A DNA stretch of 64,000 bases from Roseovarius confluentis (lineage in GTDB: Bacteria > Pseudomonadota > Alphaproteobacteria > Rhodobacterales > Rhodobacteraceae): positions 434,001 to 498,000 of the forward strand of contig NZ_PPFE01000002.1 of the NCBI RefSeq assembly GCF_002917925.1, given 5' to 3'. The notes beneath the pieces were generated by a model, which had not been told where the DNA came from, made no database searches, and worked only from the letters and a program-made list of their open reading frames with translations. This document shows positions 1-64,000 of the stretch, piece after piece; within the stretch, counting starts at the first letter, position 1; each line of letters begins with the position of its first letter. A program made the position numbers and the translations under genes.

Positions 1-665
1 CCGGCGATGGCGCGGATGCGGTTGGCGCGCACGGCGCTGGGGCGGGTGATCACGAGGTCGCCGAAGCGCAGCTGTGGGCCGGGGGACAGGCGGATTTCGG
101 ATGCCAGTGTCGAATTGCGGTGGTCGGCGGTGATCGACTGGCCGTCGAGTTCGACCTTGGCGTGGCCGGCCTCGCGCCAGCCGGTGACGCCCGCCTCTGC
201 CGTTCTGCGGATGACGCTGGCGCCGGCGCGCTGACCACGGGCATACCCCTCGGGCAACTCGGTTTCAGGGGCGACCGGGCCGATGGCAGCACGGGAAAAA
301 GTGAAAGGTGTTCCGGGTTGCACGATCACGTCGACACGGTTCACGCGGCTGGGCCCGGCGATGGGCGAGATGTCGGCCGCCTCGCGCCCGTCGACGCGGA
401 TGCTGACCACGCCGCCGTAATAGCCCGCGTCGTAGAGCGCGCCAACCATGCGGGCGTAATCAGCGCGGGCGGCGGCGAGGATGTCCTGCGCCGTGGCGTC
501 CTCGGTGCCAGCGGTTTCAACGGAAAGCGAGGACCTGCTGAGGTACTCGACCAGGTCCTGCGGTGCTCCCCGGACCTGGACCGTGGCTTCGACCGCCAGC
601 ACGGGGCGGATCAACAGCAAGGTCAAGATGACTAACCAGGGCGCGACGCGACGACATTCGAACAA
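1..665 (-). CDS. tamA: TamA-like Omp85 outer-membrane assembly protein (N-terminal part)
   Basis: Reading leftward from about 665 gives a signal-like hydrophobic stretch (WLVILTLLLIRPVLA) followed by about 200 residues typical of the POTRA region of TamA/BamA-like proteins, including YDAGYYGGVVSIRVDGRE and a glycine/proline-rich linker. The gene runs off the left edge, so the beta-barrel is not seen. The family sits in the outer membrane and, with TamB, helps insert outer-membrane and autotransporter proteins. No ATG lies upstream of the signal peptide before an in-frame stop, so a TTG at 665 (or CTG at 668) is the likely start. It is divergent from the permease gene to the right. The family call is by motif impression only. 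Confidence 0.75.
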   Translation of the reverse strand, partial: MFECRRVAPWLVILTLLLIRPVLAVEATVQVRGAPQDLVEYLSRSSLSVETAGTEDATAQDILAAARADYARMVGALYDAGYYGGVVSIRVDGREAADISPIAGPSRVNRVDVIVQPGTPFTFSRAAIGPVAPETELPEGYARGQRAGASVIRRTAEAGVTGWREAGHAKVELDGQSITADHRNSTLASEIRLSPGPQLRFGDLVITRPSAVRANRIRAIA

Positions 666-1042
666 CAGGCAGCTCCGTTTCCGGGGCCCGCAGCGGGCCC
701 AAGGCGTGACTATGGGCAGAATGCGTCATGCGCCAGTGCCGCGCTGCGCGTGTCCCCCATCCGCGAACAAACTAGAACGGGGACAGCGTCATTCCCAGCA
801 AGAAAGTTCATTTTCAAGGCGATCGGGCGCAAACTCTTCCGTGATCGGCAAGATTTCTCCGAAGTGATGTTGACGCGGGAGTATCCGGACGTCCCTGTTC
901 TTTCCCGGTAGGCGCGTGATGGCGTATGGTCGGCAAACGCCGTAACGCGCGGTATCGACGCAGCGCCTTTGCGGCCGGCTGGAGGTGCGATTGGAGCAAA
1001 ACGCGCAGGGCAGGGCGATTGCTCATAGCCGCAAGAGGGAAT
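666..1042. other. Intergenic region between divergent genes
   Basis: This 377-base stretch separates the divergent tamA-like and AI-2E permease genes. Short open frames here have no recognisable protein features. It presumably holds both promoters, but I see no convincing sigma-70 pair or operator. Confidence 0.5.
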
Positions 1043-2194
1043 ATGACGTCAGGTAAGATAAGAGAACTCGAGCCGTTGAAAGGGCACTTGGGGGACACGC
1101 AGAAATATTCTCAGGTCCGGACGGTGGCGTTGGTGATCATCGCCTTCGCCGTGGTGCTGTTCCTGCTGGTGCAGGCCCGCTTCATCCTGATTTCGCTGGC
1201 GGTGGCCGTGATCCTGTTCACGCTGACCTCGGACGTGATCCGGCTGATCGCGCGGCAGAGCATCGGGCGGTTCCGCATTCCCAACTGGCTGGCGTCCATC
1301 GTGGCGCTCTTGCTGATCTCGACGGCGCTGCTGCTGTTGTCGTCGATCATCCTGGCACAATTGAACACGGTCCTGGGCACGACGCTGTCCTATGCCGAGC
1401 GTGCGCCGTCGGCGGTGGCGTCGCTGTTCGCGTGGATGGGCGAGGACGTGGAACGGGCGGTGCTGAACTCGCTCAACAGTGTCGAAGTGTCGGGATACGT
1501 GCGGACCGTGGCCGGGCAGGCGGGCAGCCTGATGCAGGGCACGGTGCTGGTCATCCTCTTCTTCGGCTTCCTGTTCGCGGAGCGGATATGGTTCGGGACC
1601 AAGATGTCGAACTTCTTTGACGACCCGGCGCAGGCGGAGCGGGCGAACCGGATCTTCAACTCGATCATTCACCGGGTGAATTATTACCTGCTGATCAAGT
1701 CGCTGGTCAGCCTGATCACCGGGGCCATGGTGTACGCAGTCGCGACGTTCTTCGGGATCGAGCTGGCGCTGTCACTGGGCATCCTGACCTTCATCCTGAA
1801 CTACATTCCCAATATCGGGTCGATCGTGGCCACCGGCATGGTGGCGCTGGTGGGCTATGTCGAGACGGGCGAGGCATCGGTGACGGCGGGGCTGTTCGTG
1901 ATGACCGGGATCATCCAGTTCGTGAACGGCAACGTGATCGACCCGTGGCTGATGGGACGGGCGCTGCGCTTGTCATCGTTCGGGATCATCATCAGCCTGG
2001 CGTTCTGGGGCGCGGTCTGGGGCATTCCGGGGATGTTCCTGTCGGTACCGATCATGGTGATGCTGCTGGTGATTTGCAGCCATGTGCCGCAATTGCGGAA
2101 GGTGGCCGTGCTGCTCTCGCGCGAAGGCCTGCCAGAGGACGACCGCGAGTTGGACCGGCTGAACGAGGAGATCGAAAGCCGGAGGGCCTCCTGA
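1043..2194 (+). CDS. AI-2E family transporter (YdiK/PerM type permease)
   Basis: The 383-residue protein has the family's layout: two N-terminal membrane helices, a soluble central stretch with NSIIHRVNYYLLIKS, and a C-terminal helix cluster with the signature ILNYIPNIGSIVAT followed by FVNGNVIDPWLMGRAL. The family (once named for autoinducer-2 export; members also include Na+/H+ antiporters) is an inner-membrane permease whose substrate cannot be told from sequence. I chose the ATG at 1043, preceded by a purine-rich AAGAGGGA; an in-frame ATG at 926 would add a basic leader without membrane character. The C-terminal tail is charged. It is not obviously in an operon with its neighbours. Confidence 0.85.
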   Translation: MTSGKIRELEPLKGHLGDTQKYSQVRTVALVIIAFAVVLFLLVQARFILISLAVAVILFTLTSDVIRLIARQSIGRFRIPNWLASIVALLLISTALLLLSSIILAQLNTVLGTTLSYAERAPSAVASLFAWMGEDVERAVLNSLNSVEVSGYVRTVAGQAGSLMQGTVLVILFFGFLFAERIWFGTKMSNFFDDPAQAERANRIFNSIIHRVNYYLLIKSLVSLITGAMVYAVATFFGIELALSLGILTFILNYIPNIGSIVATGMVALVGYVETGEASVTAGLFVMTGIIQFVNGNVIDPWLMGRALRLSSFGIIISLAFWGAVWGIPGMFLSVPIMVMLLVICSHVPQLRKVAVLLSREGLPEDDRELDRLNEEIESRRAS

Positions 2195-2228
2195 GGCAGG
2201 CGGACAGCGTCGCGCGCGGAGGGCCCGA

Positions 2229-3155
2229 TCAGTAGATCAAGGTGTCGCGGCTCCTACCTTCGACCGACTGCCCGCGATACATGCCTTCGCAGTTGAAGGG
2301 CATGGTGACGGTGCCGTCCGCGCCGATGGCAATGAGACCGCCCGATCCCCCTATCGCCACGAGATCCTGCATCACCACCTGCGCCGCAGCGTCGGTGACG
2401 GTCTGGCCGGCCAACCGGATGCGGGCGTCGATTTCATGTGCGACGGACAAGCGGATGAACGCCTCGCCATCGCCGGTGGCGGAGACCGCGCAGCTTTCGT
2501 TGAGAGCGAGCGTGCCGGCACCGATCAGGGGGCTGTCGCCGATGCGTCCGGCGCTCTTGGCCGTCATGCCGCCGGTGGAGGTGGCGGCGGCGAGGTTGCC
2601 CGCGCGGTCGCGGGCCACGGCGCCAACAGTGCCGTGACGGCGGGAAGGGTCGTCGTCGAGCGTGCCGTCGGCTTCCATCTGCAAGGTCTCTTGCAGCGTG
2701 TCCCAACGTTCCTGTGTGAAGAAATAACGCTCTTCCTCGAACGGCAGGCCGGCCTCGCGGGCGACGTCGTGCGCGCCGTCTCCGGCCATGAGCACATGCG
2801 AGGTATGTTCCATGACCGCACGGGCGGCATCGATCGGGTGGAGCGGGCCGCAGATACCCGCCACGGCCCCCGCACGGCGGTCGCGCCCGTCCATGATGGC
2901 GGCGTCCATCTCGTGTGTTCCTGCACGGGTAAAGACGGCACCGCGCCCGGCATTGAACAGCGGCTCGTCCTCCAGCGCGCGCACGGCGGCGGCGACGGCA
3001 TCGAGCGCGGTGCCATCGGCCGCCAGCACCGACTCACCTGCCTCCAGAACGCGGGCAAGCGCGGCATGGCAGGCCGCTTCACGCTCTGCGCTCATTTCCG
3101 ATCGGGGCAGAACCCCTGCGCCACCGTGAATTGCCAGTGCGAATCCGTCAGCCAT
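2229..3155 (-). CDS. iaaA: Isoaspartyl peptidase / L-asparaginase (plant type, Ntn hydrolase)
   Basis: This 308-residue protein starts with AIHGGAG, the family's N-terminal motif, and carries the autocleavage site HGTVGAVA with the presumed nucleophile Thr176. Cleavage before this Thr gives alpha and beta subunits. Further signature: STGGMTAKSAGRIGDSPLIGAGT. The family hydrolyses beta-aspartyl dipeptides and L-asparagine in the cytoplasm. Its position, divergent from cyanophycinase and cyanophycin synthetase, suggests that the physiological substrate is beta-Asp-Arg released from cyanophycin, giving aspartate and arginine (inference). Start ATG at 3155; length matches the family. Confidence 0.92.
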   Translation of the reverse strand: MADGFALAIHGGAGVLPRSEMSAEREAACHAALARVLEAGESVLAADGTALDAVAAAVRALEDEPLFNAGRGAVFTRAGTHEMDAAIMDGRDRRAGAVAGICGPLHPIDAARAVMEHTSHVLMAGDGAHDVAREAGLPFEEERYFFTQERWDTLQETLQMEADGTLDDDPSRRHGTVGAVARDRAGNLAAATSTGGMTAKSAGRIGDSPLIGAGTLALNESCAVSATGDGEAFIRLSVAHEIDARIRLAGQTVTDAAAQVVMQDLVAIGGSGGLIAIGADGTVTMPFNCEGMYRGQSVEGRSRDTLIY

Positions 3156-3344
3156 TTCTCGCTCCTGCGTTGTTTTCTGCCGTTTTGGCGGGCTTTGGTT
3201 GCCGAGAATCCCACATAACGCGGGATTCGTGACGTTGCGACCGCTTTTGCAGTTGCGGGGCTTGGTTAACGTGACATTCTTGTGAACGGGATGGTAACAT
3301 CCACAACATATAGATAAGAATCCAGAGATGGATGGAGTTACTCG
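3156..3344. promoter_or_regulatory. Divergent promoter region of the cyanophycin locus
   Basis: This 189-base region separates iaaA from cphB and must hold the promoters of both. It turns AT-richer near 3260-3330 (ttggttaacgtgacattc and an AT-rich catatagataag), plausible promoter sequence for cphB, but no box is assigned with confidence. Confidence 0.4.
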
Positions 3345-4205
3345 ATGGATATGTCCGTGAAACCGAGGCCCCGGGGCAAACTTGTCGCAATTGGTGGCGC
3401 CGAAGACAAATCGGCGAAGGCGGCCATTCTTGGACGAGTCCTGAAGTTGTCATCTGCCGAGGCGCCGGTGGTCGGTGTGATCACCACCGCCAGCAGCATC
3501 CCCGATGAGGTCTTCCCAGCCTACGAGGAGGCGTTCAACGCGCTGGGCGCCGCCGAAGTGCTGGATGTGCGCATCCGCGAGCGGTCCGACGCCGACGATG
3601 CCAAGATGGTCGAAATGATCCGCAATTGCGACGTTCTTTTCATCTCGGGCGGCGACCAGATGCGTCTGACCAGCATTTTCGGCGCCTCGGCGGCGCTGGA
3701 GGCGATCCGATCCATTTACCACGAGGGCGCCGTGATCGCCGGGACCAGCGCCGGCGCGGCCTGCCAGTCGACGACCATGGTTTATGGCGGCAGCGCTATC
3801 GACAGCCTTCGCAAGGGCGCGGTCAAGATGAGCGCCGGCTTCGGCCTGATCGAAGGGGTCATCATCGACACCCATTTTCTGGAACGCGGCCGCTTTTCGC
3901 GGCTGATGGAAGTGGGGGCCACCAACCCCGAATACCTGGGGATCGGGTTGGGCGAGGACGCCGCAGTATTGTTCGAGAACGGTGTAATTAAGGCCTTTGG
4001 GCCCGGTCACGTAATCCTCGTTGACAGTTCGAGAATATCCAGTTGCAATGTATTTGATCTATCAGACGGTGAGGCGGTGAGCGTCCACAACGTCGTGATG
4101 CATGCGCTGGTCGAGGGTGATGGATACAACCTGGCGGACCGGCAGGTCCTGAGTGCCAAACAGCTTGGGGCCGAGAGCCTGGAGCTGAAGGATGCGTATA
4201 CTTGA
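3345..4205 (+). CDS. cphB: Cyanophycinase
   Basis: This 286-residue cytoplasmic serine peptidase of the S51 family shows AIGGAEDK at the N-terminus, FISGGDQMRL, and the nucleophile elbow GTSAGAAC with presumed catalytic Ser135. Cyanophycinase cuts cyanophycin into beta-Asp-Arg dipeptides. Length matches bacterial CphB. The start is ATG 3345 with GATGGAG upstream; ATG 3351 is an alternative. The gene overlaps the start of cphA by 14 bases, so the degrading and synthesising enzymes are likely translationally coupled. Together with iaaA this makes a complete degradation route. No signal peptide, so this is the intracellular form rather than secreted CphE. Confidence 0.94.
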   Translation: MDMSVKPRPRGKLVAIGGAEDKSAKAAILGRVLKLSSAEAPVVGVITTASSIPDEVFPAYEEAFNALGAAEVLDVRIRERSDADDAKMVEMIRNCDVLFISGGDQMRLTSIFGASAALEAIRSIYHEGAVIAGTSAGAACQSTTMVYGGSAIDSLRKGAVKMSAGFGLIEGVIIDTHFLERGRFSRLMEVGATNPEYLGIGLGEDAAVLFENGVIKAFGPGHVILVDSSRISSCNVFDLSDGEAVSVHNVVMHALVEGDGYNLADRQVLSAKQLGAESLELKDAYT

Positions 4206-6834
4206 ACACCGTGCGCTGCGCGGACCGAACTACTACAGCCGCTACCAGTCGATCTATATGCGGCTGGACATCGAGGAACTAGAAGACCGGCCGAGTGACA
4301 AGGTCGATGGTATTGCAGACAAGCTGCAAGCGCTCATTCCCACGATCTATGAACATCGTTGCTCGGTAGGAGAGGCCGGTGGGTTCTTGTCCCGGGTGAA
4401 AGACGGCACCTGGGCCGGTCACATGGTCGAACATGTGGCGATCGAATTGCAGAACCTGATCGGCTTTTCGGTGGGCTACGGCAAGACCGTCGATAGCTAC
4501 GACAAGGGCGTGTACCACGTTGTCTACCGCTATCGCGACGAAGCGAGCGGACTGGCCTGCGGCGAAGAGGCGGTCGAGATCGTCCAGGCGCTTTACGACG
4601 GCAAGGACGTGGACCTTGAGCCGGTGATCGATCGGCTGAAAGAGGTGCGGGACGCGAACGCGCTGGGACCGTCGACCGGGTCGATCGTGAACGCCGCGAA
4701 GGCGCGCAACATTCCCTGGTACAACCTGACCGAGGGCACCAGCTATACCCAGCTTGGCCACGGCGTGAAGCAGCGCAAGTTCCAGGCCACCGTGACGGAT
4801 GCGTCGGGGATCATCGGACACTCGATTGCCGACGACAAGGAATGGACCAAGCAGGTGCTCGACGATGCCGGCGTGGCGGTGCCCAAGGGCTACATCTGCT
4901 ACTCCTGGGACGAGATCAAGGATGCCGCCGACTGGATCGGCTGGCCGGTCGTCACCAAGCCGCTGTCGGGCAATCACGGGCGGGGCGTGACCACGGACAT
5001 CACCAACGAGGAAGAGCTGAAATCGGGCTACGAGGCCGCGCTGGCGCGCTGTCGCGACGATTACGGCGCGGTCATCGTAGAGAGCTATATCAAGGGCGAA
5101 GATCACCGCATTCTGGTGGTCGGAGGCAAGATGATAGCCGCCGCCCGCCGCCGTCCGGCGCATGTCGAAGGTGACGGCAAATCCACCATCCAGCAGCTGA
5201 TCGACAAGGAAAACGAGGACCCGCGCCGCGGTGTGGGGCACGAGAACCTGTTGACCCAGATCATCGTGGACGAACAGACGATGCGCCTGCTGGAGCAGGC
5301 CGAGCTGACGCTCGACTCCGTTCCTGCCAAGGGCGACATCGTCTATCTGAAATCCACCGCCAATATCTCGACCGGCGGCACCGCGACGGATCTGACCGAC
5401 GAGGTGCATCCCGAGATCAAGTTCGCGATGGAACGGATCGGACGGATTGTCGGTCTGGATATCATCGGGATCGACATGCTGGCCGAAACCTTGTCCAAGC
5501 CGCTGGACCAGCAATCGGCCGGGGTGGTCGAGGTCAATGCGGGCCCCGGCTTTCGGATGCATATGGCGCCCACGCACGGCACGCCGCGGCCGGTGGGCGA
5601 GGCCGTTGTCGACATGCTGTTCCCGGACCCGACGGATGACGGGCGCATCCCGATCACCGCGATCACCGGCACCAACGGCAAGACCACGACGACGCGCCTG
5701 ATCACGCATATCCTGCGGCAGGCGGGCAATTCGGTGGGCATGGGCTGTACCGGTACGATCGAGATCGACAATCACGTCATCCTGCGGGGCGACTATTCCG
5801 GCCCCGCCGCCGCACACGCGGTGCTGCGGGAACCAACGGTAGAACACGCCGTGCTCGAGGTTGCGCGCGGCGGGATCATGCGCCGGGGGCTCGGGTTTGA
5901 CGAATGCGATGTGGGCGTTCTGCTGAACATCGCGTCGGACCATCTGGGCGAGCGCGACATCCACACGCTGGAGGAACTGGCGCGGTGCAAGACCGTGGTG
6001 GTCGACGCCGTCAAGAAGATCGGCGGCTTCTGCGTGCTGAACGCCGACGATCCGCTGGTGATGGACCAGGGCACCTACTGGGCGCGGGGCGAGATCATCT
6101 ATTTCACGATGGACCCCGAAAATCCGGACCTCAAGCAACACCTGGCCGACCACAAGATGGTCATCACCGTGCGCCAGGGCCGGATCGTGCTGTTGCGCGG
6201 CCAGGTCGAGGTCGAGGTGGCGGCGGTCAACGACGTCCCGATTTCCTTCGAGGGGCACGCGCCCTTCAACGTGCAGAACGCCATGGCGGCCACGGCTGCC
6301 GCGCTGGCGCACGGTCTGGAGATCGACGATATCCGCGCCGGGCTGCTGAGCTTCCACCCGACACCGGCGCAGATGCCGGGGCGGACCAACTATTTCGAGG
6401 CCGATGGCGTCAAATGCCTGATCGACTATGGCCATAACGTTCCGGCGCTGGAGGCGCTGGAACCGCTGGTCAACGGCCTGGGGCAGCAGCGCAAGATCGC
6501 CGTGGCCACGGCCCCGGGCAACCGCCGGGACGAGGACCTTGCGGCGCTGGGCGCGCAACTGGCGAAGATGTGCGATACGGTCTACATTTACGAGACCGAT
6601 GCGCGCGGGCGCAGCGAAGGCGAGACCGCCGGGCTGATCGAGAAGGGCGCGAAAGACGCCGGATCCGCCGGGATGGTCGAGCTTATCATGGACGAGCAAG
6701 CCGCGATGGATCGTGCCATCGGTGACGCGAAGCCCGGTGATTTCCTGTTGCTGCTCGTCGACGACATCGAAGGTGCGACAGAGCGCCTGAAAGGGCGCAG
6801 CTACGGAGCGCAGTCGGACCTGGGCCAGACCTGA
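4192..6834 (+). CDS. cphA: Cyanophycin synthetase (type I CphA)
   Basis: The 880-residue protein has the three-part layout of CphA: an N domain (about 1-160), an ATP-grasp domain (about 220-470) with NHGRGVTTDI near residue 262 and VVEVNAGPGFRMH, and a Mur-ligase-like domain from about 485 with P-loop GTNGKTTTTR near residue 492. The ATP-grasp domain adds Asp to the backbone and the Mur-like domain adds Arg, building multi-L-arginyl-poly-L-aspartate, a nitrogen and carbon store. Both active sites look intact and the length is typical. It overlaps cphB by 14 bases and is followed 65 bases later by an ATP-grasp gene on the same strand, so they probably form one operon. Confidence 0.95.
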   Translation: MRILEHRALRGPNYYSRYQSIYMRLDIEELEDRPSDKVDGIADKLQALIPTIYEHRCSVGEAGGFLSRVKDGTWAGHMVEHVAIELQNLIGFSVGYGKTVDSYDKGVYHVVYRYRDEASGLACGEEAVEIVQALYDGKDVDLEPVIDRLKEVRDANALGPSTGSIVNAAKARNIPWYNLTEGTSYTQLGHGVKQRKFQATVTDASGIIGHSIADDKEWTKQVLDDAGVAVPKGYICYSWDEIKDAADWIGWPVVTKPLSGNHGRGVTTDITNEEELKSGYEAALARCRDDYGAVIVESYIKGEDHRILVVGGKMIAAARRRPAHVEGDGKSTIQQLIDKENEDPRRGVGHENLLTQIIVDEQTMRLLEQAELTLDSVPAKGDIVYLKSTANISTGGTATDLTDEVHPEIKFAMERIGRIVGLDIIGIDMLAETLSKPLDQQSAGVVEVNAGPGFRMHMAPTHGTPRPVGEAVVDMLFPDPTDDGRIPITAITGTNGKTTTTRLITHILRQAGNSVGMGCTGTIEIDNHVILRGDYSGPAAAHAVLREPTVEHAVLEVARGGIMRRGLGFDECDVGVLLNIASDHLGERDIHTLEELARCKTVVVDAVKKIGGFCVLNADDPLVMDQGTYWARGEIIYFTMDPENPDLKQHLADHKMVITVRQGRIVLLRGQVEVEVAAVNDVPISFEGHAPFNVQNAMAATAAALAHGLEIDDIRAGLLSFHPTPAQMPGRTNYFEADGVKCLIDYGHNVPALEALEPLVNGLGQQRKIAVATAPGNRRDEDLAALGAQLAKMCDTVYIYETDARGRSEGETAGLIEKGAKDAGSAGMVELIMDEQAAMDRAIGDAKPGDFLLLLVDDIEGATERLKGRSYGAQSDLGQT

Positions 6835-6899
6835 GCCAGCGTTGCGCAATCGAAAGGGAACAACGCCGGCTCAACGGCGTTGATAACCGAGGGAGTGAT

Positions 6900-8198
6900 A
6901 TGACAAAAAACGTTTTCGTCGTTGGAATGAACGAACTTAATGCGGCGCGGTTGAAGCGCCTTCGCGGCGTCGAGGACGTGAATTTCCATCCGTTGCTCAC
7001 CTCCGCGGAAGTCTCCGACACCCAGATTTTCGACATTCCCGACATGCTGCGTCGGGCCGAGGAGACACTGGATGCGTTCGACGGCTCGATTGATGCTATC
7101 GTGGGCTATATCGACTTCCCCGTGTCCACCATGCTGCCGCTTCTGTGCGAGAAATACGGTACGCGGAACGCATCGCTGGAATCGCTTCTGAAGTGCGAGC
7201 ACAAGTATTGGTCGCGCAAGGTCATGGCCGAGGTTATCCCCGATCATACGCCCAACTTCACCGCTTTTGACCCGTTCGACGACGAGGCTCTGTCCAAGAT
7301 TGGCGAGGCGGGTCTGCGTTTTCCGTTCTTCGTGAAGCCGATCAAGTCTTCCGGCTCGCGTCTGGGCTTTCGCATCGACAGCCCCGAGGACTTCGCCTAT
7401 GCGACCGAAGCCTTTCGCGCCGAGATCAACGAGATTTCCGAGCCATTCAATTATATCCTGAACAAGGCGAACCTGCCCGAAGACGTCAAGACGGTGGAAG
7501 GGCATTACTGCATGGCCGAGCGGGTGATCGGCGGGCGGCAATGTACCGTCGAGGGCTATGTGCATGACGGCGAGGTCGTGCCCTACGGCACGGTGGATTC
7601 GATCCGTTATCCGCAGGTTCTGAGCTTTTTCTACTATCTCTACCCGTCCACCCTGCCGCCGCGCATCCAGGAACAGATGGCCGAGATCACCAAGACGGTG
7701 ATGAAGCACATCGGCTATGACAATGCCGGCTTCAATATCGAGTATTACTGGGACGAGGTGCAGAACCAGATCTGGCTGCTGGAGATCAACACGCGCATCG
7801 CGCAATCCCACTGCGACCTTTTCGAAATGGTCGACGGGGTCAGCCACCAGCAGGTGACGGTCGACCTTGGCCTGGGCCGCAAGCCGGACATGCCGAAGGG
7901 CGAGGGGCCGGAAACCGTCGCGGCGGAATTCTTCTACCGGGTGTTCTTCAATGACGCGACCGTGGCCCGTGCGCCGTCGCGCGCCGAGGTGGAGGTCGCG
8001 GCCGAGCAGGTGGAGGGGACACGCATCACCTCTTACGTCAGCAAGGGGTCCAAACTGTCGGAACTGCCGGAGCAGGACGCCTACAGTTATGCGGTGGCGT
8101 CGGTCTGGATGGGCGCGCAGAAACAATCCAAGCTGCTTTGGAACTACGAGCAGGTGATGAAGAAGCTGAACTACGAGTTCACGGATATCGTGGAATAA
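6900..8198 (+). CDS. ATP-grasp domain protein linked to cyanophycin genes
   Basis: This 432-residue protein begins with a Rossmann-like stretch (VFVVGMNELNAARLKRL), followed by an ATP-grasp core: FFVKPIKSSGSRLGFRI as the lysine-bearing nucleotide loop near residues 141-157, ERVIGGRQCTVEGYV as the central strand, and IWLLEINTRIAQSHCDLFEMV as the Mg-binding Glu/Asn motif. Such enzymes join a carboxylate to an amine or thiol through an acyl phosphate. The substrate is unknown. A strong GAGGGAGTGAT precedes the ATG. It follows cphA in the same direction, and the next gene is a peptidase-like hydrolase, which suggests a role in making or modifying an Asp/Arg peptide (inference). I do not recognise it as a named cyanophycin enzyme. 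Confidence 0.85.
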   Translation: MTKNVFVVGMNELNAARLKRLRGVEDVNFHPLLTSAEVSDTQIFDIPDMLRRAEETLDAFDGSIDAIVGYIDFPVSTMLPLLCEKYGTRNASLESLLKCEHKYWSRKVMAEVIPDHTPNFTAFDPFDDEALSKIGEAGLRFPFFVKPIKSSGSRLGFRIDSPEDFAYATEAFRAEINEISEPFNYILNKANLPEDVKTVEGHYCMAERVIGGRQCTVEGYVHDGEVVPYGTVDSIRYPQVLSFFYYLYPSTLPPRIQEQMAEITKTVMKHIGYDNAGFNIEYYWDEVQNQIWLLEINTRIAQSHCDLFEMVDGVSHQQVTVDLGLGRKPDMPKGEGPETVAAEFFYRVFFNDATVARAPSRAEVEVAAEQVEGTRITSYVSKGSKLSELPEQDAYSYAVASVWMGAQKQSKLLWNYEQVMKKLNYEFTDIVE

Positions 8199-8237
8199 GC
8201 TGACAGGAGATCCCGCCGGCATCCCGCTCAGAACGAG

Positions 8238-8258
8238 ATCCCGGGTCAGGCCCGGGAT
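8238..8258. repeat. Short REP-like inverted repeat
   Basis: A perfect 8-bp inverted repeat, ATCCCGGG and CCCGGGAT around TCAGG, lies between the ATP-grasp gene and the hydrolase. Palindromes of this form are widespread between genes in alphaproteobacteria. It could weakly attenuate or stabilise the transcript; no U-tract follows. Confidence 0.55.
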
Positions 8259-8349
8259 GGGGCGCGTTGGTTTCATCGGCTGGACATCCGCCGGCGCGGG
8301 CGGTACGCGGGCTCGGACACCACGTCGCCCCTAGATCCGAGCGTTTCTC

Positions 8350-10359
8350 ATGATAATCGACCATCCGCTGCCGCAGACGATCCGCGAAATCGAGCATCTG
8401 GAAATCCCCATGCCGGACGGCACGCGGCTGGCGGCGCGGGTCTGGATGCCGGAGGGCGCCGAGGCAGCGCCGGTGCCGGCGATCCTCGAATTCATCCCCT
8501 ATCGCAAGAATGACAAGACGCTCGAGCGTGACCATGCCCGTGCGCCCTGGATGGCGGCGCAGGGCTATGCCTATGTGCGCGTCGACCTGCGTGGCACGGG
8601 CGAGTCCGAAGGGTTGATGACGGACGAATATACCGAAGAAGAGCTGCAGGACGGCTGCGACGTGATCGCGTGGATCGCCGCGCAGGACTGGTGCGATGGC
8701 GGCGTCGGGATCGTCGGCATTTCGTGGGGCGGGTTCAACGGCCTGCAGCTTGCCGCGCTGCGGCCCCCGGCGCTGAAGGCGGTGGTCACGATCTGTTCGA
8801 CCGACGACCGCTATGCCGATGACATCCACTACATGGGCGGCACGCTGCTGGGCGATCACCTGTCCTGGGCATCGGTGATGTTCGGGATCAATACCCTGCC
8901 GCCGGACCCTGCGCATGTGGGCGACCGCTGGCGCGGGATGTGGGAAGAGCGACTGGACGGGTCGGGCCTGTGGCTGGAGAACTGGATGCAGCACCAGACA
9001 CGGGACGCGTTCTGGAAGCATGGATCTGTGTGCGAGGATTTTTCGGATATCGAGGTGCCGGTCTATGCCGTCAGCGGCTGGGCCGACGGCTATTGCCGGG
9101 CGGTGTTCCGGCTGGTGGAGAACCTGAAGAGCCCGGTGAAGGGGCTGGTGGGCCCGTGGTCGCATCGCTATCCGCATCTGGGCGAGCCGGGCCCGGCCAT
9201 CGACTGGCTGACTGAAGAAGTGCGCTGGTGGGACCAGTGGATGAAGGGGCGGGACACGGGCATCGCGGATGAGCCGAAGCTGCGTGTGTTCCTGCAGGAT
9301 CACGCCCGGCCACAGACGCATTATGACACGCGGGAGGGCGTCTGGATCGACGAGCCGGCCTGGCCGTCGCCCAACGTGGAGCGCCGCGCGTTTTCGCTGA
9401 CTTCCGACGGGGGGCTTGGCGCGGAGGGGCCACAGGACGCGCTGGACATTTGCTCGCCGCTCTGGGTCGGGCGGCATGGCGGCAAATGGTGCTCTTACGG
9501 GCATCCCGGGGATCAGCCAGGCGACCAGCGGCGCGAGGATGCGGGCAGCCTGACGTTCCAGACGGCGCCCTTGACCGAGGATTGCCACATGGTCGGCGAT
9601 CCGGAGCTGACCCTGACGTTCGAGGTGGACAAACCGGTGGCGCAGGTGGCCCTGCGGTTGATGGACGTGGCCCCCGACGGTGCGGCGACACGGGTGAGCT
9701 ATGGCTTGCTGAACCTGACGCATCGCGACAGCCACGAGCATCCGGAAAACCTGGAACCCGGGCGCAAGTACACGGTGCGCGTGCCGATGAAGCATGTCGC
9801 GCAGACCTTCCGCGCGGGGCATCGTATCCGGCTGGGCGTTTCGACCAGTTATTTTCCCGTTGCCTGGCCCGCGCCGGAGCCGGTGACCCTGACCATGCTG
9901 ACGGGAGAGTGCGTGCTGGAACTGCCGATGCGCAAAGACGCGCCCGAGGCGGTCGATGCCTTCGGCGCGGCCCGATCGGCCGAATTGCTGGAGTTGGACG
10001 TGACACGTGCGCCGGGCGCGACCTGGCGCCTGGGCGAGGACGTCGACACCGGAATGCTGAGTATCGAGGTGACCGACGACGAGGGAGCGGCGACGATCCG
10101 GAGTCAGGGGTATTTCCATGCGGCCGCGGCCAAGGAACATTACACGATTTTGCCCGAAGATCCGACTTCGGCCACCGGCGAGGTGACGTGGACTCACGAG
10201 ATGGCGCGCGAGGATTGGAGCGTGAAAACCGTCACCCGGACACGAATGACCTGCACCGCCAGCGATTATCTGATCACGGCGCGGCTTGAAGCTTTCCTGA
10301 ACGGCGATTGCATCCGCGAGCTTGACTGGGACGTCCGGATTCCGCGCGACCATAATTGA
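8350..10359 (+). CDS. CocE/NonD family serine hydrolase (X-Pro dipeptidyl-peptidase S15 type)
   Basis: This 669-residue protein has an alpha/beta-hydrolase domain (about 1-290) with nucleophile elbow GISWGGFNG and presumed catalytic Ser125, a likely catalytic Asp in SGWADGYC, and a His in WSHRYPH. It is followed by a C-terminal beta-sandwich of the X-Pro dipeptidyl-peptidase type (PVAQVALRLMDVAPDGAATR region and RAGHRIRLGVSTSYFP). Relatives cleave Xaa-Pro dipeptides, cocaine or acyl-amides, so the substrate cannot be read from sequence. No signal peptide is seen, so it is likely cytoplasmic. It lies on the same strand as cphB-cphA-ATP-grasp, 151 bases downstream, which makes a peptide substrate related to that locus plausible but unproven. 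Confidence 0.88.
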   Translation: MIIDHPLPQTIREIEHLEIPMPDGTRLAARVWMPEGAEAAPVPAILEFIPYRKNDKTLERDHARAPWMAAQGYAYVRVDLRGTGESEGLMTDEYTEEELQDGCDVIAWIAAQDWCDGGVGIVGISWGGFNGLQLAALRPPALKAVVTICSTDDRYADDIHYMGGTLLGDHLSWASVMFGINTLPPDPAHVGDRWRGMWEERLDGSGLWLENWMQHQTRDAFWKHGSVCEDFSDIEVPVYAVSGWADGYCRAVFRLVENLKSPVKGLVGPWSHRYPHLGEPGPAIDWLTEEVRWWDQWMKGRDTGIADEPKLRVFLQDHARPQTHYDTREGVWIDEPAWPSPNVERRAFSLTSDGGLGAEGPQDALDICSPLWVGRHGGKWCSYGHPGDQPGDQRREDAGSLTFQTAPLTEDCHMVGDPELTLTFEVDKPVAQVALRLMDVAPDGAATRVSYGLLNLTHRDSHEHPENLEPGRKYTVRVPMKHVAQTFRAGHRIRLGVSTSYFPVAWPAPEPVTLTMLTGECVLELPMRKDAPEAVDAFGAARSAELLELDVTRAPGATWRLGEDVDTGMLSIEVTDDEGAATIRSQGYFHAAAAKEHYTILPEDPTSATGEVTWTHEMAREDWSVKTVTRTRMTCTASDYLITARLEAFLNGDCIRELDWDVRIPRDHN

Positions 10360-10974
10360 CGGCGGCGTAAGACCGGCGAGCGCGTTCATCGCGCCCGAGG
10401 TTGTTTACCAGTTGATCGAATGCCCGCCGTCTTCGTCGAGCCGTTACGGGGGCTAGATGGTTGTTGCCGCTGGAGTCGGAGCGGTGGCGCATGCTCATCC
10501 GCTTTGCCGCGAAAGCAGATACCGGATTTTGTATAGGCTGAGCATGGGCCGGCCTTGTGTCGGGGCAAGAGCACTCGAACCGAGTTGCGTCGCCTGAAGA
10601 GACTACACACTCAAGTGTAGGTAGTCAGACGCGGGGGCACTGTGGCACCTTGCCGGGGCACATATTCTCGCCGGGCAGGTGGATTCACGTTGGGTTCTGT
10701 CGGAATCCGCAGGCCAATGTACGGACATGGGCAGTAGCCTCACGCGGAGGAACAGGGCGCCATTGCGCTAAAGTCAGGTGAAACGTGTGGCAGGAGAGCG
10801 TGTGGGACGGCTGGTGAGCGATACCAAGGGAAGGGAAGTCATGTACGGCATGCGGCTAAGCGAAAGCATCTGTTTCAGGACGTGTGAACATATCATCGGG
10901 TGCTGTTTCGCAAGGCCTGGCGGGCGTCACGTGCATGCGGGTCGCCGTTTGCGCGAAAACCGGGACATAGACTG
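10360..10974. other. Intergenic region upstream of ppc
   Basis: This 615-base region between the hydrolase and ppc has only short overlapping frames with no protein-like features. An imperfect palindrome ctacacactcaagtgtag lies near 10602-10620. Length and position fit a regulated ppc promoter, but no defined site is called. Confidence 0.4.
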
Positions 10975-13611
10975 ATGCCTTCGGTTTTGCTGAACGCCGC
11001 CTGCGGTGTCACCGACAGTGACGAATCCTATGCCGCCGACCTGCGCAGGGAGCTTTTCGATCTTTGGGGCAACGTGCTGACGCGGCGCGCGCCGCATGTG
11101 GCCGAGTGGGCGCATAGCGACACTGAGCACGTGATTCCAGCAGGGCCTGGTGCCGTGCCCTATCTTCAGGCGCTGAACATCTGGTTTCAGCTTTTGCGGA
11201 TCGTGGAGGAAAACGCCGCGATCCGGGACCGGCGCCACGTCGAGACGCAAAGCGGGGCAGAGACCGTTCCCAGCAGCTTTGCCCAGGCGCTGGCGCGTGA
11301 GGATCTGACGCGGGAACGCTTTGCCGAGATATCGCAAAACCTGTCTGTCGGCCCAACCCTGACGGCGCATCCGACCGAAGCCAAGCGTGTCACGGTGCTG
11401 GAGATCCACCGCAGGATCTATCGCAATCTGGTTTCATTGGAGGCGCAACGCTGGACCAGCCGGGAACGCGCCGCGATCCTTTCAGATATCGAGTGCGAGA
11501 TCGACCTGCTGTGGATGACGGGCGAGTTGCGGCTGGAACGTCCTGATCTTAGCGACGAGATCGAATGGGGGTTGCAGTTCTTTCGCGACGGGATCTTTGA
11601 CGCCGTGCCGCAGGTGTTCGAGCAATTCGAGCAGGCCGCCACGAACAGGTTCGGGACACCTGACGCGGTGTCCCCCTGCATCCGCTTTCATTCCTGGATC
11701 GGCGGTGACCGGGATGGCAACCCGAACGTCACCGCCGACAGTACCGCCCACGCGCTGAAACGGGCGCGCGACGCGGTGATGGACATGTACAAGGGGCATC
11801 TGCGGATTGCGGCCGAACGCCTGAGCATCAGCAACAGGATCGTGCCGCTTGATCCGGAGGTGCAGGGCGGGCTCGAGCGTCTTGCCTCGGTATCGCCGAC
11901 GCATGATCGTAACCCCAACGAACTGTTTCGCCAGGCGATGTCGGCGATCCTGCATCGGTTGGAATCATATCGGCATATCAGCCATTTCATTGCCGACCTG
12001 GAAATGATCGAAAACGCACTTGAGTCAGTCGACGCGGGGCAGTTGGCGCGCCGCTACATTCGCCCGATCCGCTGGCGGGCCTCGGTTTTCGGATTCAGCA
12101 TCTTTACGCTCGATATTCGTCAGAACTCCACGGTGACGACGGACACCATCACCGAAATCTGGCGGAGCCGGGATGATGGCGAGGTGCCGGAATATGGCGA
12201 CCCCGCATGGTCGAAGCGGCTTCGGGCCGAGTTGGCGGAACCGCAACTGCCCGAGCCCGACCAGAACGCGTTGTCGGATCAGGCTGTTGAGCTTCTCAAG
12301 CTGCTGAACCTGATGTCGAAGCGGCAGTACGGCCCGGACCCGGCGGCGGTCGGCCCGTTCATTTTGTCCATGACCCGCTCCTCGGACGACCTGCTGGGGG
12401 TATTCCTGCTGGCGCGGTACGCGGGTTTTGGTGCTGAGACGCTGGAGCTCAAGGTCGTGCCATTGTTCGAGACCATCGAGGACCTGAGGGCGGGGCCGGA
12501 TATCCTTGTCGACCTGCTGAAGGTGCCGCTGGCAAAACGCAGCCTGACGCGGGACGGGCCCTTGATCGAGGTCATGCTTGGCTATTCCGACAGCAACAAG
12601 GACGGCGGCTTTGTGTGCTCGACCTGCGAACTGGACCAAGCGCAGCGCAAGATCACGCGGGTCCTGGCGTCGCAGGGTCTGAAGCCTGTCTTCTTTCACG
12701 GGCGCGGCGGATCGGTCAGCCGGGGCGGCGCCCCGATGGACCGCGCCATCGCGGCCCAGCCGACAGATACCGTGAACGGCAGGATGCGTCTGACGGAGCA
12801 GGGCGAGGTCGTATCGGCCAATTATGCCAATCGTGGCACCGCGGCGGCGCATCTTGAGCTTCTGGCCTCGAGCGTTCTGAAACATACGGCGGATGCGAAC
12901 GATCCGCCCCGTGCGCCGGAATTCAACGATGCGCTGGATGCGCTGTCGGGCCTGTCGCAGACCGCCTATTCCACGCTGCTGCACATGCCCGGCTTCATCG
13001 ACTATTTCCAGCAGGCCAGCCCGGTAGAGGAGCTGGCCATGCTGAAGATCGGCTCGCGGCCTGCGCGTCGTTTCGGCGCGGCGTCGCTGGATGACCTGCG
13101 GGCCATTCCATGGGTGTTCGCGTGGTCGCAGAACCGGCACCTGATCACGGGCTGGTACGGGTTCGGCTCCGCTATCGAGTCGTTTCGAAAGTTCCAGGGC
13201 ACCCGTGGCGAGGAGACGCTTCGCGCCATGTTCGAGAAAACCAAGCTGTTCCGGCTGATCGTGGACGAGGTGGAGAAATCACTCTTTCAAAGCGACCTCG
13301 ACATCGCCTGGGAATATGCGTCGCTGGTTACGGATGACGACACCCGGAAGCGTGTCACGGACGCGGTCCGCAAGGAATATGCGCTGGCCTGCGAGGGGAT
13401 CACCTTCCTGACCGGCCAGAAGACCATCGCCGAGCGTTTCCCGCGCATGAGAGCCCGCTTTGACCGGATACGCCCCGGTCTGGACCGGATCAATGCGCTG
13501 CAGGTGTCATTGCTGCGCGATGTACGGTCCCGGGATGAACCGAACCGGGTCTCGATTCCGTTGCTTCAATCCATGAACTCGATTTCTTCTGGCCTTGGGT
13601 GGACCGGCTAG
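10975..13611 (+). CDS. ppc: Phosphoenolpyruvate carboxylase (divergent)
   Basis: The 878-residue protein shows the PEPC signatures: LTAHPTEAKR with catalytic His132, GYSDSNKDGGF, the mobile loop FHGRGGSVSRGG, and a conserved helix near GLNRINALQ-like sequence at the end. PEPC adds bicarbonate to PEP to give oxaloacetate, an anaplerotic step; it works as a cytoplasmic tetramer. The C-terminus ends SISSGLGWTG instead of the usual RNTG-type end, and the SNKDGG loop differs from the common SAKDAG, so it belongs to a divergent subfamily. I chose ATG 10975; an upstream in-frame ATG at 10900 would add a basic leader not typical of the family. Flanked by long non-coding stretches, so probably monocistronic. 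Confidence 0.9.
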   Translation: MPSVLLNAACGVTDSDESYAADLRRELFDLWGNVLTRRAPHVAEWAHSDTEHVIPAGPGAVPYLQALNIWFQLLRIVEENAAIRDRRHVETQSGAETVPSSFAQALAREDLTRERFAEISQNLSVGPTLTAHPTEAKRVTVLEIHRRIYRNLVSLEAQRWTSRERAAILSDIECEIDLLWMTGELRLERPDLSDEIEWGLQFFRDGIFDAVPQVFEQFEQAATNRFGTPDAVSPCIRFHSWIGGDRDGNPNVTADSTAHALKRARDAVMDMYKGHLRIAAERLSISNRIVPLDPEVQGGLERLASVSPTHDRNPNELFRQAMSAILHRLESYRHISHFIADLEMIENALESVDAGQLARRYIRPIRWRASVFGFSIFTLDIRQNSTVTTDTITEIWRSRDDGEVPEYGDPAWSKRLRAELAEPQLPEPDQNALSDQAVELLKLLNLMSKRQYGPDPAAVGPFILSMTRSSDDLLGVFLLARYAGFGAETLELKVVPLFETIEDLRAGPDILVDLLKVPLAKRSLTRDGPLIEVMLGYSDSNKDGGFVCSTCELDQAQRKITRVLASQGLKPVFFHGRGGSVSRGGAPMDRAIAAQPTDTVNGRMRLTEQGEVVSANYANRGTAAAHLELLASSVLKHTADANDPPRAPEFNDALDALSGLSQTAYSTLLHMPGFIDYFQQASPVEELAMLKIGSRPARRFGAASLDDLRAIPWVFAWSQNRHLITGWYGFGSAIESFRKFQGTRGEETLRAMFEKTKLFRLIVDEVEKSLFQSDLDIAWEYASLVTDDDTRKRVTDAVRKEYALACEGITFLTGQKTIAERFPRMRARFDRIRPGLDRINALQVSLLRDVRSRDEPNRVSIPLLQSMNSISSGLGWTG

Positions 13612-14099
13612 GCCTATATCTGGCCGGCTGCCGGTGCCGTGGACATCTCGAGTGGGCCTGTCACCGTTTGATGCCACGTCTTCGACAGCATTTGCTGCAC
13701 CAAAGAAGGTTAGCTATGGGTGAATTCCCGGGTACCCATGCCAAACTACGAGTGCGGTTTGGGATAGGCATTCAAGAAACTTGAGCGCTCAAGTGAGACT
13801 ACGGGCGGAGAGCGGTTGTTCGCTGCGCGGTGCGTTTACGTCAGCCTGGCGGCAAAGCCAGCTATTGGCCGCAGTTCACCACTGGATATTATTAAAGAAC
13901 ATTTGGTGGGGTTTTCACTTCGAGACGAATGCCGGTAGGGGAATATCAATTCTCTGAGGATATGGCGCCCGACAGCCCCACCTGGATAGGTTTCGATCCC
14001 GTGGAGGCGTTTTGCTTTGAAGCCGGAGGTGTCTGGCCCAGGCCTTGCATTGCCGCACCGGAAACACCCTCTCGTCGGGCTGCGAACACCAGAGTTGGT
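13612..14099. other. Intergenic region between ppc and a GlcG-like gene
   Basis: This 488-base region between convergent genes has no credible coding sequence. It holds an inverted repeat atgggt...acccat near 13716-13739 and a perfect palindrome at 13780-13793 listed separately. No clear terminator with a U-tract is seen after ppc. Confidence 0.4.
13780..13793. promoter_or_regulatory. Perfect 14-bp palindrome, possible operator
   Basis: The sequence CTTGAGCGCTCAAG reads the same on both strands. Palindromes of this size often bind dimeric regulators, but no adjacent promoter was found and both flanking genes end towards it, so function is uncertain. Confidence 0.25.
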
Positions 14100-14519
14100 T
14101 CAACCTGTTTGCGCAGTCAATCCATGAACGTTTATGGCGGACACGGCGCATGCTTCATCGTTATCCGATGAATCGCCTGTGATACCAATGGCCCCGATCA
14201 GCTTCTCGTCACGGTAAATCAGGACACCACCGGGAACAGGAACCAACAGGCCTTGGTTCAGTGCGTTCATGGCATCAATGAAGAACGGTTGTTCCTGTGC
14301 CCGCGTGTACAGCGCTCGGGATCCGAGGCCCATTGCCACTGCGCCTTTCGCCTTGCCCTGTGCGATCTCGGGTCGCAGGTTGCTGGTGCCGTCCTCGCGT
14401 TGAAGTGCAACAAGATGCCCTCCGGGATCTATGACGGCAATCGTGAGGGGTTTCATGTCATGCGCGCGCCGATACTCCAAGGCAGAGACGATCAGTGCAT
14501 TTGCAAGTTCAAGGTTCAT
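14100..14519 (-). CDS. GlcG/HbpS family heme-binding-like protein
   Basis: This 139-residue protein matches the GlcG/HbpS (DUF336) family: NLELANALIVSALEYRRAHDMKPLTIAVIDPGGHLVAL at the start, KAKGAVAMGLGSRAL in the middle and GGVLIYRDEKLIGAIGITGDSSDNDEACA near the end. Members include a protein encoded in glycolate-oxidase operons and an extracellular heme-binding protein; the biochemical role is mostly unclear. It is the last gene of the minus-strand run aminotransferase-dctP-dctQ-dctM-glcG, 63 bases after dctM. No signal peptide. Presence of a GlcD-like remnant nearby suggests an ancestral hydroxyacid oxidation function of this locus (inference). Confidence 0.82.
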   Translation of the reverse strand: MNLELANALIVSALEYRRAHDMKPLTIAVIDPGGHLVALQREDGTSNLRPEIAQGKAKGAVAMGLGSRALYTRAQEQPFFIDAMNALNQGLLVPVPGGVLIYRDEKLIGAIGITGDSSDNDEACAVSAINVHGLTAQTG

Positions 14520-14536
14520 GTCAACATCTCCTCAAC

Positions 14537-14574
14537 GTCTCGCCGGCTTGCAAGGTGATGCAAGCCGGCGAGAC
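14537..14574 (-). other. Intercistronic 16-bp hairpin between dctM and glcG-like gene
   Basis: A perfect 16-bp stem (GTCTCGCCGGCTTGCA and its complement) with a 6-base loop lies between the dctM stop and the glcG-like start. No U-run follows on the transcribed strand, so it is more likely an mRNA-stabilising or attenuating structure than a full terminator. Confidence 0.6.
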
Positions 14575-14582
14575 CTTCGCCC

Positions 14583-15863
14583 TCAATTGTAGAAATAATC
14601 CACCAGGAAGAGCGGAATCGATGGAATGTATGTGCACATCAGGAGCACGGTGAGCAGGACGGCGACGAAGTAGATGTTGACCTTGCTCACTTCCCATATG
14701 TTCGCCCGCGCCACCGCACATGCCGTGATCAGAACACTGGCGACGGGTGGCGTTTGTTGCCCGATGGCGAGGTTCAGCGTGACAACAAGGCCAAAGTGAA
14801 TCGGGTTGATATCAACAGCTTCGATCAGCGGAATGACAATTGGCACGACGAGAATGATCGCGGCGGCCGAGTGCAGGAAAAAGCCGATGACGAGGAAGAA
14901 AAAGTTCAGGATCAACAGGATCAGCCACTTGTTTTCCGTGATGTTCAGGATCCCCGCCGCCAGTTCCTGAGGATATTGTGCGCGCGTCAGAAACCCGCCC
15001 ATCACCACGGATGCCGCCACGAGCAGCATGACGACGGCCGTCTGCATGCCGCCGTCGAGCATCGACTGCTGCAGGTGTTTGAGATCTACCTGACGGTACC
15101 AAAGGCTAATCGCGATGGCCGCCAGAACGGCAAGGCCCGCGGCCTCGGTCGCCGTGACGTACCCGCCGAAGATGCCGCCGAGGATGATGACCGGCAACGC
15201 GAATGTCGGCAGCGCATCGACGAATGTTTCCCACACGCGGCGGCCCGAAAACGCCTCTTCGCGGGGCAGGTCGTAGCGGCGCGCGAAGTAATAAGCGACG
15301 CCCATCAGGCCTGCCGCGCCCATCACGCCCGGAACCACGCCGGCCACGAAAAGCTGCTCGACCGAAACATTGGCGGAGGTTGCGTAAAGGATCATCGGGA
15401 TCGACGGAGGAATGATGATCGCAAGCGATGCGGAAGACGAGGTCACCGCCGCGGCCAGCGCGCCCGAGTATCCCCGTTTTTTCATCTGCGGGATCAGCAC
15501 CGACCCCATCGCCGCGACGTCCGCGACGGCCGAGCCGGAGATTTCGGCAAAGAACAGAGACACGCCAATGTTCACATGGGCCAGCCCGCCCCGGATGAAG
15601 CCGATCAGGGCTGCCACGAAATTGATCAGCCGGTCGGTGATGCCCCCCGCGTTCATGATCGCGCCGGCCAGCACGAACATCGGGATCGCGATAAGAGAGA
15701 ACTTGGTCGCGCCACCATACATGTCCAGCGCGACATTCACGAGCGAGTTGGTGCCCTCGAGCACCAGAAGCCCGCCGATCGCGGACACGGCCAGCGCAAT
15801 CGCGATCGGCACGTTCAGACAGATCATCACGACCATCGCGATGAAGATACCGAGCATCAGCAT
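14583..15863 (-). CDS. dctM: TRAP transporter large permease DctM
   Basis: This 426-residue, very hydrophobic protein has the DctM layout of about a dozen membrane segments, with the typical start MLGIFIAMVVMICLNVPIAIAL, the loop FFAEISGSAVADVAAMGSVLIPQMKKRGY and the C-terminal motif LNLAIGQQTPPVASVL. It forms the membrane transport channel of a sodium-coupled tripartite (TRAP) carrier with DctQ and DctP. Its start overlaps the dctQ stop (TGATG), indicating translational coupling. The substrate is probably a small organic acid, given the neighbouring CoA-transferase and aminotransferase, but cannot be named. Confidence 0.93.
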   Translation of the reverse strand: MLMLGIFIAMVVMICLNVPIAIALAVSAIGGLLVLEGTNSLVNVALDMYGGATKFSLIAIPMFVLAGAIMNAGGITDRLINFVAALIGFIRGGLAHVNIGVSLFFAEISGSAVADVAAMGSVLIPQMKKRGYSGALAAAVTSSSASLAIIIPPSIPMILYATSANVSVEQLFVAGVVPGVMGAAGLMGVAYYFARRYDLPREEAFSGRRVWETFVDALPTFALPVIILGGIFGGYVTATEAAGLAVLAAIAISLWYRQVDLKHLQQSMLDGGMQTAVVMLLVAASVVMGGFLTRAQYPQELAAGILNITENKWLILLILNFFFLVIGFFLHSAAAIILVVPIVIPLIEAVDINPIHFGLVVTLNLAIGQQTPPVASVLITACAVARANIWEVSKVNIYFVAVLLTVLLMCTYIPSIPLFLVDYFYN

Positions 15864-16405
15864 CAGGCGTTCCCCGCTTTCTTCATTTCTGTTTCGACCT
15901 CTTCTTCGATATCGGCATGTTCGAGCGACACGCCCGCGGCCGTTTTGCGCCAGTAGTCAGGCAGGCTCAGCGCTTGGCATATCAGGAAAAGAATCGCGCC
16001 GATCGGGATCACCGATTGGGTAAAGCTGACCGGCACCCATGTGACCGATACAAGCGACATGCCCCCGAGGATCGACAGTACCGTGAAGCCCGCCCAAGCC
16101 AGCAGGATGAAAAAGCCGGCGGTGATGGCCTCGGCCAGCGCGACCGCCCACATGCGCGCAGGCATCGGGATCGCCAGCAGCACGGTATCGAACCCGATAT
16201 GGCGACGTCGCAACGCGGCCAGCGCCGAGCCGTAATAGGTGATCCATGCCAGCAGGATGGCGGCAATCTCATCGTACCAGGCCAGGCTGGCCCCCAGAAG
16301 ACGGTAGATCACCGCGACGACAACAACTGCGGTCAGGATGACCATGAGGAAGACCAGAAAGTACTCCAAGGCACTTTCAAAGAATTTGCGCAGTGATTTG
16401 AACAT
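15863..16405 (-). CDS. dctQ: TRAP transporter small permease DctQ
   Basis: The 180-residue protein has four predicted membrane helices and the DctQ pattern: LEYFLVFLMVILTAVVVVAVIYRLLGASLAWYDEIAAILLAWITYYGSALAALRRRHIGFD, where the WYDE/W..YYGSA...RRHI motif is typical. It is the small membrane subunit that joins DctM and docks the binding protein. I chose ATG 16405 (MFKSLRKFF); upstream in-frame ATGs add a cysteine-rich leader unlike the family. A hairpin at 16478-16503 separates it from dctP. The C-terminus is acidic. Confidence 0.9.
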   Translation of the reverse strand: MFKSLRKFFESALEYFLVFLMVILTAVVVVAVIYRLLGASLAWYDEIAAILLAWITYYGSALAALRRRHIGFDTVLLAIPMPARMWAVALAEAITAGFFILLAWAGFTVLSILGGMSLVSVTWVPVSFTQSVIPIGAILFLICQALSLPDYWRKTAAGVSLEHADIEEEVETEMKKAGNA

Positions 16406-16477
16406 GATTGGTCCCTGCCGGGCAACGTACCCGGTACTGTTACATCCGACGTGTGATGAACTCGTGCAGCAAGGTAT

Positions 16478-16503
16478 GCAGGGGGCCGCTGACGGCCCCC
16501 TGC
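16478..16503 (-). other. Intercistronic GC hairpin after dctP
   Basis: A perfect 11-bp stem (GCAGGGGGCCG and its complement) with a 4-base loop lies between the dctP stop and dctQ start. Hairpins here commonly let the binding-protein message accumulate above the permease message. No U-tract is present. Confidence 0.55.
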
Positions 16504-16513
16504 GCATTCGGGG

Positions 16514-17494
16514 TCAGGAGCCGGACGCGAGGCTCTGAATTGTCTCGATCAGTTCCGCACCGCCCTCGACAGACGTAGAGAACTCTTCGTAGATCGGCGC
16601 TGAGGCATCGATGAAGGCCTGGTTGTCGGCCTCGTTGACCTCGACGCCGGCCTCGCGGATTACCTCGAGAAGCTCGGTCTCCAGCTTCGCCGCGTGCTCA
16701 TAGACAAAATCCTGCGTCTCGGCACCGCACGCCTCGAGTTCGGCGCGCACATCTTCCGGCAGCTTCTGCCACTGGTTTTCGGCAACGAGGACATAACCCG
16801 GCGTGTAGACGTGCCCCGTGATCGACAGGTACTTCTGCACTTCCTGGAACTTCGCTGATGCGATCTGAGCGTAGGGGTTTTCCTGCCCGTCGATCACGTT
16901 GGTCTGCAGCGCGGTAAAGACTTCCGAGAACGCCATCGGCGATGGGTTCGCGCCGTAAAGCTGGAACATCTTCACACGCCACTCGCCGTTCGGCGTGCGC
17001 AGCTTGACGCCTTCCAAGTCCTCAGGCTTGTTGATCGGACGAATGTTGTTGGTGATATGGCGGAAACCGTTCTCGAAGTAACCGATGATCCGGTATCCCT
17101 CGCGCTGCGCCGCCGCCTGGAATACGTCACCCAGTTCGGCCTGAATGCGGCGCATGTGATCGCGGTCCTTGACGATGTAGGGCATCTCGAAAACGCCGAA
17201 TTCCGGCGCGACCGACGACATCACCGACGACGGCAGCGAGAAATCCACCTGTCCGAGCTTCAGCTTCTGCAGCAGCTCGCGGTCCTTGCCCAGCTGGCTG
17301 GCGCCGAAAGTCTGCACTTCGGCCTTGTCGCCCAGCTTGCCGTTCGCGCACTCGGCAAAGGCATCCGCGGAGGCCTCGAAGAGCGATCCGGGGTTGCCGA
17401 CATGGCCGAAGCGCAGTGTCAGGTCCGCGGCGGTTGCCGCCAATGGCATGGCGATCGCGGCCACGCTGGCCAGAATAGTTGCTTTGATAGTCAT
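16514..17494 (-). CDS. dctP: TRAP transporter substrate-binding protein DctP
   Basis: This 326-residue periplasmic protein has a clear signal peptide (MTIKATILASVAAIAMPLAATAA) followed by LTLRFGHVGNPGSLFEASADAFAE, the usual DctP start. The central motif with PNGEWRVKMFQLYGANPSPMAFSEVFTALQTNVIDGQENP contains the family's conserved Arg that binds the ligand carboxylate and the DGQENP loop. It captures the substrate for DctQM. Located 33 bases after the aminotransferase stop in the same operon, so the amino- or keto-acid handled by that enzyme may be related to the imported compound. Confidence 0.93.
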   Translation of the reverse strand: MTIKATILASVAAIAMPLAATAADLTLRFGHVGNPGSLFEASADAFAECANGKLGDKAEVQTFGASQLGKDRELLQKLKLGQVDFSLPSSVMSSVAPEFGVFEMPYIVKDRDHMRRIQAELGDVFQAAAQREGYRIIGYFENGFRHITNNIRPINKPEDLEGVKLRTPNGEWRVKMFQLYGANPSPMAFSEVFTALQTNVIDGQENPYAQIASAKFQEVQKYLSITGHVYTPGYVLVAENQWQKLPEDVRAELEACGAETQDFVYEHAAKLETELLEVIREAGVEVNEADNQAFIDASAPIYEEFSTSVEGGAELIETIQSLASGS

Positions 17495-17527
17495 AGGTTC
17501 TCCTCCCTAAATGCTCCTCCCAGAGCG

Positions 17528-18715
17528 TTATTCCGCGGCAAACCGCGTCTTGTCGGATTCCTTCAGGTGGTCCATCGCCGCTTGCGCGCCTCCAGACTGG
17601 TGCGGGACGCCGGCTTTTCCCAGCCCCATTTCAACACCGGACAGCGTTGCCATCAGCATCAGGTCGTTGAAGTCACCCAGATGCCCGATGCGGAACACCT
17701 TGTCGGCCACTTTCGACAGGCCATTGCCGAGCGAGATGTCATAGTGTTTCAGCGTTGTTGCGCGGAACGCATCGGCAGAATGCCCTTCAGGGACCATCAC
17801 CGCGGTCAGGACCCCGGATTCCTGCCCCTGCCGGGCACAGAGGACCTCGAGGCCCCATGCTCGCACCGCCGCCCGCGTCGCGGCGCCATGGCGCGCATGG
17901 CGGGCAAAGACGTTGTCCAGGCCTTCCTCGTGCAGCATGTCGATTGCTTCGTTCAGACCGTAAAGCAGGTTGGTGCCGGGCGTGTAGGGAAAATACCCCG
18001 TTGCGTTCGGCCCGACCATGTCCTGCCAGTCCCAATAGCTGCGCGGCATGGTCACAGACTTGGCATGCTCGAGCGCGCGCTCGCTCACGGCATTGAAACT
18101 CAGCCCCGGTGGAAGCATCAGCCCCTTCTGCGAGCCCGACACGCAAACATCCACCCCCCATTCGTCGAAGCGGAAGTCGATTGAGGCGAGGCCCGAGATC
18201 GAGTCGACCATCAAAAGCGCCGGATGCCCCGCCGCGTCGATCGCCTTGCGCACTTCAGCGATGGGCGAAACCGACCCCGTCGAGGTCTCGTTATGCACCA
18301 CGCAGACCGCCTTGATCTCGTGGCCCTTGTCCTCGCGCAGGCGCGCCTCGATCCGGTCGGGCTCGGCCCCGCCGCGCCAGTCGCCTTCCAGGAACTCCGG
18401 CTCCAGCCCGATCTTGCGCGCCATCTTGTTCCACAGCATCGCGAAGTGCCCGGTCTCGAACATCAGTACCTTGTCGCCGGGCGACAATGTGTTCACCAGT
18501 GCCGCCTCCCACGCGCCGGTGCCCGAGGCCGGGAAGATGAATACGTTCTGTTCGGTCTTGAAGATGCTCTTCATGCCGTCCAGCGCCCTCTTGCCGACAT
18601 CGGCAAAATCGGGACCGCGATGATCGATGGTTTGCTGTCCGATCGCCTTCAGTATCCGATCGGGAACAGCACTTGGGCCGGGGATTTGCAGGAAGTGTCT
18701 GCCAGCTTGGCGCAT
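17528..18715 (-). CDS. Class V PLP-dependent aminotransferase (serine/alanine/aspartate-glyoxylate type)
   Basis: This 395-residue fold-type I enzyme has FLQIPGPSAVPDRIL at the start, the PLP-lysine motif SGSQKGLMLPPGLSF and the C-terminal FRIGHLGDFNDL, all typical of the serine-glyoxylate and aspartate-glyoxylate aminotransferase group. It would transfer an amino group to glyoxylate or a similar 2-oxoacid. The subgroup includes BhcA of the beta-hydroxyaspartate cycle, but bhcB, bhcC and bhcD are absent here. I chose ATG 18715, with GGAGG ten bases upstream; an in-frame ATG at 18766 is possible. First gene of the aminotransferase-TRAP operon, divergent from a GntR regulator that probably controls it. 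A paralogue lies at 32311-33507. Confidence 0.88.
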   Translation of the reverse strand: MRQAGRHFLQIPGPSAVPDRILKAIGQQTIDHRGPDFADVGKRALDGMKSIFKTEQNVFIFPASGTGAWEAALVNTLSPGDKVLMFETGHFAMLWNKMARKIGLEPEFLEGDWRGGAEPDRIEARLREDKGHEIKAVCVVHNETSTGSVSPIAEVRKAIDAAGHPALLMVDSISGLASIDFRFDEWGVDVCVSGSQKGLMLPPGLSFNAVSERALEHAKSVTMPRSYWDWQDMVGPNATGYFPYTPGTNLLYGLNEAIDMLHEEGLDNVFARHARHGAATRAAVRAWGLEVLCARQGQESGVLTAVMVPEGHSADAFRATTLKHYDISLGNGLSKVADKVFRIGHLGDFNDLMLMATLSGVEMGLGKAGVPHQSGGAQAAMDHLKESDKTRFAAE

Positions 18716-18853
18716 CGCAACTTGTCCTCCGTGGCGCACGTTGGCCGACGCTAATTTGTATTGCACGAACGTAATTATGAACTCATAATTCAGTCAACAA
18801 AAAAGTTCCGCGTTCAGGATCACGCCCGGAACAGGGAGGAAAATCAGAGTTGC

Positions 18854-19110
18854 ATGCGTGAAAACAGCCGTCTTTCAAGCTGCCTGAGCGCTGCCGTCGA
18901 AGGTTCTGCAATGGCCAATGACGCGGCGCGCGCACGCTGTGCAACGGACGCATCAATCTACCAGACGTTTCCGGACGCGGTGCTTGTCCCCCGCAGCGTG
19001 AATGATATCGGGGCCATCAGGGACATCACCCGCGAAGAAGCCGTGCCGGTGCTTCCGCGCGGCGGCAGCACGCCTCGCGCTTGCCGGAGCAGGTCATCGA
19101 TCATTAGGAG
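18854..19110 (+). pseudogene. Remnant of FAD-linked oxidase (GlcD / D-lactate dehydrogenase type) N-terminus
   Basis: One frame reads CATDASIYQTFPDAVLVPR followed by SVNDIGAIRDITREEAVPVLPRGGS, matching the start of the FAD-binding domain of GlcD, D-lactate and D-2-hydroxyglutarate dehydrogenases (R-ATD-S-Y---P--VV-PR and PVLPRGGGTS). Immediately after the glycine motif the frame is lost; a shifted frame reads QVIDH, resembling the next conserved LVIDHSK, then stops. The remaining several hundred residues are missing. The fragment lies between the aminotransferase operon and the GntR gene, indicating that the locus once encoded a 2-hydroxyacid oxidase and has lost it. Confidence 0.7.
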
Positions 19111-19116
19111 GCCTTC

Positions 19117-19818
19117 ATGAGCTTGGGAGGAAATATCACCCGCCAGACCCTCCATCAGGAACTGGTTGAACGATTGCGCAACTTGATCGTGGAAGATGCC
19201 CTCAAACCGGGCGAGAAGGTGCCCGAAAAGGACCTTTGCGAAACCTTCGGCGTCTCGAGGACGCCGTTGCGCGAAGCGCTCAAGGTGCTCGGCTCCGAGG
19301 GGCTTGTCATCCTGCAGGCAAACCGGGGCGCGCGCGTTGCCGAGGTGACGCGCGCGGAGATCGAGAGCACGTTTCCCGTCATCGCGGCGCTGGAACAACT
19401 CATCGGCGAGATGGCCTGCAGCAACCTCAGCGAGGCCGAGGTCCAAGGCATCGAGAAAAGGCACGCCGCGATGGTCAGTGCATACAAAGCCGGAAATCGC
19501 AAAACCTACTTCAAGGCCAATCAGGACATCCACAACGCACTGCTGAAGGGCGCGCGAAACGATATCCTGGAACTGCACCACCGTATGCTCGGCGCACGCA
19601 TCCGCCGAGCACGGTTTATGGTCAACCTGTCGGAAGAGCGCTGGGCACAGGCGATCGAGGAGCATGAGGAGATCATGGAGAAACTTCGCAACCGCGATGC
19701 GAAAGGACTTGGACAGGTAATGAAGACGCACATGATGAACAAGTTCGCGGCGCACCTGAAGGCGTTGGGCTCTGGCGTTCTCGACGTCGACACGCCTGAA
19801 ACGCCGGCCCCGCGATGA
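19117..19818 (+). CDS. GntR family (FadR/FCD) transcriptional regulator
   Basis: The 233-residue protein has an N-terminal winged helix (about 8-75: LHQELVERLRNLIVEDALKPGEKVPEKDLCETFGVSRTPLREALKVLGSEGLV) and a helical FCD ligand domain (about 80-215) with the metal/ligand His and Asp spread over QDIHNALLKGARN and EEHEEIMEKLRNRD...KTHM. FCD regulators sense small organic acids and usually control adjacent genes. A strong AGGAGG precedes ATG 19117. It is divergent from the aminotransferase-TRAP operon and starts an overlapping run with a short ORF, enoyl-CoA hydratase and CoA-transferase, so it likely controls both. Confidence 0.92.
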   Translation: MSLGGNITRQTLHQELVERLRNLIVEDALKPGEKVPEKDLCETFGVSRTPLREALKVLGSEGLVILQANRGARVAEVTRAEIESTFPVIAALEQLIGEMACSNLSEAEVQGIEKRHAAMVSAYKAGNRKTYFKANQDIHNALLKGARNDILELHHRMLGARIRRARFMVNLSEERWAQAIEEHEEIMEKLRNRDAKGLGQVMKTHMMNKFAAHLKALGSGVLDVDTPETPAPR

Positions 19819-19955
19819 CAGCGCCACCTTCCGAACCGAAAGAGCAAGCGCCGCGCCGCCGCCACCCTCGGCCCGCCGACCTGCTCACACCCCGCATGCT
19901 GCTCGATTTCCGATCAGCAAATCCCCGTAATTCCGTGGAGACCTTCTCAAGATGA
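19815..19955 (+). CDS. Small proline/arginine-rich ORF coupled on both sides
   Basis: A 46-residue frame (starts MTAPPSEPKEQAPRRR) begins with an ATGA overlap on the GntR stop and ends with an ATGA overlap on the enoyl-CoA hydratase start. The exact four-base coupling at both ends is unusual for a chance frame. The protein is rich in Pro and Arg with no recognisable domain. It may be a real small protein, or its translation may just carry ribosomes to the next gene. It could also be chance. Confidence 0.35.
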   Translation: MTAPPSEPKEQAPRRRHPRPADLLTPRMLLDFRSANPRNSVETFSR

Positions 19956-20728
19956 CAAACGAACTTCACTCCCAGCGTCGCGACAACACGCTCTGGATCG
20001 CTTTCAACCGGCCCGAGGCGCGCAATGCCCTGACCTTCGCCATGTACGAGGAATTGGCCGACATCTGCGCCAACGTTCCGACAGACGGATCGGTGCGCGC
20101 GGTGGTCATCCACGGCGCAGGCGGCAAGGCCTTCGCGGCGGGCACGGACATGACGCAGTTCCGCGGCTTCAAGACGGCGCAGGACGCGCATGACTACGAG
20201 AACGAGATCACCCGCATCCTGACCGCCGTGGATACTTGTCCCGTGCCCACCGTGGCTGCCATCCACGGCGCTTGTACCGGCGGTGGTGCCTCGATCGCCG
20301 CGGCCTGCGACATCAGGATCGCGAGCGCGCAGCTGAAGTTCGGCTTTCCCATCGCCCGGACGCTGGGCAATTGCCTCAATGCCGGCAACCTCGCCCGCCT
20401 GAGCGAGCTAATCGGCGCCGGGCGCGTCCGCGAGATGATATTCACCGCGCGCCTGATGACCGCCGACGAAGCCCTGGCGACCGGCCTCGTTTCCGAGGTC
20501 CTTTCCGATGAAGAGGCTCTCCTGCAGCGTGCCCAAGCACTGGCCGACCACCTGGCTGACATGGCGCCGCTGACCCTGAGGGCCACGAAGGAGGCGATGC
20601 GCCGCAATCGCGAGGCGCTCGCTGTGGAGGACAAGGACCTTATCGCCATGTGCTACATGAGCGAGGATTTCAAGCACGGGCTGGAAGCCTTCCTGAACAA
20701 GACCAAACCCGAGTGGAGTGGAAAATGA
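19952..20728 (+). CDS. Enoyl-CoA hydratase/isomerase family protein
   Basis: The 258-residue crotonase-fold protein has TLWIAFNRPEARNALTFAMYEEL at the start, the first oxyanion-hole motif AFAAGTDMTQF, the second CTGGGASIAAACDIRIAS, and the C-terminal helix ending GLEAFLNKTKPEWSG, all standard for the family. Members hydrate or isomerise acyl-CoA thioesters; AAGTDMTQF resembles the carnitinyl/crotonobetainyl-CoA side of the family. The gene ends in an ATGA overlap with a class III CoA-transferase, so the pair likely activates an acid to its CoA ester and then hydrates or isomerises it. Confidence 0.9.
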   Translation: MTNELHSQRRDNTLWIAFNRPEARNALTFAMYEELADICANVPTDGSVRAVVIHGAGGKAFAAGTDMTQFRGFKTAQDAHDYENEITRILTAVDTCPVPTVAAIHGACTGGGASIAAACDIRIASAQLKFGFPIARTLGNCLNAGNLARLSELIGAGRVREMIFTARLMTADEALATGLVSEVLSDEEALLQRAQALADHLADMAPLTLRATKEAMRRNREALAVEDKDLIAMCYMSEDFKHGLEAFLNKTKPEWSGK

Positions 20729-21927
20729 GCAACCAAGGTCCCCTTGCCGGCATGAAAGTCATCGAACTGGCGCATATCATGGCCGGCCCTGCTTGCGGCA
20801 TGATGCTCGCCGACATGGGCGCCGACGTGATCAAGGTCGAAAAGCCGGACGGCGACGACAGTCGCCGTTTTCTGCCGCCCGACATCAACGGCGAAAGCGC
20901 CGCCTACCTGATGATGAACCGCAACAAGCGCGGCATCGCGCTGAACCTTAAAGAACCGGATGCTATCGCGGCCCTGCGCAGACTTCTCGAAAGTGCCGAC
21001 GTGGTGATCGAGAACTATCGCCACGACACGATGGAGCGGCTTGGTCTTGGCTATGAAAGCCTGCGCAAAAGCAATCCGAAGCTGGTCTATTGCGCAATCT
21101 CCGGGTTTGGGCGCACTGGTCCCTATGCCGAGCGTGGCGGCTTTGACCTGATCGCGCAGGGCATGTCGGGCCTGATGTCGATCACGGGCGAAGGGCCGGG
21201 CCGTCCACCGGTCAAGCCGGGCGCGCCGATTTCAGATATCACCGCTGGTTTTCTAGCGGCCCTGGGGTGCGTTTCAGCCTATTCGCATGCCCAAAAGACG
21301 GGCGAAGGACAGATGGTTGATACCTCGCTCTTCGAGGCGGGTATCTCCCTGACGTACTGGCAATCCGCAATCGCTTTCGCCACAGGCGAGTCGCCGGGCG
21401 CACTCGGTTCGGCCCATCCGCTCAACGCGCCTTACCAATCGTTCCGCACGCGCGACGGCTGGATCAATGTGGGCGCCGCCAACCAGCGCAACTGGATGCG
21501 CCTGCTCGAGATCCTCGACGCGCCCGAACTCGGCAGCGATCCCCGATTCGAGACCAACCACGCTCGTATGCAAAACCTGCAGGAGCTCGTTCCGATTCTC
21601 GAAAGCCATTTCGTACAGCAAGACACGAAAGACTGGCTGGACCGGATGGAGGCCGCGGGCCTGCCCGCGGGGCCGGTGATGACCATCTCCGAGATGCACC
21701 GCGACCCGCAGGCCCTGGCACGGGACATGATCGTGGAAACCGATCATCCGGAGGCCGGCGCGGTCAAGGCCATCGGGCTTCCGATCAAGTTCAGCGGCAC
21801 CCCGGGCGCCGTTACCATCCCGGCGCCCACGCTCGGTCAGCATGGCGCGGAAATCTTGACCGAGCATGGGTATTCGCAAGACGAGATCCGTTCGCTCGAG
21901 GGGAAAGGGGCGCTTATCGTGTCGTAG
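20725..21927 (+). CDS. Class III CoA-transferase (CaiB/BaiF/Frc family)
   Basis: The 400-residue protein shows GPLAGMKVIELAHIMAGPACGMMLADMGADVIKVE at the start, GRTGPYAERGGFDLIAQGMSGLMSITGE in the middle, and the catalytic Asp in GEGQMVDTSLFEAG. These enzymes move CoA between carboxylic acids through an aspartyl-anhydride intermediate and act as interlocked dimers. The start overlaps the preceding hydratase stop by four bases. It probably activates the acid imported by the adjacent TRAP carrier (inference). The substrate cannot be deduced. Confidence 0.92.
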   Translation: MSNQGPLAGMKVIELAHIMAGPACGMMLADMGADVIKVEKPDGDDSRRFLPPDINGESAAYLMMNRNKRGIALNLKEPDAIAALRRLLESADVVIENYRHDTMERLGLGYESLRKSNPKLVYCAISGFGRTGPYAERGGFDLIAQGMSGLMSITGEGPGRPPVKPGAPISDITAGFLAALGCVSAYSHAQKTGEGQMVDTSLFEAGISLTYWQSAIAFATGESPGALGSAHPLNAPYQSFRTRDGWINVGAANQRNWMRLLEILDAPELGSDPRFETNHARMQNLQELVPILESHFVQQDTKDWLDRMEAAGLPAGPVMTISEMHRDPQALARDMIVETDHPEAGAVKAIGLPIKFSGTPGAVTIPAPTLGQHGAEILTEHGYSQDEIRSLEGKGALIVS

Positions 21928-22089
21928 TTGCTTGATCGAGTTTGCGCTCGCTACTGGTCGCGGCAATCGCGGGTTCAGGTTTTCTTTGGGACCTTCGCCG
22001 CAATCACCAGGAATGTCCGGCAATGGGATGTACCGGCTGCTTCACCGGCAGGTTCAGCTTTGCCTGCTTCTGCCAATTGGAGAAGTAGC

Positions 22090-22260
22090 ATGGTGAAAAA
22101 AGACTTAAATGGGCTGATGTCGATCGGCATCGATATCGGCAAGGACACATTTCACATCGTGGGTTTCGATACGTCTGGGCACCGGGTTCTGCGCAAGCAG
22201 ATCAGGCCACTGACGCTGGCAGCAACTTTTGAGAAGCTGGCCGCGCTGTATTGTTGGATT
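22090..22260 (+). pseudogene. IS110 family transposase fragment (N-terminus)
   Basis: From ATG 22090 the frame reads MSIGIDIGKDTFHIVGFD and RQIRPLTLAATFEKL-like residues, the RuvC-like (DEDD) N-terminus of IS110 transposases. After about 55 residues the similarity ends and the frame drifts. Only a small piece of the element survives, next to tRNA-Cys. Confidence 0.7.
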
Positions 22261-22422
22261 TGCCAGGATTTTGTGGAGAGCGTTTTCGCCGGCGGAAACC
22301 GACGCGGTATTGCGAAAGCTGGCGGATGCCAAAAGGGGCAGAGCATGAACAAAAGTGTAAACGATACTGTAAACGCTGCTGCCTGCGCTCACGTCGAAAT
22401 ATACTAAGTCATTGATATTAAA

Positions 22423-22496
22423 TGGAGGCGAGTACCGGAATCGAACCGGTGTACACGGATTTGCAATCCGCTGCGTCACCACTCCGCCAACTCGCC
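22423..22496 (-). tRNA. tRNA-Cys (GCA)
   Basis: Read on the minus strand, this 74-nt sequence folds as a tRNA: acceptor GGCGAGT pairs with ACTCGCC, the anticodon loop ATTGCAAA carries GCA, and the T arm contains GGTTCGATTCC. CCA is encoded at the 3' end. It lies among insertion-sequence remnants. Confidence 0.95.
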
Positions 22497-22639
22497 ATCC
22501 GTGGTGGGCCGTCTGGCCTGAAATGCTTGCTTAGTGTTTCGTCGGCGCGATGTCCAGACCTCCTGTGCAAGGTCGATAAGCGATCGGATGACATCGCGAA
22601 TGGTCACGCATACGCTGGTCATGGTGATTTGGCTAAGGG

Positions 22640-22997
22640 GCAGGCCGAAAAAGCTCCTGCATCGTTCCGACCAAGGCAGCCAATACACGAAAGAACCATT
22701 TCAGCGCCTGATGGCGGATCACGGTATCATATGTTCGCCGCTCGGCGGCATGCCTTGTATACGCCTGCCCGGCAATGGATGAGCCGTTTCGTAAAAGTCC
22801 GGGACAACGCGGGGACGGAGAGCGTTTTTTTGTCGCAGAAAACAGAACGGAACAGGCGCAACGCTTACAATACCAGGAACCACGCTTGTGCATACGTCTT
22901 CGAAGACATCAAACGACTTTTCAATCCCAAGCTTCGGCACTCGACTATCGGCTATCCAAGCCCTGTCAACCTGAAGGAGCGGGCTATGAAAGCTTAA
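22640..22997 (+). pseudogene. IS3 family transposase fragment (integrase-core C-terminus)
   Basis: One frame gives LHRSDQGSQYTKEPFQRLMADHGI (rve core with Asp), and after a frameshift near 22750 another gives FVKVRDNAGTESVFLSQKTER and the terminal RLFNPKLRHSTIGYPSPVN, the usual end of IS3 orfB. The N-terminal half and clear IS ends are missing. The element is dead and marks the region as an insertion hot spot. Confidence 0.8.
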
Positions 22998-23175
22998 GTC
23001 GCCGTCCACGAAGCCGGCGGCAGACCCGTACGACAGACCTGGCTGGGGGGTGTTTTGCCGACTGTTTCCTGAACGGGGAAGGTGTGATCTGTACCGCTCG
23101 GTTTAAGCCCATTGTGAGGGGCGAGGGTTTGTGGCAAAACGTTAGGCAGGATTCTTCAACTACAGGGAAGACCAG

Positions 23176-23829
23176 ATGACCGATTTCGCCGCGCGCCGGA
23201 CCATGATGGTCGATACCCAGGTGCGCCCCTCTGATGTCACCAAGTTTCCCATCATCGACGCCATGCTGTCGGTCGCGCGTGAAGCATTCGTGCCCCGTCA
23301 CCTGAGAGAGGCGGCCTATGTCGGGGAGAATATCGACCTTGGCGGCGGTCGGGTTGCCCTGGAGCCGCGGACGCTGTCCAAGATGCTGGATGCATTGGAT
23401 ATTCGTGCCGACGAATTGGTGCTCGATCTGGGGTGTGGCTATGGATATTCATCTGCCGTTGCCGCCCGCATGGGTGAAGCCGTGGTTGCCGTCGAGGAGA
23501 TCGGGGACATGGCCGAGGAAGCCCGTGGGATCCTGTCGGAGCAGGGCTCCGACAACGTGATTGTTCACGAAGGTCCGTTGGCGGACGGTGCGGCGGAACA
23601 TGGCCCCTATGACGTGGTGATGGTTCAGGGCGCGGTCGAACACCTGCCGGAAGCGATCATTGACCAGATCAAGGAAGGCGGGCGCATCGCCTGCCTTTTC
23701 GCAGAGGGCGGACTGGGCGCGGTGCGCGTGGGCTACAAGATCGACGGAGAGATGAATTGGCGGTTTGCTTTCAATGCCGGTGCGCCCGTTCTGGCGGGCT
23801 TCGAACGGCACGCGGCGTTTACCCTATGA
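23176..23829 (+). CDS. pcm: Protein-L-isoaspartate O-methyltransferase family protein
   Basis: The 217-residue protein has the PCMT layout: [21 protein letters not shown] and [10 protein letters not shown] near the start, then SAM-binding motif [19 protein letters not shown] (about residues 79-97) and [14 protein letters not shown]. True Pcm repairs isoaspartyl residues by methylation; this shorter clade, usually beside tolC in Rhodobacteraceae, may have a different substrate. Its stop overlaps an in-frame tolC ATG by four bases, indicating coupling. Upstream are IS remnants, so its original upstream context may have been altered. Confidence 0.82.
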
Positions 23830-25289
23830 TCGGGCGAGGGCAAGCCGTGCAGAGGCCGGAAACGACAGCGAAAAACGCCCCCTTCCCGATGGTGAGGAAG
23901 TGGATGGCGGCCGGAATTCTTGTGCTGGCGGGCGCAACGGCGCTACCGGGTGCTGCGAAATCCGAGACGCTGGGTCAGGCGCTAGCCTGGGCCTATGAGC
24001 ACAGCGGCCTGCTGGAGCAGAACCGTGCGCTGTTGCGGGCGGCGGATGAGGATGTGGCGCAGGCCGTCGCCGGGTTGCGGCCGATCATCAACTGGACGGC
24101 CGACACCACGCGGGACTTCGGCGAGGGCCGGGGCAACAACCTGATCAATACCACGCGCGATGTGACGTTCAGCACCGGCGTTACGCTGGAACTGTTGCTG
24201 TTCGATTTCGGTCAGACCCGGTTCCAGATCGACGCTGCAAAGGAGACTGTCCTTGCCACGCGGCAATCGTTGCGCAGCATCGAGCAGCAGGTTTTGTTGC
24301 GGGCCGTGGCGGCCTTTTACGACGTGCAACGCAATCGCGAGTTCGTGTCGCTGCGCCAGAACAACCTGCGCCTGCTGCGGCAGGAGTTGCGGGCTGCCCG
24401 CGACCGTTTCGAAGTGGGCGAGGTGACGCGCACCGACGTGGCTCAGGCCGAAGCGCGTGTCGCCAGCACGCAAGGGGAACTGGCCCAGGCGCAGGGCAAC
24501 CTTGCGCAGGCGATCGAGGAATACATTGCCGTGGTGGGCCGGTCGCCGGGAGCGTTGCAATCTCCGCGCCAGCTGCCGAACCTGTCCGGCGGGGTCGAAA
24601 CCTCGAAGAACATCGCGGTACGCAACCATCCCGACATCCTGGAGGCACAGCGCCGGGTGGCATCGGCTGATTTGACGATCCTGGCCGCCGATGCCGCGAT
24701 GAAGCCGCGGTTTACCGCACAAGGCACGCTAGGCGTCAGCGAAAGCCTGGACAACAGCGATTACAACCGGTCGGGCAGTTTCGGGCTGAACATGCGGGCG
24801 CCGATCTACCAGGGTGGGCTGCTGAGTTCGGCCAAGCGGCAAGCGCAGGCACAGCGTGACGCGGCCCGAGGCAACCTTCACGTTGTGCGCCGCGCGGTCG
24901 TGCAGGACGTCGGCAACGCTTTTGCCATCTTGCAATCGGCCCAGGTTGTGCGTGAAGCCAGCCGTGAGCAAGTGCGCGCAGCACAAGTTGCGTTCCGTGG
25001 CGTCCGCGAAGAGGCGACGCTGGGCGCGAGGACGACGCTGGATGTGCTGAACGCCGAGCAGGAACTGCTCGACGCACGCAGCAACCTGATTTCAGCGGAT
25101 GTCGACGTGGCCATCGCGGCTTACCAGGTACTTTCGGCCATCGGCCAATTGACGGCGAAGGACCTGAACCTGAACGTGCAGACCTACGACCCGGCGGCCT
25201 ATTACAACCTGGTCAAGGATGCGCCGGTGCCGCTGAGCAAGCAGGGCAAGCAACTGGACCGGGTTCTGAAATCGCTTGGACGTAAATGA
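23826..25289 (+). CDS. tolC: TolC family outer-membrane efflux protein
   Basis: The protein has a signal peptide ([25 protein letters not shown]), then two repeats of the outer-membrane efflux domain rich in long helices: [72 protein letters not shown], and the matching second repeat [26 protein letters not shown]. It would form the trimeric outer-membrane duct of type I secretion and RND efflux. ATG 23826 overlaps the pcm stop (ATGA); ATG 23889, right at the signal peptide, is the alternative start. The length is normal for TolC. Confidence 0.93.
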
Positions 25290-25400
25290 CCGCCAAGCGG
25301 GCCCGGAGCGGCGGAAGCGCCTAAAAGGCGGCGTTCTAAAATGTTGTGCGAATATGCAGCAGCCGCTACAGTGACGCACAGGCAAGAATGGTAGTTGAGC

Positions 25401-26633
25401 ATGTCTGATCCCGTCTCGAATGCGGAAATCGAAGACGTTTTGTCTTCTATTCGTCGGCTCGTATCCGTCGACAAACCCTCTGTTTCGAAGGACGCGAGCC
25501 CTGATCGTGCAGCCGAGGCCGAGAAAGCCACGAACCATTCTCTCCAAGATCACGGGCTGCCCGATGATGCCGCGCCCGTCAAGCCGGACGAGGCTGCGCC
25601 CAAAGGCGATGCGCGGCTGGTGCTGACCCCGTCGTTCCGGGTTGAGCCAGAAGATCAGAAGGACGACGCGGACAGCGCCGAGCATGACGTGAAAGCGCCA
25701 GAGGACGAGGACCCGCAGCATCTGACGCTTGGGCAATGGCAGGTCGATCCCGAAGATGCCGAGGCTGGGGCGCTAGAGCAGTCGGATGAAGGTGACCCGG
25801 ATGACGACCACGAAACAACGCAGCCGGAGGCTCTGAGCGATCTGTCGCCCGAAGAGAGCGAGGAGTCGCCGCAGGGTGACGACGCGCAGCTGAAAGAGTG
25901 GCTGACCGCAGAGGGCGACATGGCCGCGTCCCCTGACGCTTGGCAAGACGAGAAGGAGGCGCCTGGCGACGGGCCCGAGGACCTGTCCGACGAGGATGAT
26001 GATTTCGAAGCGGCGGCGTTCGCGGAAGATGTGGATGTCGCGCCCGGTGAGGCCGGCGTTGCCGCCGAAGGCGAATGGTCCGGACGTGAGACCGTGGGCT
26101 CAGAGCTTGAGGCGCGGATCGCGGAGGTCGAGGCCGCCGTCGCCGCGCGCGATGATCAATGGGAGCCGGATGGCGCGTCCGAAGACGCCTATGCGGGGGG
26201 GCAGACTGAACCGCTGCCTTGGGAAGATCATTTAGAGGCGGCCGTGCCCGTTTTCACGTCGCGCATGATGCATAAAGAGCCGGCGGATGCCGCCCAGGAC
26301 GCGGGCGAGCCAGATGCTGACATGACCTTTGCGGAGCCGGACATGGCGTCCGGCCAGACCGCGCGCCCCGAGCCAGAGGCGGAGAAGGATGAGGGGCAGG
26401 CCTCGCACGCGCGCAAGTCCGGCACCGTCGAGGCAGAGAATGCCGGAAACGACAATAGCTGGTACCGCGAGGATACCGACGCGGTCCTGGACGAGGACGC
26501 GCTGCGCGACCTGGTGAGCGAGATCGTGCGGCAGGAATTGCAAGGCACGCTGGGTGAACGGATCACGCGCAACGTTCGGAAACTGGTACGGCGCGAAATC
26601 CACCGCGCGATGATGGGCCAGGACCTCGACTAG
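25401..26633 (+). CDS. Putative PopZ-like acidic polar-organising protein (DUF2497-like)
   Basis: The 410-residue protein has three parts. A short N-terminal helix, [16 protein letters not shown], resembles the start of PopZ/DUF2497 proteins. A long middle (about 30-350) is highly acidic and rich in Pro, Glu and Asp with no domain, like the disordered PED region of Caulobacter PopZ. A C-terminal helical segment, [33 protein letters not shown], resembles the oligomerisation end. PopZ organises the cell pole and binds ParB. The gene follows tolC; its stop shares CTAG with the convergent cobQ stop. The assignment rests on layout and end motifs, and the middle is several times longer than in PopZ (177 residues in Caulobacter). 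Confidence 0.55.
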
Positions 26634-28057
26634 CCCCTGGGTGTTTCGGCCAGATCCAGAATCATATCTACGTTCAGTGTGTTTTCCAGGTGATCGGCCA
26701 GCGCGTCGAGCGCCGCCTCGACAGACATGTCGAAAGCGATTTCTGATCGTTGCCCGAAACCGGCGAGGAAAGCTGCGCGGAACGTGTCTGAAGCGAAAAT
26801 CCCGTGCATGTAGCAGCCCATGATGCGGCCCGAGGGATCGGCGGCGCCCTCGGGGCGGCCGTCGATGGACAGCCAGGCCCGGGCACAATCGGAACCTTCC
26901 GTGCGGCCCATGTGGATCTCGTAGCCTGTCAGCGTTTCGCCTGTCGGCAGGTAGGTGGCTCTTGCCTGCGACAGGTGCTTCTCGGGACCCAGGACGGTTT
27001 TGCAGTCCAGATGGCCAAGGCCGGCAACGGTTCCAGCCGTGCCTTCGATCCCCTCTGGGTCGGACACCGAGCGGCCCAGCATCTGATAGCCGCCGCAAAG
27101 CCCGAGTACATGCCCGCCGCGACGGATATGCGCGGCAAGGTCTATGTCCCAGCCATTGGCGCGGAAGGCGGCAAGATCGGCGATGGTGGATTTGCTGCCG
27201 GGGATCAGCACGAGATCTGCATCGCCCGGCAGGGGGCGGCCGGGCGCAATGATCTCGACGCTGACTTGCGGCTCGCAAGCGAGCGGATCGAAATCGTCGA
27301 AATTGGCGATGCGATCGAGCTGAGGTACGGCCACGCGCAGCCCGGCGCCGGCGGACGGGGCGATGTCGATCACGTCTTCGGCAGGCAGGCGCCAGGCGTC
27401 GTGGAACCACGGGATGACGCCCAGCGAAGACCAGCCGGTGCGGGCGGCGATCTGTGCGAGCCCGTCGTCGAACAGCCGGGGATCACCATGGAACTTGTTG
27501 ATGGCAAAGGCCTTGATGCGCGCTGCGTCGGAGGGCGCGAGCACCGCTTGGGTGCCGACAAGCTGGGCGATGACGCCGCCCCGCTCTATGTCGCCCACGA
27601 GGATGACGGGCAGGTCGGCGGCTTCGGCGACGCCCATGTTGGCGATGTCCGACTGGCGCAGGTTGATCTCTGCCGGGCTTCCCGCGCCCTCGACCAGGAT
27701 CAGATCGGCAGTTCCACAGAGCCTTCGAAAACTGTCCATGACCAGAGGCAGGAGAGGCCGGGGATCGGTGCATCGTTGCCCGTGTACAATTACCTGCATG
27801 TCGCCCTCGGCCTGAGGCTTGAGCAGCACAGGGTTCATGTCCGTGTGGGGCGCGCGACCACAGGCCCTGGCCTGCAATGCCTGGGCGCGGCCGATCTCGC
27901 CGCCATCTTCAGTGACAGCCGCGTTGTTGGACAGGTTCTGTGGCTTGAACGGGGCGACGGACAGGCCGCGGCGCAGGCAGGCCCGGCCCAGACCGGCGAC
28001 GATCAGGGACTTGCCTACATTCGAGGCGGTGCCCTGGATCATGATGGATTTTGCCAC
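26630..28057 (-). CDS. cobQ: Cobyric acid synthase CobQ
   Basis: The 475-residue enzyme has the N-terminal P-loop-like [20 protein letters not shown], the synthetase domain with [27 protein letters not shown], and a C-terminal class I glutamine amidotransferase domain with [13 protein letters not shown], where Cys is the presumed nucleophile, and HGIFASD as the catalytic His. It amidates four carboxylates of adenosyl-cobyrinic diamide in B12 synthesis. I chose GTG 28057 ([11 protein letters not shown]) with GGAGAGG upstream; earlier in-frame starts run through a repeat element. No cobalamin riboswitch is apparent upstream, and no other cob gene lies in the window. Confidence 0.93.
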
Positions 28058-28070
28058 GGTGCCTCTCCAT

Positions 28071-28184
28071 AAAGCGTTTCGCCTTTTACCTGAGCCAGCA
28101 GCGAAAGGCGAAACGCCTGCAACGATTGGCTGTTGTGCTGCGTTTCGCGATAAGCTGTGACACAGGGTTATCGCGAAACGCTTT
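28071..28184. repeat. Composite inverted-repeat (REP/MITE-like) element
   Basis: Two perfect hairpins sit side by side: arms 28074-28086/28104-28116 (13 bp) and 28140-28153/28168-28181 (14 bp). The outer ends AAAGCGTTTCG (28071) and CGAAACGCTTT (to 28184) are also complementary. The arms share GCGTTTCGC. A related element lies at 41574-41663. It fills the gap between divergent cobQ and a membrane-protein gene, so it may influence both promoters. Confidence 0.75.
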
Positions 28185-28228
28185 AGTTCGTGCACAGGGG
28201 TACGGTTGCACCGGCGGGGAGGGAAGAG

Positions 28229-28804
28229 ATGAACACGCCGGCCCACGTGATATTCGCGGCGGCGGCCTTTGCCCGACCGTTTGATCGGCGGCGCACGGTT
28301 GCCGCTGTGGCCGGCGGGCTGGCGCCTGATCTGTCGCTTTACGTGATGGTCGCGGTCTCGCTTTACCTGCTGGGGCTTGATCCGGGGTATGTTTTTGGCA
28401 CGCTTTACTTTTCCGACGCGTGGCAACAGGTGTTCCGGATCGACAATTCGGTTCTTGTCTGGGGCCTGGGGCTGGTATTGTCGTGGTGGTGTGGCGCGCG
28501 GAACGGCATGGTGTTTGCCGCATCAGGCCTGATGCATCTGGCGCTGGATTTGGCCTTGCACCACGATGACGGACGGCCGCATTTCTGGCCGCTGACCGAC
28601 TGGGTGTTTCAAAGCCCGATCAGTTACTGGGACAGGGCGCATCATGCCGGGGTGGTCGGGCCGATTGAAATGGGCGTGTCGGCGGTGCTGTGCGGCGTTC
28701 TGATATGGCGGTTTCCCAGTTTGCGGTCGCGGCTGTTGATCGCGGTGTTGGCGGGGTTGGAGCTTTTCCCGCTGTTCATCTGGGCCTTCGTGTTCGCCAC
28801 GTAA
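28229..28804 (+). CDS. Integral membrane protein of unknown function
   Basis: This 191-residue protein has four or five hydrophobic segments and starts [17 protein letters not shown], followed by [12 protein letters not shown], then [26 protein letters not shown] and [11 protein letters not shown]. The pattern of conserved His and Asp residues on the membrane edge resembles membrane-bound metal-dependent hydrolases (YdjM/DUF457-like layout), but I cannot name the family. Similar proteins beside cobQ are sometimes labelled as cobalamin-related by position only. ATG 28229 is preceded by GAGGGAAGAG. A strong terminator lies just downstream. Confidence 0.7.
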
Positions 28805-28815
28805 CCGTTGGAAAC

Positions 28816-28848
28816 GAAAGAGCCCTGCCGCATCGGCAGGGCTCTTTC
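28816..28848. terminator. Bidirectional rho-independent terminator
   Basis: A perfect 15-bp stem with a 3-base loop (GAAAGAGCCCTGCCG / CGGCAGGGCTCTTTC) lies between two convergent genes. The A-rich left and T-rich right ends of the stem allow it to work in both directions. Confidence 0.85.
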
Positions 28849-28868
28849 ACTTTGGGGTTTGTCGCGTG

Positions 28869-29189
28869 TCAGGCGGCTTCGGCCTGCGCGGCGGCATTGC
28901 GACGCTCGCTTTCCTCGCGCGACAGGGCAACCGAGGTGCGCACACCTTTGCCCACGAAATCCATCAGACCGGTCACGACACGTTCGTTCGGGTCGATCCC
29001 GGCGCAGGACAACACCTCGCGTCCATCGCGGGAACGGGCCCAGCGGGCGATCTGTTCCGGCCCATTGCCATACTTCTTGTCGTCGGCAATGGCGTCGTCC
29101 AGAGCAGCCAGTACGACGGCTGCGAAGAGTTTGCGGGCACGGTTGCCTTGTTCAGCGTTGAAAGCCGTACCGTCAACGAAATCTTTCAT
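28869..29189 (-). CDS. Conserved small protein (DUF6280-like)
   Basis: This 106-residue protein begins MKDFVDGTAFNAEQGNRARKLFAAVVLAALDDAIADDKKYGNGPEQIARWARSRDGREVL and contains a CAGIDPNERVV segment. It is soluble, mixed-charge and has no enzyme motif. I believe this is the Rhodobacteraceae-specific family DUF6280, but the number is from memory and the function is unknown. It faces the membrane protein across a shared terminator and is divergent from efp. Confidence 0.75.
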   Translation of the reverse strand: MKDFVDGTAFNAEQGNRARKLFAAVVLAALDDAIADDKKYGNGPEQIARWARSRDGREVLSCAGIDPNERVVTGLMDFVGKGVRTSVALSREESERRNAAAQAEAA

Positions 29190-29407
29190 GTTTCGTCCTT
29201 GTTTTTATTGCTCTTGTGCTTCAGGCGTGACGCCGGTTATGGAGAGTTTTTTGCGATTCGGATAGCCCCCAATCACATAACACCCTTGCATTTCCCGCAT
29301 GGCTGGCTGCGCTTGCAGCACGATATGTCGTCGTCTTGCACGTCATCGCTTCGCTAGATATAGGGTTGGACTAATATCGATCAACCTCTTGTCATGGTTT
29401 CGTCACA

Positions 29408-29971
29408 ATGCCCAAAATCAACGGAAACGAAATACGTCCCGGTAACGTCCTAGAGCACAATGATGGCCTTTGGAGTGCCGTCAAAGTGGATCACGTCAAG
29501 CCCGGCAAAGGCGGCGCGTTCGCCCAGGTGGAGTTGCGCAACCTTCGTAACGGATCAAAGCTTAACGAACGGTTTAGAAGTGCTGACAAAGTCGAGCGCG
29601 TCCGGCTGGAGCAAAAGGATCAGCAGTTCCTTTATGAGACGGACGGGATGCTTGTCTTCATGGATTCAGAGACTTACGAGCAGATCGAACTGCCTGCCGA
29701 GCTTTTGGGTGAGCGCCGTCCCTTTCTTCAGGACGGCATGACGATCACCGTCGAATTTTACGAGAACGAGGCGCTGAACGCGACTTTGCCGCAGAAGGTG
29801 AACTGCCGCGTGGCCGAGACCGAGCCTGTGGTCAAGGGGCAGACGGCCGCCAACAGTTTCAAGCCGGCGATTCTCGACAACGGAGTAAAGGTGATGGTGC
29901 CGCCTTTCGTCGGCCCCGACGAGGAAATCGTCGTCAACACCGAAACGATGGATTACGCCGAACGCGCCTGA
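29408..29971 (+). CDS. efp: Elongation factor P
   Basis: The 187-residue protein shows the EF-P signature: an N-terminal KOW-like domain with [17 protein letters not shown], in which Lys34 at the loop tip is the residue that is beta-lysylated in E. coli, then two OB domains ending in the conserved [41 protein letters not shown] rescues ribosomes stalled at polyproline. The ATG at 29408 is at the expected position. No epmA/epmB lies nearby, so the modification state cannot be judged. Confidence 0.97.
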
Positions 29972-30019
29972 TCCTCTGGCGCACCGCCTGCGCCGGGCCG
30001 GCTGCGTCGAGACGTCGCG

Positions 30020-30751
30020 TCACTCGGGCAGGGTGACGGTCGCCGATCCCGCCTGCATCGCGCCTTTCGCACGATTAAATCGCAGATAGGCGATGGCGCG
30101 GTCGCCCGATTGGGTGAACAGCGTGCCCACGTCCTTGCCGTCCGCGGTGATCGGCGTGCCGACCGGGGCGCTGCCATCGAGCGCAACGGATGAGAGGCCC
30201 TTGCGCAGTTCGGTCTTGTGCTTCATTCGCGCGGTCACTTCCTGCCCGACATAACACCCCTTGCGGAAATCGACGCCGTTCAGTCGCTCGAACCCGGCCT
30301 CGAGGATGAAGGTATCAGGCGTCAGCTCGACATTCGTGCGGGGAATGCAATGCGCCACGCGGATGGCCTCGAAATCGCTGCCGTCATCGCCTGCCTCGGC
30401 ACCGTAAAGGCGCCAACCGAGGGCAGGGTGGCGCGGATCGGCAAAGGCACCCTCGGGACGCTCGCCGGTCCCACGCCAGACGGCAAGGTCGGTCTGCGTG
30501 ATCTGCACATCGGCGCGCAGCTTGTACATGTTGAGCCGTTGCAGCAGCCCGTCGGCCAGGCTTTCGTCGACGTCGAGCAGGATCGCGCCGTCCCACGGGA
30601 CCAGAAGGAAGTCGGCGAGGTATTTGCCCTGCGGTGTCAGCATGGCGGCATAGACCAGACCCTGGTCCAGTTTCGCGATGTCGTTGGTGACCAGCCCCTG
30701 GAGAAAGGACCTGGCCTCGGCGCCGGTGATTTGAAATATCTTGCGGGTCAT
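30020..30751 (-). CDS. ygfZ: Folate-binding YgfZ/GcvT-like protein (Fe-S cluster assembly)
   Basis: The 243-residue protein has the signature KGCYVGQEVTARMK with its conserved Cys, and starts with FQITGAEARSFLQGLVTNDIAKL and LTPQGKYLADFLL, typical of YgfZ/CAF17. These tetrahydrofolate-binding proteins help assemble or repair [4Fe-4S] enzymes. ATG 30751 begins MTRKIFQITG; an in-frame ATG at 30772 is possible. It is divergent from a glycosyltransferase gene, with about 50 bases between them. Confidence 0.9.
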   Translation of the reverse strand: MTRKIFQITGAEARSFLQGLVTNDIAKLDQGLVYAAMLTPQGKYLADFLLVPWDGAILLDVDESLADGLLQRLNMYKLRADVQITQTDLAVWRGTGERPEGAFADPRHPALGWRLYGAEAGDDGSDFEAIRVAHCIPRTNVELTPDTFILEAGFERLNGVDFRKGCYVGQEVTARMKHKTELRKGLSSVALDGSAPVGTPITADGKDVGTLFTQSGDRAIAYLRFNRAKGAMQAGSATVTLPE

Positions 30752-30800
30752 CGGGGGCCTCGTCTTTGTCATGGGCGTCATATAAGAAACCGGCAATGAA

Positions 30801-31493
30801 ATGACAGGGTTTGCAGCGATGCGGGCAAAACTTTCCGTGGTGATGCCGACACTGAACGCCGAGGCCGGGCTGGCGCGGTCGCTGCCCGCGCTGGCCGAAG
30901 GGCTAGAGGCGGGGCTGATCCGGGAACTGGTAATCTCTGACGGGGGATCGGAGGATGCCACGAGCCAGATTGCCGAGGCCGCGGGCGCGGTGCTGGTCAC
31001 CGGCGCGGCGTCGCGCGGCGGGCAATTGCGGCGGGGCGTGCGCGTGGCGCGGGGCGAGTGGCTGTTGGTGCTGCACGCGGACACGGGTTTGCCGCCGGGT
31101 TGGCCGGAGGTCGTGAAGGCGCATATCGCAAACGGGCAGGGACCGGCGGCGTTCCGGCTTTCGTTCGATTCGCGGGGGCTGATGCCGCGGGTCGTGGCAG
31201 GCTGGGCGAACCTGCGTAGCAACGTTTTCGGGCTGCCCTATGGGGACCAGGGGCTGTTGCTGTCGCGGTTCGACTACGATGCCGCCGGAGGTTATCCGGA
31301 CATCCCCCTGATGGAGGATGTGGCCCTTGCAAGGGCGCTGGGGCGGCGGATCACGCTTTTGCCCGCGACGGTGACGACCAGCGCGGAACGCTACAGGCGC
31401 GACGGGTGGCTGCACCGTGGTGGGCGGAACCTGTGGTTGTTGATGCGCTACCTCGGCGGGACCCGGCCCGAGGACCTGGTGCGGCGGTACTGA
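30801..31493 (+). CDS. Family 2 glycosyltransferase (TIGR04283-like)
   Basis: The 230-residue protein starts with the GT-A fold pattern LSVVMPTLNAEAGLARSLPAL, then ISDGGSEDATSQIA (nucleotide-binding DxD-like region), LLVLHADTGLPPGW as the metal-site motif, and GLPYGDQGLLLSRFDYDAAGGYPDIPLMEDVALARAL near the end. This compact group is often annotated as an arsenosugar-type glycosyltransferase (TIGR04283); I infer membership by motif. It has no membrane segment. An alternative start is ATG 30819. It ends seven bases before the convergent phosphatase gene. Confidence 0.85.
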   Translation: MTGFAAMRAKLSVVMPTLNAEAGLARSLPALAEGLEAGLIRELVISDGGSEDATSQIAEAAGAVLVTGAASRGGQLRRGVRVARGEWLLVLHADTGLPPGWPEVVKAHIANGQGPAAFRLSFDSRGLMPRVVAGWANLRSNVFGLPYGDQGLLLSRFDYDAAGGYPDIPLMEDVALARALGRRITLLPATVTTSAERYRRDGWLHRGGRNLWLLMRYLGGTRPEDLVRRY

Positions 31494-31499
31494 ATGCGC

Positions 31500-32183
31500 T
31501 CAGAACCAGGGTTTGTTGTTCGCTTGGTAATCGGCTTGCAGGGCCAGGTGGTCGTATTCGGTCTTCAGCCAGTCCTCGAACGAGATGGGCGTCTTGGCAT
31601 TGCGGGCCTCATAGACGTCGAAGATATGGTCGAGCGTGCCTGTCTTGGAGCGCCGCACGTGCAGGTAACGCAGGCCAAGCTGGCGGCGGGCGACGTCGAG
31701 CGGTGCCCCTTCGATCACCAGCAGGTAGATCGCCGAGGCGAGTCCGGCACGATCGGCGCCCGACTTGCAGTGCATCACGAACGGCTTTTCCAGTGTCCGG
31801 AATGTGTCGATCAGCGCCAGCAGGTCCTCGGCGGGGGGCGCATGACGGGCCTGGAGGCTGATGCTGACGAGATCCAGGCCAAGGTCGCGGCAGGTCTCGA
31901 CCTCGGTGAAGTAGTGGGCCGAGGGGTAGTCGCCGCGCAGGTTCAGAACGGTGTTGATGCCCTGTTCCTTCATCTTCGTGAATCGCTTCATCGTCGGGTG
32001 GTTGGAGCGGTAAACCCCCGGCGCGATTTGAAAGAAATTGGTCCAGACGCCGCGCAGGATCTCGTGGTCGAACCACAGGTTGTAGATGCGTGCCCGGCGG
32101 CGGTTTTCCGGCGTCGACAGGTCTGTGTTGTAAGAGGCGCGCAGGTTGCGCTCCCATTCGGTGATCCGCTTGATGAACTTCAT
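31500..32183 (-). CDS. Tyrosine/dual-specificity phosphatase family protein
   Basis: The 227-residue protein carries the cysteine-phosphatase loop HCKSGADRAG (CX5R), preceded by a long helical N-terminus and NTVLNLRGDYPSAHYFTEVETCRDLGLDLVSISLQAR. An Asp or Glu acting as general acid could lie in the RGDYPS loop. Relatives in bacteria act on phosphoproteins or lipid phosphates. Start ATG 32183 gives MKFIKRITEWERNLR; the longer frame adds a basic leader. It is divergent from the aminotransferase gene. Confidence 0.87.
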   Translation of the reverse strand: MKFIKRITEWERNLRASYNTDLSTPENRRRARIYNLWFDHEILRGVWTNFFQIAPGVYRSNHPTMKRFTKMKEQGINTVLNLRGDYPSAHYFTEVETCRDLGLDLVSISLQARHAPPAEDLLALIDTFRTLEKPFVMHCKSGADRAGLASAIYLLVIEGAPLDVARRQLGLRYLHVRRSKTGTLDHIFDVYEARNAKTPISFEDWLKTEYDHLALQADYQANNKPWF

Positions 32184-32310
32184 GAAGACCCTTCGCCGTC
32201 TGCGATGACGCCCCCATGTAGGGGCAGGCCGCGCCCATGGCAAGCAAGCGCGATTGACGGCGCTTGTGATGCGGCTAAGTTGCACGCAATTCTTGAGATG
32301 GAGACGTGTG

Positions 32311-33507
32311 ATGAGTGGAGCCGGCGGACGCCCTTACCTGGCCATTCCCGGCCCTTCGATCATGCCCGACCGGGTGCTGCGGGCGATGAACCGCGCCTCG
32401 CCCAATATCTATGCCGGCGAGTTGGTGGACATGATGCCGAAGCTGGTGGCGGACCTGTGCGGCGTGGCGCGGACCAAGGGACATGCCGCAATCTATATCG
32501 GCAACGGACACGCCGCGTGGGAAGCGGGCCTGGCAAACACGGTGCAGCCCGGGGAAAAGGTGCTGGTGCTGGCGACGGGACGGTTCGGGCACGGCTGGGC
32601 CGAGGTCGCAGAGGCGCGCGGGATCGAGGTGCAGATGCTGGATTTCGGACGGCAGGCGCCGGTCGATCCACAGACCGTCGAGGACGCACTGCGAGCGGAT
32701 AAAGCGCATGATATCAAGGCGGTTCTGGTCACACATGTGGACACGTCCTCGTCGGTGCTGAACGATGTGGCCGCGGTGCGCGCGGCGATGGATGCGGCGG
32801 GGCATCCGGCCCTGCTGGCCGCCGACTGCATCGCTTCGCTGGCCTGTGACAGGTTCGAGATGGACGCCTGGGGCGTCGACGTGATGGTCGCGGGCAGCCA
32901 GAAAGGGCTGATGACGCCGCCGGGCTTGGGCTTTGTCTTTTTCAATGAAAAGGCTTCGGACGTGCGCCGGACGGTTCCGCGCGTCAGCCGGTATTGGGAC
33001 TGGGGGCCGCGGACCGAGCCGGAGCTTTTCTACCAGTATTTCGGCGGTACGGCGCCGACGCATCACCTGTATGGCCTGCGCGAAGCCCTTGATATGCTTG
33101 GCGAAGAAGGCATCGAGGCCGTCTGGGCGCGGCATGACCGGCTGGCCCGCGCGGTCTGGGCCGCGTGCGAGGCGTGGGGCGCGGAGGGGCCGCTGAGGCT
33201 GAATATTCCGGATGCGGCGCATCGTAGCCGGGCCGTGACGTCACTGGCGATCGGCAAGCCGTTGGGCGAAGAGCTGCGCCAATGGGTCGAGGTGCATATG
33301 GGCGTCACGCTGGGGATCGGGCTGGGCATGCAGACCGAGGAGGACCCGCGCAGCACCGGTTATTTCCGGATCGGGCATATGGGCCACCTGAACGGTCACG
33401 CGCTGCTGGGTGTGCTGGGGGCGGTCGAGGCGGGGCTGACTGCGCTGAATATCGCGCATGGCGATGGTGCGGTGCAGAAGGCGGCGCAGGTTCTGGCCGC
33501 GGCCTAG
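32311..33507 (+). CDS. Class V PLP-dependent aminotransferase (alanine/serine-glyoxylate type)
   Basis: The 398-residue enzyme starts YLAIPGPSIMPDRVL, has a glycine-poor PLP pocket with HVDTSSSVLND, the lysine motif AGSQKGLMTPPGLGF and the closing FRIGHMGHLNGHALL. It belongs to the same group as the protein at 17528-18715 but lacks a transporter or regulator neighbour. The reaction is probably amino transfer to glyoxylate; the donor is unknown. ATG 32311 follows GGAGACGTGTG. Its stop shares the sequence CTAG with the stop of a small convergent gene. Confidence 0.88.
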   Translation: MSGAGGRPYLAIPGPSIMPDRVLRAMNRASPNIYAGELVDMMPKLVADLCGVARTKGHAAIYIGNGHAAWEAGLANTVQPGEKVLVLATGRFGHGWAEVAEARGIEVQMLDFGRQAPVDPQTVEDALRADKAHDIKAVLVTHVDTSSSVLNDVAAVRAAMDAAGHPALLAADCIASLACDRFEMDAWGVDVMVAGSQKGLMTPPGLGFVFFNEKASDVRRTVPRVSRYWDWGPRTEPELFYQYFGGTAPTHHLYGLREALDMLGEEGIEAVWARHDRLARAVWAACEAWGAEGPLRLNIPDAAHRSRAVTSLAIGKPLGEELRQWVEVHMGVTLGIGLGMQTEEDPRSTGYFRIGHMGHLNGHALLGVLGAVEAGLTALNIAHGDGAVQKAAQVLAAA

Positions 33508-33668
33508 GCGTTCGAACGGCTGAATCGCGTGATCAACAGGTTCAGCCCGTAGCCCACGGCCATGACCACGGGCAGGCCGAACATGATCCACAAGGCCATG
33601 AAAATCCAAAGCAAATTGACCAGCCCCATGACCAATGCGGCATTGGTATAGTTCGGTGCTTCTTGCAT
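33504..33668 (-). CDS. Small membrane protein, 54 residues
   Basis: A minus-strand frame from ATG 33668 reads MQEAPNYTNAALVMGLVN followed by two hydrophobic segments (LLWIFMALWIMFG and LPVVMAVGYGLNLLI) and a short basic tail, ending at 33504. The two-helix hairpin, sensible start and compact convergent stop that shares CTAG with the aminotransferase stop support a real gene. I know no family; Roseobacters have many such small membrane proteins. Confidence 0.65.
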   Translation of the reverse strand: MQEAPNYTNAALVMGLVNLLWIFMALWIMFGLPVVMAVGYGLNLLITRFSRSNA

Positions 33669-33725
33669 CTGGCCACGTCTCATACACGTGATTTTAGTGC
33701 AGGAAATGTTGCTGTCAGTTAAATT

Positions 33726-34832
33726 TTACGAACGGGCCGCCGCCAGCGCTTCGGGCAGGGCCTGTGCCAGCAGGTCGAGATCCTGCGGGCGCCCACAGCT
33801 GATGCGGATGCATCGGTTTAGCGGGGCGACACCCGGCATGCGCACGAAGAGGTCGCGTTCGATCAGTTCATTCAGGACCATGCGGGCGAAATCGCAATCG
33901 TGGCCACAGTCGACGGCGACGAAATTGGCCGCCGAAGGCAGGCTGTGCAGGCCGTTGGCGGCGGCGATCTCGGCGATGCGGTCGCGGGCCTCGGACATCC
34001 ATGCGACCGTCTTGGTCAGCCACGCCTCGTCCTGCAAGGCCGCCAGTGCACCGGACTGGGCGATGCGGTTGACGCCGAAATGGTTGCGGATCTTGTCGAA
34101 GCTCTGGATCAGGTCAGGCGCGCCCATGGCATAGGCGATGCGGGCCCCGGCGATGCCGTAAGCCTTTGAAAAGGTGCGCATTCGGATGACGCGCGGGTCG
34201 TCTATGTCCAGCTCCGGCGCGGTGCCGTCGGGGGCGAATTCGATATAGGCCTCGTCGAGCATCAGAAGGCAGCCTTGGGGCAGATCATCGAGCGCGGCGC
34301 GGATCAGCGCGCCATCGTGCCATGTGCCCATCGGGTTGTCGGGGTTGGCGAGGTAGACGAGTTTCGCACCGACCTCTTTCGCCCTAGTAAAGAGCGCGGT
34401 CGGGTCTTCGTGATCGTCCTTGTAGGGAACCTTGTGGAGCTCCCCGCCGAAACCCGCGACGTGGTAGTTGAAGGTGGGATAGGCGCCTTGGGACGTGACG
34501 ACGGCATCGCCGGGTTCGACCAGCAGGCGGACAAGATACCCCAGAAGGCCGTCAATCCCTTCGCCCACAACGATATTTTCAGGGGCTATACCGTGGTGCG
34601 CGGCCAGCGCGTGGCGCAGATCGTGGCTGGTGGCGTCGCTGTATTTCCAGATGTCGTGGACTGCCTCCTGCATCGCCGCGATGGCCTTGGGCGAAGGCCC
34701 GAAGACGTTCTCGTTGGCGCCGAGACGGGCGGCGAAGGGCGTGCCAGTTTCGCGCTCGCGGACCTCGGGGCCGACAAAGGGGACCGAGGCGGGCAGGGCG
34801 CGGACGATATCGGTATAGCGTGGGCCGGTCAT
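33726..34832 (-). CDS. hisC: Histidinol-phosphate aminotransferase-like enzyme
   Basis: This 368-residue fold-type I aminotransferase has LGANENVFGPSPKAIAAM at the start, TFNYHVAGFGGELHKVPY, YLANPDNPMGTW, DEAYIEFAP, the PLP-lysine motif RTFSKAYGIAGARIAYAMG and the C-terminal VRMPGVAPLNRCIRISCG. It interconverts imidazole-acetol phosphate and L-histidinol phosphate in histidine synthesis, though HisC2-like paralogues also use aromatic amino acids. ATG 34832 (MTGPRYTDIV) fits the family; a longer frame from 34946 reads through the promoter. No other his gene is close. Confidence 0.87.
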   Translation of the reverse strand: MTGPRYTDIVRALPASVPFVGPEVRERETGTPFAARLGANENVFGPSPKAIAAMQEAVHDIWKYSDATSHDLRHALAAHHGIAPENIVVGEGIDGLLGYLVRLLVEPGDAVVTSQGAYPTFNYHVAGFGGELHKVPYKDDHEDPTALFTRAKEVGAKLVYLANPDNPMGTWHDGALIRAALDDLPQGCLLMLDEAYIEFAPDGTAPELDIDDPRVIRMRTFSKAYGIAGARIAYAMGAPDLIQSFDKIRNHFGVNRIAQSGALAALQDEAWLTKTVAWMSEARDRIAEIAAANGLHSLPSAANFVAVDCGHDCDFARMVLNELIERDLFVRMPGVAPLNRCIRISCGRPQDLDLLAQALPEALAAARS

Positions 34833-34967
34833 GCGGAGAGGTAACGTCAAACCTGAGCCGGGTGCAAGGCGAAGGGTGGAGAGGTCAACGCTCGAAACCC
34901 GTGTCGGTATCGCGTCGGTATTTGGGTGGCATCGCGTCGGTGCCAATTTCCGGCACCCGGAAAAGTT

Positions 34968-34996
34968 AACGCCACGCCCGGGGCGGGCGTGGCGTT
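34968..34996 (-). terminator. Hairpin downstream of valS
   Basis: A perfect 13-bp stem (AACGCCACGCCCG and complement) with a GGG loop lies about 35 bases after the valS stop. It is followed on the minus strand by AACTTTTCC, a weak U-run. A conserved 29-base element lies between the stop and this stem. Confidence 0.65.
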
Positions 34997-35025
34997 ATGA
35001 GTATTTTAAGCAAGAAAAAGCCGGG
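34997..35025 (-). repeat. Dispersed 29-base 3'-UTR element, copy 1 (after valS)
   Basis: This 29-base sequence (plus strand atgagtatttt A agcaagaaaaagccggg) matches 28 of 29 bases with 42966-42994. Both copies lie between a long minus-strand gene's stop and its terminator hairpin. Confidence 0.8.
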
Positions 35026-35030
35026 ATTTG

Positions 35031-38000
35031 TCAGCCCAGTTCGGCCAGCCGGTCGAGGGCGGCGCGCAGCTTGCTTTCTTCCTCTTCCCGGGCGGCGAGG
35101 TTTTCGCGGGCTTCCTCGACCACCTCCTCGGGGGCGCTTTCGACGAATTTGGGGTTGTTCAGCCGGCCGCGCAGGCCGCCCAGTTCCTTTTCCAGCTTGC
35201 CGAGGGTTTTTTCCAGCCGCGCCTTTTCCTCTGCCACGTCGATGACGTCGGCCAGGGGCAGGCCGAAGCTGGCGCCCTCGGCGGGGATGGTGATGCAGCC
35301 CTTGGGGAAGCTGTCGACGACTTCCAGCGCCTCGATCCGGGCAAGGCGCTTGATCATCGTGGCGTTGTTGTCCCAGGCAAGGCGCGCGGATTTCGAGAAC
35401 TCGGTCACGAGGAGTGGCGTGTAGAGTCCCACGGGCACGTGCACTTGCGCGCGCGCGGAGCGGACCGAGTCGATCAGGGCGATGACCCAGTTCATCTCGG
35501 CATCGGCCTCGGCGTCGATCAACTCGTCGCCATAGGTGGGCCAGTCGGCGTGGATCAGCATGCTTTCGCGCTTGGCCAGTGTGCCCCAGAGCTCTTCGGT
35601 GATGAAGGGCATGATGGGGTGCAGCAGGATCAGGCACTGGTCGATGACCCAGGCCATGGTGTCTTGCGTCTCACGCTTCACCTCGCCCGTGCCGTCGAGC
35701 AGGAGCGGCTTGGAGAATTCCACGTACCAGTCGCAGACCGTGCCCCAGACGAAGGCATAAAGCGTGTTGGCGGCATCGTTGAAGCGATACTGCGAAAGGG
35801 CCGTATCGACGAGCGCCTTGGTCTTGGCGGTTTCGCCGAGAATCCAACGGTTTACGGTCTGTTTCGGCTGCGGGATCGCGCCGGTGCTGCCGACCGCCTC
35901 GTTCATTTCGGCGAAACGGGCGGCGTTCCAGAGCTTGGTGCCGAAATTTCTATATCCTGCAATGCGTTGCGGCGACAACTTCAGGTCGCGGCCCATGGCC
36001 GCCATGGCCGTCAGGGTGAAGCGGACGGCGTCGGCGCCGTAATCGTCGATCAGTTCCAGCGGGTCGAGCACATTGCCAAGCGACTTGGACATCTTCTTGC
36101 CCTTCTCGTCGCGCACCAGCGCGTGGACATAGACGTCCGAGAACGGCTTTTCGCCCACGACGGCGTATTGCATCATCATCATCCGGGCGACCCAGAAGAA
36201 GATGATGTCGAAGCCGGTGACCAACACGCTGGTGGGAAAGTATTTTTCCAGCTCGGGGGTCTTTTCGGGCCAGCCCAGTGTGCCGATGGGCCAGAGGCCC
36301 GACGAGAACCAAGTGTCGAGCACGTCGGGGTCGCGCCAGACCGGGTAGACGAGATGCGTCGGGTCCTGGCTGGCGGTGTAGTCGGCGAGGCTGGAGGCAA
36401 GCTGATGCAGGGCATCCTCGCGGTCCTTCGCCTCGACCACGGTCATGGATTGCAGGGGCGTGGGCAGGTCGGTGAGCTGCGCCGCGAAGGCTTGTGCGGT
36501 GGCCTCGAAATCGTGGCCGCATTCCATCAAAGGTGCGAAGTGGCTTTCGTTGAGAACGTCAAGCATTTCAACAAGATCGAGGGCCCCGTCGCCTTCGGCA
36601 TCGCGGAAGTCCGGTGCGGCAAGGTCGAACCCGTACCAGACCGGAATCTGGTGCCCCCACCAGAGCTGGCGCGAGATGCACCACGGCTCGATGTTTTCCA
36701 GCCAGTTGAAATAGACCTTGCGGTCCTGCTCGGGCAGGATGGTGACCTCGCCGGATTTCACCGCCTCGATGGCGGGGCCGACGATCTTGTCGGTGGCGAC
36801 GAACCACTGATCGGTCAGCATCGGCTCGATCACGACCTTCGAGCGGTCGCCAAAAGGCTGCATGATCGGCTTGTTTTCCACAAGCGGCACGGTCTCGCCT
36901 TGATCATTTTCAACATTGACCGCGAGACCCTCGTCGGTGATCTGCCGGACGACCTTTTCGCGCGCCTCGAAGCGATCGAGGCCCCGCAGATCGTCGGGGA
37001 CGAGATTGATCGTGTCGGCCTCGGCCTCGGTCAGGGTGCGCTCGCCCTTGGCCACGGCCATGGCGATCTCTGCCATCCTGGCGTAAGGCGCGCCGTCGTC
37101 GCGCATCGCGCCCTTGGTGTCCATCAGGCGGTACATCGGGATGCCGCCGCGCTGCGCCACGCCGTAGTCGTTGAAGTCATGCGCGCCGGTGATCTTGACC
37201 GCGCCCGAGCCGAAATCGGGATCGGGATAGTCGTCGGTGATGATCGGAATGAGGCGGCGATGCTCTTTCGGTCCGACCGGAATTTCACAGAGTTTTCCGA
37301 CGATTGGCGCGTACCGTTCATCTGACGGGTGAACCGCCACCGCGCCGTCGCCCAGCATGGTCTCAGGCCGCGTGGTGGCGATGGAGATATAGTCGCGCTC
37401 TTCCTCGAGGGTAACGTTTCCGTCCTCGTCCCGCTCGACATACGTATAGGTCGCGCCGTCCGCGAGGGGGTACTTGAAGTGCCACATGTGGCCCGGGGTC
37501 TCGATATTCTCGACCTCGAGGTCTGAAATGGCAGTTTCGAAATGCGGGTCCCAGTTGACCAGCCGCTTGCCGCGATAAATGAGGCCCTTCTCGAACATGT
37601 CGACGAAGACCTTGATGACCGCGTCGTGGAAATTGCCCTCCTCGCCCTCGGGGGCCGAGGGGGCGCCGGACATGGTGAACGCCTCGCGCGACCAGTCGCA
37701 GGAGGCGCCGAGGCGCTTCAGTTGCCCGATGATGGTGCCGCGCGACTTGATCTTCTGCTGCCAGACGCGCTTTTCGAACTCCTCACGGCCCATTTCCGTG
37801 CGCGTGGGCTCGCCATTCGCGGCCATGTCGCGCTCGGTTACCATCTGGGTGGCGATGCCGGCGTGGTCTGTGCCGGGCTGCCACAGCGTGTCGAAGCCGC
37901 GCATCCGGTGCCAGCGGATCAGGATGTCCTGCAACGTGTTGTTGAAGGCATGACCCATGTGCAGCGACCCCGTCACGTTCGGGGGCGGGATCATTATGGA

Positions 38001-38117
38001 ATAGGTCTCGGCCCCTAGCTTGGCGTTGGCGCCGGCCTTGAAGGCCCCTGAGGTTTCCCAGGCTTCGGAGAGGCGCGGTTCGGCCTCGGCTGCGTTGAAG
38101 GTCTTTTCCATCGCCAT
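35031..38117 (-). CDS. valS: Valyl-tRNA synthetase
   Basis: The 1028-residue class I synthetase has the HIGH-like motif [31 protein letters not shown], an editing domain between them, an anticodon-binding domain and the C-terminal coiled coil (about 960-1028: [26 protein letters not shown]...). It charges tRNA-Val and hydrolyses Thr-tRNA-Val. ATG 38117 (MAMEKTF) or 38111 is the likely start; the longer frame from 38165 runs into the promoter region. Coding is intact throughout. Confidence 0.96.
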
Positions 38118-38354
38118 GATGCGGGTCCCGTGATCGGAAAATGAGGTCTTGGCCGGAATACCCAAATGGCAGGGCGAGGGAAAGACGCGGGCGGCATTTT
38201 CTTGGGGTGCGGCGCGGCGGGGTTGGGCGGAACAATCTAAAGGTAAACAAAAAAATCAAAATAAACCTTAGCGGGAATCGCTGACTTACGTAAGGTTAGC
38301 CCATTGGTGCGAGTGACAGATGGGTTCATTTCAAGCAAACGAAGGGTTTTTCAG

Positions 38355-39965
38355 ATGATGATAACGAGATTCACCGGACCGTCGGCCATTCTGGCCGCAG
38401 TTGCGGGACTGGCGGCGCTGCCGGTTCAGGCGCAGGACGGGCCGAACGGATTGCAGAAATTCATGCTGTACCGCAGTTTCGTGCAGGATGCCGACACCTG
38501 CGCGGTCACGGTCGAGAACGGCACGGCCGCAATCGCCGGGATCAACGCGGTGTCGGGGGCGGCGACCTGTCCCGATGCCTTTGCATGGGCGCAGCTGACC
38601 AACGCGGTGGCCGCCGAGTTCTGGACCTGGGGGATCGACCAGACGATCTGGCCCGAGAGCCCGCTGCCGCTGTGCAGCGCGGAGGTGACCAGCAATTGCT
38701 GCGATCCCGACGCGGCGCCGGTGCAGGGGGATCAGCCGACTCAATGCCCGGTTTTCAGGGCGGATTATGATCCGATCAGCCCGCTGCCCGCGACGCCCAA
38801 CGGCAAGCCGGCGCAAGGGGTGATCAATCACAGGGGCCTTGTGCCCGCCGACGAGATCGACCCCGGGCGGCTGCTGCGGGACCTGGAGCTGGAGCTGGTG
38901 TTCCGCAACAAGTCGATGACCGACTACATCTATCGAAACGACCTTTATTCCCGCGAGGGGCTGGGCGCGCGCAACCGGGCGCAGAACGCGGCGATCAAGG
39001 CGGGCGACATCGCGGGCGCGCATGCGCTGGAGGTGCGATTCCCGATCGACGCGGTGATGGTGAAGGCGGATTTCCTGCACCAGGATATCCTGATGGACCA
39101 GGGTCTTATCCAGGATATCGACGGCAGCGACGTGCCGAACAACCCTGATTATCCCTACCTGACCGTCTACCTGGACGGCGATGGCGGGGAAGAGCAAGTG
39201 CCGGGCTATTACTACATGCTGGCGATGACGAACGCATCGAAGGACCTGCCGACGTGGCACTGGTACGCGATGGAGCATGTCGCCAACCAGGGACGCTGTG
39301 ATTACATCGGGTGCAATGACAGCTTTGGCTACGACGCGAACCCCACGGCGCAGGCGGGCGCGAATTTCGGCACCGGGTTCATCCCGCCGAAGATCGAGCT
39401 GAACGACGACAAGGTGACGGGGAATGACCCGCTGTTCGTGAGTGGCGAGGTCTATGACCCAGCCGAGACGGGCGAGGAGATCACGGCGGAGTTGCAGGCG
39501 CTGTTCCAGGAGATGGGCATCGCCACGGCAGCCACCGATCCGGACCCACGGACGATCAGCGCCGAGGATCCGGCGTGGAAGAACTATCGCCTCAAGGGCA
39601 CCCAGACCTCGTTCACCACGGCGACGGGGCTCCCGACGGGCACCGGCGCCACGATCACCGAGGGCGGGTTCGTCAATTCGGCCAGCTGCACGACCTGCCA
39701 TTCGCAGGCGGCGGCGGACGAGGACGGCACCTCGACCCTGGCCGGTGTGGGCGCGGGCTGGCGGCCCAACCTGCTGGGCTATCAGCAGGTGGAAATGGGC
39801 ACGCCCAATCCCAGCTGGTTCTACGGCGTGGGCGGACCCACGGTGACGGCGACGCAGGTGGATTTCATCTGGGGCATCCTGAACGCTGCCTGCCAGGACC
39901 CGGCGGGCAACCACGGGACCTGCACCAGCTATCCCGACGCGCCGACGATCGCATCGACGGACTAG
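38355..39965 (+). CDS. Secreted single-heme cytochrome c-like protein of unknown function
   Basis: The 536-residue protein has a signal peptide (MMITRFTGPSAILAAVAGLAALPVQAQ) and one heme-c site CTTCH near residue 445, inside a short segment SASCTTCHSQAAADEDG. The large N-terminal part contains extra cysteines (CSAEVTSNCCDPD and QCPVF) and aromatic motifs such as WHWYAMEHVANQGRCDYIGCNDSFGYD. I do not recognise a family. It is likely a periplasmic redox or heme-dependent enzyme. It stands alone, divergent from valS and convergent with the HD protein, so no partner is suggested by context. Confidence 0.75.
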   Translation: MMITRFTGPSAILAAVAGLAALPVQAQDGPNGLQKFMLYRSFVQDADTCAVTVENGTAAIAGINAVSGAATCPDAFAWAQLTNAVAAEFWTWGIDQTIWPESPLPLCSAEVTSNCCDPDAAPVQGDQPTQCPVFRADYDPISPLPATPNGKPAQGVINHRGLVPADEIDPGRLLRDLELELVFRNKSMTDYIYRNDLYSREGLGARNRAQNAAIKAGDIAGAHALEVRFPIDAVMVKADFLHQDILMDQGLIQDIDGSDVPNNPDYPYLTVYLDGDGGEEQVPGYYYMLAMTNASKDLPTWHWYAMEHVANQGRCDYIGCNDSFGYDANPTAQAGANFGTGFIPPKIELNDDKVTGNDPLFVSGEVYDPAETGEEITAELQALFQEMGIATAATDPDPRTISAEDPAWKNYRLKGTQTSFTTATGLPTGTGATITEGGFVNSASCTTCHSQAAADEDGTSTLAGVGAGWRPNLLGYQQVEMGTPNPSWFYGVGGPTVTATQVDFIWGILNAACQDPAGNHGTCTSYPDAPTIASTD

Positions 39966-39974
39966 CGCGCCAAG

Positions 39975-40001
39975 GTCGCGCCCCGGGTGACGGGGCGCGA
40001 C
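39975..40001. terminator. Bidirectional terminator hairpin
   Basis: An 11-bp perfect stem (GTCGCGCCCCG and complement) with a five-base loop sits between two convergent genes; a short T-run (gtttc) follows on the plus strand. Confidence 0.65.
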
Positions 40002-40005
40002 GGTT

Positions 40006-40626
40006 TCAGCCGCGTTCGGCGGCTATCTCCGGATTGACCAGCGGTTCGCGCGCGCCGGGGCGGATGACGTCCGGGTCGTAGGGCGTGCGGGCGAAGACCT
40101 CTTCGACCATGGGCGCGAAAAACTCGAGCGGCAGGGTGTCGTAGCCGGGATCGAACGAGGCCTGGTCCCAGCGTTCGCAGAATTCGGCGCAGTCGTCGAA
40201 ATAGGCGTGGCCGGCGTGGCGGTCGCGCTTGTTCGGGTCGGCGCCGTCGAGGTGGTGGCCGTAGTATAGCATCTGGAAATCGCCATGGGTGGCGACGCAC
40301 CATGTGACCTGTTCGCGCACGAAGGGTTTCAGGATCGTGGCGGCGTATTCGTCGTGATTGTAGGGCGCGTAAATGTCGCCGATATCGTGCAGTAGCGCGC
40401 CCACGACCCAGTCGATATCGGCCCCGTCGCGCCAGGCACGGGTGGCCGATTGCACCGAATGGCCCAGCCGGGTGATCTGGTAGCCTGACAGGCTTTCGTC
40501 CAGTTCGACCAGCGCCTTGAGCAGGCGCTGCGCGGTATGCTTGGTGTGGTCGATCTCGTGGGCGGTCAGGAATTCGTAATCTTCCCTGGTGCCGTCCTTC
40601 ATCTGGGTGAAGCTGACCTTGTCCAA
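40006..40626 (-). CDS. HD-domain protein, possibly PhnZ/TmpB-like oxygenase
   Basis: The 206-residue protein has an HD metal-binding core: HSVQSATRAWRDGADIDWVVGALLHDIGDIYAPYNHDEYAATIL, followed by VATHGDFQMLYYGHHLDG. The order H...HD...H...H plus the SVQSATRA helix resembles the PhnZ/TmpB group of mixed-valent di-iron oxygenases as well as HD phosphohydrolases. Unlike simple HD hydrolases it has the H-SxQ-A pattern before HD. Substrate unknown; no phosphonate genes nearby. Start ATG 40626. The upstream divergent region contains a G12 tract. Confidence 0.8.
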   Translation of the reverse strand: MDKVSFTQMKDGTREDYEFLTAHEIDHTKHTAQRLLKALVELDESLSGYQITRLGHSVQSATRAWRDGADIDWVVGALLHDIGDIYAPYNHDEYAATILKPFVREQVTWCVATHGDFQMLYYGHHLDGADPNKRDRHAGHAYFDDCAEFCERWDQASFDPGYDTLPLEFFAPMVEEVFARTPYDPDVIRPGAREPLVNPEIAAERG

Positions 40627-40684
40627 TACGCCGGACCTCCTTTGCTTTTGCCGCCATGCTAGGCGCAGGGCGCGGGAGTGGAAA

Positions 40685-40696
40685 GGGGGGGGGGGG
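40685..40696. repeat. 12-G homopolymer in a divergent promoter
   Basis: A run of 12 G lies 59 bases from the HD gene start and 80 bases from the inositol monophosphatase start. Mononucleotide runs of this length slip easily and can tune promoter spacing, but alphaproteobacteria are not known for heavy use of this. It may also be error-prone in sequencing. Confidence 0.6.
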
Positions 40697-40775
40697 CGCG
40701 CTGGCGCTTGCGGCCTCTTGCGGTGCGCGACCGGCGCGCGTATACGCGCGGCCTGACCCCAAAGGAGCCCGAGAC

Positions 40776-41564
40776 ATGCCCGGCAGTGCCAATCTCAACA
40801 TCATGCTGAAAGCCGCACGCAAGGCGGGGCGGTCGCTGGTCAAGGATTTCCGCGAGGTCGAGAACCTTCAGGTCAGCATGAAGGGCGCGGGCGATTTCGT
40901 CAGCCGCGCCGACATCGCGGCCGAGGCGATCCTTAAAGAAGAGCTGATGGGCGCGCGGCCGACCTATGGCTGGCTGGCCGAAGAGGGCGGCGGCGAAGAG
41001 GGCAAGGACCCGACGCGGCGCTGGATCGTGGACCCGCTGGACGGGACGACGAATTTCCTGCACGGGCTGCCGCATTGGTGTGTTTCGATCGCGCTGGAGC
41101 ACAAGGGGCAGGTCGTGGCGGGGGTCATTTTCGACGCCGCCAAGGACGAGATGTTCCTGGCCGAGAAGGGCGAGGGTGCGTTCATCAACGAAAAGCGCCT
41201 GCGGGTGTCGGGCCGGTCCAAACTGATCGAGTCGATCTTTGCCACCGGCGTGCCCTTCGGCGGGCGCGGCGACCTGCCTGCGACGTTGCAGGACCTGGCG
41301 CGGCTGATGCCGACCTGCGCGGGCGTGCGGCGCTGGGGGTCGGCGGCGCTGGACATGGCCTATGTCGCGGCGGGCCGCTACGAAGGGTTCTGGGAGCGCA
41401 GGCTGAACGCCTGGGACATTGCGGCGGGTGTCATCATCGTGAAAGAGGCCGGCGGCTTCGTCGAGTCGCTGACGCCCGGGGGCGAACTGTTGGAAGACGG
41501 GAACGTGGTCTGCGCCAACGAGGCGATTTTCGACAAGTTCGCCGGGATCATCCGCAATACCTGA
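40776..41564 (+). CDS. suhB: Inositol monophosphatase family protein
   Basis: The 262-residue enzyme shows EEGG (metal ligands Glu), WIVDPLDGTTNFLHG (the D-P-L-D-G-T motif) and RLNAWDIAAGVIIVKEAGG (last Asp ligand), all needed for Mg-dependent phosphatase activity on inositol-1-phosphate and related sugars. E. coli SuhB also takes part in rRNA antitermination. ATG 40776 follows AAAGGAG. It is convergent with the GFA gene across a REP-like element. Confidence 0.93.
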   Translation: MPGSANLNIMLKAARKAGRSLVKDFREVENLQVSMKGAGDFVSRADIAAEAILKEELMGARPTYGWLAEEGGGEEGKDPTRRWIVDPLDGTTNFLHGLPHWCVSIALEHKGQVVAGVIFDAAKDEMFLAEKGEGAFINEKRLRVSGRSKLIESIFATGVPFGGRGDLPATLQDLARLMPTCAGVRRWGSAALDMAYVAAGRYEGFWERRLNAWDIAAGVIIVKEAGGFVESLTPGGELLEDGNVVCANEAIFDKFAGIIRNT

Positions 41565-41573
41565 GGCCGGTCT

Positions 41574-41663
41574 AGAGCGTTTCCTGGACACACTGGATCG
41601 CTTTTCACTGCCTCTTGAGAGGCAAAAAGCGATGCATGTTTCAGACTGACCCGGAAACGCCTT
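41574..41663. repeat. REP-like nested inverted repeat
   Basis: Outer arms GCGTTTCC (41577-41584) and GGAAACGC (41653-41660) enclose an inner double hairpin: ATCGCTTTT/AAAAGCGAT (41597-41605/41625-41633) around GCCTC-TTGA-GAGGC (41610-41623). The AGCGTTTC end matches the element at 28071-28184. It lies between two convergent genes and can serve as terminator. Confidence 0.7.
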
Positions 41664-42036
41664 AGGTCTTTTTCGCGTCCGAGGGGTGGTTGACGCCGTC
41701 TTTCCACGGGATCGGCTCGTGGTCTGCCGGGTTCTGGCCGTCGATGCAGCCGAGATTGACGCCGTACTCGGTTGGGTCCGAGCGGCGCTGGTGGTGCGTG
41801 TAGATCCCGCAGGTCTTGCAGAAATAGTGCTGCGCCGTGCCGGTGCCCCAGGTGTAGAGGCTGAGGTTGTCGGCGCCTTGGGTGATGGTGAGGCGGGACA
41901 GGGGCACGCTGATATTGGGGGCCGCGCGGCGACGGCAGTACGAACAGGTGCAGCGCATCGCGCCCTGGATGGGCCCGTCGATATCGACGGTGAAGCGCAC
42001 GGCGCCGCAATGGCAACTGGCCGTGTGCAGGGTCAT
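41662..42036 (-). CDS. GFA/CENP-V domain zinc protein
   Basis: The 124-residue protein has the GFA zinc motifs: CHCGAVRF (first C-x-C), CTCSYCRRR (C-x-C-x2-C) and FCKTCGIYTHH (C-x2-C). Members bind glutathione or S-hydroxymethyl-glutathione, but most are uncharacterised, so formaldehyde detoxification is only a possibility. Its ATG overlaps the rhomboid stop by four bases, so the two are coupled. The protein is soluble. Confidence 0.88.
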   Translation of the reverse strand: MTLHTASCHCGAVRFTVDIDGPIQGAMRCTCSYCRRRAAPNISVPLSRLTITQGADNLSLYTWGTGTAQHYFCKTCGIYTHHQRRSDPTEYGVNLGCIDGQNPADHEPIPWKDGVNHPSDAKKT

Positions 42037-42779
42037 TTGCGTGTGACCTTGGGGATGTTCGTGCGGCTGAGCTTGTATTTCGCTTCCGGGTGGGGCGGAT
42101 GGCCCTCGGTGCGGTCCCAATAGGCGGGGCCGCCGCGGCGCAGGAAGAGCGGCAGGGTCAGAATGAGCCCGGCCACGAAGCCGCCCGCATGGGCCCAGTA
42201 GGCCACGCCGCCATCATCCGCGCTGCTGCCGGCGCCGCCGAAAAGCTGGAAGAAGAACCAGAGGCCCAGCATGATCCAGGCCGGGACCGAGATGATGCGG
42301 ATGATGAAGACGAGAAAGATGAAGATGTCGATCTTGGCCTTGGGGAACAGGAGCAGGTAGCCGCCCATCACCCCGGCGATGGCGCCCGAGGCGCCGACCG
42401 TGGGCACCTGGCTGAGCGGCGCCGAAACGAGTTGCGCGCCGCTGGCGGCAAGCCCGCAGGCGAGGTAGAAGAGGAGGTAGCCCACATGGCCGAATTCCTC
42501 TTCCATGTTGTCCCCGAAGATCCACAAAAACAGCATGTTGCCGGCAAGGTGCATCCAGCCGCCGTGCAGGAAGGTGGAGGTGATCAGCGTGCTGTAAGTG
42601 CCTTCGCTGGTGACCCGCGCCGGGACCATTGCCCAGTCGTAATAGAACACCATCAACGCGCGCGGATCGCCCGAGAGCGCGGGGAAGTAACTGAGGAAGA
42701 TCCCGATATTGAGGATCATCAGCCCGTAGGTGACGAATGGGATACGCCCCGAGGGGTTATGGTCGCGTATGGGGATCAT
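42033..42779 (-). CDS. Rhomboid family intramembrane serine protease
   Basis: The 248-residue membrane protein has the rhomboid signatures: HLAGNMLFLWIFGDN (HxxxN of TM2), VGASGAIAGVMGGYLL (GxSG nucleophile) and VAYWAHAGGFVAGL (catalytic His). It cuts transmembrane proteins within the bilayer. The basic C-terminal tail is cytoplasmic. ATG 42779 is chosen; upstream frame sequence passes through palindromic DNA. The gene precedes and overlaps the GFA gene. Confidence 0.92.
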   Translation of the reverse strand: MIPIRDHNPSGRIPFVTYGLMILNIGIFLSYFPALSGDPRALMVFYYDWAMVPARVTSEGTYSTLITSTFLHGGWMHLAGNMLFLWIFGDNMEEEFGHVGYLLFYLACGLAASGAQLVSAPLSQVPTVGASGAIAGVMGGYLLLFPKAKIDIFIFLVFIIRIISVPAWIMLGLWFFFQLFGGAGSSADDGGVAYWAHAGGFVAGLILTLPLFLRRGGPAYWDRTEGHPPHPEAKYKLSRTNIPKVTRK

Positions 42780-42837
42780 TGACGCAAGGTGGCCGCGCGC
42801 CGCGGGAAGGTCAAGCGCGCGCGTGCGGCCGGGCGGG

Positions 42838-42904
42838 CAGAATTTGCGCAAATTCTGATTTGGAAAATTTGTATTTTCCAATCCATTTTCTGCGCAGAAA
42901 ATGG
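42838..42904. repeat. Three adjacent palindromes upstream of rhomboid gene
   Basis: A perfect 20-bp palindrome (42838-42857, core AATTTGCGCAAATT), a 9-bp-stem hairpin (42860-42881, TTGGAAAAT/ATTTTCCAA) and a perfect 22-bp palindrome (42883-42904, core TTTTCTGCGCAGAAAA) lie in tandem in AT-rich DNA. Both outer ones share the centre TGCGCA. They could be binding sites for a dimeric regulator or REP-type structures. Confidence 0.8.
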
Positions 42905-42934
42905 GCGCGGTGGTCTTGGCGAGGTGTCATACGT

Positions 42935-42968
42935 CATATCCCGCGCCCGTGGCGGGCGGCGGGATATG
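42935..42968 (-). terminator. Hairpin downstream of putA
   Basis: Stem CATATCCCG/CGGGATATG extends through CGCCCG/CGGGCG with one bulged base, about 40 bases after the putA stop. It is preceded on the minus strand by copy 2 of the 29-base element. Confidence 0.65.
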
Positions 42969-42994
42969 AGTATTTTCAGCAAGAAAAAGCCGGG
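42966..42994 (-). repeat. Dispersed 29-base 3'-UTR element, copy 2 (after putA)
   Basis: This copy differs from 34997-35025 at one base (C for A). The adjoining hairpins are different in sequence, so conservation is limited to this stretch. Confidence 0.8.
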
Positions 42995-43008
42995 GCGCCG
43001 GCCTTTGC

Positions 43009-46000
43009 TCAGGCGACGCCACCCAGAAGGGCCGCATTGCCGCCTGCCGCCGTGGTGTCGACGCAAACAAGGCGTTCGCCCATGACGTGGCCGGTATCGG
43101 GCAGGCCGGTGATCAGCGGCAGGATCGGGCCATTGCGCTGGCTGAGCGCCGATGCATAGGCACGGGCCGTGTCGGCGTCACCCCACCAAAGCGCGCCGGA
43201 GAAGCCCGAGAGCGTGGTGAGGGCATCCGGCTCGACTTTGCCGGTGGTACGCAGGGCGCGGCCGCCCAGGGCCTCGACGGCCTTGGCCTGCGCCTCGGCC
43301 ATCTCCTTGGTCGGGCCGAGGCAGAGGAGCGGCGGGCGGGCGTGGGCCGTCAGGCGGTTGGATTCGCCGGTGGGGCCGGGCAGGACAATGGCCTCGACCG
43401 GGTCGGGCGTGTGGCCCTTGGCGGCCTTGTCGAGCGCGGATTGCACAGCCTTGGCGTCCATGTCTTTGTCCCAGGTGGCATCCGTGTGATCCGCCGGACG
43501 GGACGTGTAGCGCGCGAGGTAGTTGGGGCCGCCCGCCTTGGGGCCGGTGCCGGAAAGGCCTTCGCCGCCAAAGGGTTGGCTGCCGACGATGGCGCCGATC
43601 TGGTTGCGGTTGACGTAGATGTTGCCGGCGTGCACCGCCTCGGTCACGTGCTGGACGCGGTCGTCGATGCGGGTCATCAGGCCGAAGGTCAGGCCATAGC
43701 CGGTGCCGTTGATGGCGCCGATCACCTTGTCGAGGTTGCGCGACTTGAAGGTGGCCATGTGCAGGACGGGGCCGAAGATTTCGCGCTGCATGTCCTCGAT
43801 CCCGTTCACCTTGATCAGCGTGGGCGCGATGAAGCAGCCGGAATTGGGCGAGGGGATCTCGTGGATGAGGCGGCCGTCGGCGCGGGCCTGTTCGATATGG
43901 GCGGCGATGCCGTCGCGGGCCTCGGTGTCGATCACGGGGCCGACATCGGTCGAGAGTGACCACGGTTTGCCCATGGAAAGCGCGTCCATCGCGCCGGTGA
44001 GCATTTCGGTAAAGCCCTCGGCCACGTCCTCTTGTACGTAGAGGCAGCGCAGGGCGGAGCAGCGTTGGCCCGCCGACTGGAAAGCGGATTCGACGATCGC
44101 CTGCACGGCCTGTTCGGGCAGGGCGGTGGAATCGACGATCATGGCGTTGAGCCCGCCGGTTTCGGCGATGAGCGGCGCGCCGGGGGCGAGGTTCTTGGCC
44201 ATGGTGGCGCGGATCTTGAGCGCGGTTTCGGTCGAGCCGGTGAAGGCCACGCCGCCGATGCGGGCGTCAGACGTGAGCGCCGCGCCCACGTCGCCCGCGC
44301 CGGGCAGGAGTTGCACGGCGGTTTTCGGCACGCCGGCCTTGTGCATGAGCGAGATGGCGTAATGGGCGATCAGCGGAGTCTGCTCGGCCGGTTTGGCGAG
44401 CACGGCGTTGCCGGCAGCCAGGGCGGCGCTGATCTGGCCGGTGAAGATCGCCAGCGGGAAGTTCCACGGGCTGATGCAGGTGAAGGTGCCCACGGGCGGG
44501 TCCTGCGGCGCGTTGGCGGCGTAATAGCGCAGGAAGTCCACGGCCTCGCGCAGTTCGGCCACGGCGTCCATCGGGGTCTTGCCGGCCTCGCGGGCGAGGA
44601 TGGCGAAGATCTCGCCGAAGTTTTCCTCGTAGAGGTCGGCGGCGGCGTTGAGAATTTTCGCGCGTTCCTCGATAGAAGCGTCCCACGGCGTGGCGTCGGA
44701 AAGCGCGGCCTCGATGTCGGCCTTGCTGGCCGTGGCGACGGTGCCGGGGCTGTCGAACGGGTCGGCGGGGTTGGAGACCGTTTCGGGCTCTTCCGGGGCC
44801 GCTTTGCCCGCGATCAAGGGGGCTGCATCCCACGTGGCGTTGGCGAAGGGGCCGCGCGCGGCCTCGATCACGTCGAGCGTCGGCTGGTGCTTGAGGTCGA
44901 AGCCCTTGGAATTGGGGCGCTCCGGCAGGAAGAGTTCTGGCCCGGTGGGCAGTTGCGGGCGGTCGTCCTTGTACGCCTCGAACGGGTCGCGGGCGACGGT
45001 TTCGGGGGCCACATCCTCGTCCACGATCTGGTTGACGAAGCTGGAGTTGGCGCCGTTTTCCAGAAGGCGGCGCACCAGATAGGCCAGCAGGTCGCGGTGG
45101 GCGCCGACGGGGGCGTAGATGCGGCAGTTGGTGCCGTGGTCCTTCATGACGATGTTGTGCAGCGCCTCGCCCATGCCGTGCAGGCGCTGGAATTCGAAGG
45201 TCTCGGGGCCCTTGTCCATTTCCTTGGCCATGTCGAGGATGGCGGCCACGGTGTGCGCGTTATGCGTGGCGAATTGCGGGTAGATGTGATCGGTCATCGA
45301 CAGGAGCTTGCGCGCGTTGGCGATGTAGGAAATGTCGGTGGCCGGTTTGGAAGTGAAGACCGGAAAGCCGTCGATGCCTTCGACCTGGGCCTGCTTGATT
45401 TCGGTGTCCCAGTAGGCGCCTTTCACCAGGCGGACCATGATGCGGCGGTTCAGCTTTTGCGACAGGTCATGCAGGTAGTCGAGCACATGGGAGGCGCGTT
45501 GCCCGTACGCCTGGACCACGACTCCGAAACCGTCCCATCCGGCGAGCGATGGCTCGGAGAGCGTGGCCTCGATCACCTCGAGCGAGAGCGACAGGCGGTC
45601 GGCCTCTTCGGCGTCGATGTTGAGGCCCATGCGGGCGGATTTCGCGAGGATGGCGAGAGAGCGCAGGCGGGGCATCAGAACGTCCATGACCTGATGCTGT
45701 TGCGCGACCTCGTAGCGGGGGTGGAGCGCCGAAAGTTTGACCGAGATGCCGGGGTTCTTGCGGATTTCCTTGTGCGTGCAGGCGTTGGAAATGGCGCTGA
45801 TCGCGCGGGAATAGGCCAGGTGATAGCGGATGGCGTCGGCATCGGTGCGCGCGGCCTCGCCCAGCATGTCGTAGGAGTAGGTGTAGCCCTTCTTCTCCAT
45901 CTTCGCGGCGCGGTCCATGGCGGACTCGATGGTCTCGCCCAGCACGAACTGGCGGCCCATTTCGCGCATGGCGCGGCCGACGGCGGTGCGGATGACGGGC

Positions 46001-46455
46001 TCGCCCAGGCGGCGGATGGCGCCGCGCAGGTGGCCGACGGGGCCCGGATTGTCGTCCTTCAGCACCTTGCCGGTCAGCATCAGTGCCCAGGTCGAGGCGT
46101 TGACTAGCGGCGAGGTGGAATGGCCCATGTGCTTGCCCCAGTCCGACGGCGCGATCTTGTCCTCGATCAGGGCGTCGATCGTGTCGGCGTCGGGCACGCG
46201 CAGGAGCGCTTCGGCCAGGCACATCAGCGCGATGCCCTCGTCGGTGGACAGGCCGTATTCGGCGAGGAACACCTCCATCAGCCCCGGGTCCGACTGGTTG
46301 CGGATGCGGCGCACGAGGTCGGCGCCGGATTTCGAGATGCGCACGCGGTCCTCTTCCGTGAGCCCCGCCACCTCGGTCAGGCGGGCGACGGTTTCGGCCT
46401 CCTCGGCATAGGTGGTCTGGTCGATCACACGGCGCAGGTCGGAATCGTAGGGCAT
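43009..46455 (-). CDS. putA: Bifunctional proline dehydrogenase / glutamate semialdehyde dehydrogenase PutA
   Basis: The 1148-residue protein has a PRODH barrel (about 150-460) with motifs KGAYWDTEIKQAQ and FATHNAHTVAAI, and an aldehyde dehydrogenase domain (about 560-1010) with AETGGLNAM (Glu), FQSAGQRCSALRC (catalytic Cys) and the ending GxGPKAGGPNYLARY. It turns proline into glutamate at the membrane. There is no N-terminal ribbon-helix-helix, so it is not its own repressor; control likely comes from the divergent Lrp-type gene. A C-terminal extension of about 100 residues follows the dehydrogenase domain. Coding is intact. Confidence 0.96.
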   Translation of the reverse strand: MPYDSDLRRVIDQTTYAEEAETVARLTEVAGLTEEDRVRISKSGADLVRRIRNQSDPGLMEVFLAEYGLSTDEGIALMCLAEALLRVPDADTIDALIEDKIAPSDWGKHMGHSTSPLVNASTWALMLTGKVLKDDNPGPVGHLRGAIRRLGEPVIRTAVGRAMREMGRQFVLGETIESAMDRAAKMEKKGYTYSYDMLGEAARTDADAIRYHLAYSRAISAISNACTHKEIRKNPGISVKLSALHPRYEVAQQHQVMDVLMPRLRSLAILAKSARMGLNIDAEEADRLSLSLEVIEATLSEPSLAGWDGFGVVVQAYGQRASHVLDYLHDLSQKLNRRIMVRLVKGAYWDTEIKQAQVEGIDGFPVFTSKPATDISYIANARKLLSMTDHIYPQFATHNAHTVAAILDMAKEMDKGPETFEFQRLHGMGEALHNIVMKDHGTNCRIYAPVGAHRDLLAYLVRRLLENGANSSFVNQIVDEDVAPETVARDPFEAYKDDRPQLPTGPELFLPERPNSKGFDLKHQPTLDVIEAARGPFANATWDAAPLIAGKAAPEEPETVSNPADPFDSPGTVATASKADIEAALSDATPWDASIEERAKILNAAADLYEENFGEIFAILAREAGKTPMDAVAELREAVDFLRYYAANAPQDPPVGTFTCISPWNFPLAIFTGQISAALAAGNAVLAKPAEQTPLIAHYAISLMHKAGVPKTAVQLLPGAGDVGAALTSDARIGGVAFTGSTETALKIRATMAKNLAPGAPLIAETGGLNAMIVDSTALPEQAVQAIVESAFQSAGQRCSALRCLYVQEDVAEGFTEMLTGAMDALSMGKPWSLSTDVGPVIDTEARDGIAAHIEQARADGRLIHEIPSPNSGCFIAPTLIKVNGIEDMQREIFGPVLHMATFKSRNLDKVIGAINGTGYGLTFGLMTRIDDRVQHVTEAVHAGNIYVNRNQIGAIVGSQPFGGEGLSGTGPKAGGPNYLARYTSRPADHTDATWDKDMDAKAVQSALDKAAKGHTPDPVEAIVLPGPTGESNRLTAHARPPLLCLGPTKEMAEAQAKAVEALGGRALRTTGKVEPDALTTLSGFSGALWWGDADTARAYASALSQRNGPILPLITGLPDTGHVMGERLVCVDTTAAGGNAALLGGVA

Positions 46456-46578
46456 TGCGGTCCTCTTGCTGGGGGGTGGCGGTTTGGACTAGTGTATCAC
46501 TGTATTTCTGATCTGATTTCCCGATTGGTGTGGTTGCGCGGGATAAACGGACGGTAATTCACCGGGAGGACAAGTCAA

Positions 46579-47049
46579 ATGGATGCAAGCGAGCTGGATC
46601 AGTTCGACAAGGCGATTCTTCGCGTGCTGGTTGCGGAGGGGCGGATCAGCATCACCGAACTGGCGGGGCGGATCGGCTTGTCGAAGTCGCCGACACAGGC
46701 GCGGCTGCGCAAGCTGGAGCGAGACGGCGTGATCTCGGGGTACCGGGCGCTGGTGGATCCGATCCGGCTGGGGCTGGACCACGTGAGTTTCGTGGAGGTC
46801 AGCCTGACCGATACGCGGGAAAGCGCGCTGGCGGAGTTCAACGCGGCGGTGAAGCGGATCCCCGAGATCGAACAGGTGCATCTGATCGCGGGGAATTTCG
46901 ATTACCTGATGAAGATCCGGACACAGGACATGCAGGACTATCGCCGGGTGCTGGCCGAACAGATCAGCACCTTGCCGCATGTGTCGAAAACCTCGACCTA
47001 CGTGGCGATGGAGGCGGTGAAGGAAAACGCGTTTTCCGAGGTGTTCTGA
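46579..47049 (+). CDS. putR: Lrp/AsnC family regulator, putative PutR
   Basis: The 156-residue protein has an N-terminal HTH (LDQFDKAILRVLVAEGRISITELAGRIGLSKSPTQARLRKLERDGVISGYRA) and a C-terminal RAM domain with VSLTDTRESALAEFNAAVKRIPEIEQVHLIAGNFDYLMKIRTQDMQDY. Lrp-type PutR proteins activate the divergent putA in response to proline in alphaproteobacteria, and the arrangement here is the same. The 123-base spacer presumably holds the operator. The short GGGAGG precedes the ATG. Confidence 0.9.
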   Translation: MDASELDQFDKAILRVLVAEGRISITELAGRIGLSKSPTQARLRKLERDGVISGYRALVDPIRLGLDHVSFVEVSLTDTRESALAEFNAAVKRIPEIEQVHLIAGNFDYLMKIRTQDMQDYRRVLAEQISTLPHVSKTSTYVAMEAVKENAFSEVF

Positions 47050-47102
47050 ACCGGGCGGATTTGCGCGTTGATTTTGCGGGCGTGGGGCGCATCATTGATC
47101 CC

Positions 47103-47648
47103 ATGAGACATTTGCTGATTGCCTGCGTGCTGGCCGGTCCGACCTGGGCCGAGACGTGCCCTGACGCGCCCGACCATGGGGCGGAGCTGTCGCGGCTGAT
47201 CGAGGCGGCGCAGGATGCACCGGACGAGGCGGCGGGCCGCGCGCTGTCGGACGAGATGTGGGCGCTTTGGGCCGAGGCGCCGGACGACAAGGCGCAAGGG
47301 CTTCTGGACGAGGCAATGGCGCGGCGCGAGGCGTATGACTATGACGCGGCGATGGCGGCGGCGGAGGCGCTGGTGGCCTATTGTCCGGACTATGCCGAAG
47401 GGTACAACCAGCGGGCCTTTATCCATTTCCTGCGGCAAGATTTCGAGGCGGCGCTGACCGATCTGGAGCGGACGCTGGAATTGCAGCCGCGCCATGTAGC
47501 GGCGCGGACCGGACAGGCGCTGACCCTGCACGCGCTGGGCCGGCCGGGTGAGGCGGCACTGGCCCTGCGAGAGGCGCTGCAGATGAATCCGTGGCTGGGC
47601 GAACGACATTTGCTGCCGGTGCTGGAACAAAGCGAAGAAGAGTTGTGA
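47103..47648 (+). CDS. Periplasmic TPR protein
   Basis: The 181-residue protein has a short signal peptide (MRHLLIACVLAGPTWAETC; the Cys is just after the cleavage site) and TPR-like helices: YDYDAAMAAAEALVAYCPDYAEGYNQRAFIHFLRQDFEAALTDLERTLELQPRHVAARTGQALTLHALGRPGEAALALREALQMNP. TPR proteins are scaffolds; the partner is unknown. It lies between putR and tRNA-Leu. Confidence 0.85.
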   Translation: MRHLLIACVLAGPTWAETCPDAPDHGAELSRLIEAAQDAPDEAAGRALSDEMWALWAEAPDDKAQGLLDEAMARREAYDYDAAMAAAEALVAYCPDYAEGYNQRAFIHFLRQDFEAALTDLERTLELQPRHVAARTGQALTLHALGRPGEAALALREALQMNPWLGERHLLPVLEQSEEEL

Positions 47649-47681
47649 TCGCGACGCCTGCACGCTACGACGGGAACCTGA

Positions 47682-47765
47682 GCCCGCGTGGTGGAATGGT
47701 AGACACAGGAGACTTAAAATCTCCAGCCGCGAGGCGTCCCGGTTCGAGTCCGGGCGCGGGCACCA
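47682..47765 (+). tRNA. tRNA-Leu (UAA)
   Basis: The 84-nt sequence folds as a type II tRNA: acceptor GCCCGCG pairs with CGCGGGC, the anticodon loop CTTAAAA carries TAA, the long variable arm follows, and the T arm has GGTTCGAGTCC. CCA is encoded. An integrase gene lies 250 bases downstream, so the 3' end is the probable attachment site of the island. Confidence 0.96.
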
Positions 47766-48014
47766 CCTTGATGTTATTGAAAAAAGCACTTCGCTGCAAA
47801 TGCCGTCGCGGACCGGCTCTAGGGGGGTGTCACACACTGGTGTCACACATTCAGGTTCCGTTTCCGTTCCGTTCCGCCACTCGATTTTCGCGCAGCTCCA
47901 CGCGGATTTTGCCCCGGCATGGCCCGTTTTGCTTATCGGCGCGCTTCCCCCCCCCGCAGTTTATGCACGTCACCAAGGGGCGGAACTTGCGGTGTGCGAA
48001 CCAACGGTGTCGCA
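47766..48014. other. Putative attL region between tRNA-Leu and integrase
   Basis: This 249-base gap holds the likely left attachment site in the tRNA 3' end. A short direct repeat ggtgtcacacactggtgtcacaca lies at about 47826-47850 and could bind the integrase arm or excisionase. No gene is seen. Confidence 0.45.
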
Positions 48015-49059
48015 TCATGTCCTCCGTTCCTGCGCGGCTTTCGACAGCGCGCGCTTGCTGGCGCGCTTGCGGTAATAGGCCACCATCTGCGCGCTCTGGC
48101 CCGTCACGGCCTGTATCTCTGCGTCTGACGCGCCGGCTTCTGCCAGTTCGACAATCGACAGCTTGCGAAGGCCGTGAAGGCTGTATTTTTTCGCGTGCTC
48201 GCCCAAACTGTTGCGCCACTTGCGGAACGAGGCTTCGACTGCGCTATACCCCAGCGGCTCGGTCAGGTTCTTCGCCAGTACGTAGTGGCCCTGCCGGGGC
48301 AGCCCCTCGATGAAGGTGCGCAGAGAATCGGGGCAGTAAACCTCAAGCTCCTTATCGCCCTTCTCGTCATGCACAATCATCCACTCGCCCTGAAACTGGT
48401 CGCGGCGCATGGTGATGGCGGCATTCGGGCGCTGCCCGGTACCAAGGATGAGGCGCGCGGCGATCTGCAAACGCTCGGGCGCGGTGTCGAGATGGTTGAC
48501 CATCCACTCGGGCCACGGCTCGTATTCTCGGGCTGGCTTGTATGCGCTTCCCAGCTTTTTCGCCGGGTTCGCTCCCAGCGGCCAATCAAGCTCCGTGGCG
48601 GCGTAATTCCCAAAGAAGGGATATGACCTGTGCATACCCCTTTGCTTTACGTGGCGCCTCAGCTGCGATCGCTCCGACAGCGGCGCGGACGGCCTGCCGT
48701 GTGGTGTCGCGCATGTCCTTGCCGCCATTTTTTTCCAGCAGGGCTTCCATCGTGCGCCGGTAATTTCGTTTGGTCCCGTCAGACAGTTTTTGCTGGATCG
48801 TCGGGTCTTGGCGCCATGCTTCGATGCACGCGCGCCAAGTGTATTTGTTGGGTGTGGCCTGCGCTTCATGTTTGCCGGCTTGCGCCAGCCAGTAGAGACG
48901 ATCCAGCTCCTTTGGATCGTTTTTCCAATCTAAGCCTACTGAGCGGGTCCGCACCTTGCCATCTTCCGTCCAGGTGGTGCGATGGTAGGGACGCCAGCGG
49001 CCTTTCTGGAAGCGCCAGACAAGGCGTGGCTTTGTGATCCGTGGCTTGGACGGCTTCAT
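48015..49059 (-). pseudogene. Tyrosine-type integrase, frameshifted
   Basis: Two minus-strand frames form one integrase. The first (49059-48586) gives the N-terminal arm and core-binding domain (MKPSKPRITKPRLVWRFQKG onward); the second (to 48015) gives the catalytic domain with TGQRPNAAITMRRDQF (Arg), HGLRKLSIVELAEAG (HxxR) and AYYRKRA (Tyr). They overlap at about 48610-48640, where the reading must move +1 around ctt ctt tgg g; ISLLW in one frame continues as NYAATELDWPLGANPAKK in the other. It is either a disabled gene, a sequencing error, or a programmed shift. The start overlaps the AlpA-like stop by four bases (ATGA). Confidence 0.85.
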
Positions 49060-49259
49060 AGCTCAAATTCCTGTTCGGGTTTGGACGCATCACGATCCAC
49101 CACGGCTTCGAGCATGTCCACCAGCCAGCGTTTGTGCCCGCCGATCAGGCAGGGCTGGGGCAGGGCCCCAACTTCGACCAGCCGACGAAACTCGGGCGCT
49201 GAAAGGTCCAGCATTTTGGCGGCTGTGGTGTCTTTGACGGCAATGCACCAATGTTTCAT
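49056..49259 (-). CDS. AlpA/excisionase-like small DNA-binding protein
   Basis: The 67-residue protein MKHWCIAVKDTTAAKMLDLSAPEFRRLVEVGALPQPCLIGGHKRWLVDMLEAV has the winged-helix pattern of AlpA/Xis proteins (a short HTH followed by G-x-P and an RW segment). Such proteins direct excision or regulate satellites; in gammaproteobacterial PICIs AlpA is the main inducer. It overlaps the integrase start by four bases, so the two are coupled. Confidence 0.7.
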   Translation of the reverse strand: MKHWCIAVKDTTAAKMLDLSAPEFRRLVEVGALPQPCLIGGHKRWLVDMLEAVVDRDASKPEQEFEL

Positions 49260-49543
49260 TGCGGGCTCTTTCAGTAAAAATGAGGTAAGCTTATAGATAT
49301 ATATTGCAAATAAGTGTTAAAGTGCAACTCCTAACATCTCATCATGCACTCTCGAATTTTTCGCATCATGAGAGCTTGAAGAGGTTTAAAGCGCATTCCG
49401 AAAGTATAAATAAGTAATTGAAAACAGCATCTTGATGCGATTTTGAGGCGGCTGAGCAGAGCGGGCACCACAAAGATTCTTTAACTTGCAGGGTCAGTAA
49501 TGCGCAGTCTTGCAAGCTACCAAATGGTTTGCTCCTATCTGGC

Positions 49544-49858
49544 TCACTCTTCCTCTTTGAATGTGGGATGAGCTGCCGCCCGTGCCGTATACAGCCATTC
49601 TCTCCGTCGCTCTGGCGGCAATGACCTGAATGCTTGCAACAGCTCTTCTTCATCGCGTGAGCTCGGCGCTTCGAAGTCGACCAAATCCACCGGTTTCACG
49701 CCAAGGACGTCGGCAATTTTCATCTGTAGTTCAGTTGTAAGCCGACGCTCGCCACGCTCGATTTGTGCGAAGTAGGGCTGCGACAGACCCACCTTGTCGG
49801 CCACTTCTTTTTGAAGCAGTCCCGCCGCTTTGCGGGCATCCTTAATCTTTAATCGCAT
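49544..49858 (-). CDS. XRE/Cro-type transcriptional regulator
   Basis: The 104-residue protein has an N-terminal HTH_3 domain: RLKIKDARKAAGLLQKEVADKVGLSQPYFAQIERGERRLTTELQMKIADVLGVKPVDLVDF, followed by a short tail without a protease motif. It is the likely repressor of the island. About 280 bases of AT-rich DNA without coding follow it before the AlpA-like gene. Confidence 0.85.
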   Translation of the reverse strand: MRLKIKDARKAAGLLQKEVADKVGLSQPYFAQIERGERRLTTELQMKIADVLGVKPVDLVDFEAPSSRDEEELLQAFRSLPPERRREWLYTARAAAHPTFKEEE

Positions 49859-50225
49859 TCCTGTCTCCGGTCAGACGTGAGCGTATGAAAACCCTATTGA
49901 TGGTTTTGCCGGCATCGAAGCCTTAACTTACGATCATGCCAGTATTTCTGCACCCTAGCTTGGGCGAGTGCAAACGTGTTGTCCTGTTCCGTTCAATGGA
50001 CTAGGCGGTAGCCGCACCTCGCAGGATTTCATTGCAAATTGCAATAAGGTGCAAGTGAGCCTAACGAAGTCAGGAACTTCCTTCCTCGAAAGTTTTAGCG
50101 TGTTACGCGAACGTATGTCAGCTCTGTGGCGAGCTTCGATGGTTATGCGCACTGACCTGCACCCCTGAAAAATCCTCGATTCGGGGTTGGAGGATTGGCA
50201 GCTCCTGAGCGTTACCTGTTCATTT
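49859..50225. other. AT-rich intergenic region upstream of XRE gene
   Basis: This 367-base stretch lies between the XRE gene and the zinc protein. Only short shadow frames are present. It is the natural place for the repressor promoter and operators. Small palindromes such as tgcaaattgca near 50033-50043 are seen, but no repeated operator is certain. Confidence 0.4.
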
Positions 50226-50594
50226 TTACTTTAAGTAGTGAGGATACCTTTTCAAAAACTCAATTGGTATCATTGAGCCTCGGGCTTTGACCTTATCTCC
50301 ACTTCTTTCACACAATTCTCGAAGGTACTTAGCTACTCCCCCCTCGTGACTGCTGTTTTCCTTCGTGTAGAAGCTCTTACAAGCTATTCGGAAGTTTGCA
50401 CCCTTCGACTGATGTTCACACTGCGCACAGACAAACTCAGATCTCATCAAGTGAAATAAACCATCGCCATCAACAATAGAATTTGCGTATGATTTAATAC
50501 TTACTTCTAGACCCTTGCACTCTGGACAGCCAAACTGAGCAATAGCGACATAGCTTCGTCCGTTCCAGTCGTGTTCTAAATCCGAAGTTATCAT
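50226..50594 (-). CDS. Hypothetical small zinc-ribbon protein
   Basis: The 122-residue protein has two CxxC pairs (FGCPECKGLEV and FVCAQCEHQSKG) spaced about 35 residues apart, typical of a zinc ribbon. The rest is unlike any family I know. It is AT-rich compared with the core, has no membrane segment, and lies in the phage-type minus-strand run. Confidence 0.6.
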   Translation of the reverse strand: MITSDLEHDWNGRSYVAIAQFGCPECKGLEVSIKSYANSIVDGDGLFHLMRSEFVCAQCEHQSKGANFRIACKSFYTKENSSHEGGVAKYLRELCERSGDKVKARGSMIPIEFLKRYPHYLK

Positions 50595-50756
50595 CTTTTT
50601 GGGCCCACATGTTGCTCCTTATTCTACATCGTATCCATCAGTCGCGCGAAAAAACCTGTCTTACGCCTAAGCAATTTTGCAACGCTACACACGGATTGAG
50701 GTTGCGGGTAACCCGTCAGCGACCATTCTAAATCTGCCTTAGGACTTATCTGACAC

Positions 50757-51068
50757 CTATCGCGTGGCTTCATCATGCAGGTAGGATGCTATCCGACGTT
50801 GCACTAAGTACTCGACCTTGCTGAATGTCATTGTGCCACCGCGGCACGACGGTATCTTGGCGTCACGCAGTGCCGCATATAGCTTATGTGTGGCAGTTCT
50901 TGGATTATCCGCGCGGTACCTTTGATAGAGTTCAGCGGCGGCTCTCACGAACTGCTTGGAGTAAGAAGTGGCGAAAGTCGTTTCAGGGTGGAACGGCGGA
51001 ACGTACTCACCTGAGTATTGGCGACAGACTTCGAGGAGCTCGGCCTCAGATTTCTCTTTTTTGGCCAT
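50757..51068 (-). CDS. Hypothetical small island protein
   Basis: The 103-residue protein MAKKEKSEAELLEVCRQYSGEYVPPFHPETTFATSYSKQFVRAAAELYQRYRADNPRTATHKLYAALRDAKIPSCRGGTMTFSKVEYLVQRRIASYLHDEA is soluble, basic and probably helical. I recognise no family. Its position between the zinc protein and terminase subunit suggests a regulatory or packaging-related role, which is only an inference. Confidence 0.55.
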   Translation of the reverse strand: MAKKEKSEAELLEVCRQYSGEYVPPFHPETTFATSYSKQFVRAAAELYQRYRADNPRTATHKLYAALRDAKIPSCRGGTMTFSKVEYLVQRRIASYLHDEATR

Positions 51069-51248
51069 GAACTATCCTCCGATTTCAGCCTCTGATTTTC
51101 TTACAAAGGCTTAATTGTGGTTTGCGGGCAGATATTTTTCAACCAGCGCCAGCAAGATAGCAGAGTTAATTTCCAAGCCGTACTTGGAACTGCACCCCGC
51201 AAACTGATACCTCCGGCGTCAGCCGGTTTGTCGTTTGCCGCCGCTTAA

Positions 51249-52091
51249 TTAGTCCAGTTCGTCGAGGCGGTGCGCATTCTCGCGGACGTAATTGGGTGTG
51301 AGCGGCTCTGAAGCGGCGCTGATAGCGCGAGCAGCGGCGATCAAATCCTCGGACACGCCCAGCTTCACTTCATCTTTAAACATTTGCAGATGACGCGCGA
51401 CCTGTTCGAGCGCCTTCGCTCGATCCGCGATCTTGATCTCGATACCGTCCTTGGTCTGCTTCACGCCCTCATACAGCGGATGTGAAAGAGCCTCGCGGGT
51501 ATCGGCCACCACGACCTCTACAATGCCTTCGCCGGCGCATTCCGGGCACTCTGGATTGGGATTTGCTGTCTGGTCGAAGCCATAGCCGCCCGCGTCTGTT
51601 GGCAGGCCCGGGATTCTGTCACCAGCATCAACCTTGCGCCCGACCTCAACGAGCTTGTCAGGATCGTCTGTACCGAATTGTTTGCGGATTTCCTTGTCGT
51701 AGACTCCCCTGAACTCCCGAACAGTCTTCCACTGGTATTCATGGTCGACCCCGTGACAATAGCGGCAACAACGACGCTCGACGCGGACCAGTTCATTCAC
51801 GTCAGCAGTGGCTTTATCCCACAAGCGTTGGAGAACGTCAGTTACTTCGATTTTCAGCTTTTGTGCATGTTCACGGCACAGCTTGTTAATTCGAGCCTTG
51901 ATGTGAACATTCGTGAGCAGTCGGTATCCCTGCTCCTTTGCCGTTCGCTCCGAGTATCCAGCGCGGATCGCTGCTTGCGCGGCATTTCGATCCTTGAGGT
52001 ATTCGGAGCAAAACGCGTCACGTTTCCAGGTCAGCCCGGACGGCGCGAGATTTCGTGTCTTGTTGTCGATAGTCTTTTTGCTCTTTGACAT
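51249..52091 (-). CDS. Phage terminase small subunit
   Basis: The 280-residue protein starts with the terminase_2 pattern LTWKRDAFCSEYLKDRNAAQAAIRAGYSERTAKEQGYRLLTNVHIKARINKL, a helical DNA-recognition domain. The middle has cysteine clusters (RRCCRYCHGVDHEYQW and CPECAGEG) seen in long terminase small subunits. This subunit picks the pac site. No large subunit is present, which fits a satellite that borrows a helper's packaging motor. The length is normal for the long class. Confidence 0.85.
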   Translation of the reverse strand: MSKSKKTIDNKTRNLAPSGLTWKRDAFCSEYLKDRNAAQAAIRAGYSERTAKEQGYRLLTNVHIKARINKLCREHAQKLKIEVTDVLQRLWDKATADVNELVRVERRCCRYCHGVDHEYQWKTVREFRGVYDKEIRKQFGTDDPDKLVEVGRKVDAGDRIPGLPTDAGGYGFDQTANPNPECPECAGEGIVEVVVADTREALSHPLYEGVKQTKDGIEIKIADRAKALEQVARHLQMFKDEVKLGVSEDLIAAARAISAASEPLTPNYVRENAHRLDELD

Positions 52092-52142
52092 AGGGCGATC
52101 TTTCTAAGTTCGACTGCGCAGAGTTTACCTGCCAGGTCTTCT

Positions 52143-52853
52143 CTAGTCTTCTTGGGCCAGCGCTATATACTTGGATATTCGAGGATCCGCGTTAGCGCCA
52201 GTTTGGTCTTCATCGAGCCACCGGTGCCCGTTCAGATAAGTCGTCGGATGAATATCACTGGCTGTCGGGTTATTTTTCCTCCAGGACGTGGCCCAGCTGT
52301 AGACGTTCTCAATGGCCTTGATCTTGTTCAGCTTGGAGAGTCGCTTGAACGCTTGCGCAGCTTTTTGCTTTCCCTGCTTTTTAAGCGGCCACCTTTCCCA
52401 AAAATCTGAAAAGCATGGATCACCGTTGTGGTGATCTTCATTTTGACGGTTTTTGACGGTTCCTGACGGTTCGGGTGCAGCTCCTGCGGGGGTAGGGCGC
52501 ATCTGCTGCGGGGGGGCTCGCATTTCCTGCTGGGGTGCAGAAACTGCGGGGTGCAGCTCCTGCGGGGGTCTAGCTGCTGCGGTTTGCGTGACGCGAGCTG
52601 GATAAACGATGAAGAGATTGCATCCCTTCGGACCTGCATTCTGATCGATGCGCAGCTTTCCCACTTCACACAACCGCTTGACTGCTGTCTGCACAGTACG
52701 CTCAGAAAAACCGGTCCGCTTCACCAGTCTCGCAACAGAAGGATAACAATATCCCTGATCGTCGGCATGATCGGCGAGGGAAATTAGAATGAACTTTTCG
52801 GTCGGTGAAAGCTCTTCATCATCCCAGACTTCGGACATAACTCTTATGCTCAT
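52143..52853 (-). CDS. Helix-turn-helix replication-type protein
   Basis: The 236-residue protein has an N-terminal winged helix (VWDDEELSPTEKFILISLADHADDQGYCYPSVARLVKRTGFSERTVQTAVKRLCEVGKLRI), a Gln/Pro-rich middle formed by short repeats (PPQELHP, PQQEMRA, PPQQMRP), and a C-terminal domain with FWERWPLKKQGKQKAAQAFKRLSK as seen in phage O-type and DnaC-like loader partners. It is next to the DnaB-type helicase gene (4 bases apart), so it may recruit the helicase to an origin. Confidence 0.7.
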   Translation of the reverse strand: MSIRVMSEVWDDEELSPTEKFILISLADHADDQGYCYPSVARLVKRTGFSERTVQTAVKRLCEVGKLRIDQNAGPKGCNLFIVYPARVTQTAAARPPQELHPAVSAPQQEMRAPPQQMRPTPAGAAPEPSGTVKNRQNEDHHNGDPCFSDFWERWPLKKQGKQKAAQAFKRLSKLNKIKAIENVYSWATSWRKNNPTASDIHPTTYLNGHRWLDEDQTGANADPRISKYIALAQED

Positions 52854-52857
52854 AGCT

Positions 52858-54258
52858 TTACTCCCAAATCAGGTTCAAAGCAGGATTGAAGTGAAGCTTC
52901 GCTGTTCCGATAGCGCCCTGGCGCTGCTTCGCAATAATGATTTCGAGGCGGTTGCGCTGCGCCGCCATAGCTTTTTCCCAAGCAGCGTGTGTCTCGTGAT
53001 CTTTCGGATCAGGCTCATCCCGTTCGAGATAATATTCATCGCGGTAGCAGAAGAGGACCCCATCAGCGTCCTGCTCAAGCTGGCCGCTTTCTCGAAGGTC
53101 CGACATTATGGGGCGTTTGTCATCGCGCTGCTCAAGCGCACGCGACAACTGCGACAGGGCGATAACAGGAATATCTAATCCCATGGCCATGCCCTTTAAG
53201 GCAAGACTCACATCAGTAATCTGTTCGTACCGAGTTGCCGCCTTTGAGCGGAGAAGTTGCGCGTAATCTACGATCACGAGTGGTATCTTTTCCCCATCCA
53301 TTCGGCGCAGTGCTTGTTTGACACCAACCTGCAAGAGACTCGTGTCCTGATACTCACTGGGAAGGAAAGTGATAGGCAGATAAGTCACTTCATGAATGAC
53401 CTTCTCCAAGGCGTCACGCTGCTTTTCCGAGAAATTCCCTGAGCGCAGATTTGCGTATGACACTGCCGAGGAAGTTCCGCCGGTCGCTTCGGACAATGCC
53501 CGCATCGCCATCGCCTCGGGTGTCATTTCAAGGCTGGCAATTACGACAGGGTGCCCAGAACGAGCAGCATTCAGTCCTATGGAAAGTGCGATTGCCGTCT
53601 TACCCATCGAAGGGCGTCCGCCGAGGAGCCACATTTCGCCAGGAGCGAACCCGGGAACAAAACGATCAAGTGAGTTAATCCCCGAAATAACGCAGCGACG
53701 CTCTTCGCCGCTGTAGGCGGCGTGTATTTCCTTCAAAGCGCCTTCGACAGCCTGCATCATCGAGACAGGTCTGACACGGCTTTCAGAGGCAGTGAGCGTC
53801 TGAAAACGGGCTTCCATTTGCGCAGCAACATCAGATGCGCTCAAGTCGCCGTCAGCGATGCCGTCTTTGGCATCGTGCATGATTTCGAGCAGTTTGCGTT
53901 TGGCGGCAGCCTCGGCCACGATCTCCGCGTAATCGCCCATTTGCGATGGGCAGATTGAACAACCTGCCAATTTGACGAGGTAGCCGACACCACCAAGCGG
54001 CTCCATTCTTTCTTTCAGCTCTTCCGATATGCTGGCTTTGACCGTGACGGATGAAACGAGCTTCTCTGCTTTTTCCAAGTTTCGGCATACTCGGTAAATT
54101 TCGGCATGAACGGGTTCGTAGAAAATGTCGGTGCCGCCTAACGATTCAACGGGTCCACATGAATGATTGAGAAGTATTGCACCGAGGATAAATTGCTCTG
54201 CCTCTACGAAATGCGGTTCTTCTTTTTCTCTTTGGATTTGGGTGGTGATCTTGTTCAT
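52858..54258 (-). CDS. Replicative DNA helicase, DnaB type
   Basis: The 466-residue protein has an N-terminal helical domain (about 15-160) and a RecA-like core with Walker A GGRPSMGKTAIAL (Lys220), SLEMTPEAMAMRALSEATG, VIVDYAQLLRS (Walker B with DYAQL) and SDLRESGQLEQDADGVLFCYRDEYY. It unwinds DNA at replication forks. The C-terminus ends TAKLHFNPALNLIWE, standard for the family. In this island it allows self-replication. Its start overlaps the short preceding ORF (ATGA). Confidence 0.9.
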   Translation of the reverse strand: MNKITTQIQREKEEPHFVEAEQFILGAILLNHSCGPVESLGGTDIFYEPVHAEIYRVCRNLEKAEKLVSSVTVKASISEELKERMEPLGGVGYLVKLAGCSICPSQMGDYAEIVAEAAAKRKLLEIMHDAKDGIADGDLSASDVAAQMEARFQTLTASESRVRPVSMMQAVEGALKEIHAAYSGEERRCVISGINSLDRFVPGFAPGEMWLLGGRPSMGKTAIALSIGLNAARSGHPVVIASLEMTPEAMAMRALSEATGGTSSAVSYANLRSGNFSEKQRDALEKVIHEVTYLPITFLPSEYQDTSLLQVGVKQALRRMDGEKIPLVIVDYAQLLRSKAATRYEQITDVSLALKGMAMGLDIPVIALSQLSRALEQRDDKRPIMSDLRESGQLEQDADGVLFCYRDEYYLERDEPDPKDHETHAAWEKAMAAQRNRLEIIIAKQRQGAIGTAKLHFNPALNLIWE

Positions 54259-54365
54259 GCGTCACCGCCTGCATTTTTCTTCAACCTTTCTGCGAGATCG
54301 CCGATAGACTGCCAGTTTTCCGACTTTTCAAGAGGCTTGACCGGGTTGTTAGGTTCCTGACTCAT
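54255..54365 (-). CDS. Small island ORF, 36 residues
   Basis: A frame beginning MSQEPNNPVKPLEKSEN from ATG 54365 ends in a four-base overlap with the helicase start. The coupling and charged soluble composition make it likely to be translated. Function unknown; it could help helicase translation. Confidence 0.45.
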   Translation of the reverse strand: MSQEPNNPVKPLEKSENWQSIGDLAERLKKNAGGDA

Positions 54366-54369
54366 GAGA

Positions 54370-54591
54370 TCAGTCCCCATCCGCAACTTGTTGTTTGCGG
54401 CGATAGGCGCCCAGCAAGACCCGCGTGGTGCCGCCAAAGCGGACAACTGGCCAATCTCCGTCGCGCACACGGCGCCAAGCGGTGGACATGGAGACGTCTT
54501 CGAGAGCCGCGATTTCGCGCACACGCACGCGCGCACCATCTGGCAGCTCTTGGATTTCACGGAGACGTTCAGGGGAGACTTTTTTCAACAT
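54370..54591 (-). CDS. Small HTH DNA-binding protein
   Basis: The 73-residue protein MLKKVSPERLREIQELPDGARVRVREIAALEDVSMSTAWRRVRDGDWPVVRFGGTTRVLLGAYRRKQQ reads as an excisionase/MerR-type winged helix: the recognition helix MSTAWRRV followed by G-D-W-P-V-x-R-F and a basic tail. It is the first gene of the phage-type minus-strand run, so it may control that run. ATG 54591 is chosen over an upstream ATG in a cysteine-rich leader. Confidence 0.65.
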   Translation of the reverse strand: MLKKVSPERLREIQELPDGARVRVREIAALEDVSMSTAWRRVRDGDWPVVRFGGTTRVLLGAYRRKQQVADGD

Positions 54592-55061
54592 GATGGAGCT
54601 TCCATGCTTCGGCACCGTCAAAAATGACGGACGCCTTGGGTGGAAGCCGCACATCATGCGCAGCAAGTAGACACAAAATACAGTGTCGTGCGCTACCCCG
54701 CAACACCAAATGCGGTTGGCTTCGTAAGTTTCTATTCTGCGGTTTAATTCACCGACGCTCTGAGATCGTCCGCCTAAAGCTCAAGCAAAACGGGTATATG
54801 CACAGACCTACGATTTAATTTGAAACATCTCTTTCGTTACTTCGAAAAAATGAGATTTCTGTTGTTAGTTACTGGTTTTGTTTCGCTCTTAGGGCGTGCT
54901 AGCGTCTCGGGAAGTTTTATTGCTCGCAGCAATAGAGGCTTTGGGAAATAGCAACGCATGAGTGCAGAAACCAAATCGCTTAGATCGTTCGTACACTCGG
55001 TCGCTAGGCTTTTTCGTCCATACCTCCTCGCTTCAGGTGCTAGCGAGATTAAGGTCTACTC
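54592..55061. promoter_or_regulatory. Divergent promoter region of island operon and defence operon
   Basis: This 470-base AT-rich region lies between the small HTH gene and the methyltransferase. It must contain the promoters of both. The sequence agatttctgttgttagttactggttttg near 54850 and gctagcg repeats near 54900 and 55040 are noted, but no promoter is assigned with certainty. Confidence 0.4.
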
Positions 55062-57818
55062 ATGAACGCCGTTGAAATTGAAGAAGCGATTTCCGCGCTT
55101 GCCGAGGCGCCGTTTGACGCAGAAAAGTTCCCTTTTATCTTCCTCGAAGCCTTCGGCAACAAAGCCACCACCATCAAGCGGCTGCGAAGCGGCACTTCGA
55201 ACAAGTCCGACATCGGCGGCGTTCTCCAGACGGGCAATATCCACATCAAGGTCTGCGCCAAAGGAGAGGTCTCCGACACGATCCGCGAACTGCGGGAGAG
55301 CCCTGCAACCAAGAACAACCGCAATCGCGTCAAGTTCATCCTAGCCACGGACGGCGTCACTCTCGAAGCCGAGGACCTCGTGTCAGACGTTGCGCCAATC
55401 GTCACGCCCTTTGAAGACTTTCCCGAACATTTCGGCTTCTTCCTGCCACTGGCCGGCATCTCGACCGTCAAACAAATCCGCGAGAGTGCCTTCGACATCA
55501 AGGCAACGGGGCGGCTCAACCGGCTCTATGTTCAGCTCTTGAAAGACAATCCCGAGTGGGGCACCGCCGATCGCCGCCACGACATGAACCACTTCATGGC
55601 GCGGCTGATCTTCTGCTTCTTCGCCGAAGACACCGACATCTTTGAGAACGACGATCAATTCACCTCTACGGTCGAGCAGATGAGCGCACCGGACAGTTCG
55701 AACACCCATAAGGTGATCAGCTCGCTCTTCTTGGCCATGAACACTAAGAGGGCGCACCGCGCAGCCGCAGGGCTGCCCCGATGGGCCAGCGGTTTTCCCT
55801 ATGTGAATGGCGGGTTGTTTTCTGACAGCGTGGACGTGCCGCGCTTCTCCAAGATTGCGCGGTCCTACCTGCTTCACATCGGCAACCTTGACTGGAAGAA
55901 GATCAATCCTGACATCTTCGGCTCGATGATCCAGGCGGTCGCCGATGACGAGGAGCGAGGCGCCCTTGGGATGCACTACACGAGCGTCCCGAACATCCTA
56001 AAGGTATTGAATCCGCTCTTCCTCGATGACTTGCGCGAGCAGCTTGAGGAGGCGGGCGACAACGCGCGCAAGCTTCTTAATCTGCGCAACCGCATGGCCA
56101 AGATCAGGGTCTTTGATCCGGCCTGTGGCTCCGGCAACTTTCTCGTGATCGCCTACAAGGAGATGCGAGCGATCGAGGCCGAGATCAACAAGAAGCGCGG
56201 CGAGATTGACCGGCGCCCCGCGATCCCGCTGACGAATTTCCGTGGAATCGAGCTGCGTGACTTTTCGGCAGAGGTCGCGCGTCTCGCTCTGATCATCGCC
56301 GAGTATCAGTGCGACGTGCTTTATCGCGGGCAGAAGGAAGCCTTGCAGGACTTCCTTCCGCTCGACGCCATGAACTGGATCACCTGCGGCAACGCCTTGC
56401 GGCTCGACTGGCTGAGTATCTGCCCGCCAACCGGCATGGGAGTTAGGGTGCACGGCGATGACCTTTTTAACACGCCATTGGATCAGGCCGAGATAGACTT
56501 CGAGAATGAAGGCGGAGAAACCTATATTTGTGGGAATCCTCCGTACTTAGGGTCAAAATGGCAGTCGAAAGAACAGAAAGATGAACTAAAGGAAATTTTT
56601 GACAATAAGACGCGCTCCTGGAAATCTTTGGATTATGTTGCAGGATGGTTCATGAGAGCTGCTGAATATGGCCTGCACACACCTTCGGCCACCGCGTTCG
56701 TTTCTACAAACTCAATATGCCAAGGCGTACAGGTGCCTATATTATGGCCGCTAATATTTTCAACTGGCCATGAGATTAAATTCGCGCACACAAGCTTCAA
56801 GTGGTCCAACCTAGCAAGTCACAATGCTGGTGTTACCGTTGCGATAATATCTATCGCGCGTGAGTTCTCAGGGTCTCCTACTATTTTTTCTATTGTCGAA
56901 GGTGAAACAGTCGCGAAGTCCGTTTCAGATGTCTCGGCATATCTTGTTCCTGGTCGAGGAATAAATATTCAGCCATCGAGAAAGCAAATATCCGGCTGCG
57001 CCTATATGGACCTAGGTAACATGCCGAAAGACGGTGGGCATCTCTTGCTCTCTGCCTCCGAGGCCGACTGGCTTGCCGAAAACGACGAGGTTGCTCGAAA
57101 GTACATCTTGGACTTTGTTGGCTCACAGGAGTTCGTAAAAGGTATTGTCCGAAGCTGCCTTTGGATTGAGGATGAACAAGTCGCTGATGCAGTTAAGTCA
57201 CCCGAAATATCCAGAAGGCTGGATGGGGTCCGAAAAATGCGTCTGGACAGTGCGGCGGATTCTACACGCTCCTTTGCCGATCGGCCCCATAAATTTAAAC
57301 AAATTCAGGGAAGGGGTTTAGAAAGGACAATAGTAGTTCCCAAAGTAACTTCTGAAAAACGCCCTTACCTTCCTGTAGGGCTACTTTCTCAGCACACAAT
57401 TGTCTCAGACAATGCTTTCGCCATATACGATGAGCCAATTTGGAATATGGCGCTTATAGCATCGCGGGTGCATTGGGTTTGGGTGTCTACCGTTTGTGGA
57501 CAGCTTGAAACGCGAATCCGCTACTCGAACACCTTAGGGTGGCACGCTTTCCCGATTCCAAAACTCACTGAGAAAAATATGGATGACCTGACCCGCTGCG
57601 CCGAGGACATCCTTCTAGCGCGCGAGGCGCATTTCCCTGCGACCATTGCCGATCTCTACGACCCGGAGAAAATGCCTGACGATCTTCGCGTCTCGCATGA
57701 GCGCAACGACGAGGTGCTGGAACGCATCTACATTGGTCGTCGGTTCAAGAACGATACGGAACGCCTCGAAACGCTTTTCGAACTGTACACCAAGATGACT
57801 AAGAAGGGGGCGGCGTAG
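55062..57818 (+). CDS. MmeI-type class I DNA methyltransferase
   Basis: The 918-residue protein follows the MmeI layout. The N-terminal part (1-160) has FIFLEAFGNKATTIKRLRSG and FGFFLPLAG; a helical spacer spans about 160-330; the methylase core has SAM motif DPACGSGNF (352-360) and catalytic NPPY (492-495, adenine-N6 type); a target-recognition part runs from about 560 to 840; a C-terminal helical part follows. In MmeI the N-terminus is a nuclease with D-x9-E-x-K; here D50...H61-x-K63 lacks the Glu, so the nuclease is probably dead and the protein a modification enzyme. Bases 56460-57580 are clearly more AT-rich than the flanks, suggesting swapped specificity. It starts the defence operon. 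Confidence 0.88.
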   Translation: MNAVEIEEAISALAEAPFDAEKFPFIFLEAFGNKATTIKRLRSGTSNKSDIGGVLQTGNIHIKVCAKGEVSDTIRELRESPATKNNRNRVKFILATDGVTLEAEDLVSDVAPIVTPFEDFPEHFGFFLPLAGISTVKQIRESAFDIKATGRLNRLYVQLLKDNPEWGTADRRHDMNHFMARLIFCFFAEDTDIFENDDQFTSTVEQMSAPDSSNTHKVISSLFLAMNTKRAHRAAAGLPRWASGFPYVNGGLFSDSVDVPRFSKIARSYLLHIGNLDWKKINPDIFGSMIQAVADDEERGALGMHYTSVPNILKVLNPLFLDDLREQLEEAGDNARKLLNLRNRMAKIRVFDPACGSGNFLVIAYKEMRAIEAEINKKRGEIDRRPAIPLTNFRGIELRDFSAEVARLALIIAEYQCDVLYRGQKEALQDFLPLDAMNWITCGNALRLDWLSICPPTGMGVRVHGDDLFNTPLDQAEIDFENEGGETYICGNPPYLGSKWQSKEQKDELKEIFDNKTRSWKSLDYVAGWFMRAAEYGLHTPSATAFVSTNSICQGVQVPILWPLIFSTGHEIKFAHTSFKWSNLASHNAGVTVAIISIAREFSGSPTIFSIVEGETVAKSVSDVSAYLVPGRGINIQPSRKQISGCAYMDLGNMPKDGGHLLLSASEADWLAENDEVARKYILDFVGSQEFVKGIVRSCLWIEDEQVADAVKSPEISRRLDGVRKMRLDSAADSTRSFADRPHKFKQIQGRGLERTIVVPKVTSEKRPYLPVGLLSQHTIVSDNAFAIYDEPIWNMALIASRVHWVWVSTVCGQLETRIRYSNTLGWHAFPIPKLTEKNMDDLTRCAEDILLAREAHFPATIADLYDPEKMPDDLRVSHERNDEVLERIYIGRRFKNDTERLETLFELYTKMTKKGAA

Positions 57819-57819
57819 G

Positions 57820-58464
57820 ATGGTCAAACGGCGTGCTCACACTCGAACTAACAGCTACGGCACCACCTTCCAAGTTCGTGAACACGACTTCGCGCCGGGA
57901 GCCAGCGAGCACGAATACAAGCTTAGCTGGAAGCACGGGCAAGCACGGATCAACGGCTCTACAACCTATCAGATGCCATGTCCAAAATGCGCAAGACCGG
58001 TTTTTTACTATCGGAATGAGCATGGAAGTCGCGTCTTCTTCGACAAGCTTGGAATCCCTTGGCCTAAACATCCCTGCATGTTGGACAAAGACGCCAGTAC
58101 CCTTCCTTTGGCCTTTGCAGAGATGGTTCCAGTTTCGGAGTCGATGTTATGGGATTCAGTAAATACGCTTGATTTGAACTCGCACCACAACGCCAACCTA
58201 TTGGCAGAAAAGCTCGGGCGAGAAGACCCGCAGGTCGCTCGCCTTAGAGAAATGCGCAAGAAACGCAAGCAGGAGGAGGAAAAGCGCGCAAGAAAGGCGG
58301 ATAAACTTAAGAAGGCCGAGGAGAAACGCGAGGACAAACTGCGGAGAAACAAGGCAAAGTGGGAAGCTGAGGGAAAGCCGATGCGAAACGCTGATAGCAA
58401 AGTGCAAATTGTTCGGAAGAAGCCTGGCAGACTGCGACTGTCGCCAAGAAAGGGATCTGAATGA
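57820..58464 (+). CDS. Zinc-ribbon / coiled-coil protein of the defence operon
   Basis: The 214-residue protein has an N-terminal SYGTTFQVREHDFAPG segment and a zinc ribbon: MPCPKCARPVFYYRNEHGSRVFFDKLGIPWPKHPC, with CxxC and a later Cys/His. The C-terminal third (about 140-190) is a charged coiled coil of Lys/Glu/Arg, followed by a basic tail. The motif C-x2-C-PVFYY---GSRVFFD--G-PWP-H-C recurs in my memory of hypothetical proteins, but no function is known. It starts one base after the methylase stop and overlaps the helicase by four bases, so it is translated with them and is probably a structural or DNA-binding subunit. Confidence 0.7.
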   Translation: MVKRRAHTRTNSYGTTFQVREHDFAPGASEHEYKLSWKHGQARINGSTTYQMPCPKCARPVFYYRNEHGSRVFFDKLGIPWPKHPCMLDKDASTLPLAFAEMVPVSESMLWDSVNTLDLNSHHNANLLAEKLGREDPQVARLREMRKKRKQEEEKRARKADKLKKAEEKREDKLRRNKAKWEAEGKPMRNADSKVQIVRKKPGRLRLSPRKGSE

Positions 58465-60503
58465 AAAACGTTCCAGCCGTTTCAGTAACCTACGCGCAGA
58501 CCGGCAGCTCCACCCAATCGAATGAGCTTGGCATGCGCCCGATGCAAGAACGGGCGTATGAAAAGCGTGGTGAGCAGTATCTTCTGATCAAGTCACCGCC
58601 CGCTTCGGGCAAGAGCCGCGCGCTCATGTTCATCGGGCTGGACAAGCTCCACAATCAGGGGCTTCGCAAGGCGATCATCACGGTGCCGGAGAAGTCAATC
58701 GGATCGAGTTTCGCGGATGAGTCGCTGTCTAAGTTCGGATTCTGGGCCGACTGGCATGTCGAGGCGAAGTGGAACCTTTGCAACGCGCCGGGCTCCGAGC
58801 GAAGCAAAGCGGATTCTGTGGGGTCGTTTCTGAACAGTGCCGACCAAGTGCTGGTCTGCCCGCACGCGACCTTCCGCAACGCGGTCGAGAAGTTCGGCGT
58901 GGAGGCGTTCGACGACTGCCTGGTGGCCGTGGACGAGTTCCACCACGTCTCGGCCAACCCCGACAACAAGCTAGGCGCGCAGCTCGCCGAGCTGATCGCC
59001 CGCGACAAGGTGCATGTCGTGGCCATGACGGGATCGTATTTCCGGGGCGATGCTGAGCCCGTGCTTTTGCCCCATGACGAGGCGCGCTTCGAAACCGTCA
59101 CCTATACCTACTACGAGCAGCTCAACGGCTACACTTATTTGAAGACGCTCGACATCGGGTACTACTTCTACACCGGCGCCTATGCCGACGACATCTTGAA
59201 GGTCCTCGACCCGGACGAGAAAACGATCATCCACATCCCTTCCGTCAATTCGCGGGAGAGCACTAAGGACAAGATCAGGGAGGTCGAGCACATCATCGAG
59301 GAGCTCGGCGAGTGGCAGGGCACCGATCCCGCCACCGGCTTCCAGCTTGTGCAGCGGCCCGATGGCCGCGTGCTCCGCATCGCCGATCTGGTCGATGACG
59401 ATGCCAAGCGCGAGAGGGTCTCGACCGCGCTCAAGGACCCAACCCAGAAAGACAACCGCGATTATGTAGACATCATCATCGCCTTGGGCATGGCCAAGGA
59501 GGGCTTCGACTGGGTTTGGTGCGAGCATGCCTTGACGGTCGGCTACCGCGCCAGCCTAACCGAGATCGTGCAGATCATCGGCCGCGCCACCCGTGATGCA
59601 AAGGACAAGACCCGCGCCCGCTTCACTAACCTGATCGCCGAGCCCGACGCCTCAGAGGAATCCGTAACCGAGGCGGTGAACGACACGTTGAAGGCTATCG
59701 CTGCGAGCTTGCTCATGGAGCAGGTGCTCGCGCCTCGCTTCAACTTCACCCCGAAGGCCGTAGCTAGCGGACCGCAGGAGGGCTTCGACTATGGTGAAGG
59801 TGGCTATGATCCCGAGAAGTGCAATGTCGGCTTCAACGAGGAGTCGGGCCAGTTCCAGATCGAGATCAAGGGTCTGGCGGAGCCGAAGAGCAAAGAGGCC
59901 GAACGTATCTGCCAGCAAGATCTGAACGAGGTTATAGCCGCATTTGCCCAAGACAAGACCGCAGTTGAACGCGGCCTCTTCGATGAGGAGCTGGTGCCCG
60001 AGGAGCTAACGCAGGTCCGCATGGGTAAGATCATCAAGGACAAGTGGCCCACGCTCGACGAGGACGATCAGGAGGTTGTGCGCCAACACGCCATCGCTGC
60101 GCTCAACTTGACCCAGAAGGCCAAGGAAGTGGCCCTCGAGCATGACACTCAGGAAGAACAGGCCGCCAACACGGCCCTGATCGACGGCGTGCGCAAATTC
60201 GCCATGGACGTTCGCGAGCTCGACATTGACCTGATTGACAGGATAAATCCGTTTAGCGAAGCCTATGCGATCCTGGCCAAGACCATGAGCGAGGAGAGCC
60301 TCAAGCAGGTCGCCGCGGTCATCTCGGCCAAGAAAGTGCAGCTCACCCCCGAAGAGGCGCGCGATCTCGCGCGGCGGGCGGTGAAATTTAAGCAGGAGCG
60401 CGGGCGGCTTCCCTCAATTACATCGCCGGATGCGTGGGAAAAGAAGATGGCAGAAGGCGTTGCTTTCCTCGCCCGCATGAAGGCGGAGGCCGCCAATGCC
60501 TAA
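58461..60503 (+). CDS. SF2 (DEAD/DEAH-type) helicase/translocase of the defence operon
   Basis: The 680-residue protein shows all SF2 motifs: Walker A SPPASGKSRA (Lys51), motif II VDEFHH (158-162), motif III MTGSY (189-193), and motif VI EIVQIIGRATRDA (369-380). The region GMAKEGFDWVWCEHALTVGYRASLT is the helicase-C domain. The C-terminal third (about 400-680) is helical and unlike known restriction subunits. Type I and type III restriction enzymes and related systems use such motors to move along DNA before cutting. Overlaps: four bases with the upstream gene, eight with the downstream nuclease. Confidence 0.88.
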   Translation: MKNVPAVSVTYAQTGSSTQSNELGMRPMQERAYEKRGEQYLLIKSPPASGKSRALMFIGLDKLHNQGLRKAIITVPEKSIGSSFADESLSKFGFWADWHVEAKWNLCNAPGSERSKADSVGSFLNSADQVLVCPHATFRNAVEKFGVEAFDDCLVAVDEFHHVSANPDNKLGAQLAELIARDKVHVVAMTGSYFRGDAEPVLLPHDEARFETVTYTYYEQLNGYTYLKTLDIGYYFYTGAYADDILKVLDPDEKTIIHIPSVNSRESTKDKIREVEHIIEELGEWQGTDPATGFQLVQRPDGRVLRIADLVDDDAKRERVSTALKDPTQKDNRDYVDIIIALGMAKEGFDWVWCEHALTVGYRASLTEIVQIIGRATRDAKDKTRARFTNLIAEPDASEESVTEAVNDTLKAIAASLLMEQVLAPRFNFTPKAVASGPQEGFDYGEGGYDPEKCNVGFNEESGQFQIEIKGLAEPKSKEAERICQQDLNEVIAAFAQDKTAVERGLFDEELVPEELTQVRMGKIIKDKWPTLDEDDQEVVRQHAIAALNLTQKAKEVALEHDTQEEQAANTALIDGVRKFAMDVRELDIDLIDRINPFSEAYAILAKTMSEESLKQVAAVISAKKVQLTPEEARDLARRAVKFKQERGRLPSITSPDAWEKKMAEGVAFLARMKAEAANA

Positions 60504-61680
60504 GCAATTTACTGATGAAGATGATGCATTGCTCGCCGAGCTGGGCGTCGAGGTCGAAGAAAAGAAGGTGCCCACGCGCACCCCTCGTGAGGAACGGATA
60601 ATCGCTGGCTTTGAAGAGATACAGCGATTTGTGGAAGAGCATGGGCGATCCCCGCAGTATGGCGACAATAGGGACATCTTCGAGAGGCTTTACGCCATTC
60701 GCCTCGACCGCATCCGAGCCCAGGCTGATTGCCGAGAGCTGATCGCGCCGCTCGATCATCAAGGATTGCTAGATGGCGGCGAGGCCGCGATTTCCGATGA
60801 CGAAGAGCTCGACGATGATGCGTTGCTCGCCGAGCTCGGCATCGAAGGCTCACCGATAACCGAATTGAAGCACGTCCGGTCAAACGCGGAGAAGAAGGCT
60901 GCCGAAGAGATAGCGGGTCGGGATAAGTGCGAAGACTTCGAGACCTTTAAACCGCTTTTCGAGCAGGTGCAGAAGGAGCTCGACGCCGGCCTACGTGAGA
61001 CCCGCCCATTTGAGATGAAGGCCGAGATCGAAAAGGGTCGCTTCTTCATCGTTGGCGGTCAGAAAGCTTACGTTGCCGAAAAGGGCGAAACCACTCTTAC
61101 AGAGCAGGGCCGTACAGATGCGCGACTGCGGGTGATCTTCGACAATGGCACCGAGAGCAACATGCTCATGCGCTCATTGCAGCGAGCCTTGAACAAGAAT
61201 GAAGCGGGCAGGCGGATCACTGACCCGACCGCGGGTCCCTTATTCTCGGATCAGACCATCGAAGGAGATGAGGCCAGCGGCACGATCTACGTCCTGCGGA
61301 GCCAGTCCGATCATCCGATGGTAGCAGAACACCGAGACTTGGTTCACAAGATCGGAGTGACCAATATGTCGGTCGATAAGCGCATCGCCGGCGCTCATCT
61401 TCAAACGACCTTCCTCATGGCGAATGTCGAAGTCGTGGCCACCTATGAGCTCTACAACATCAACCGCACCAAGCTGGAAAACCTGATTCACCGCATCTTT
61501 GCCCCGGCGCGGCTAGAGATCGAGATCATGGATCGCTTCAGCAGGCCAGTTGTCCCGCGCGAGTGGTTTCTTGTGCCGCTCTTCGCGATCGACGAGGCCG
61601 TGGAGAAGATCAAGGACGGGACGATCTCGGGCTATGTCTACAATCCGAAGGAAGCAAAATTATCAAAAAGGGCAGTTTAA
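60496..61680 (+). CDS. GIY-YIG family nuclease of the defence operon
   Basis: The 394-residue protein has a C-terminal GIY-YIG domain of the T5orf172/MUG113 type: SGTIYVLRSQSD (264-267 = IYVL), HKIGVT (284-289), conserved Arg296 and NRTKLENLIHRIF with catalytic Glu328. The N-terminal part contains a duplicated acidic peptide, DDALLAELGVE (9-19) and DDALLAELGIE (about 107-117), each followed by a charged helix. The start overlaps the helicase by eight bases. In this setting it is the probable DNA-cutting subunit. Confidence 0.86.
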   Translation: MPKQFTDEDDALLAELGVEVEEKKVPTRTPREERIIAGFEEIQRFVEEHGRSPQYGDNRDIFERLYAIRLDRIRAQADCRELIAPLDHQGLLDGGEAAISDDEELDDDALLAELGIEGSPITELKHVRSNAEKKAAEEIAGRDKCEDFETFKPLFEQVQKELDAGLRETRPFEMKAEIEKGRFFIVGGQKAYVAEKGETTLTEQGRTDARLRVIFDNGTESNMLMRSLQRALNKNEAGRRITDPTAGPLFSDQTIEGDEASGTIYVLRSQSDHPMVAEHRDLVHKIGVTNMSVDKRIAGAHLQTTFLMANVEVVATYELYNINRTKLENLIHRIFAPARLEIEIMDRFSRPVVPREWFLVPLFAIDEAVEKIKDGTISGYVYNPKEAKLSKRAV

Positions 61681-61823
61681 TGAGTGAATTAAATAGGTGC
61701 TTCAAGCGCCTGGATTATTATCTTGATGGGCTTTTGCACTTCATAGATTTAGGCGACATTGCGCTTCCCGACATCAGCGACCGTATCCGATGGAGCAGGC
61801 AAGGCACATCGTCGAGATTGTAA
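61680..61823 (+). CDS. Small ORF coupled to the GIY-YIG gene
   Basis: A 47-residue frame, MSELNRCFKRLDYYLDGLLHFIDLGDIALPDI..., starts by a one-base overlap (TAATG) with the nuclease stop. It is mostly helical and ends after a basic tail. No family is recognised. It may be a small subunit, or the remains of a longer gene, since a truncated nuclease-like gene follows. Confidence 0.4.
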   Translation: MSELNRCFKRLDYYLDGLLHFIDLGDIALPDISDRIRWSRQGTSSRL

Positions 61824-61853
61824 CCGAGATCAATGCGGTCGAGGTCACATAGC

Positions 61854-62129
61854 GTGTCGTCTGAATCCAATGCGAGTAACCTTCCAACGCAGGATGAGCT
61901 TGAGCGGATTTTCGTGAACAATCCTGATTTTGTGCAGATCGAAAGCTATCTGAACCGCTTCAAACCGATCCGTGTCATGGGCACGAAACGGATGGAAATC
62001 AGGCACTCAACTATCCTAGCTTGGCTACTGAACCCGACAGACACCCATGGTCTACGGGGAGTAGCGGGTCTAGCCATTGAGCAGCTCATCGCGAAAGCTG
62101 GTAGAGATAGTTTGGAGTACTTGACGTGA
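61854..62129 (+). pseudogene. Truncated PD-(D/E)XK_4-like nuclease protein (N-terminal fragment)
   Basis: The 91-residue frame (GTG 61854; ATG 61833 is possible) reads IFVNNPDFVQIESYLNRFKPIRVMGTKRMEIRHSTILAWLLNPTDTHGL, which resembles the N-terminus of PDDEXK_4 family proteins (RHSxxLAWLLDPxxxHGL). That family usually reaches several hundred residues with catalytic Asp/Glu/Lys further on; here it ends at 62129. It overlaps the DarT-like gene by four bases (GTGA). Either a deletion removed the rest, or a short form is used. Confidence 0.6.
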
Positions 62130-63406
62130 AATGGCTGATAATTTTTGGTGGGATCATCGTTCTGTTGGCCTTAGTAGAAAAATTAAAGTTGTTTGGTGCT
62201 CCCCGTGATCCCAAGAGCTCGGACGACAGGCCACTTACTACCCGCGAAACGGCTGCTGGAATGGCCGCTGCGGGTGGTCATCTTCTCAGATCAGCGAATG
62301 AGGCAACGAACAAATTTTCTTCTGCGATACAACAGGCGGAAGAAATCAGTCAAAAGTTACGTGATGATGCCAAAGCTGACCTTGCGCATCTGGAAAGTCC
62401 TCTTGGTCAGAGCCTTTTATGTCGCAAAGCTTGGCTAAGTTCTTTGATGAAAGTCTCCAAGCATCGAATTGAACTCCAAGAAGAACTCGACGCTGATCCT
62501 GAATTTGCTAGAGAATTTGAGAAAGTCAGACAAGAGTTTAAGAAGGCCGCTAACGAGAAAAACGCTGGCAACCCTGCTCCAGTGAGTGCAAACGGCACCA
62601 GAGACACGTTAAGAGAATTGGGTTTTTGGGGCTTGCCGGCGGACCTTCGCATGATCTCAATTCCCTTTCTTTGCCATTTTACCCGTATTGAAAATCTTCC
62701 CTCTATACTTGAGCATGGGATTGTTCCGGTTGCTCTATGCCCTGAACACGGAATCAAACCGATAACTAACGACAATGCCCGCTTCGATAGAAGAACCCAA
62801 ACTTCTTCTCTTTCTGTAGGTCACCCAAATGCACGAATGCTGCGCAAATACCGCCAGATCGATCCTAATAGCGATTGGGTCGTACTTGCGGTCAATGTTG
62901 CAATAGCCCTAAGCCTTGACACCCTATTCTGCCCTCATAACGCAGCCGATGCGAGGGTCAGCCGACTTCCAGATGCTGACCTGCTTGCGAACAAAGCTTT
63001 TCAGCGAATGTTCGAGAGACCACAACATTACACAGGCAGGGCAGGACTTAATCAACCGACGGATGACCAAGCTGAGATTCTCATTCCTCGGGTCATCCCC
63101 CCATCAGAGATCCAGGGCGTTTTCTTTCTTACCGGGAACGGCTGGGCGGAACACGCACCAGCTTGCGGGAACCGTGCAATATTTGATCCTAAGCAGAGTG
63201 AGGCGATTTTCGGCAGGCGTGTCAACGGAAGCCTTAACCATAACGCGCGAATAATGCGGGGTTTCGATCGTTTTATTGAAGAGATTACAGAGGACATTGA
63301 GGGCGATCCAAGATTGGTGAAATCTTTGAACGAGCTAATCAGGGAGCAAACTCAGCGCGATAGCACACCCGGGCTCATACAGGCTTTAAGCTGGTACCGG
63401 CGTTGA
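62126..63406 (+). CDS. Membrane-anchored DarT-like ADP-ribosyltransferase
   Basis: The 426-residue protein starts at GTG 62126 with a membrane helix (MKWLIIFGGIIVLLALVEKL), then a helical linker (about 40-150), then a DarT-like domain from about 165: PFLCHFTRIENLPSILEHGIVP (184-200), SLSVGHPNARMLRKY, DWVVLAVNVAIAL, and LNQPTDDQAEILIPRVIPPSEIQGVFF with Glu317 as presumed catalytic Glu of QAEIL. DarT attaches ADP-ribose to thymidine in single-stranded DNA and is usually held by DarG, a macro-domain antitoxin. No DarG is in the window. The membrane anchor is unusual for DarT. Confidence 0.75.
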   Translation: MKWLIIFGGIIVLLALVEKLKLFGAPRDPKSSDDRPLTTRETAAGMAAAGGHLLRSANEATNKFSSAIQQAEEISQKLRDDAKADLAHLESPLGQSLLCRKAWLSSLMKVSKHRIELQEELDADPEFAREFEKVRQEFKKAANEKNAGNPAPVSANGTRDTLRELGFWGLPADLRMISIPFLCHFTRIENLPSILEHGIVPVALCPEHGIKPITNDNARFDRRTQTSSLSVGHPNARMLRKYRQIDPNSDWVVLAVNVAIALSLDTLFCPHNAADARVSRLPDADLLANKAFQRMFERPQHYTGRAGLNQPTDDQAEILIPRVIPPSEIQGVFFLTGNGWAEHAPACGNRAIFDPKQSEAIFGRRVNGSLNHNARIMRGFDRFIEEITEDIEGDPRLVKSLNELIREQTQRDSTPGLIQALSWYRR

Positions 63407-63450
63407 GGGTAAATGTATAAATACTGGCCTGCTCCCCTTGGAGTCCGCGT

Positions 63451-63575
63451 TCATAGGTTAGCTCTGTTCAGGTTTTGGTCCTCTTCTGACCGTTGGTGAT
63501 ACTCCCGCGGGGTGAGCCCGTCGAGGCTCGAATGTGGGCGGTGTTGATTGTACTCGTCGCGCCATGGCGCGATCA
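63451..63575 (-). pseudogene. IS3 family transposase C-terminal fragment
   Basis: The minus strand reads APWRDEYNQHRPHSSLDGLTPREYHQRSEEDQNLNRANL, the usual end of an IS407-type IS3 orfB (W..YN..RPH.SL...TP.E). The upstream part of the transposase is missing and replaced by an integrase fragment. Confidence 0.8.
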
Positions 63576-63589
63576 TGCGGCAGGCATAC

Positions 63590-63796
63590 TTTCGACGTGT
63601 CAAAGCGCCGATAACTCGCGTCCAACCCTTTATAGGAGTGATCGCAGAAAGCATCTGCAATACGGTCCGGCACTGTCGGCTCAGCCTTCCGAGAAAACTC
63701 ATTTACGGAGTTTCGAAAGCCGTGTGTCGTCCACTCTGGGTCAAACCTTTTTAACATTGTCAGAATCGCCTTATCGGTCAGGTGGCCGATATATCC
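63590..63796 (-). pseudogene. Second tyrosine recombinase fragment (P4-like)
   Basis: The minus strand reads GYIGHLTDKAILTMLKRFDPEWTTHGFRNSVNEFSRKAE and DAFCDHSYKGLDASYRRFD, the HGFR and tyrosine-side region of a P4-type integrase (usual form: HGFRSTF...H...AYRR). The rest is lost. It marks an older integration. Confidence 0.7.
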
Positions 63797-63936
63797 AAAG
63801 CTGGTTGAAGGTCTTGAAGAAAGACAAGCGGGTGATCTTCTCAGCTGCCGCCCATGCACAGCGCGCCGCAAATTTTTTGCACGGCTTGCAGCCGATGATC
63901 GATGAAGAAAATCACGAAGACGGAGTCGTCGTTTAA
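63787..63936 (+). pseudogene. ArdC-like anti-restriction protein C-terminal fragment
   Basis: The plus strand reads YIQSWLKVLKKDKRVIFSAAAHAQRAANFLHGLQP followed by an acidic tail, matching the C-terminus of ArdC (DUF1738) proteins. The metalloprotease part is absent. It overlaps the integrase fragment, so both are debris. Confidence 0.7.
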
Positions 63937-64000
63937 GGCGGCTACAAAAAGGAAAATTTTGCGTCCGCCTCTGGGCGGGCGCAAGTCCGATGTTTCGCCA

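Follow-up and report, generated by a model that had tools for sequence, protein, structure and literature searches.

The operon at positions 55062-61680 of the window (the whole 64,000-nucleotide stretch of Roseovarius confluentis DNA analysed here) is, with a probability that we put at about 0.65, a mobile restriction-modification operon of the DnmA-YeeB-YeeC kind, predicted from its sequence to have a swappable target-recognition domain (TRD) and an accessory slot. Its four open reading frames all lie on the plus strand and, as the original prediction had it, abut or overlap, with junctions of +1, -4 and -8 bases. They encode an MmeI-family adenine DNA methylase of the DnmA/YeeA type (55062-57818; 918 aa), a zinc-ribbon-like protein (57820-58464; 214 aa), an SF2 helicase/translocase of the YeeB type with a C-terminal PMBR-like repeat (58461-60503; 680 aa) and a GIY-YIG (T5orf172/MUG113) nuclease of the YeeC type (60496-61680; 394 aa). 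The kind of operon is itself known; the new part is the exchangeable slot between the methylase and helicase genes. Among the open-licence papers that searches listed, judged by title and the start of the abstract, none describes such a slot, which is weak evidence of absence.

The original prediction called the operon undescribed. However, the three-gene cluster is already in print as dnmA(yeeA)-yeeB-yeeC of B. subtilis, which two papers discuss both as a defence-island cluster and as a restriction system, putatively Type I-like or a relic, and whose homologues they report near defence and mobility genes (PMC9973331, PMC7261158). Of an uncharacterised family around dnmA, the former says that it 'could represent another member' (PMC9973331). 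Taking the B. subtilis side by its description in these papers, the order is the same: an MmeI-family methylase without nuclease motif, an SF2 helicase and a protein with a C-terminal T5orf172/GIY-YIG domain. The window operon differs in having one extra gene between methylase and helicase. According to PMC9973331, Vibrio crassostreae homologues protect against some phages, and stretches kept in Vibrio are missing from the helicase and nuclease of B. subtilis, whereas the motifs checked in the window are intact.

For comparison, 80 helicase loci were taken as the best-scoring of 572; they are 78-93% identical to the query and, by their titles, mostly from Alphaproteobacteria. The methylase was found in 75 of them and the nuclease in 79. 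In four of the five loci without methylase, 400 bases or fewer precede the helicase, and L009 is the one real exception. The order methylase-helicase-nuclease on one strand is conserved across many genomes, and in 78 of 79 loci the end of the helicase gene overlaps the start of the nuclease gene, by 8-26 bases and by exactly 8 in 65, where a script set the start codons to agree with the window protein. The three enzymes recur in unrelated genomes; the zinc-ribbon gene has a homologue in one of the 80 loci.

The methylase has all five MmeI domains in Pfam (MmeI_N, hel, Mtase, TRD and C), and its best PADLOC profile is REase_MTase_IIG with 938 bits. The predicted SAM and NPPY motifs are indeed intact (FDPACGSGNF and NPPY) and conserved among the homologues. 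In its five-domain layout, as a gamma-class adenine methylase and in its TRD of about 200 residues, the protein resembles MmeI (Type IIL, PDB 5hr4). It differs in the nuclease motif and in being accompanied by two further enzymes in the operon. The MmeI nuclease needs D-x9-E-x-K (D70, E80, K82; PMC4833311), and a pattern search of the N-terminus of the window methylase gave no match. Among 76 homologues a strict match occurred in three, at residues 66, 66 and 103 and in none at the conserved D50; we infer the register of this comparison, as HMMER left the first 80 profile positions unaligned to MmeI. With the MmeI nuclease motif missing from the methylase, it would be left to the GIY-YIG protein to cut.

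In the helicase, DEAD and PMBR scored above the Pfam cut-offs, ResIII just under and Helicase_C far under. The core residues of the SF2 motifs are invariant in all 80 helicases compared, which bears out the predicted helicase. The structure model is poor (mean pLDDT 62.8) and therefore does not settle the class of the protein. The nuclease matched MUG113 and T5orf172 in Pfam, which we take to be members of the GIY-YIG superfamily; the GIY-YIG model proper, PF01541, missed the gene. The C-terminal domain lies at residues 262-372 of 394, and all 77 homologues compared share its GIY-YIG tyrosine, arginine and glutamate, so that the separate nuclease of the original prediction holds up too. The motif DDxLLAELG stands at residues 9-17 and again at 107-115, followed by an SH3-like middle part (about 163-244) and the nuclease domain from about residue 260. 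Of the 77 nucleases, 63 have two copies of this motif, 12 have one and two have none. The pattern is absent from seven copies on plasmids or in E. coli, among them a 62% identical one in L083; thus the duplicated motif belongs to only part of the family.

The TRD (56862-57461, plus strand; approximately codons 601-800 of the methylase) is poorly conserved, and it is the part of the methylase that differs between near-identical operons. In seven pairs of loci with helicases at least 97% identical, the recognition domains were 32-51% identical (35-65% at the DNA level) and the slot content differed as well. Across 64 rows, TRD identity was unrelated to helicase identity (Spearman 0.01), whereas the coefficients were 0.50 for the methylase core and 0.60 for the nuclease. 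Mean identity among the loci was 79% for the methylase core and 81% for the helicase. A decoupled TRD beside a steady core and helicase would be expected of a restriction system that diversifies its specificity. The data argue for selection on this family to vary its specificity; that MmeI-family enzymes have diversified extensively in this respect is already known (PMC3874165).

The slot gene of the window belongs to no convincing Pfam family and has a charged C-terminal half. Counting the window protein itself, 103 of 116 database matches carry its motif CxxC...FD...WPxHxC. Among viral contigs a pattern fitted 16 stretches, none of which was confirmed; 35 plasmid records gave partial matches, none covering more than 80% of the query. 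The gap between methylase and helicase is 63 bp or shorter in 23 of 75 loci, and in the other 52 it spans 360-6978 bp. Toxins, nucleases and defence candidates are among the genes that fill it, and many of these genes are unnamed. RhuM was found in 7 of 67 slot proteins scanned and recurs in five related gammaproteobacterial loci. In the 419-base slot of L044 no ORF of 60 aa was found, and in that of L066 a single one of 69 aa. According to PMC3710099 and PMC12707154, Type I systems also embed accessory genes (PrrC, RhuM, Fic/Doc). The likeness is that of a restriction operon housing toxin-like genes, RhuM included, the difference being that the host operon here is of the DnmA-YeeB-YeeC kind.

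Slot content tracks the helicase tree weakly, and the TRD does not track it at all. On this tree slot content required 43 changes, as against 51.3 (sd 1.1) with shuffled labels and fewer than any of 200 shuffles gave (the lowest being 49). Together with the recurrence of RhuM this indicates that slot content is partly inherited. The mere empty or filled state required 19 changes, compared with 19.8 (sd 1.5) after shuffling. Of 14 distant copies with a measurable gap and a helicase identity of 51% or less, 12 had an empty slot (at most 56 bases). A copy of the 5' end of the locus's own helicase gene was clear in one of the 52 filled slots (L059; 104 bp, 94%), with an 18-base match in L016; for the 3' end of its own methylase gene the same slots gave only matches of 14 and 22 bases (L042 and L070). 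The arrangement of L059, with the same AlbA_2 insert, was seen again in two further genomes, G034 and G036. The trace thus accounts for one cassette type only.

Several other interpretations have to be weighed against restriction. The operon could be a relic, as proposed for B. subtilis, in which only the methylase still works, in an epigenetic or orphan role, and the helicase and nuclease have ceased to restrict anything. This draws on published tests: PMC9973331 reports that the B. subtilis cluster restricted neither transformation nor three phages, which weakens the restriction reading, as does the fact that neither the helicase nor the nuclease is named as part of a restriction system in any of the profile libraries searched. 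Further points against our preferred reading are the poor helicase model, the restriction of the 80 loci to the best-scoring ones, the empty slots of most distant copies, the partly inherited slot content and the sparse coding content of the slots in L044 and L066. Yet the motifs of both proteins are conserved across 80 and 77 homologues and their junction is nearly constant. Moreover, TRDs differ between near-identical operons, which a regulatory methylase would not easily tolerate and which, in our view, is hard to reconcile with such a role. The data argue against a relic, and we consider it unlikely. Restriction is supported by the conserved motifs of the three core enzymes, the near-constant junction and the patchy distribution. 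Still less probable is a BREX-like block without cutting, in which the helicase would act on phage DNA that lacks the mark, with the GIY-YIG protein in a minor or structural role. Avoidance of the site by phages was not seen for B. subtilis (PMC9973331), and profiles of PglX and DrmMI do match the methylase, PglX weakly and far below the NCBIfam cut-offs, DrmMI with 95 bits as against 938 for the Type IIG profile. However, neither PglZ, BrxC nor another BREX part was among the matches listed for the six proteins scanned (for the methylase, the best 25 of 43 PADLOC families, and NCBIfam), and the invariant nuclease residues speak for a cutting enzyme. The statement that the operon matches neither BREX, DISARM nor classical Type I systems was confirmed in these searches: DrmA, DrmB and DrmC were not among the PADLOC matches listed for the six proteins, nor were HsdR, HsdM and HsdS among those listed from Pfam, PADLOC (best 25 of 43 methylase families) and NCBIfam.

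That the four genes form one obligate system with the zinc-ribbon protein as an essential subunit, as originally predicted, is very unlikely and already contradicted for the family. In its favour are the 4-base overlap with the helicase gene and a 37% identical relative in the same slot of Shimia thalassica (L051). Yet this is the only zinc-ribbon homologue in the 80 loci, near-identical operons hold other genes or none in the slot, and 294 other genomes of the family contained no full-length homologue, whereas 26 of them had the helicase (four by fragments or weak short matches only). The gene is thus cargo rather than core. The PADLOC label of the methylase could also mean that it is itself a cutting enzyme of Type IIG/IIL, with independent downstream genes. 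Given the absent nuclease motif, which is also rare among the homologues, this is highly improbable. A named system had been sought in PADLOC: this returned the Type IIG profile for the methylase, and neither PADLOC, NCBIfam nor PHROGs named a system for the operon.

For a restriction-modification operon, we infer methylation, translocation, cutting, a physical complex and any function of the slot genes along the following lines. The methylase would use its TRD to recognise an asymmetric site and would methylate one strand, whereby host DNA is marked. On unmarked DNA the methylase, or a complex bound at the site, would engage the ATP-driven helicase, which would move along the DNA and bring the tightly co-produced GIY-YIG protein to cut. 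Replacement of the TRD would change the specificity. The gap between methylase and helicase would take up accessory genes, probably when the conserved genes on either side recombine; here this is the zinc-ribbon protein, elsewhere often a protein of toxin, nuclease or defence-candidate type.

A more tentative and rather doubtful extension, by analogy, is an immune platform with two cassettes, in which core, motor and nuclease are conserved and the TRD is exchangeable. The slot products might then form a second line, held inactive by the restriction complex or triggered through its failure, as PrrC is by EcoprrI. The AlbA_2/HATPase protein of one cassette type might control helicase and nuclease through repeats just before the helicase gene, and the zinc-ribbon protein would be a rare member of the cargo. 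The slot is in any case a defined place to look for accessory defence genes.

Methylase, helicase and nuclease travel together on plasmids and islands. Within the genus the operon is patchy, being carried by 14 of 59 other genomes, two of them by fragments. Near matches occurred in 98 of 5426 E. coli genomes, and helicase matches in two short pieces of phage records and at 24 loci in viral contigs. The homologous protein clusters number at least 7999 for the helicase and at least 8000 for the nuclease, and the database records examined name the genes of the homologues by domain only. The cluster is common, yet PADLOC has no strong profile for either protein: it gave weak PbeA and Cas3 matches for the helicase and a single weak one, the candidate PDC-S57 (17.6 bits), for the nuclease.

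The predicted mobile-island setting was corroborated. The left end of the element is the 3' part of a tRNA-Leu gene with the following bases (47710-47800, plus strand), of which a second copy lies some 17.1 kb away downstream, at L088:794-886. Across the element G+C falls from about 0.64-0.69 to 0.50-0.59. Phage satellites of the PICI-like type carry an integrase, an AlpA-type regulator, replication genes, a small terminase and att repeats. Here the element, with its att-like repeat, contains part of an integrase, a small terminase and genes for replication and DnaB, and 54370-54666 looks AlpA-type by eye, with weak HTH matches in Pfam and none in PHROGs.

The four ORFs, junctions and motifs of the original prediction were all borne out by ORF calling, Pfam and motif alignments. 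The first ORF (55062-57818) encodes a full MmeI-family methylase, the third (58461-60503) an SF2 helicase with a C-terminal PMBR-like repeat and the fourth (60496-61680) a T5orf172/MUG113 protein (GIY-YIG type). For the second ORF (57820-58464, zinc-ribbon protein) PADLOC, NCBIfam and PHROGs gave no match, and its single Pfam match was far below the cut-off. The system had been put forward as a candidate undescribed one, which it is not: according to PMC9973331 and PMC7261158, methylase, helicase and nuclease form the gene set dnmA-yeeB-yeeC of B. subtilis. The same papers relate that a Type I-like system was proposed by Morgan et al. 2009 and that YeeB and YeeC homologues were assigned to defence islands by Makarova et al. 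2011. They also relate that neither transformation nor three phages were restricted by the B. subtilis locus, and that Vibrio crassostreae homologues gave protection from some phages.

In the database, the helicase has at least 7999 and the nuclease at least 8000 homologous protein clusters. At the best 80 of 572 confirmed helicase candidates from species genomes, tblastn found the methylase 75 times and the nuclease 79 times. The zinc-ribbon gene was present at only one of these 80 loci, which does not support a four-gene unit. In four of the five loci lacking the methylase the contig has at most 400 bases before the helicase; L009 is a true exception, with a full flank and an IS66-like transposase upstream (by eye). 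The contig of locus L078 stops at the helicase. Plasmid-borne copies from Rhodococcus, Aeromonas, Pantoea, Raoultella, Vibrio and Ligilactobacillus, with helicases 44-48% identical, keep the three-gene order. Of 5426 E. coli genomes, 98 have near matches of helicase plus nuclease, which cover at least 80% of the query in 90 of them, and the two E. coli regions inspected have methylase, helicase and nuclease without a slot gene. The window operon is of a known kind and appears to be intact; its accessory gene occupies a variable slot that separates methylase from helicase.

This slot measures 63 bases or less in 23 of 75 loci, 11 of which have a 4-base overlap, and is filled in the other 52 (360-6978 bases). 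In the distant copies (helicase at most 51% identical, measurable gap, n=14) the gap is 56 bases or less in 12; the longer ones are L105 with 431 and L131 with 2291 bases. Including that of the window, 74 slot ORFs fell into 31 BLAST clusters, some of the small ones probably not genes; the L044 slot yielded no ORF of 60 aa. A Pfam scan (E 0.001) covered 67 proteins, namely 65 slot ORFs, the window protein and one from L084. The matches listed comprise RhuM, SLFN_AlbA_2 and HATPase_c_4 (7 each), BrnT (3), CcdA, CcdB and HEPN (2 each), YobI-ATPase, YhcG, YafQ, RelB, GmrSD_N and NucS_C (once each) and several HTH families. Well under half of the 67 proteins carry such names, and many are nameless. 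The PADLOC candidate sets PDC-S05 and PDC-S23 have 7 slot members each among the matches listed. Tested singly, slot proteins gave FRG and DUF3800 (L131), zeta toxin (L102) and a CoiA-like protein (L116) and, below cut-off, a T5orf172-like protein (L010) and PLD-like matches (L034); those of L005, L073 and L020 gave nothing useful.

To what extent the slot is inherited was judged on a helicase tree of 81 sequences, made by a quick method in which 24 of 78 inner branches stayed open. With 200 shuffles of the labels as the reference, 43 changes were required for slot content (27 states, 76 rows) compared with 51.3 (sd 1.1, minimum 49), and 19 for the state empty or filled compared with 19.8 (sd 1.5). 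Thus slot content retains some inheritance, as in the RhuM group, and for occupancy none is visible to the shuffle test. The target-recognition domain (TRD) of the methylase also changes freely. Across 64 rows including the window, TRD identity (residues 600-800) averages 38% and has a Spearman correlation of 0.01 with helicase identity, compared with 0.50 for the methylase core and 0.60 for the nuclease. That specificity has diversified across the MmeI family as a whole is already established (PMC3874165); what is measured here beyond it is the extent of TRD uncoupling in a dnmA-yeeB-yeeC-type cluster.

Seven pairs among the 64 rows have helicases at least 97% identical. Their TRDs are 32-51% identical and their slot contents are unlike in all seven, one pair having one of two genes in common. 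Along the methylase of these pairs, DNA identity per 50-codon bin is 75-99% for codons 1-450, falls to 35-65% for codons 601-800 and lies at 55-99% for codons 801-918; the helicase has 77-99%. The simplest reading of these alignments is that TRD and slot are two cassettes, which would be replaced via recombination in the conserved flanks. It is the slot, and the free change of slot and recognition domain around a conserved core, that make the system worth following.

Some loci show apparent traces of insertion at the slot. The L059 slot holds, in this order, a 104-base copy of the helicase start (94% identical) and an AlbA_2/HATPase gene, after which comes the intact helicase. Two other genomes, G034 and G036, carry a partial helicase copy (about the first 36 residues) some 1.8 kb ahead of the intact gene; next after this copy comes a protein with 95% identity to the L059 AlbA_2 protein. 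The seven AlbA_2/HATPase cassettes among the 80 loci have short repeated motifs immediately before the helicase. By eye, these are tandem units of about 10 bases (about L055:9864-9920, L069:9905-9980, L076:9770-9860 and L080:9840-9895) or TTGATCGGGTTTTGAT-type motif pairs 99 bases apart (about L024:9825-9950 and L059:2270-2395, and likewise in L098 and L099); a pair resembling the latter, again by eye, lies at about L081:2245-2370. As a guess, they could be operators.

The zinc-ribbon protein has near-full-length relatives in the database matches P0242 and P0243 (94% query coverage) and in the L051 protein; the remaining matches span half of it or less. A motif CxxC...FD...WPxHxC is present in 103 of 116 matches, window protein counted. 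As a small-protein domain (CPxC...NEHGSRVFFD.LGPPWPKHPC in P0241-P0356) it is conserved from Alphaproteobacteria to Micromonospora, with no Pfam family above cut-off for the two members scanned (window protein and P0273). The domain occurs in 6 of 294 other genomes of the family, never at full length and with no core gene within the 3.1 kb covered; the helicase was seen in 26, of which four have just fragments or weak short matches. In one genome (G318) both share a contig, about 19 kb apart.

As to the division of labour, PMC4833311 gives D70, E80 and K82 as the cutting residues of MmeI. A pattern search found no D-x9-E-x-K in the first 140 residues of the window methylase. The pattern is present in 3 of 76 methylase homologues (residues 66, 66 and 103), each time away from D50, which is invariant in the 64 full-length methylases aligned (of 75 found). 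Ten positions past D50, 63 of these 64 have I60, and 12 past, 62 have I, L or M; in several distant copies the stretch around D50 looks altogether different. In the nuclease, Y265, R296 and E328, which we take to be the catalytic residues of GIY-YIG enzymes, are invariant in all 77 full-length homologues (of 79 found). Since the methylase lacks the MmeI pattern and the GIY-YIG residues are invariant, cutting in this operon most likely falls to the GIY-YIG protein. The methylase would then methylate DNA, the helicase translocate and the GIY-YIG protein cut. Across the 80 helicases no residue of motifs I and III varies, and in motifs II, V and VI the only differences are at a few hydrophobic or small residues. 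With start codons picked by script to match those of the window protein, 65 of 79 loci have an 8-base overlap between the helicase and nuclease genes and 13 have one of 11-26 bases; the two genes are separated only in L013 (218 bases), whose helicase contains masked residues. This near-constant overlap fits two chains working together.

The operon lies in a mobile element. The 3' part of tRNA-Leu (window 47710) is repeated at L088:794-886, on the stretch carrying the right-hand repeat, which gives an element of about 17.1 kb; its G+C is lower. An integrase ORF of 284 aa (within 48015-49059, minus strand) covers just the later portion of its PHROG profile, and appears to belong to a broken or frameshifted gene. 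Before it, and overlapping it in a different frame, an ORF (48586-49059) without a PHROG match may be the rest of the integrase. By PHROG, the element also has genes for a small terminase, an O-like replication protein and DnaB. The element may be a phage satellite or reduced prophage with the restriction operon as cargo. Outside the element, a 1148-aa ORF (43009-46455, minus strand) strongly matches PHROG 15577, a PHROG of unknown function. Downstream of the operon, a 98-aa ORF (61833-62129) aligns with no more than the initial 60 or so residues of the PADLOC PDC-S26 profiles (about 400 aa) and matches, weakly, Pfam PDDEXK_4; it is probably a truncated gene. A 426-aa protein further on (62126-63406), without a match at the 80 related loci, has a DarT-like ADP-ribosyltransferase domain (Pfam DarT, 8e-17) and, by eye, a hydrophobic N-terminus.
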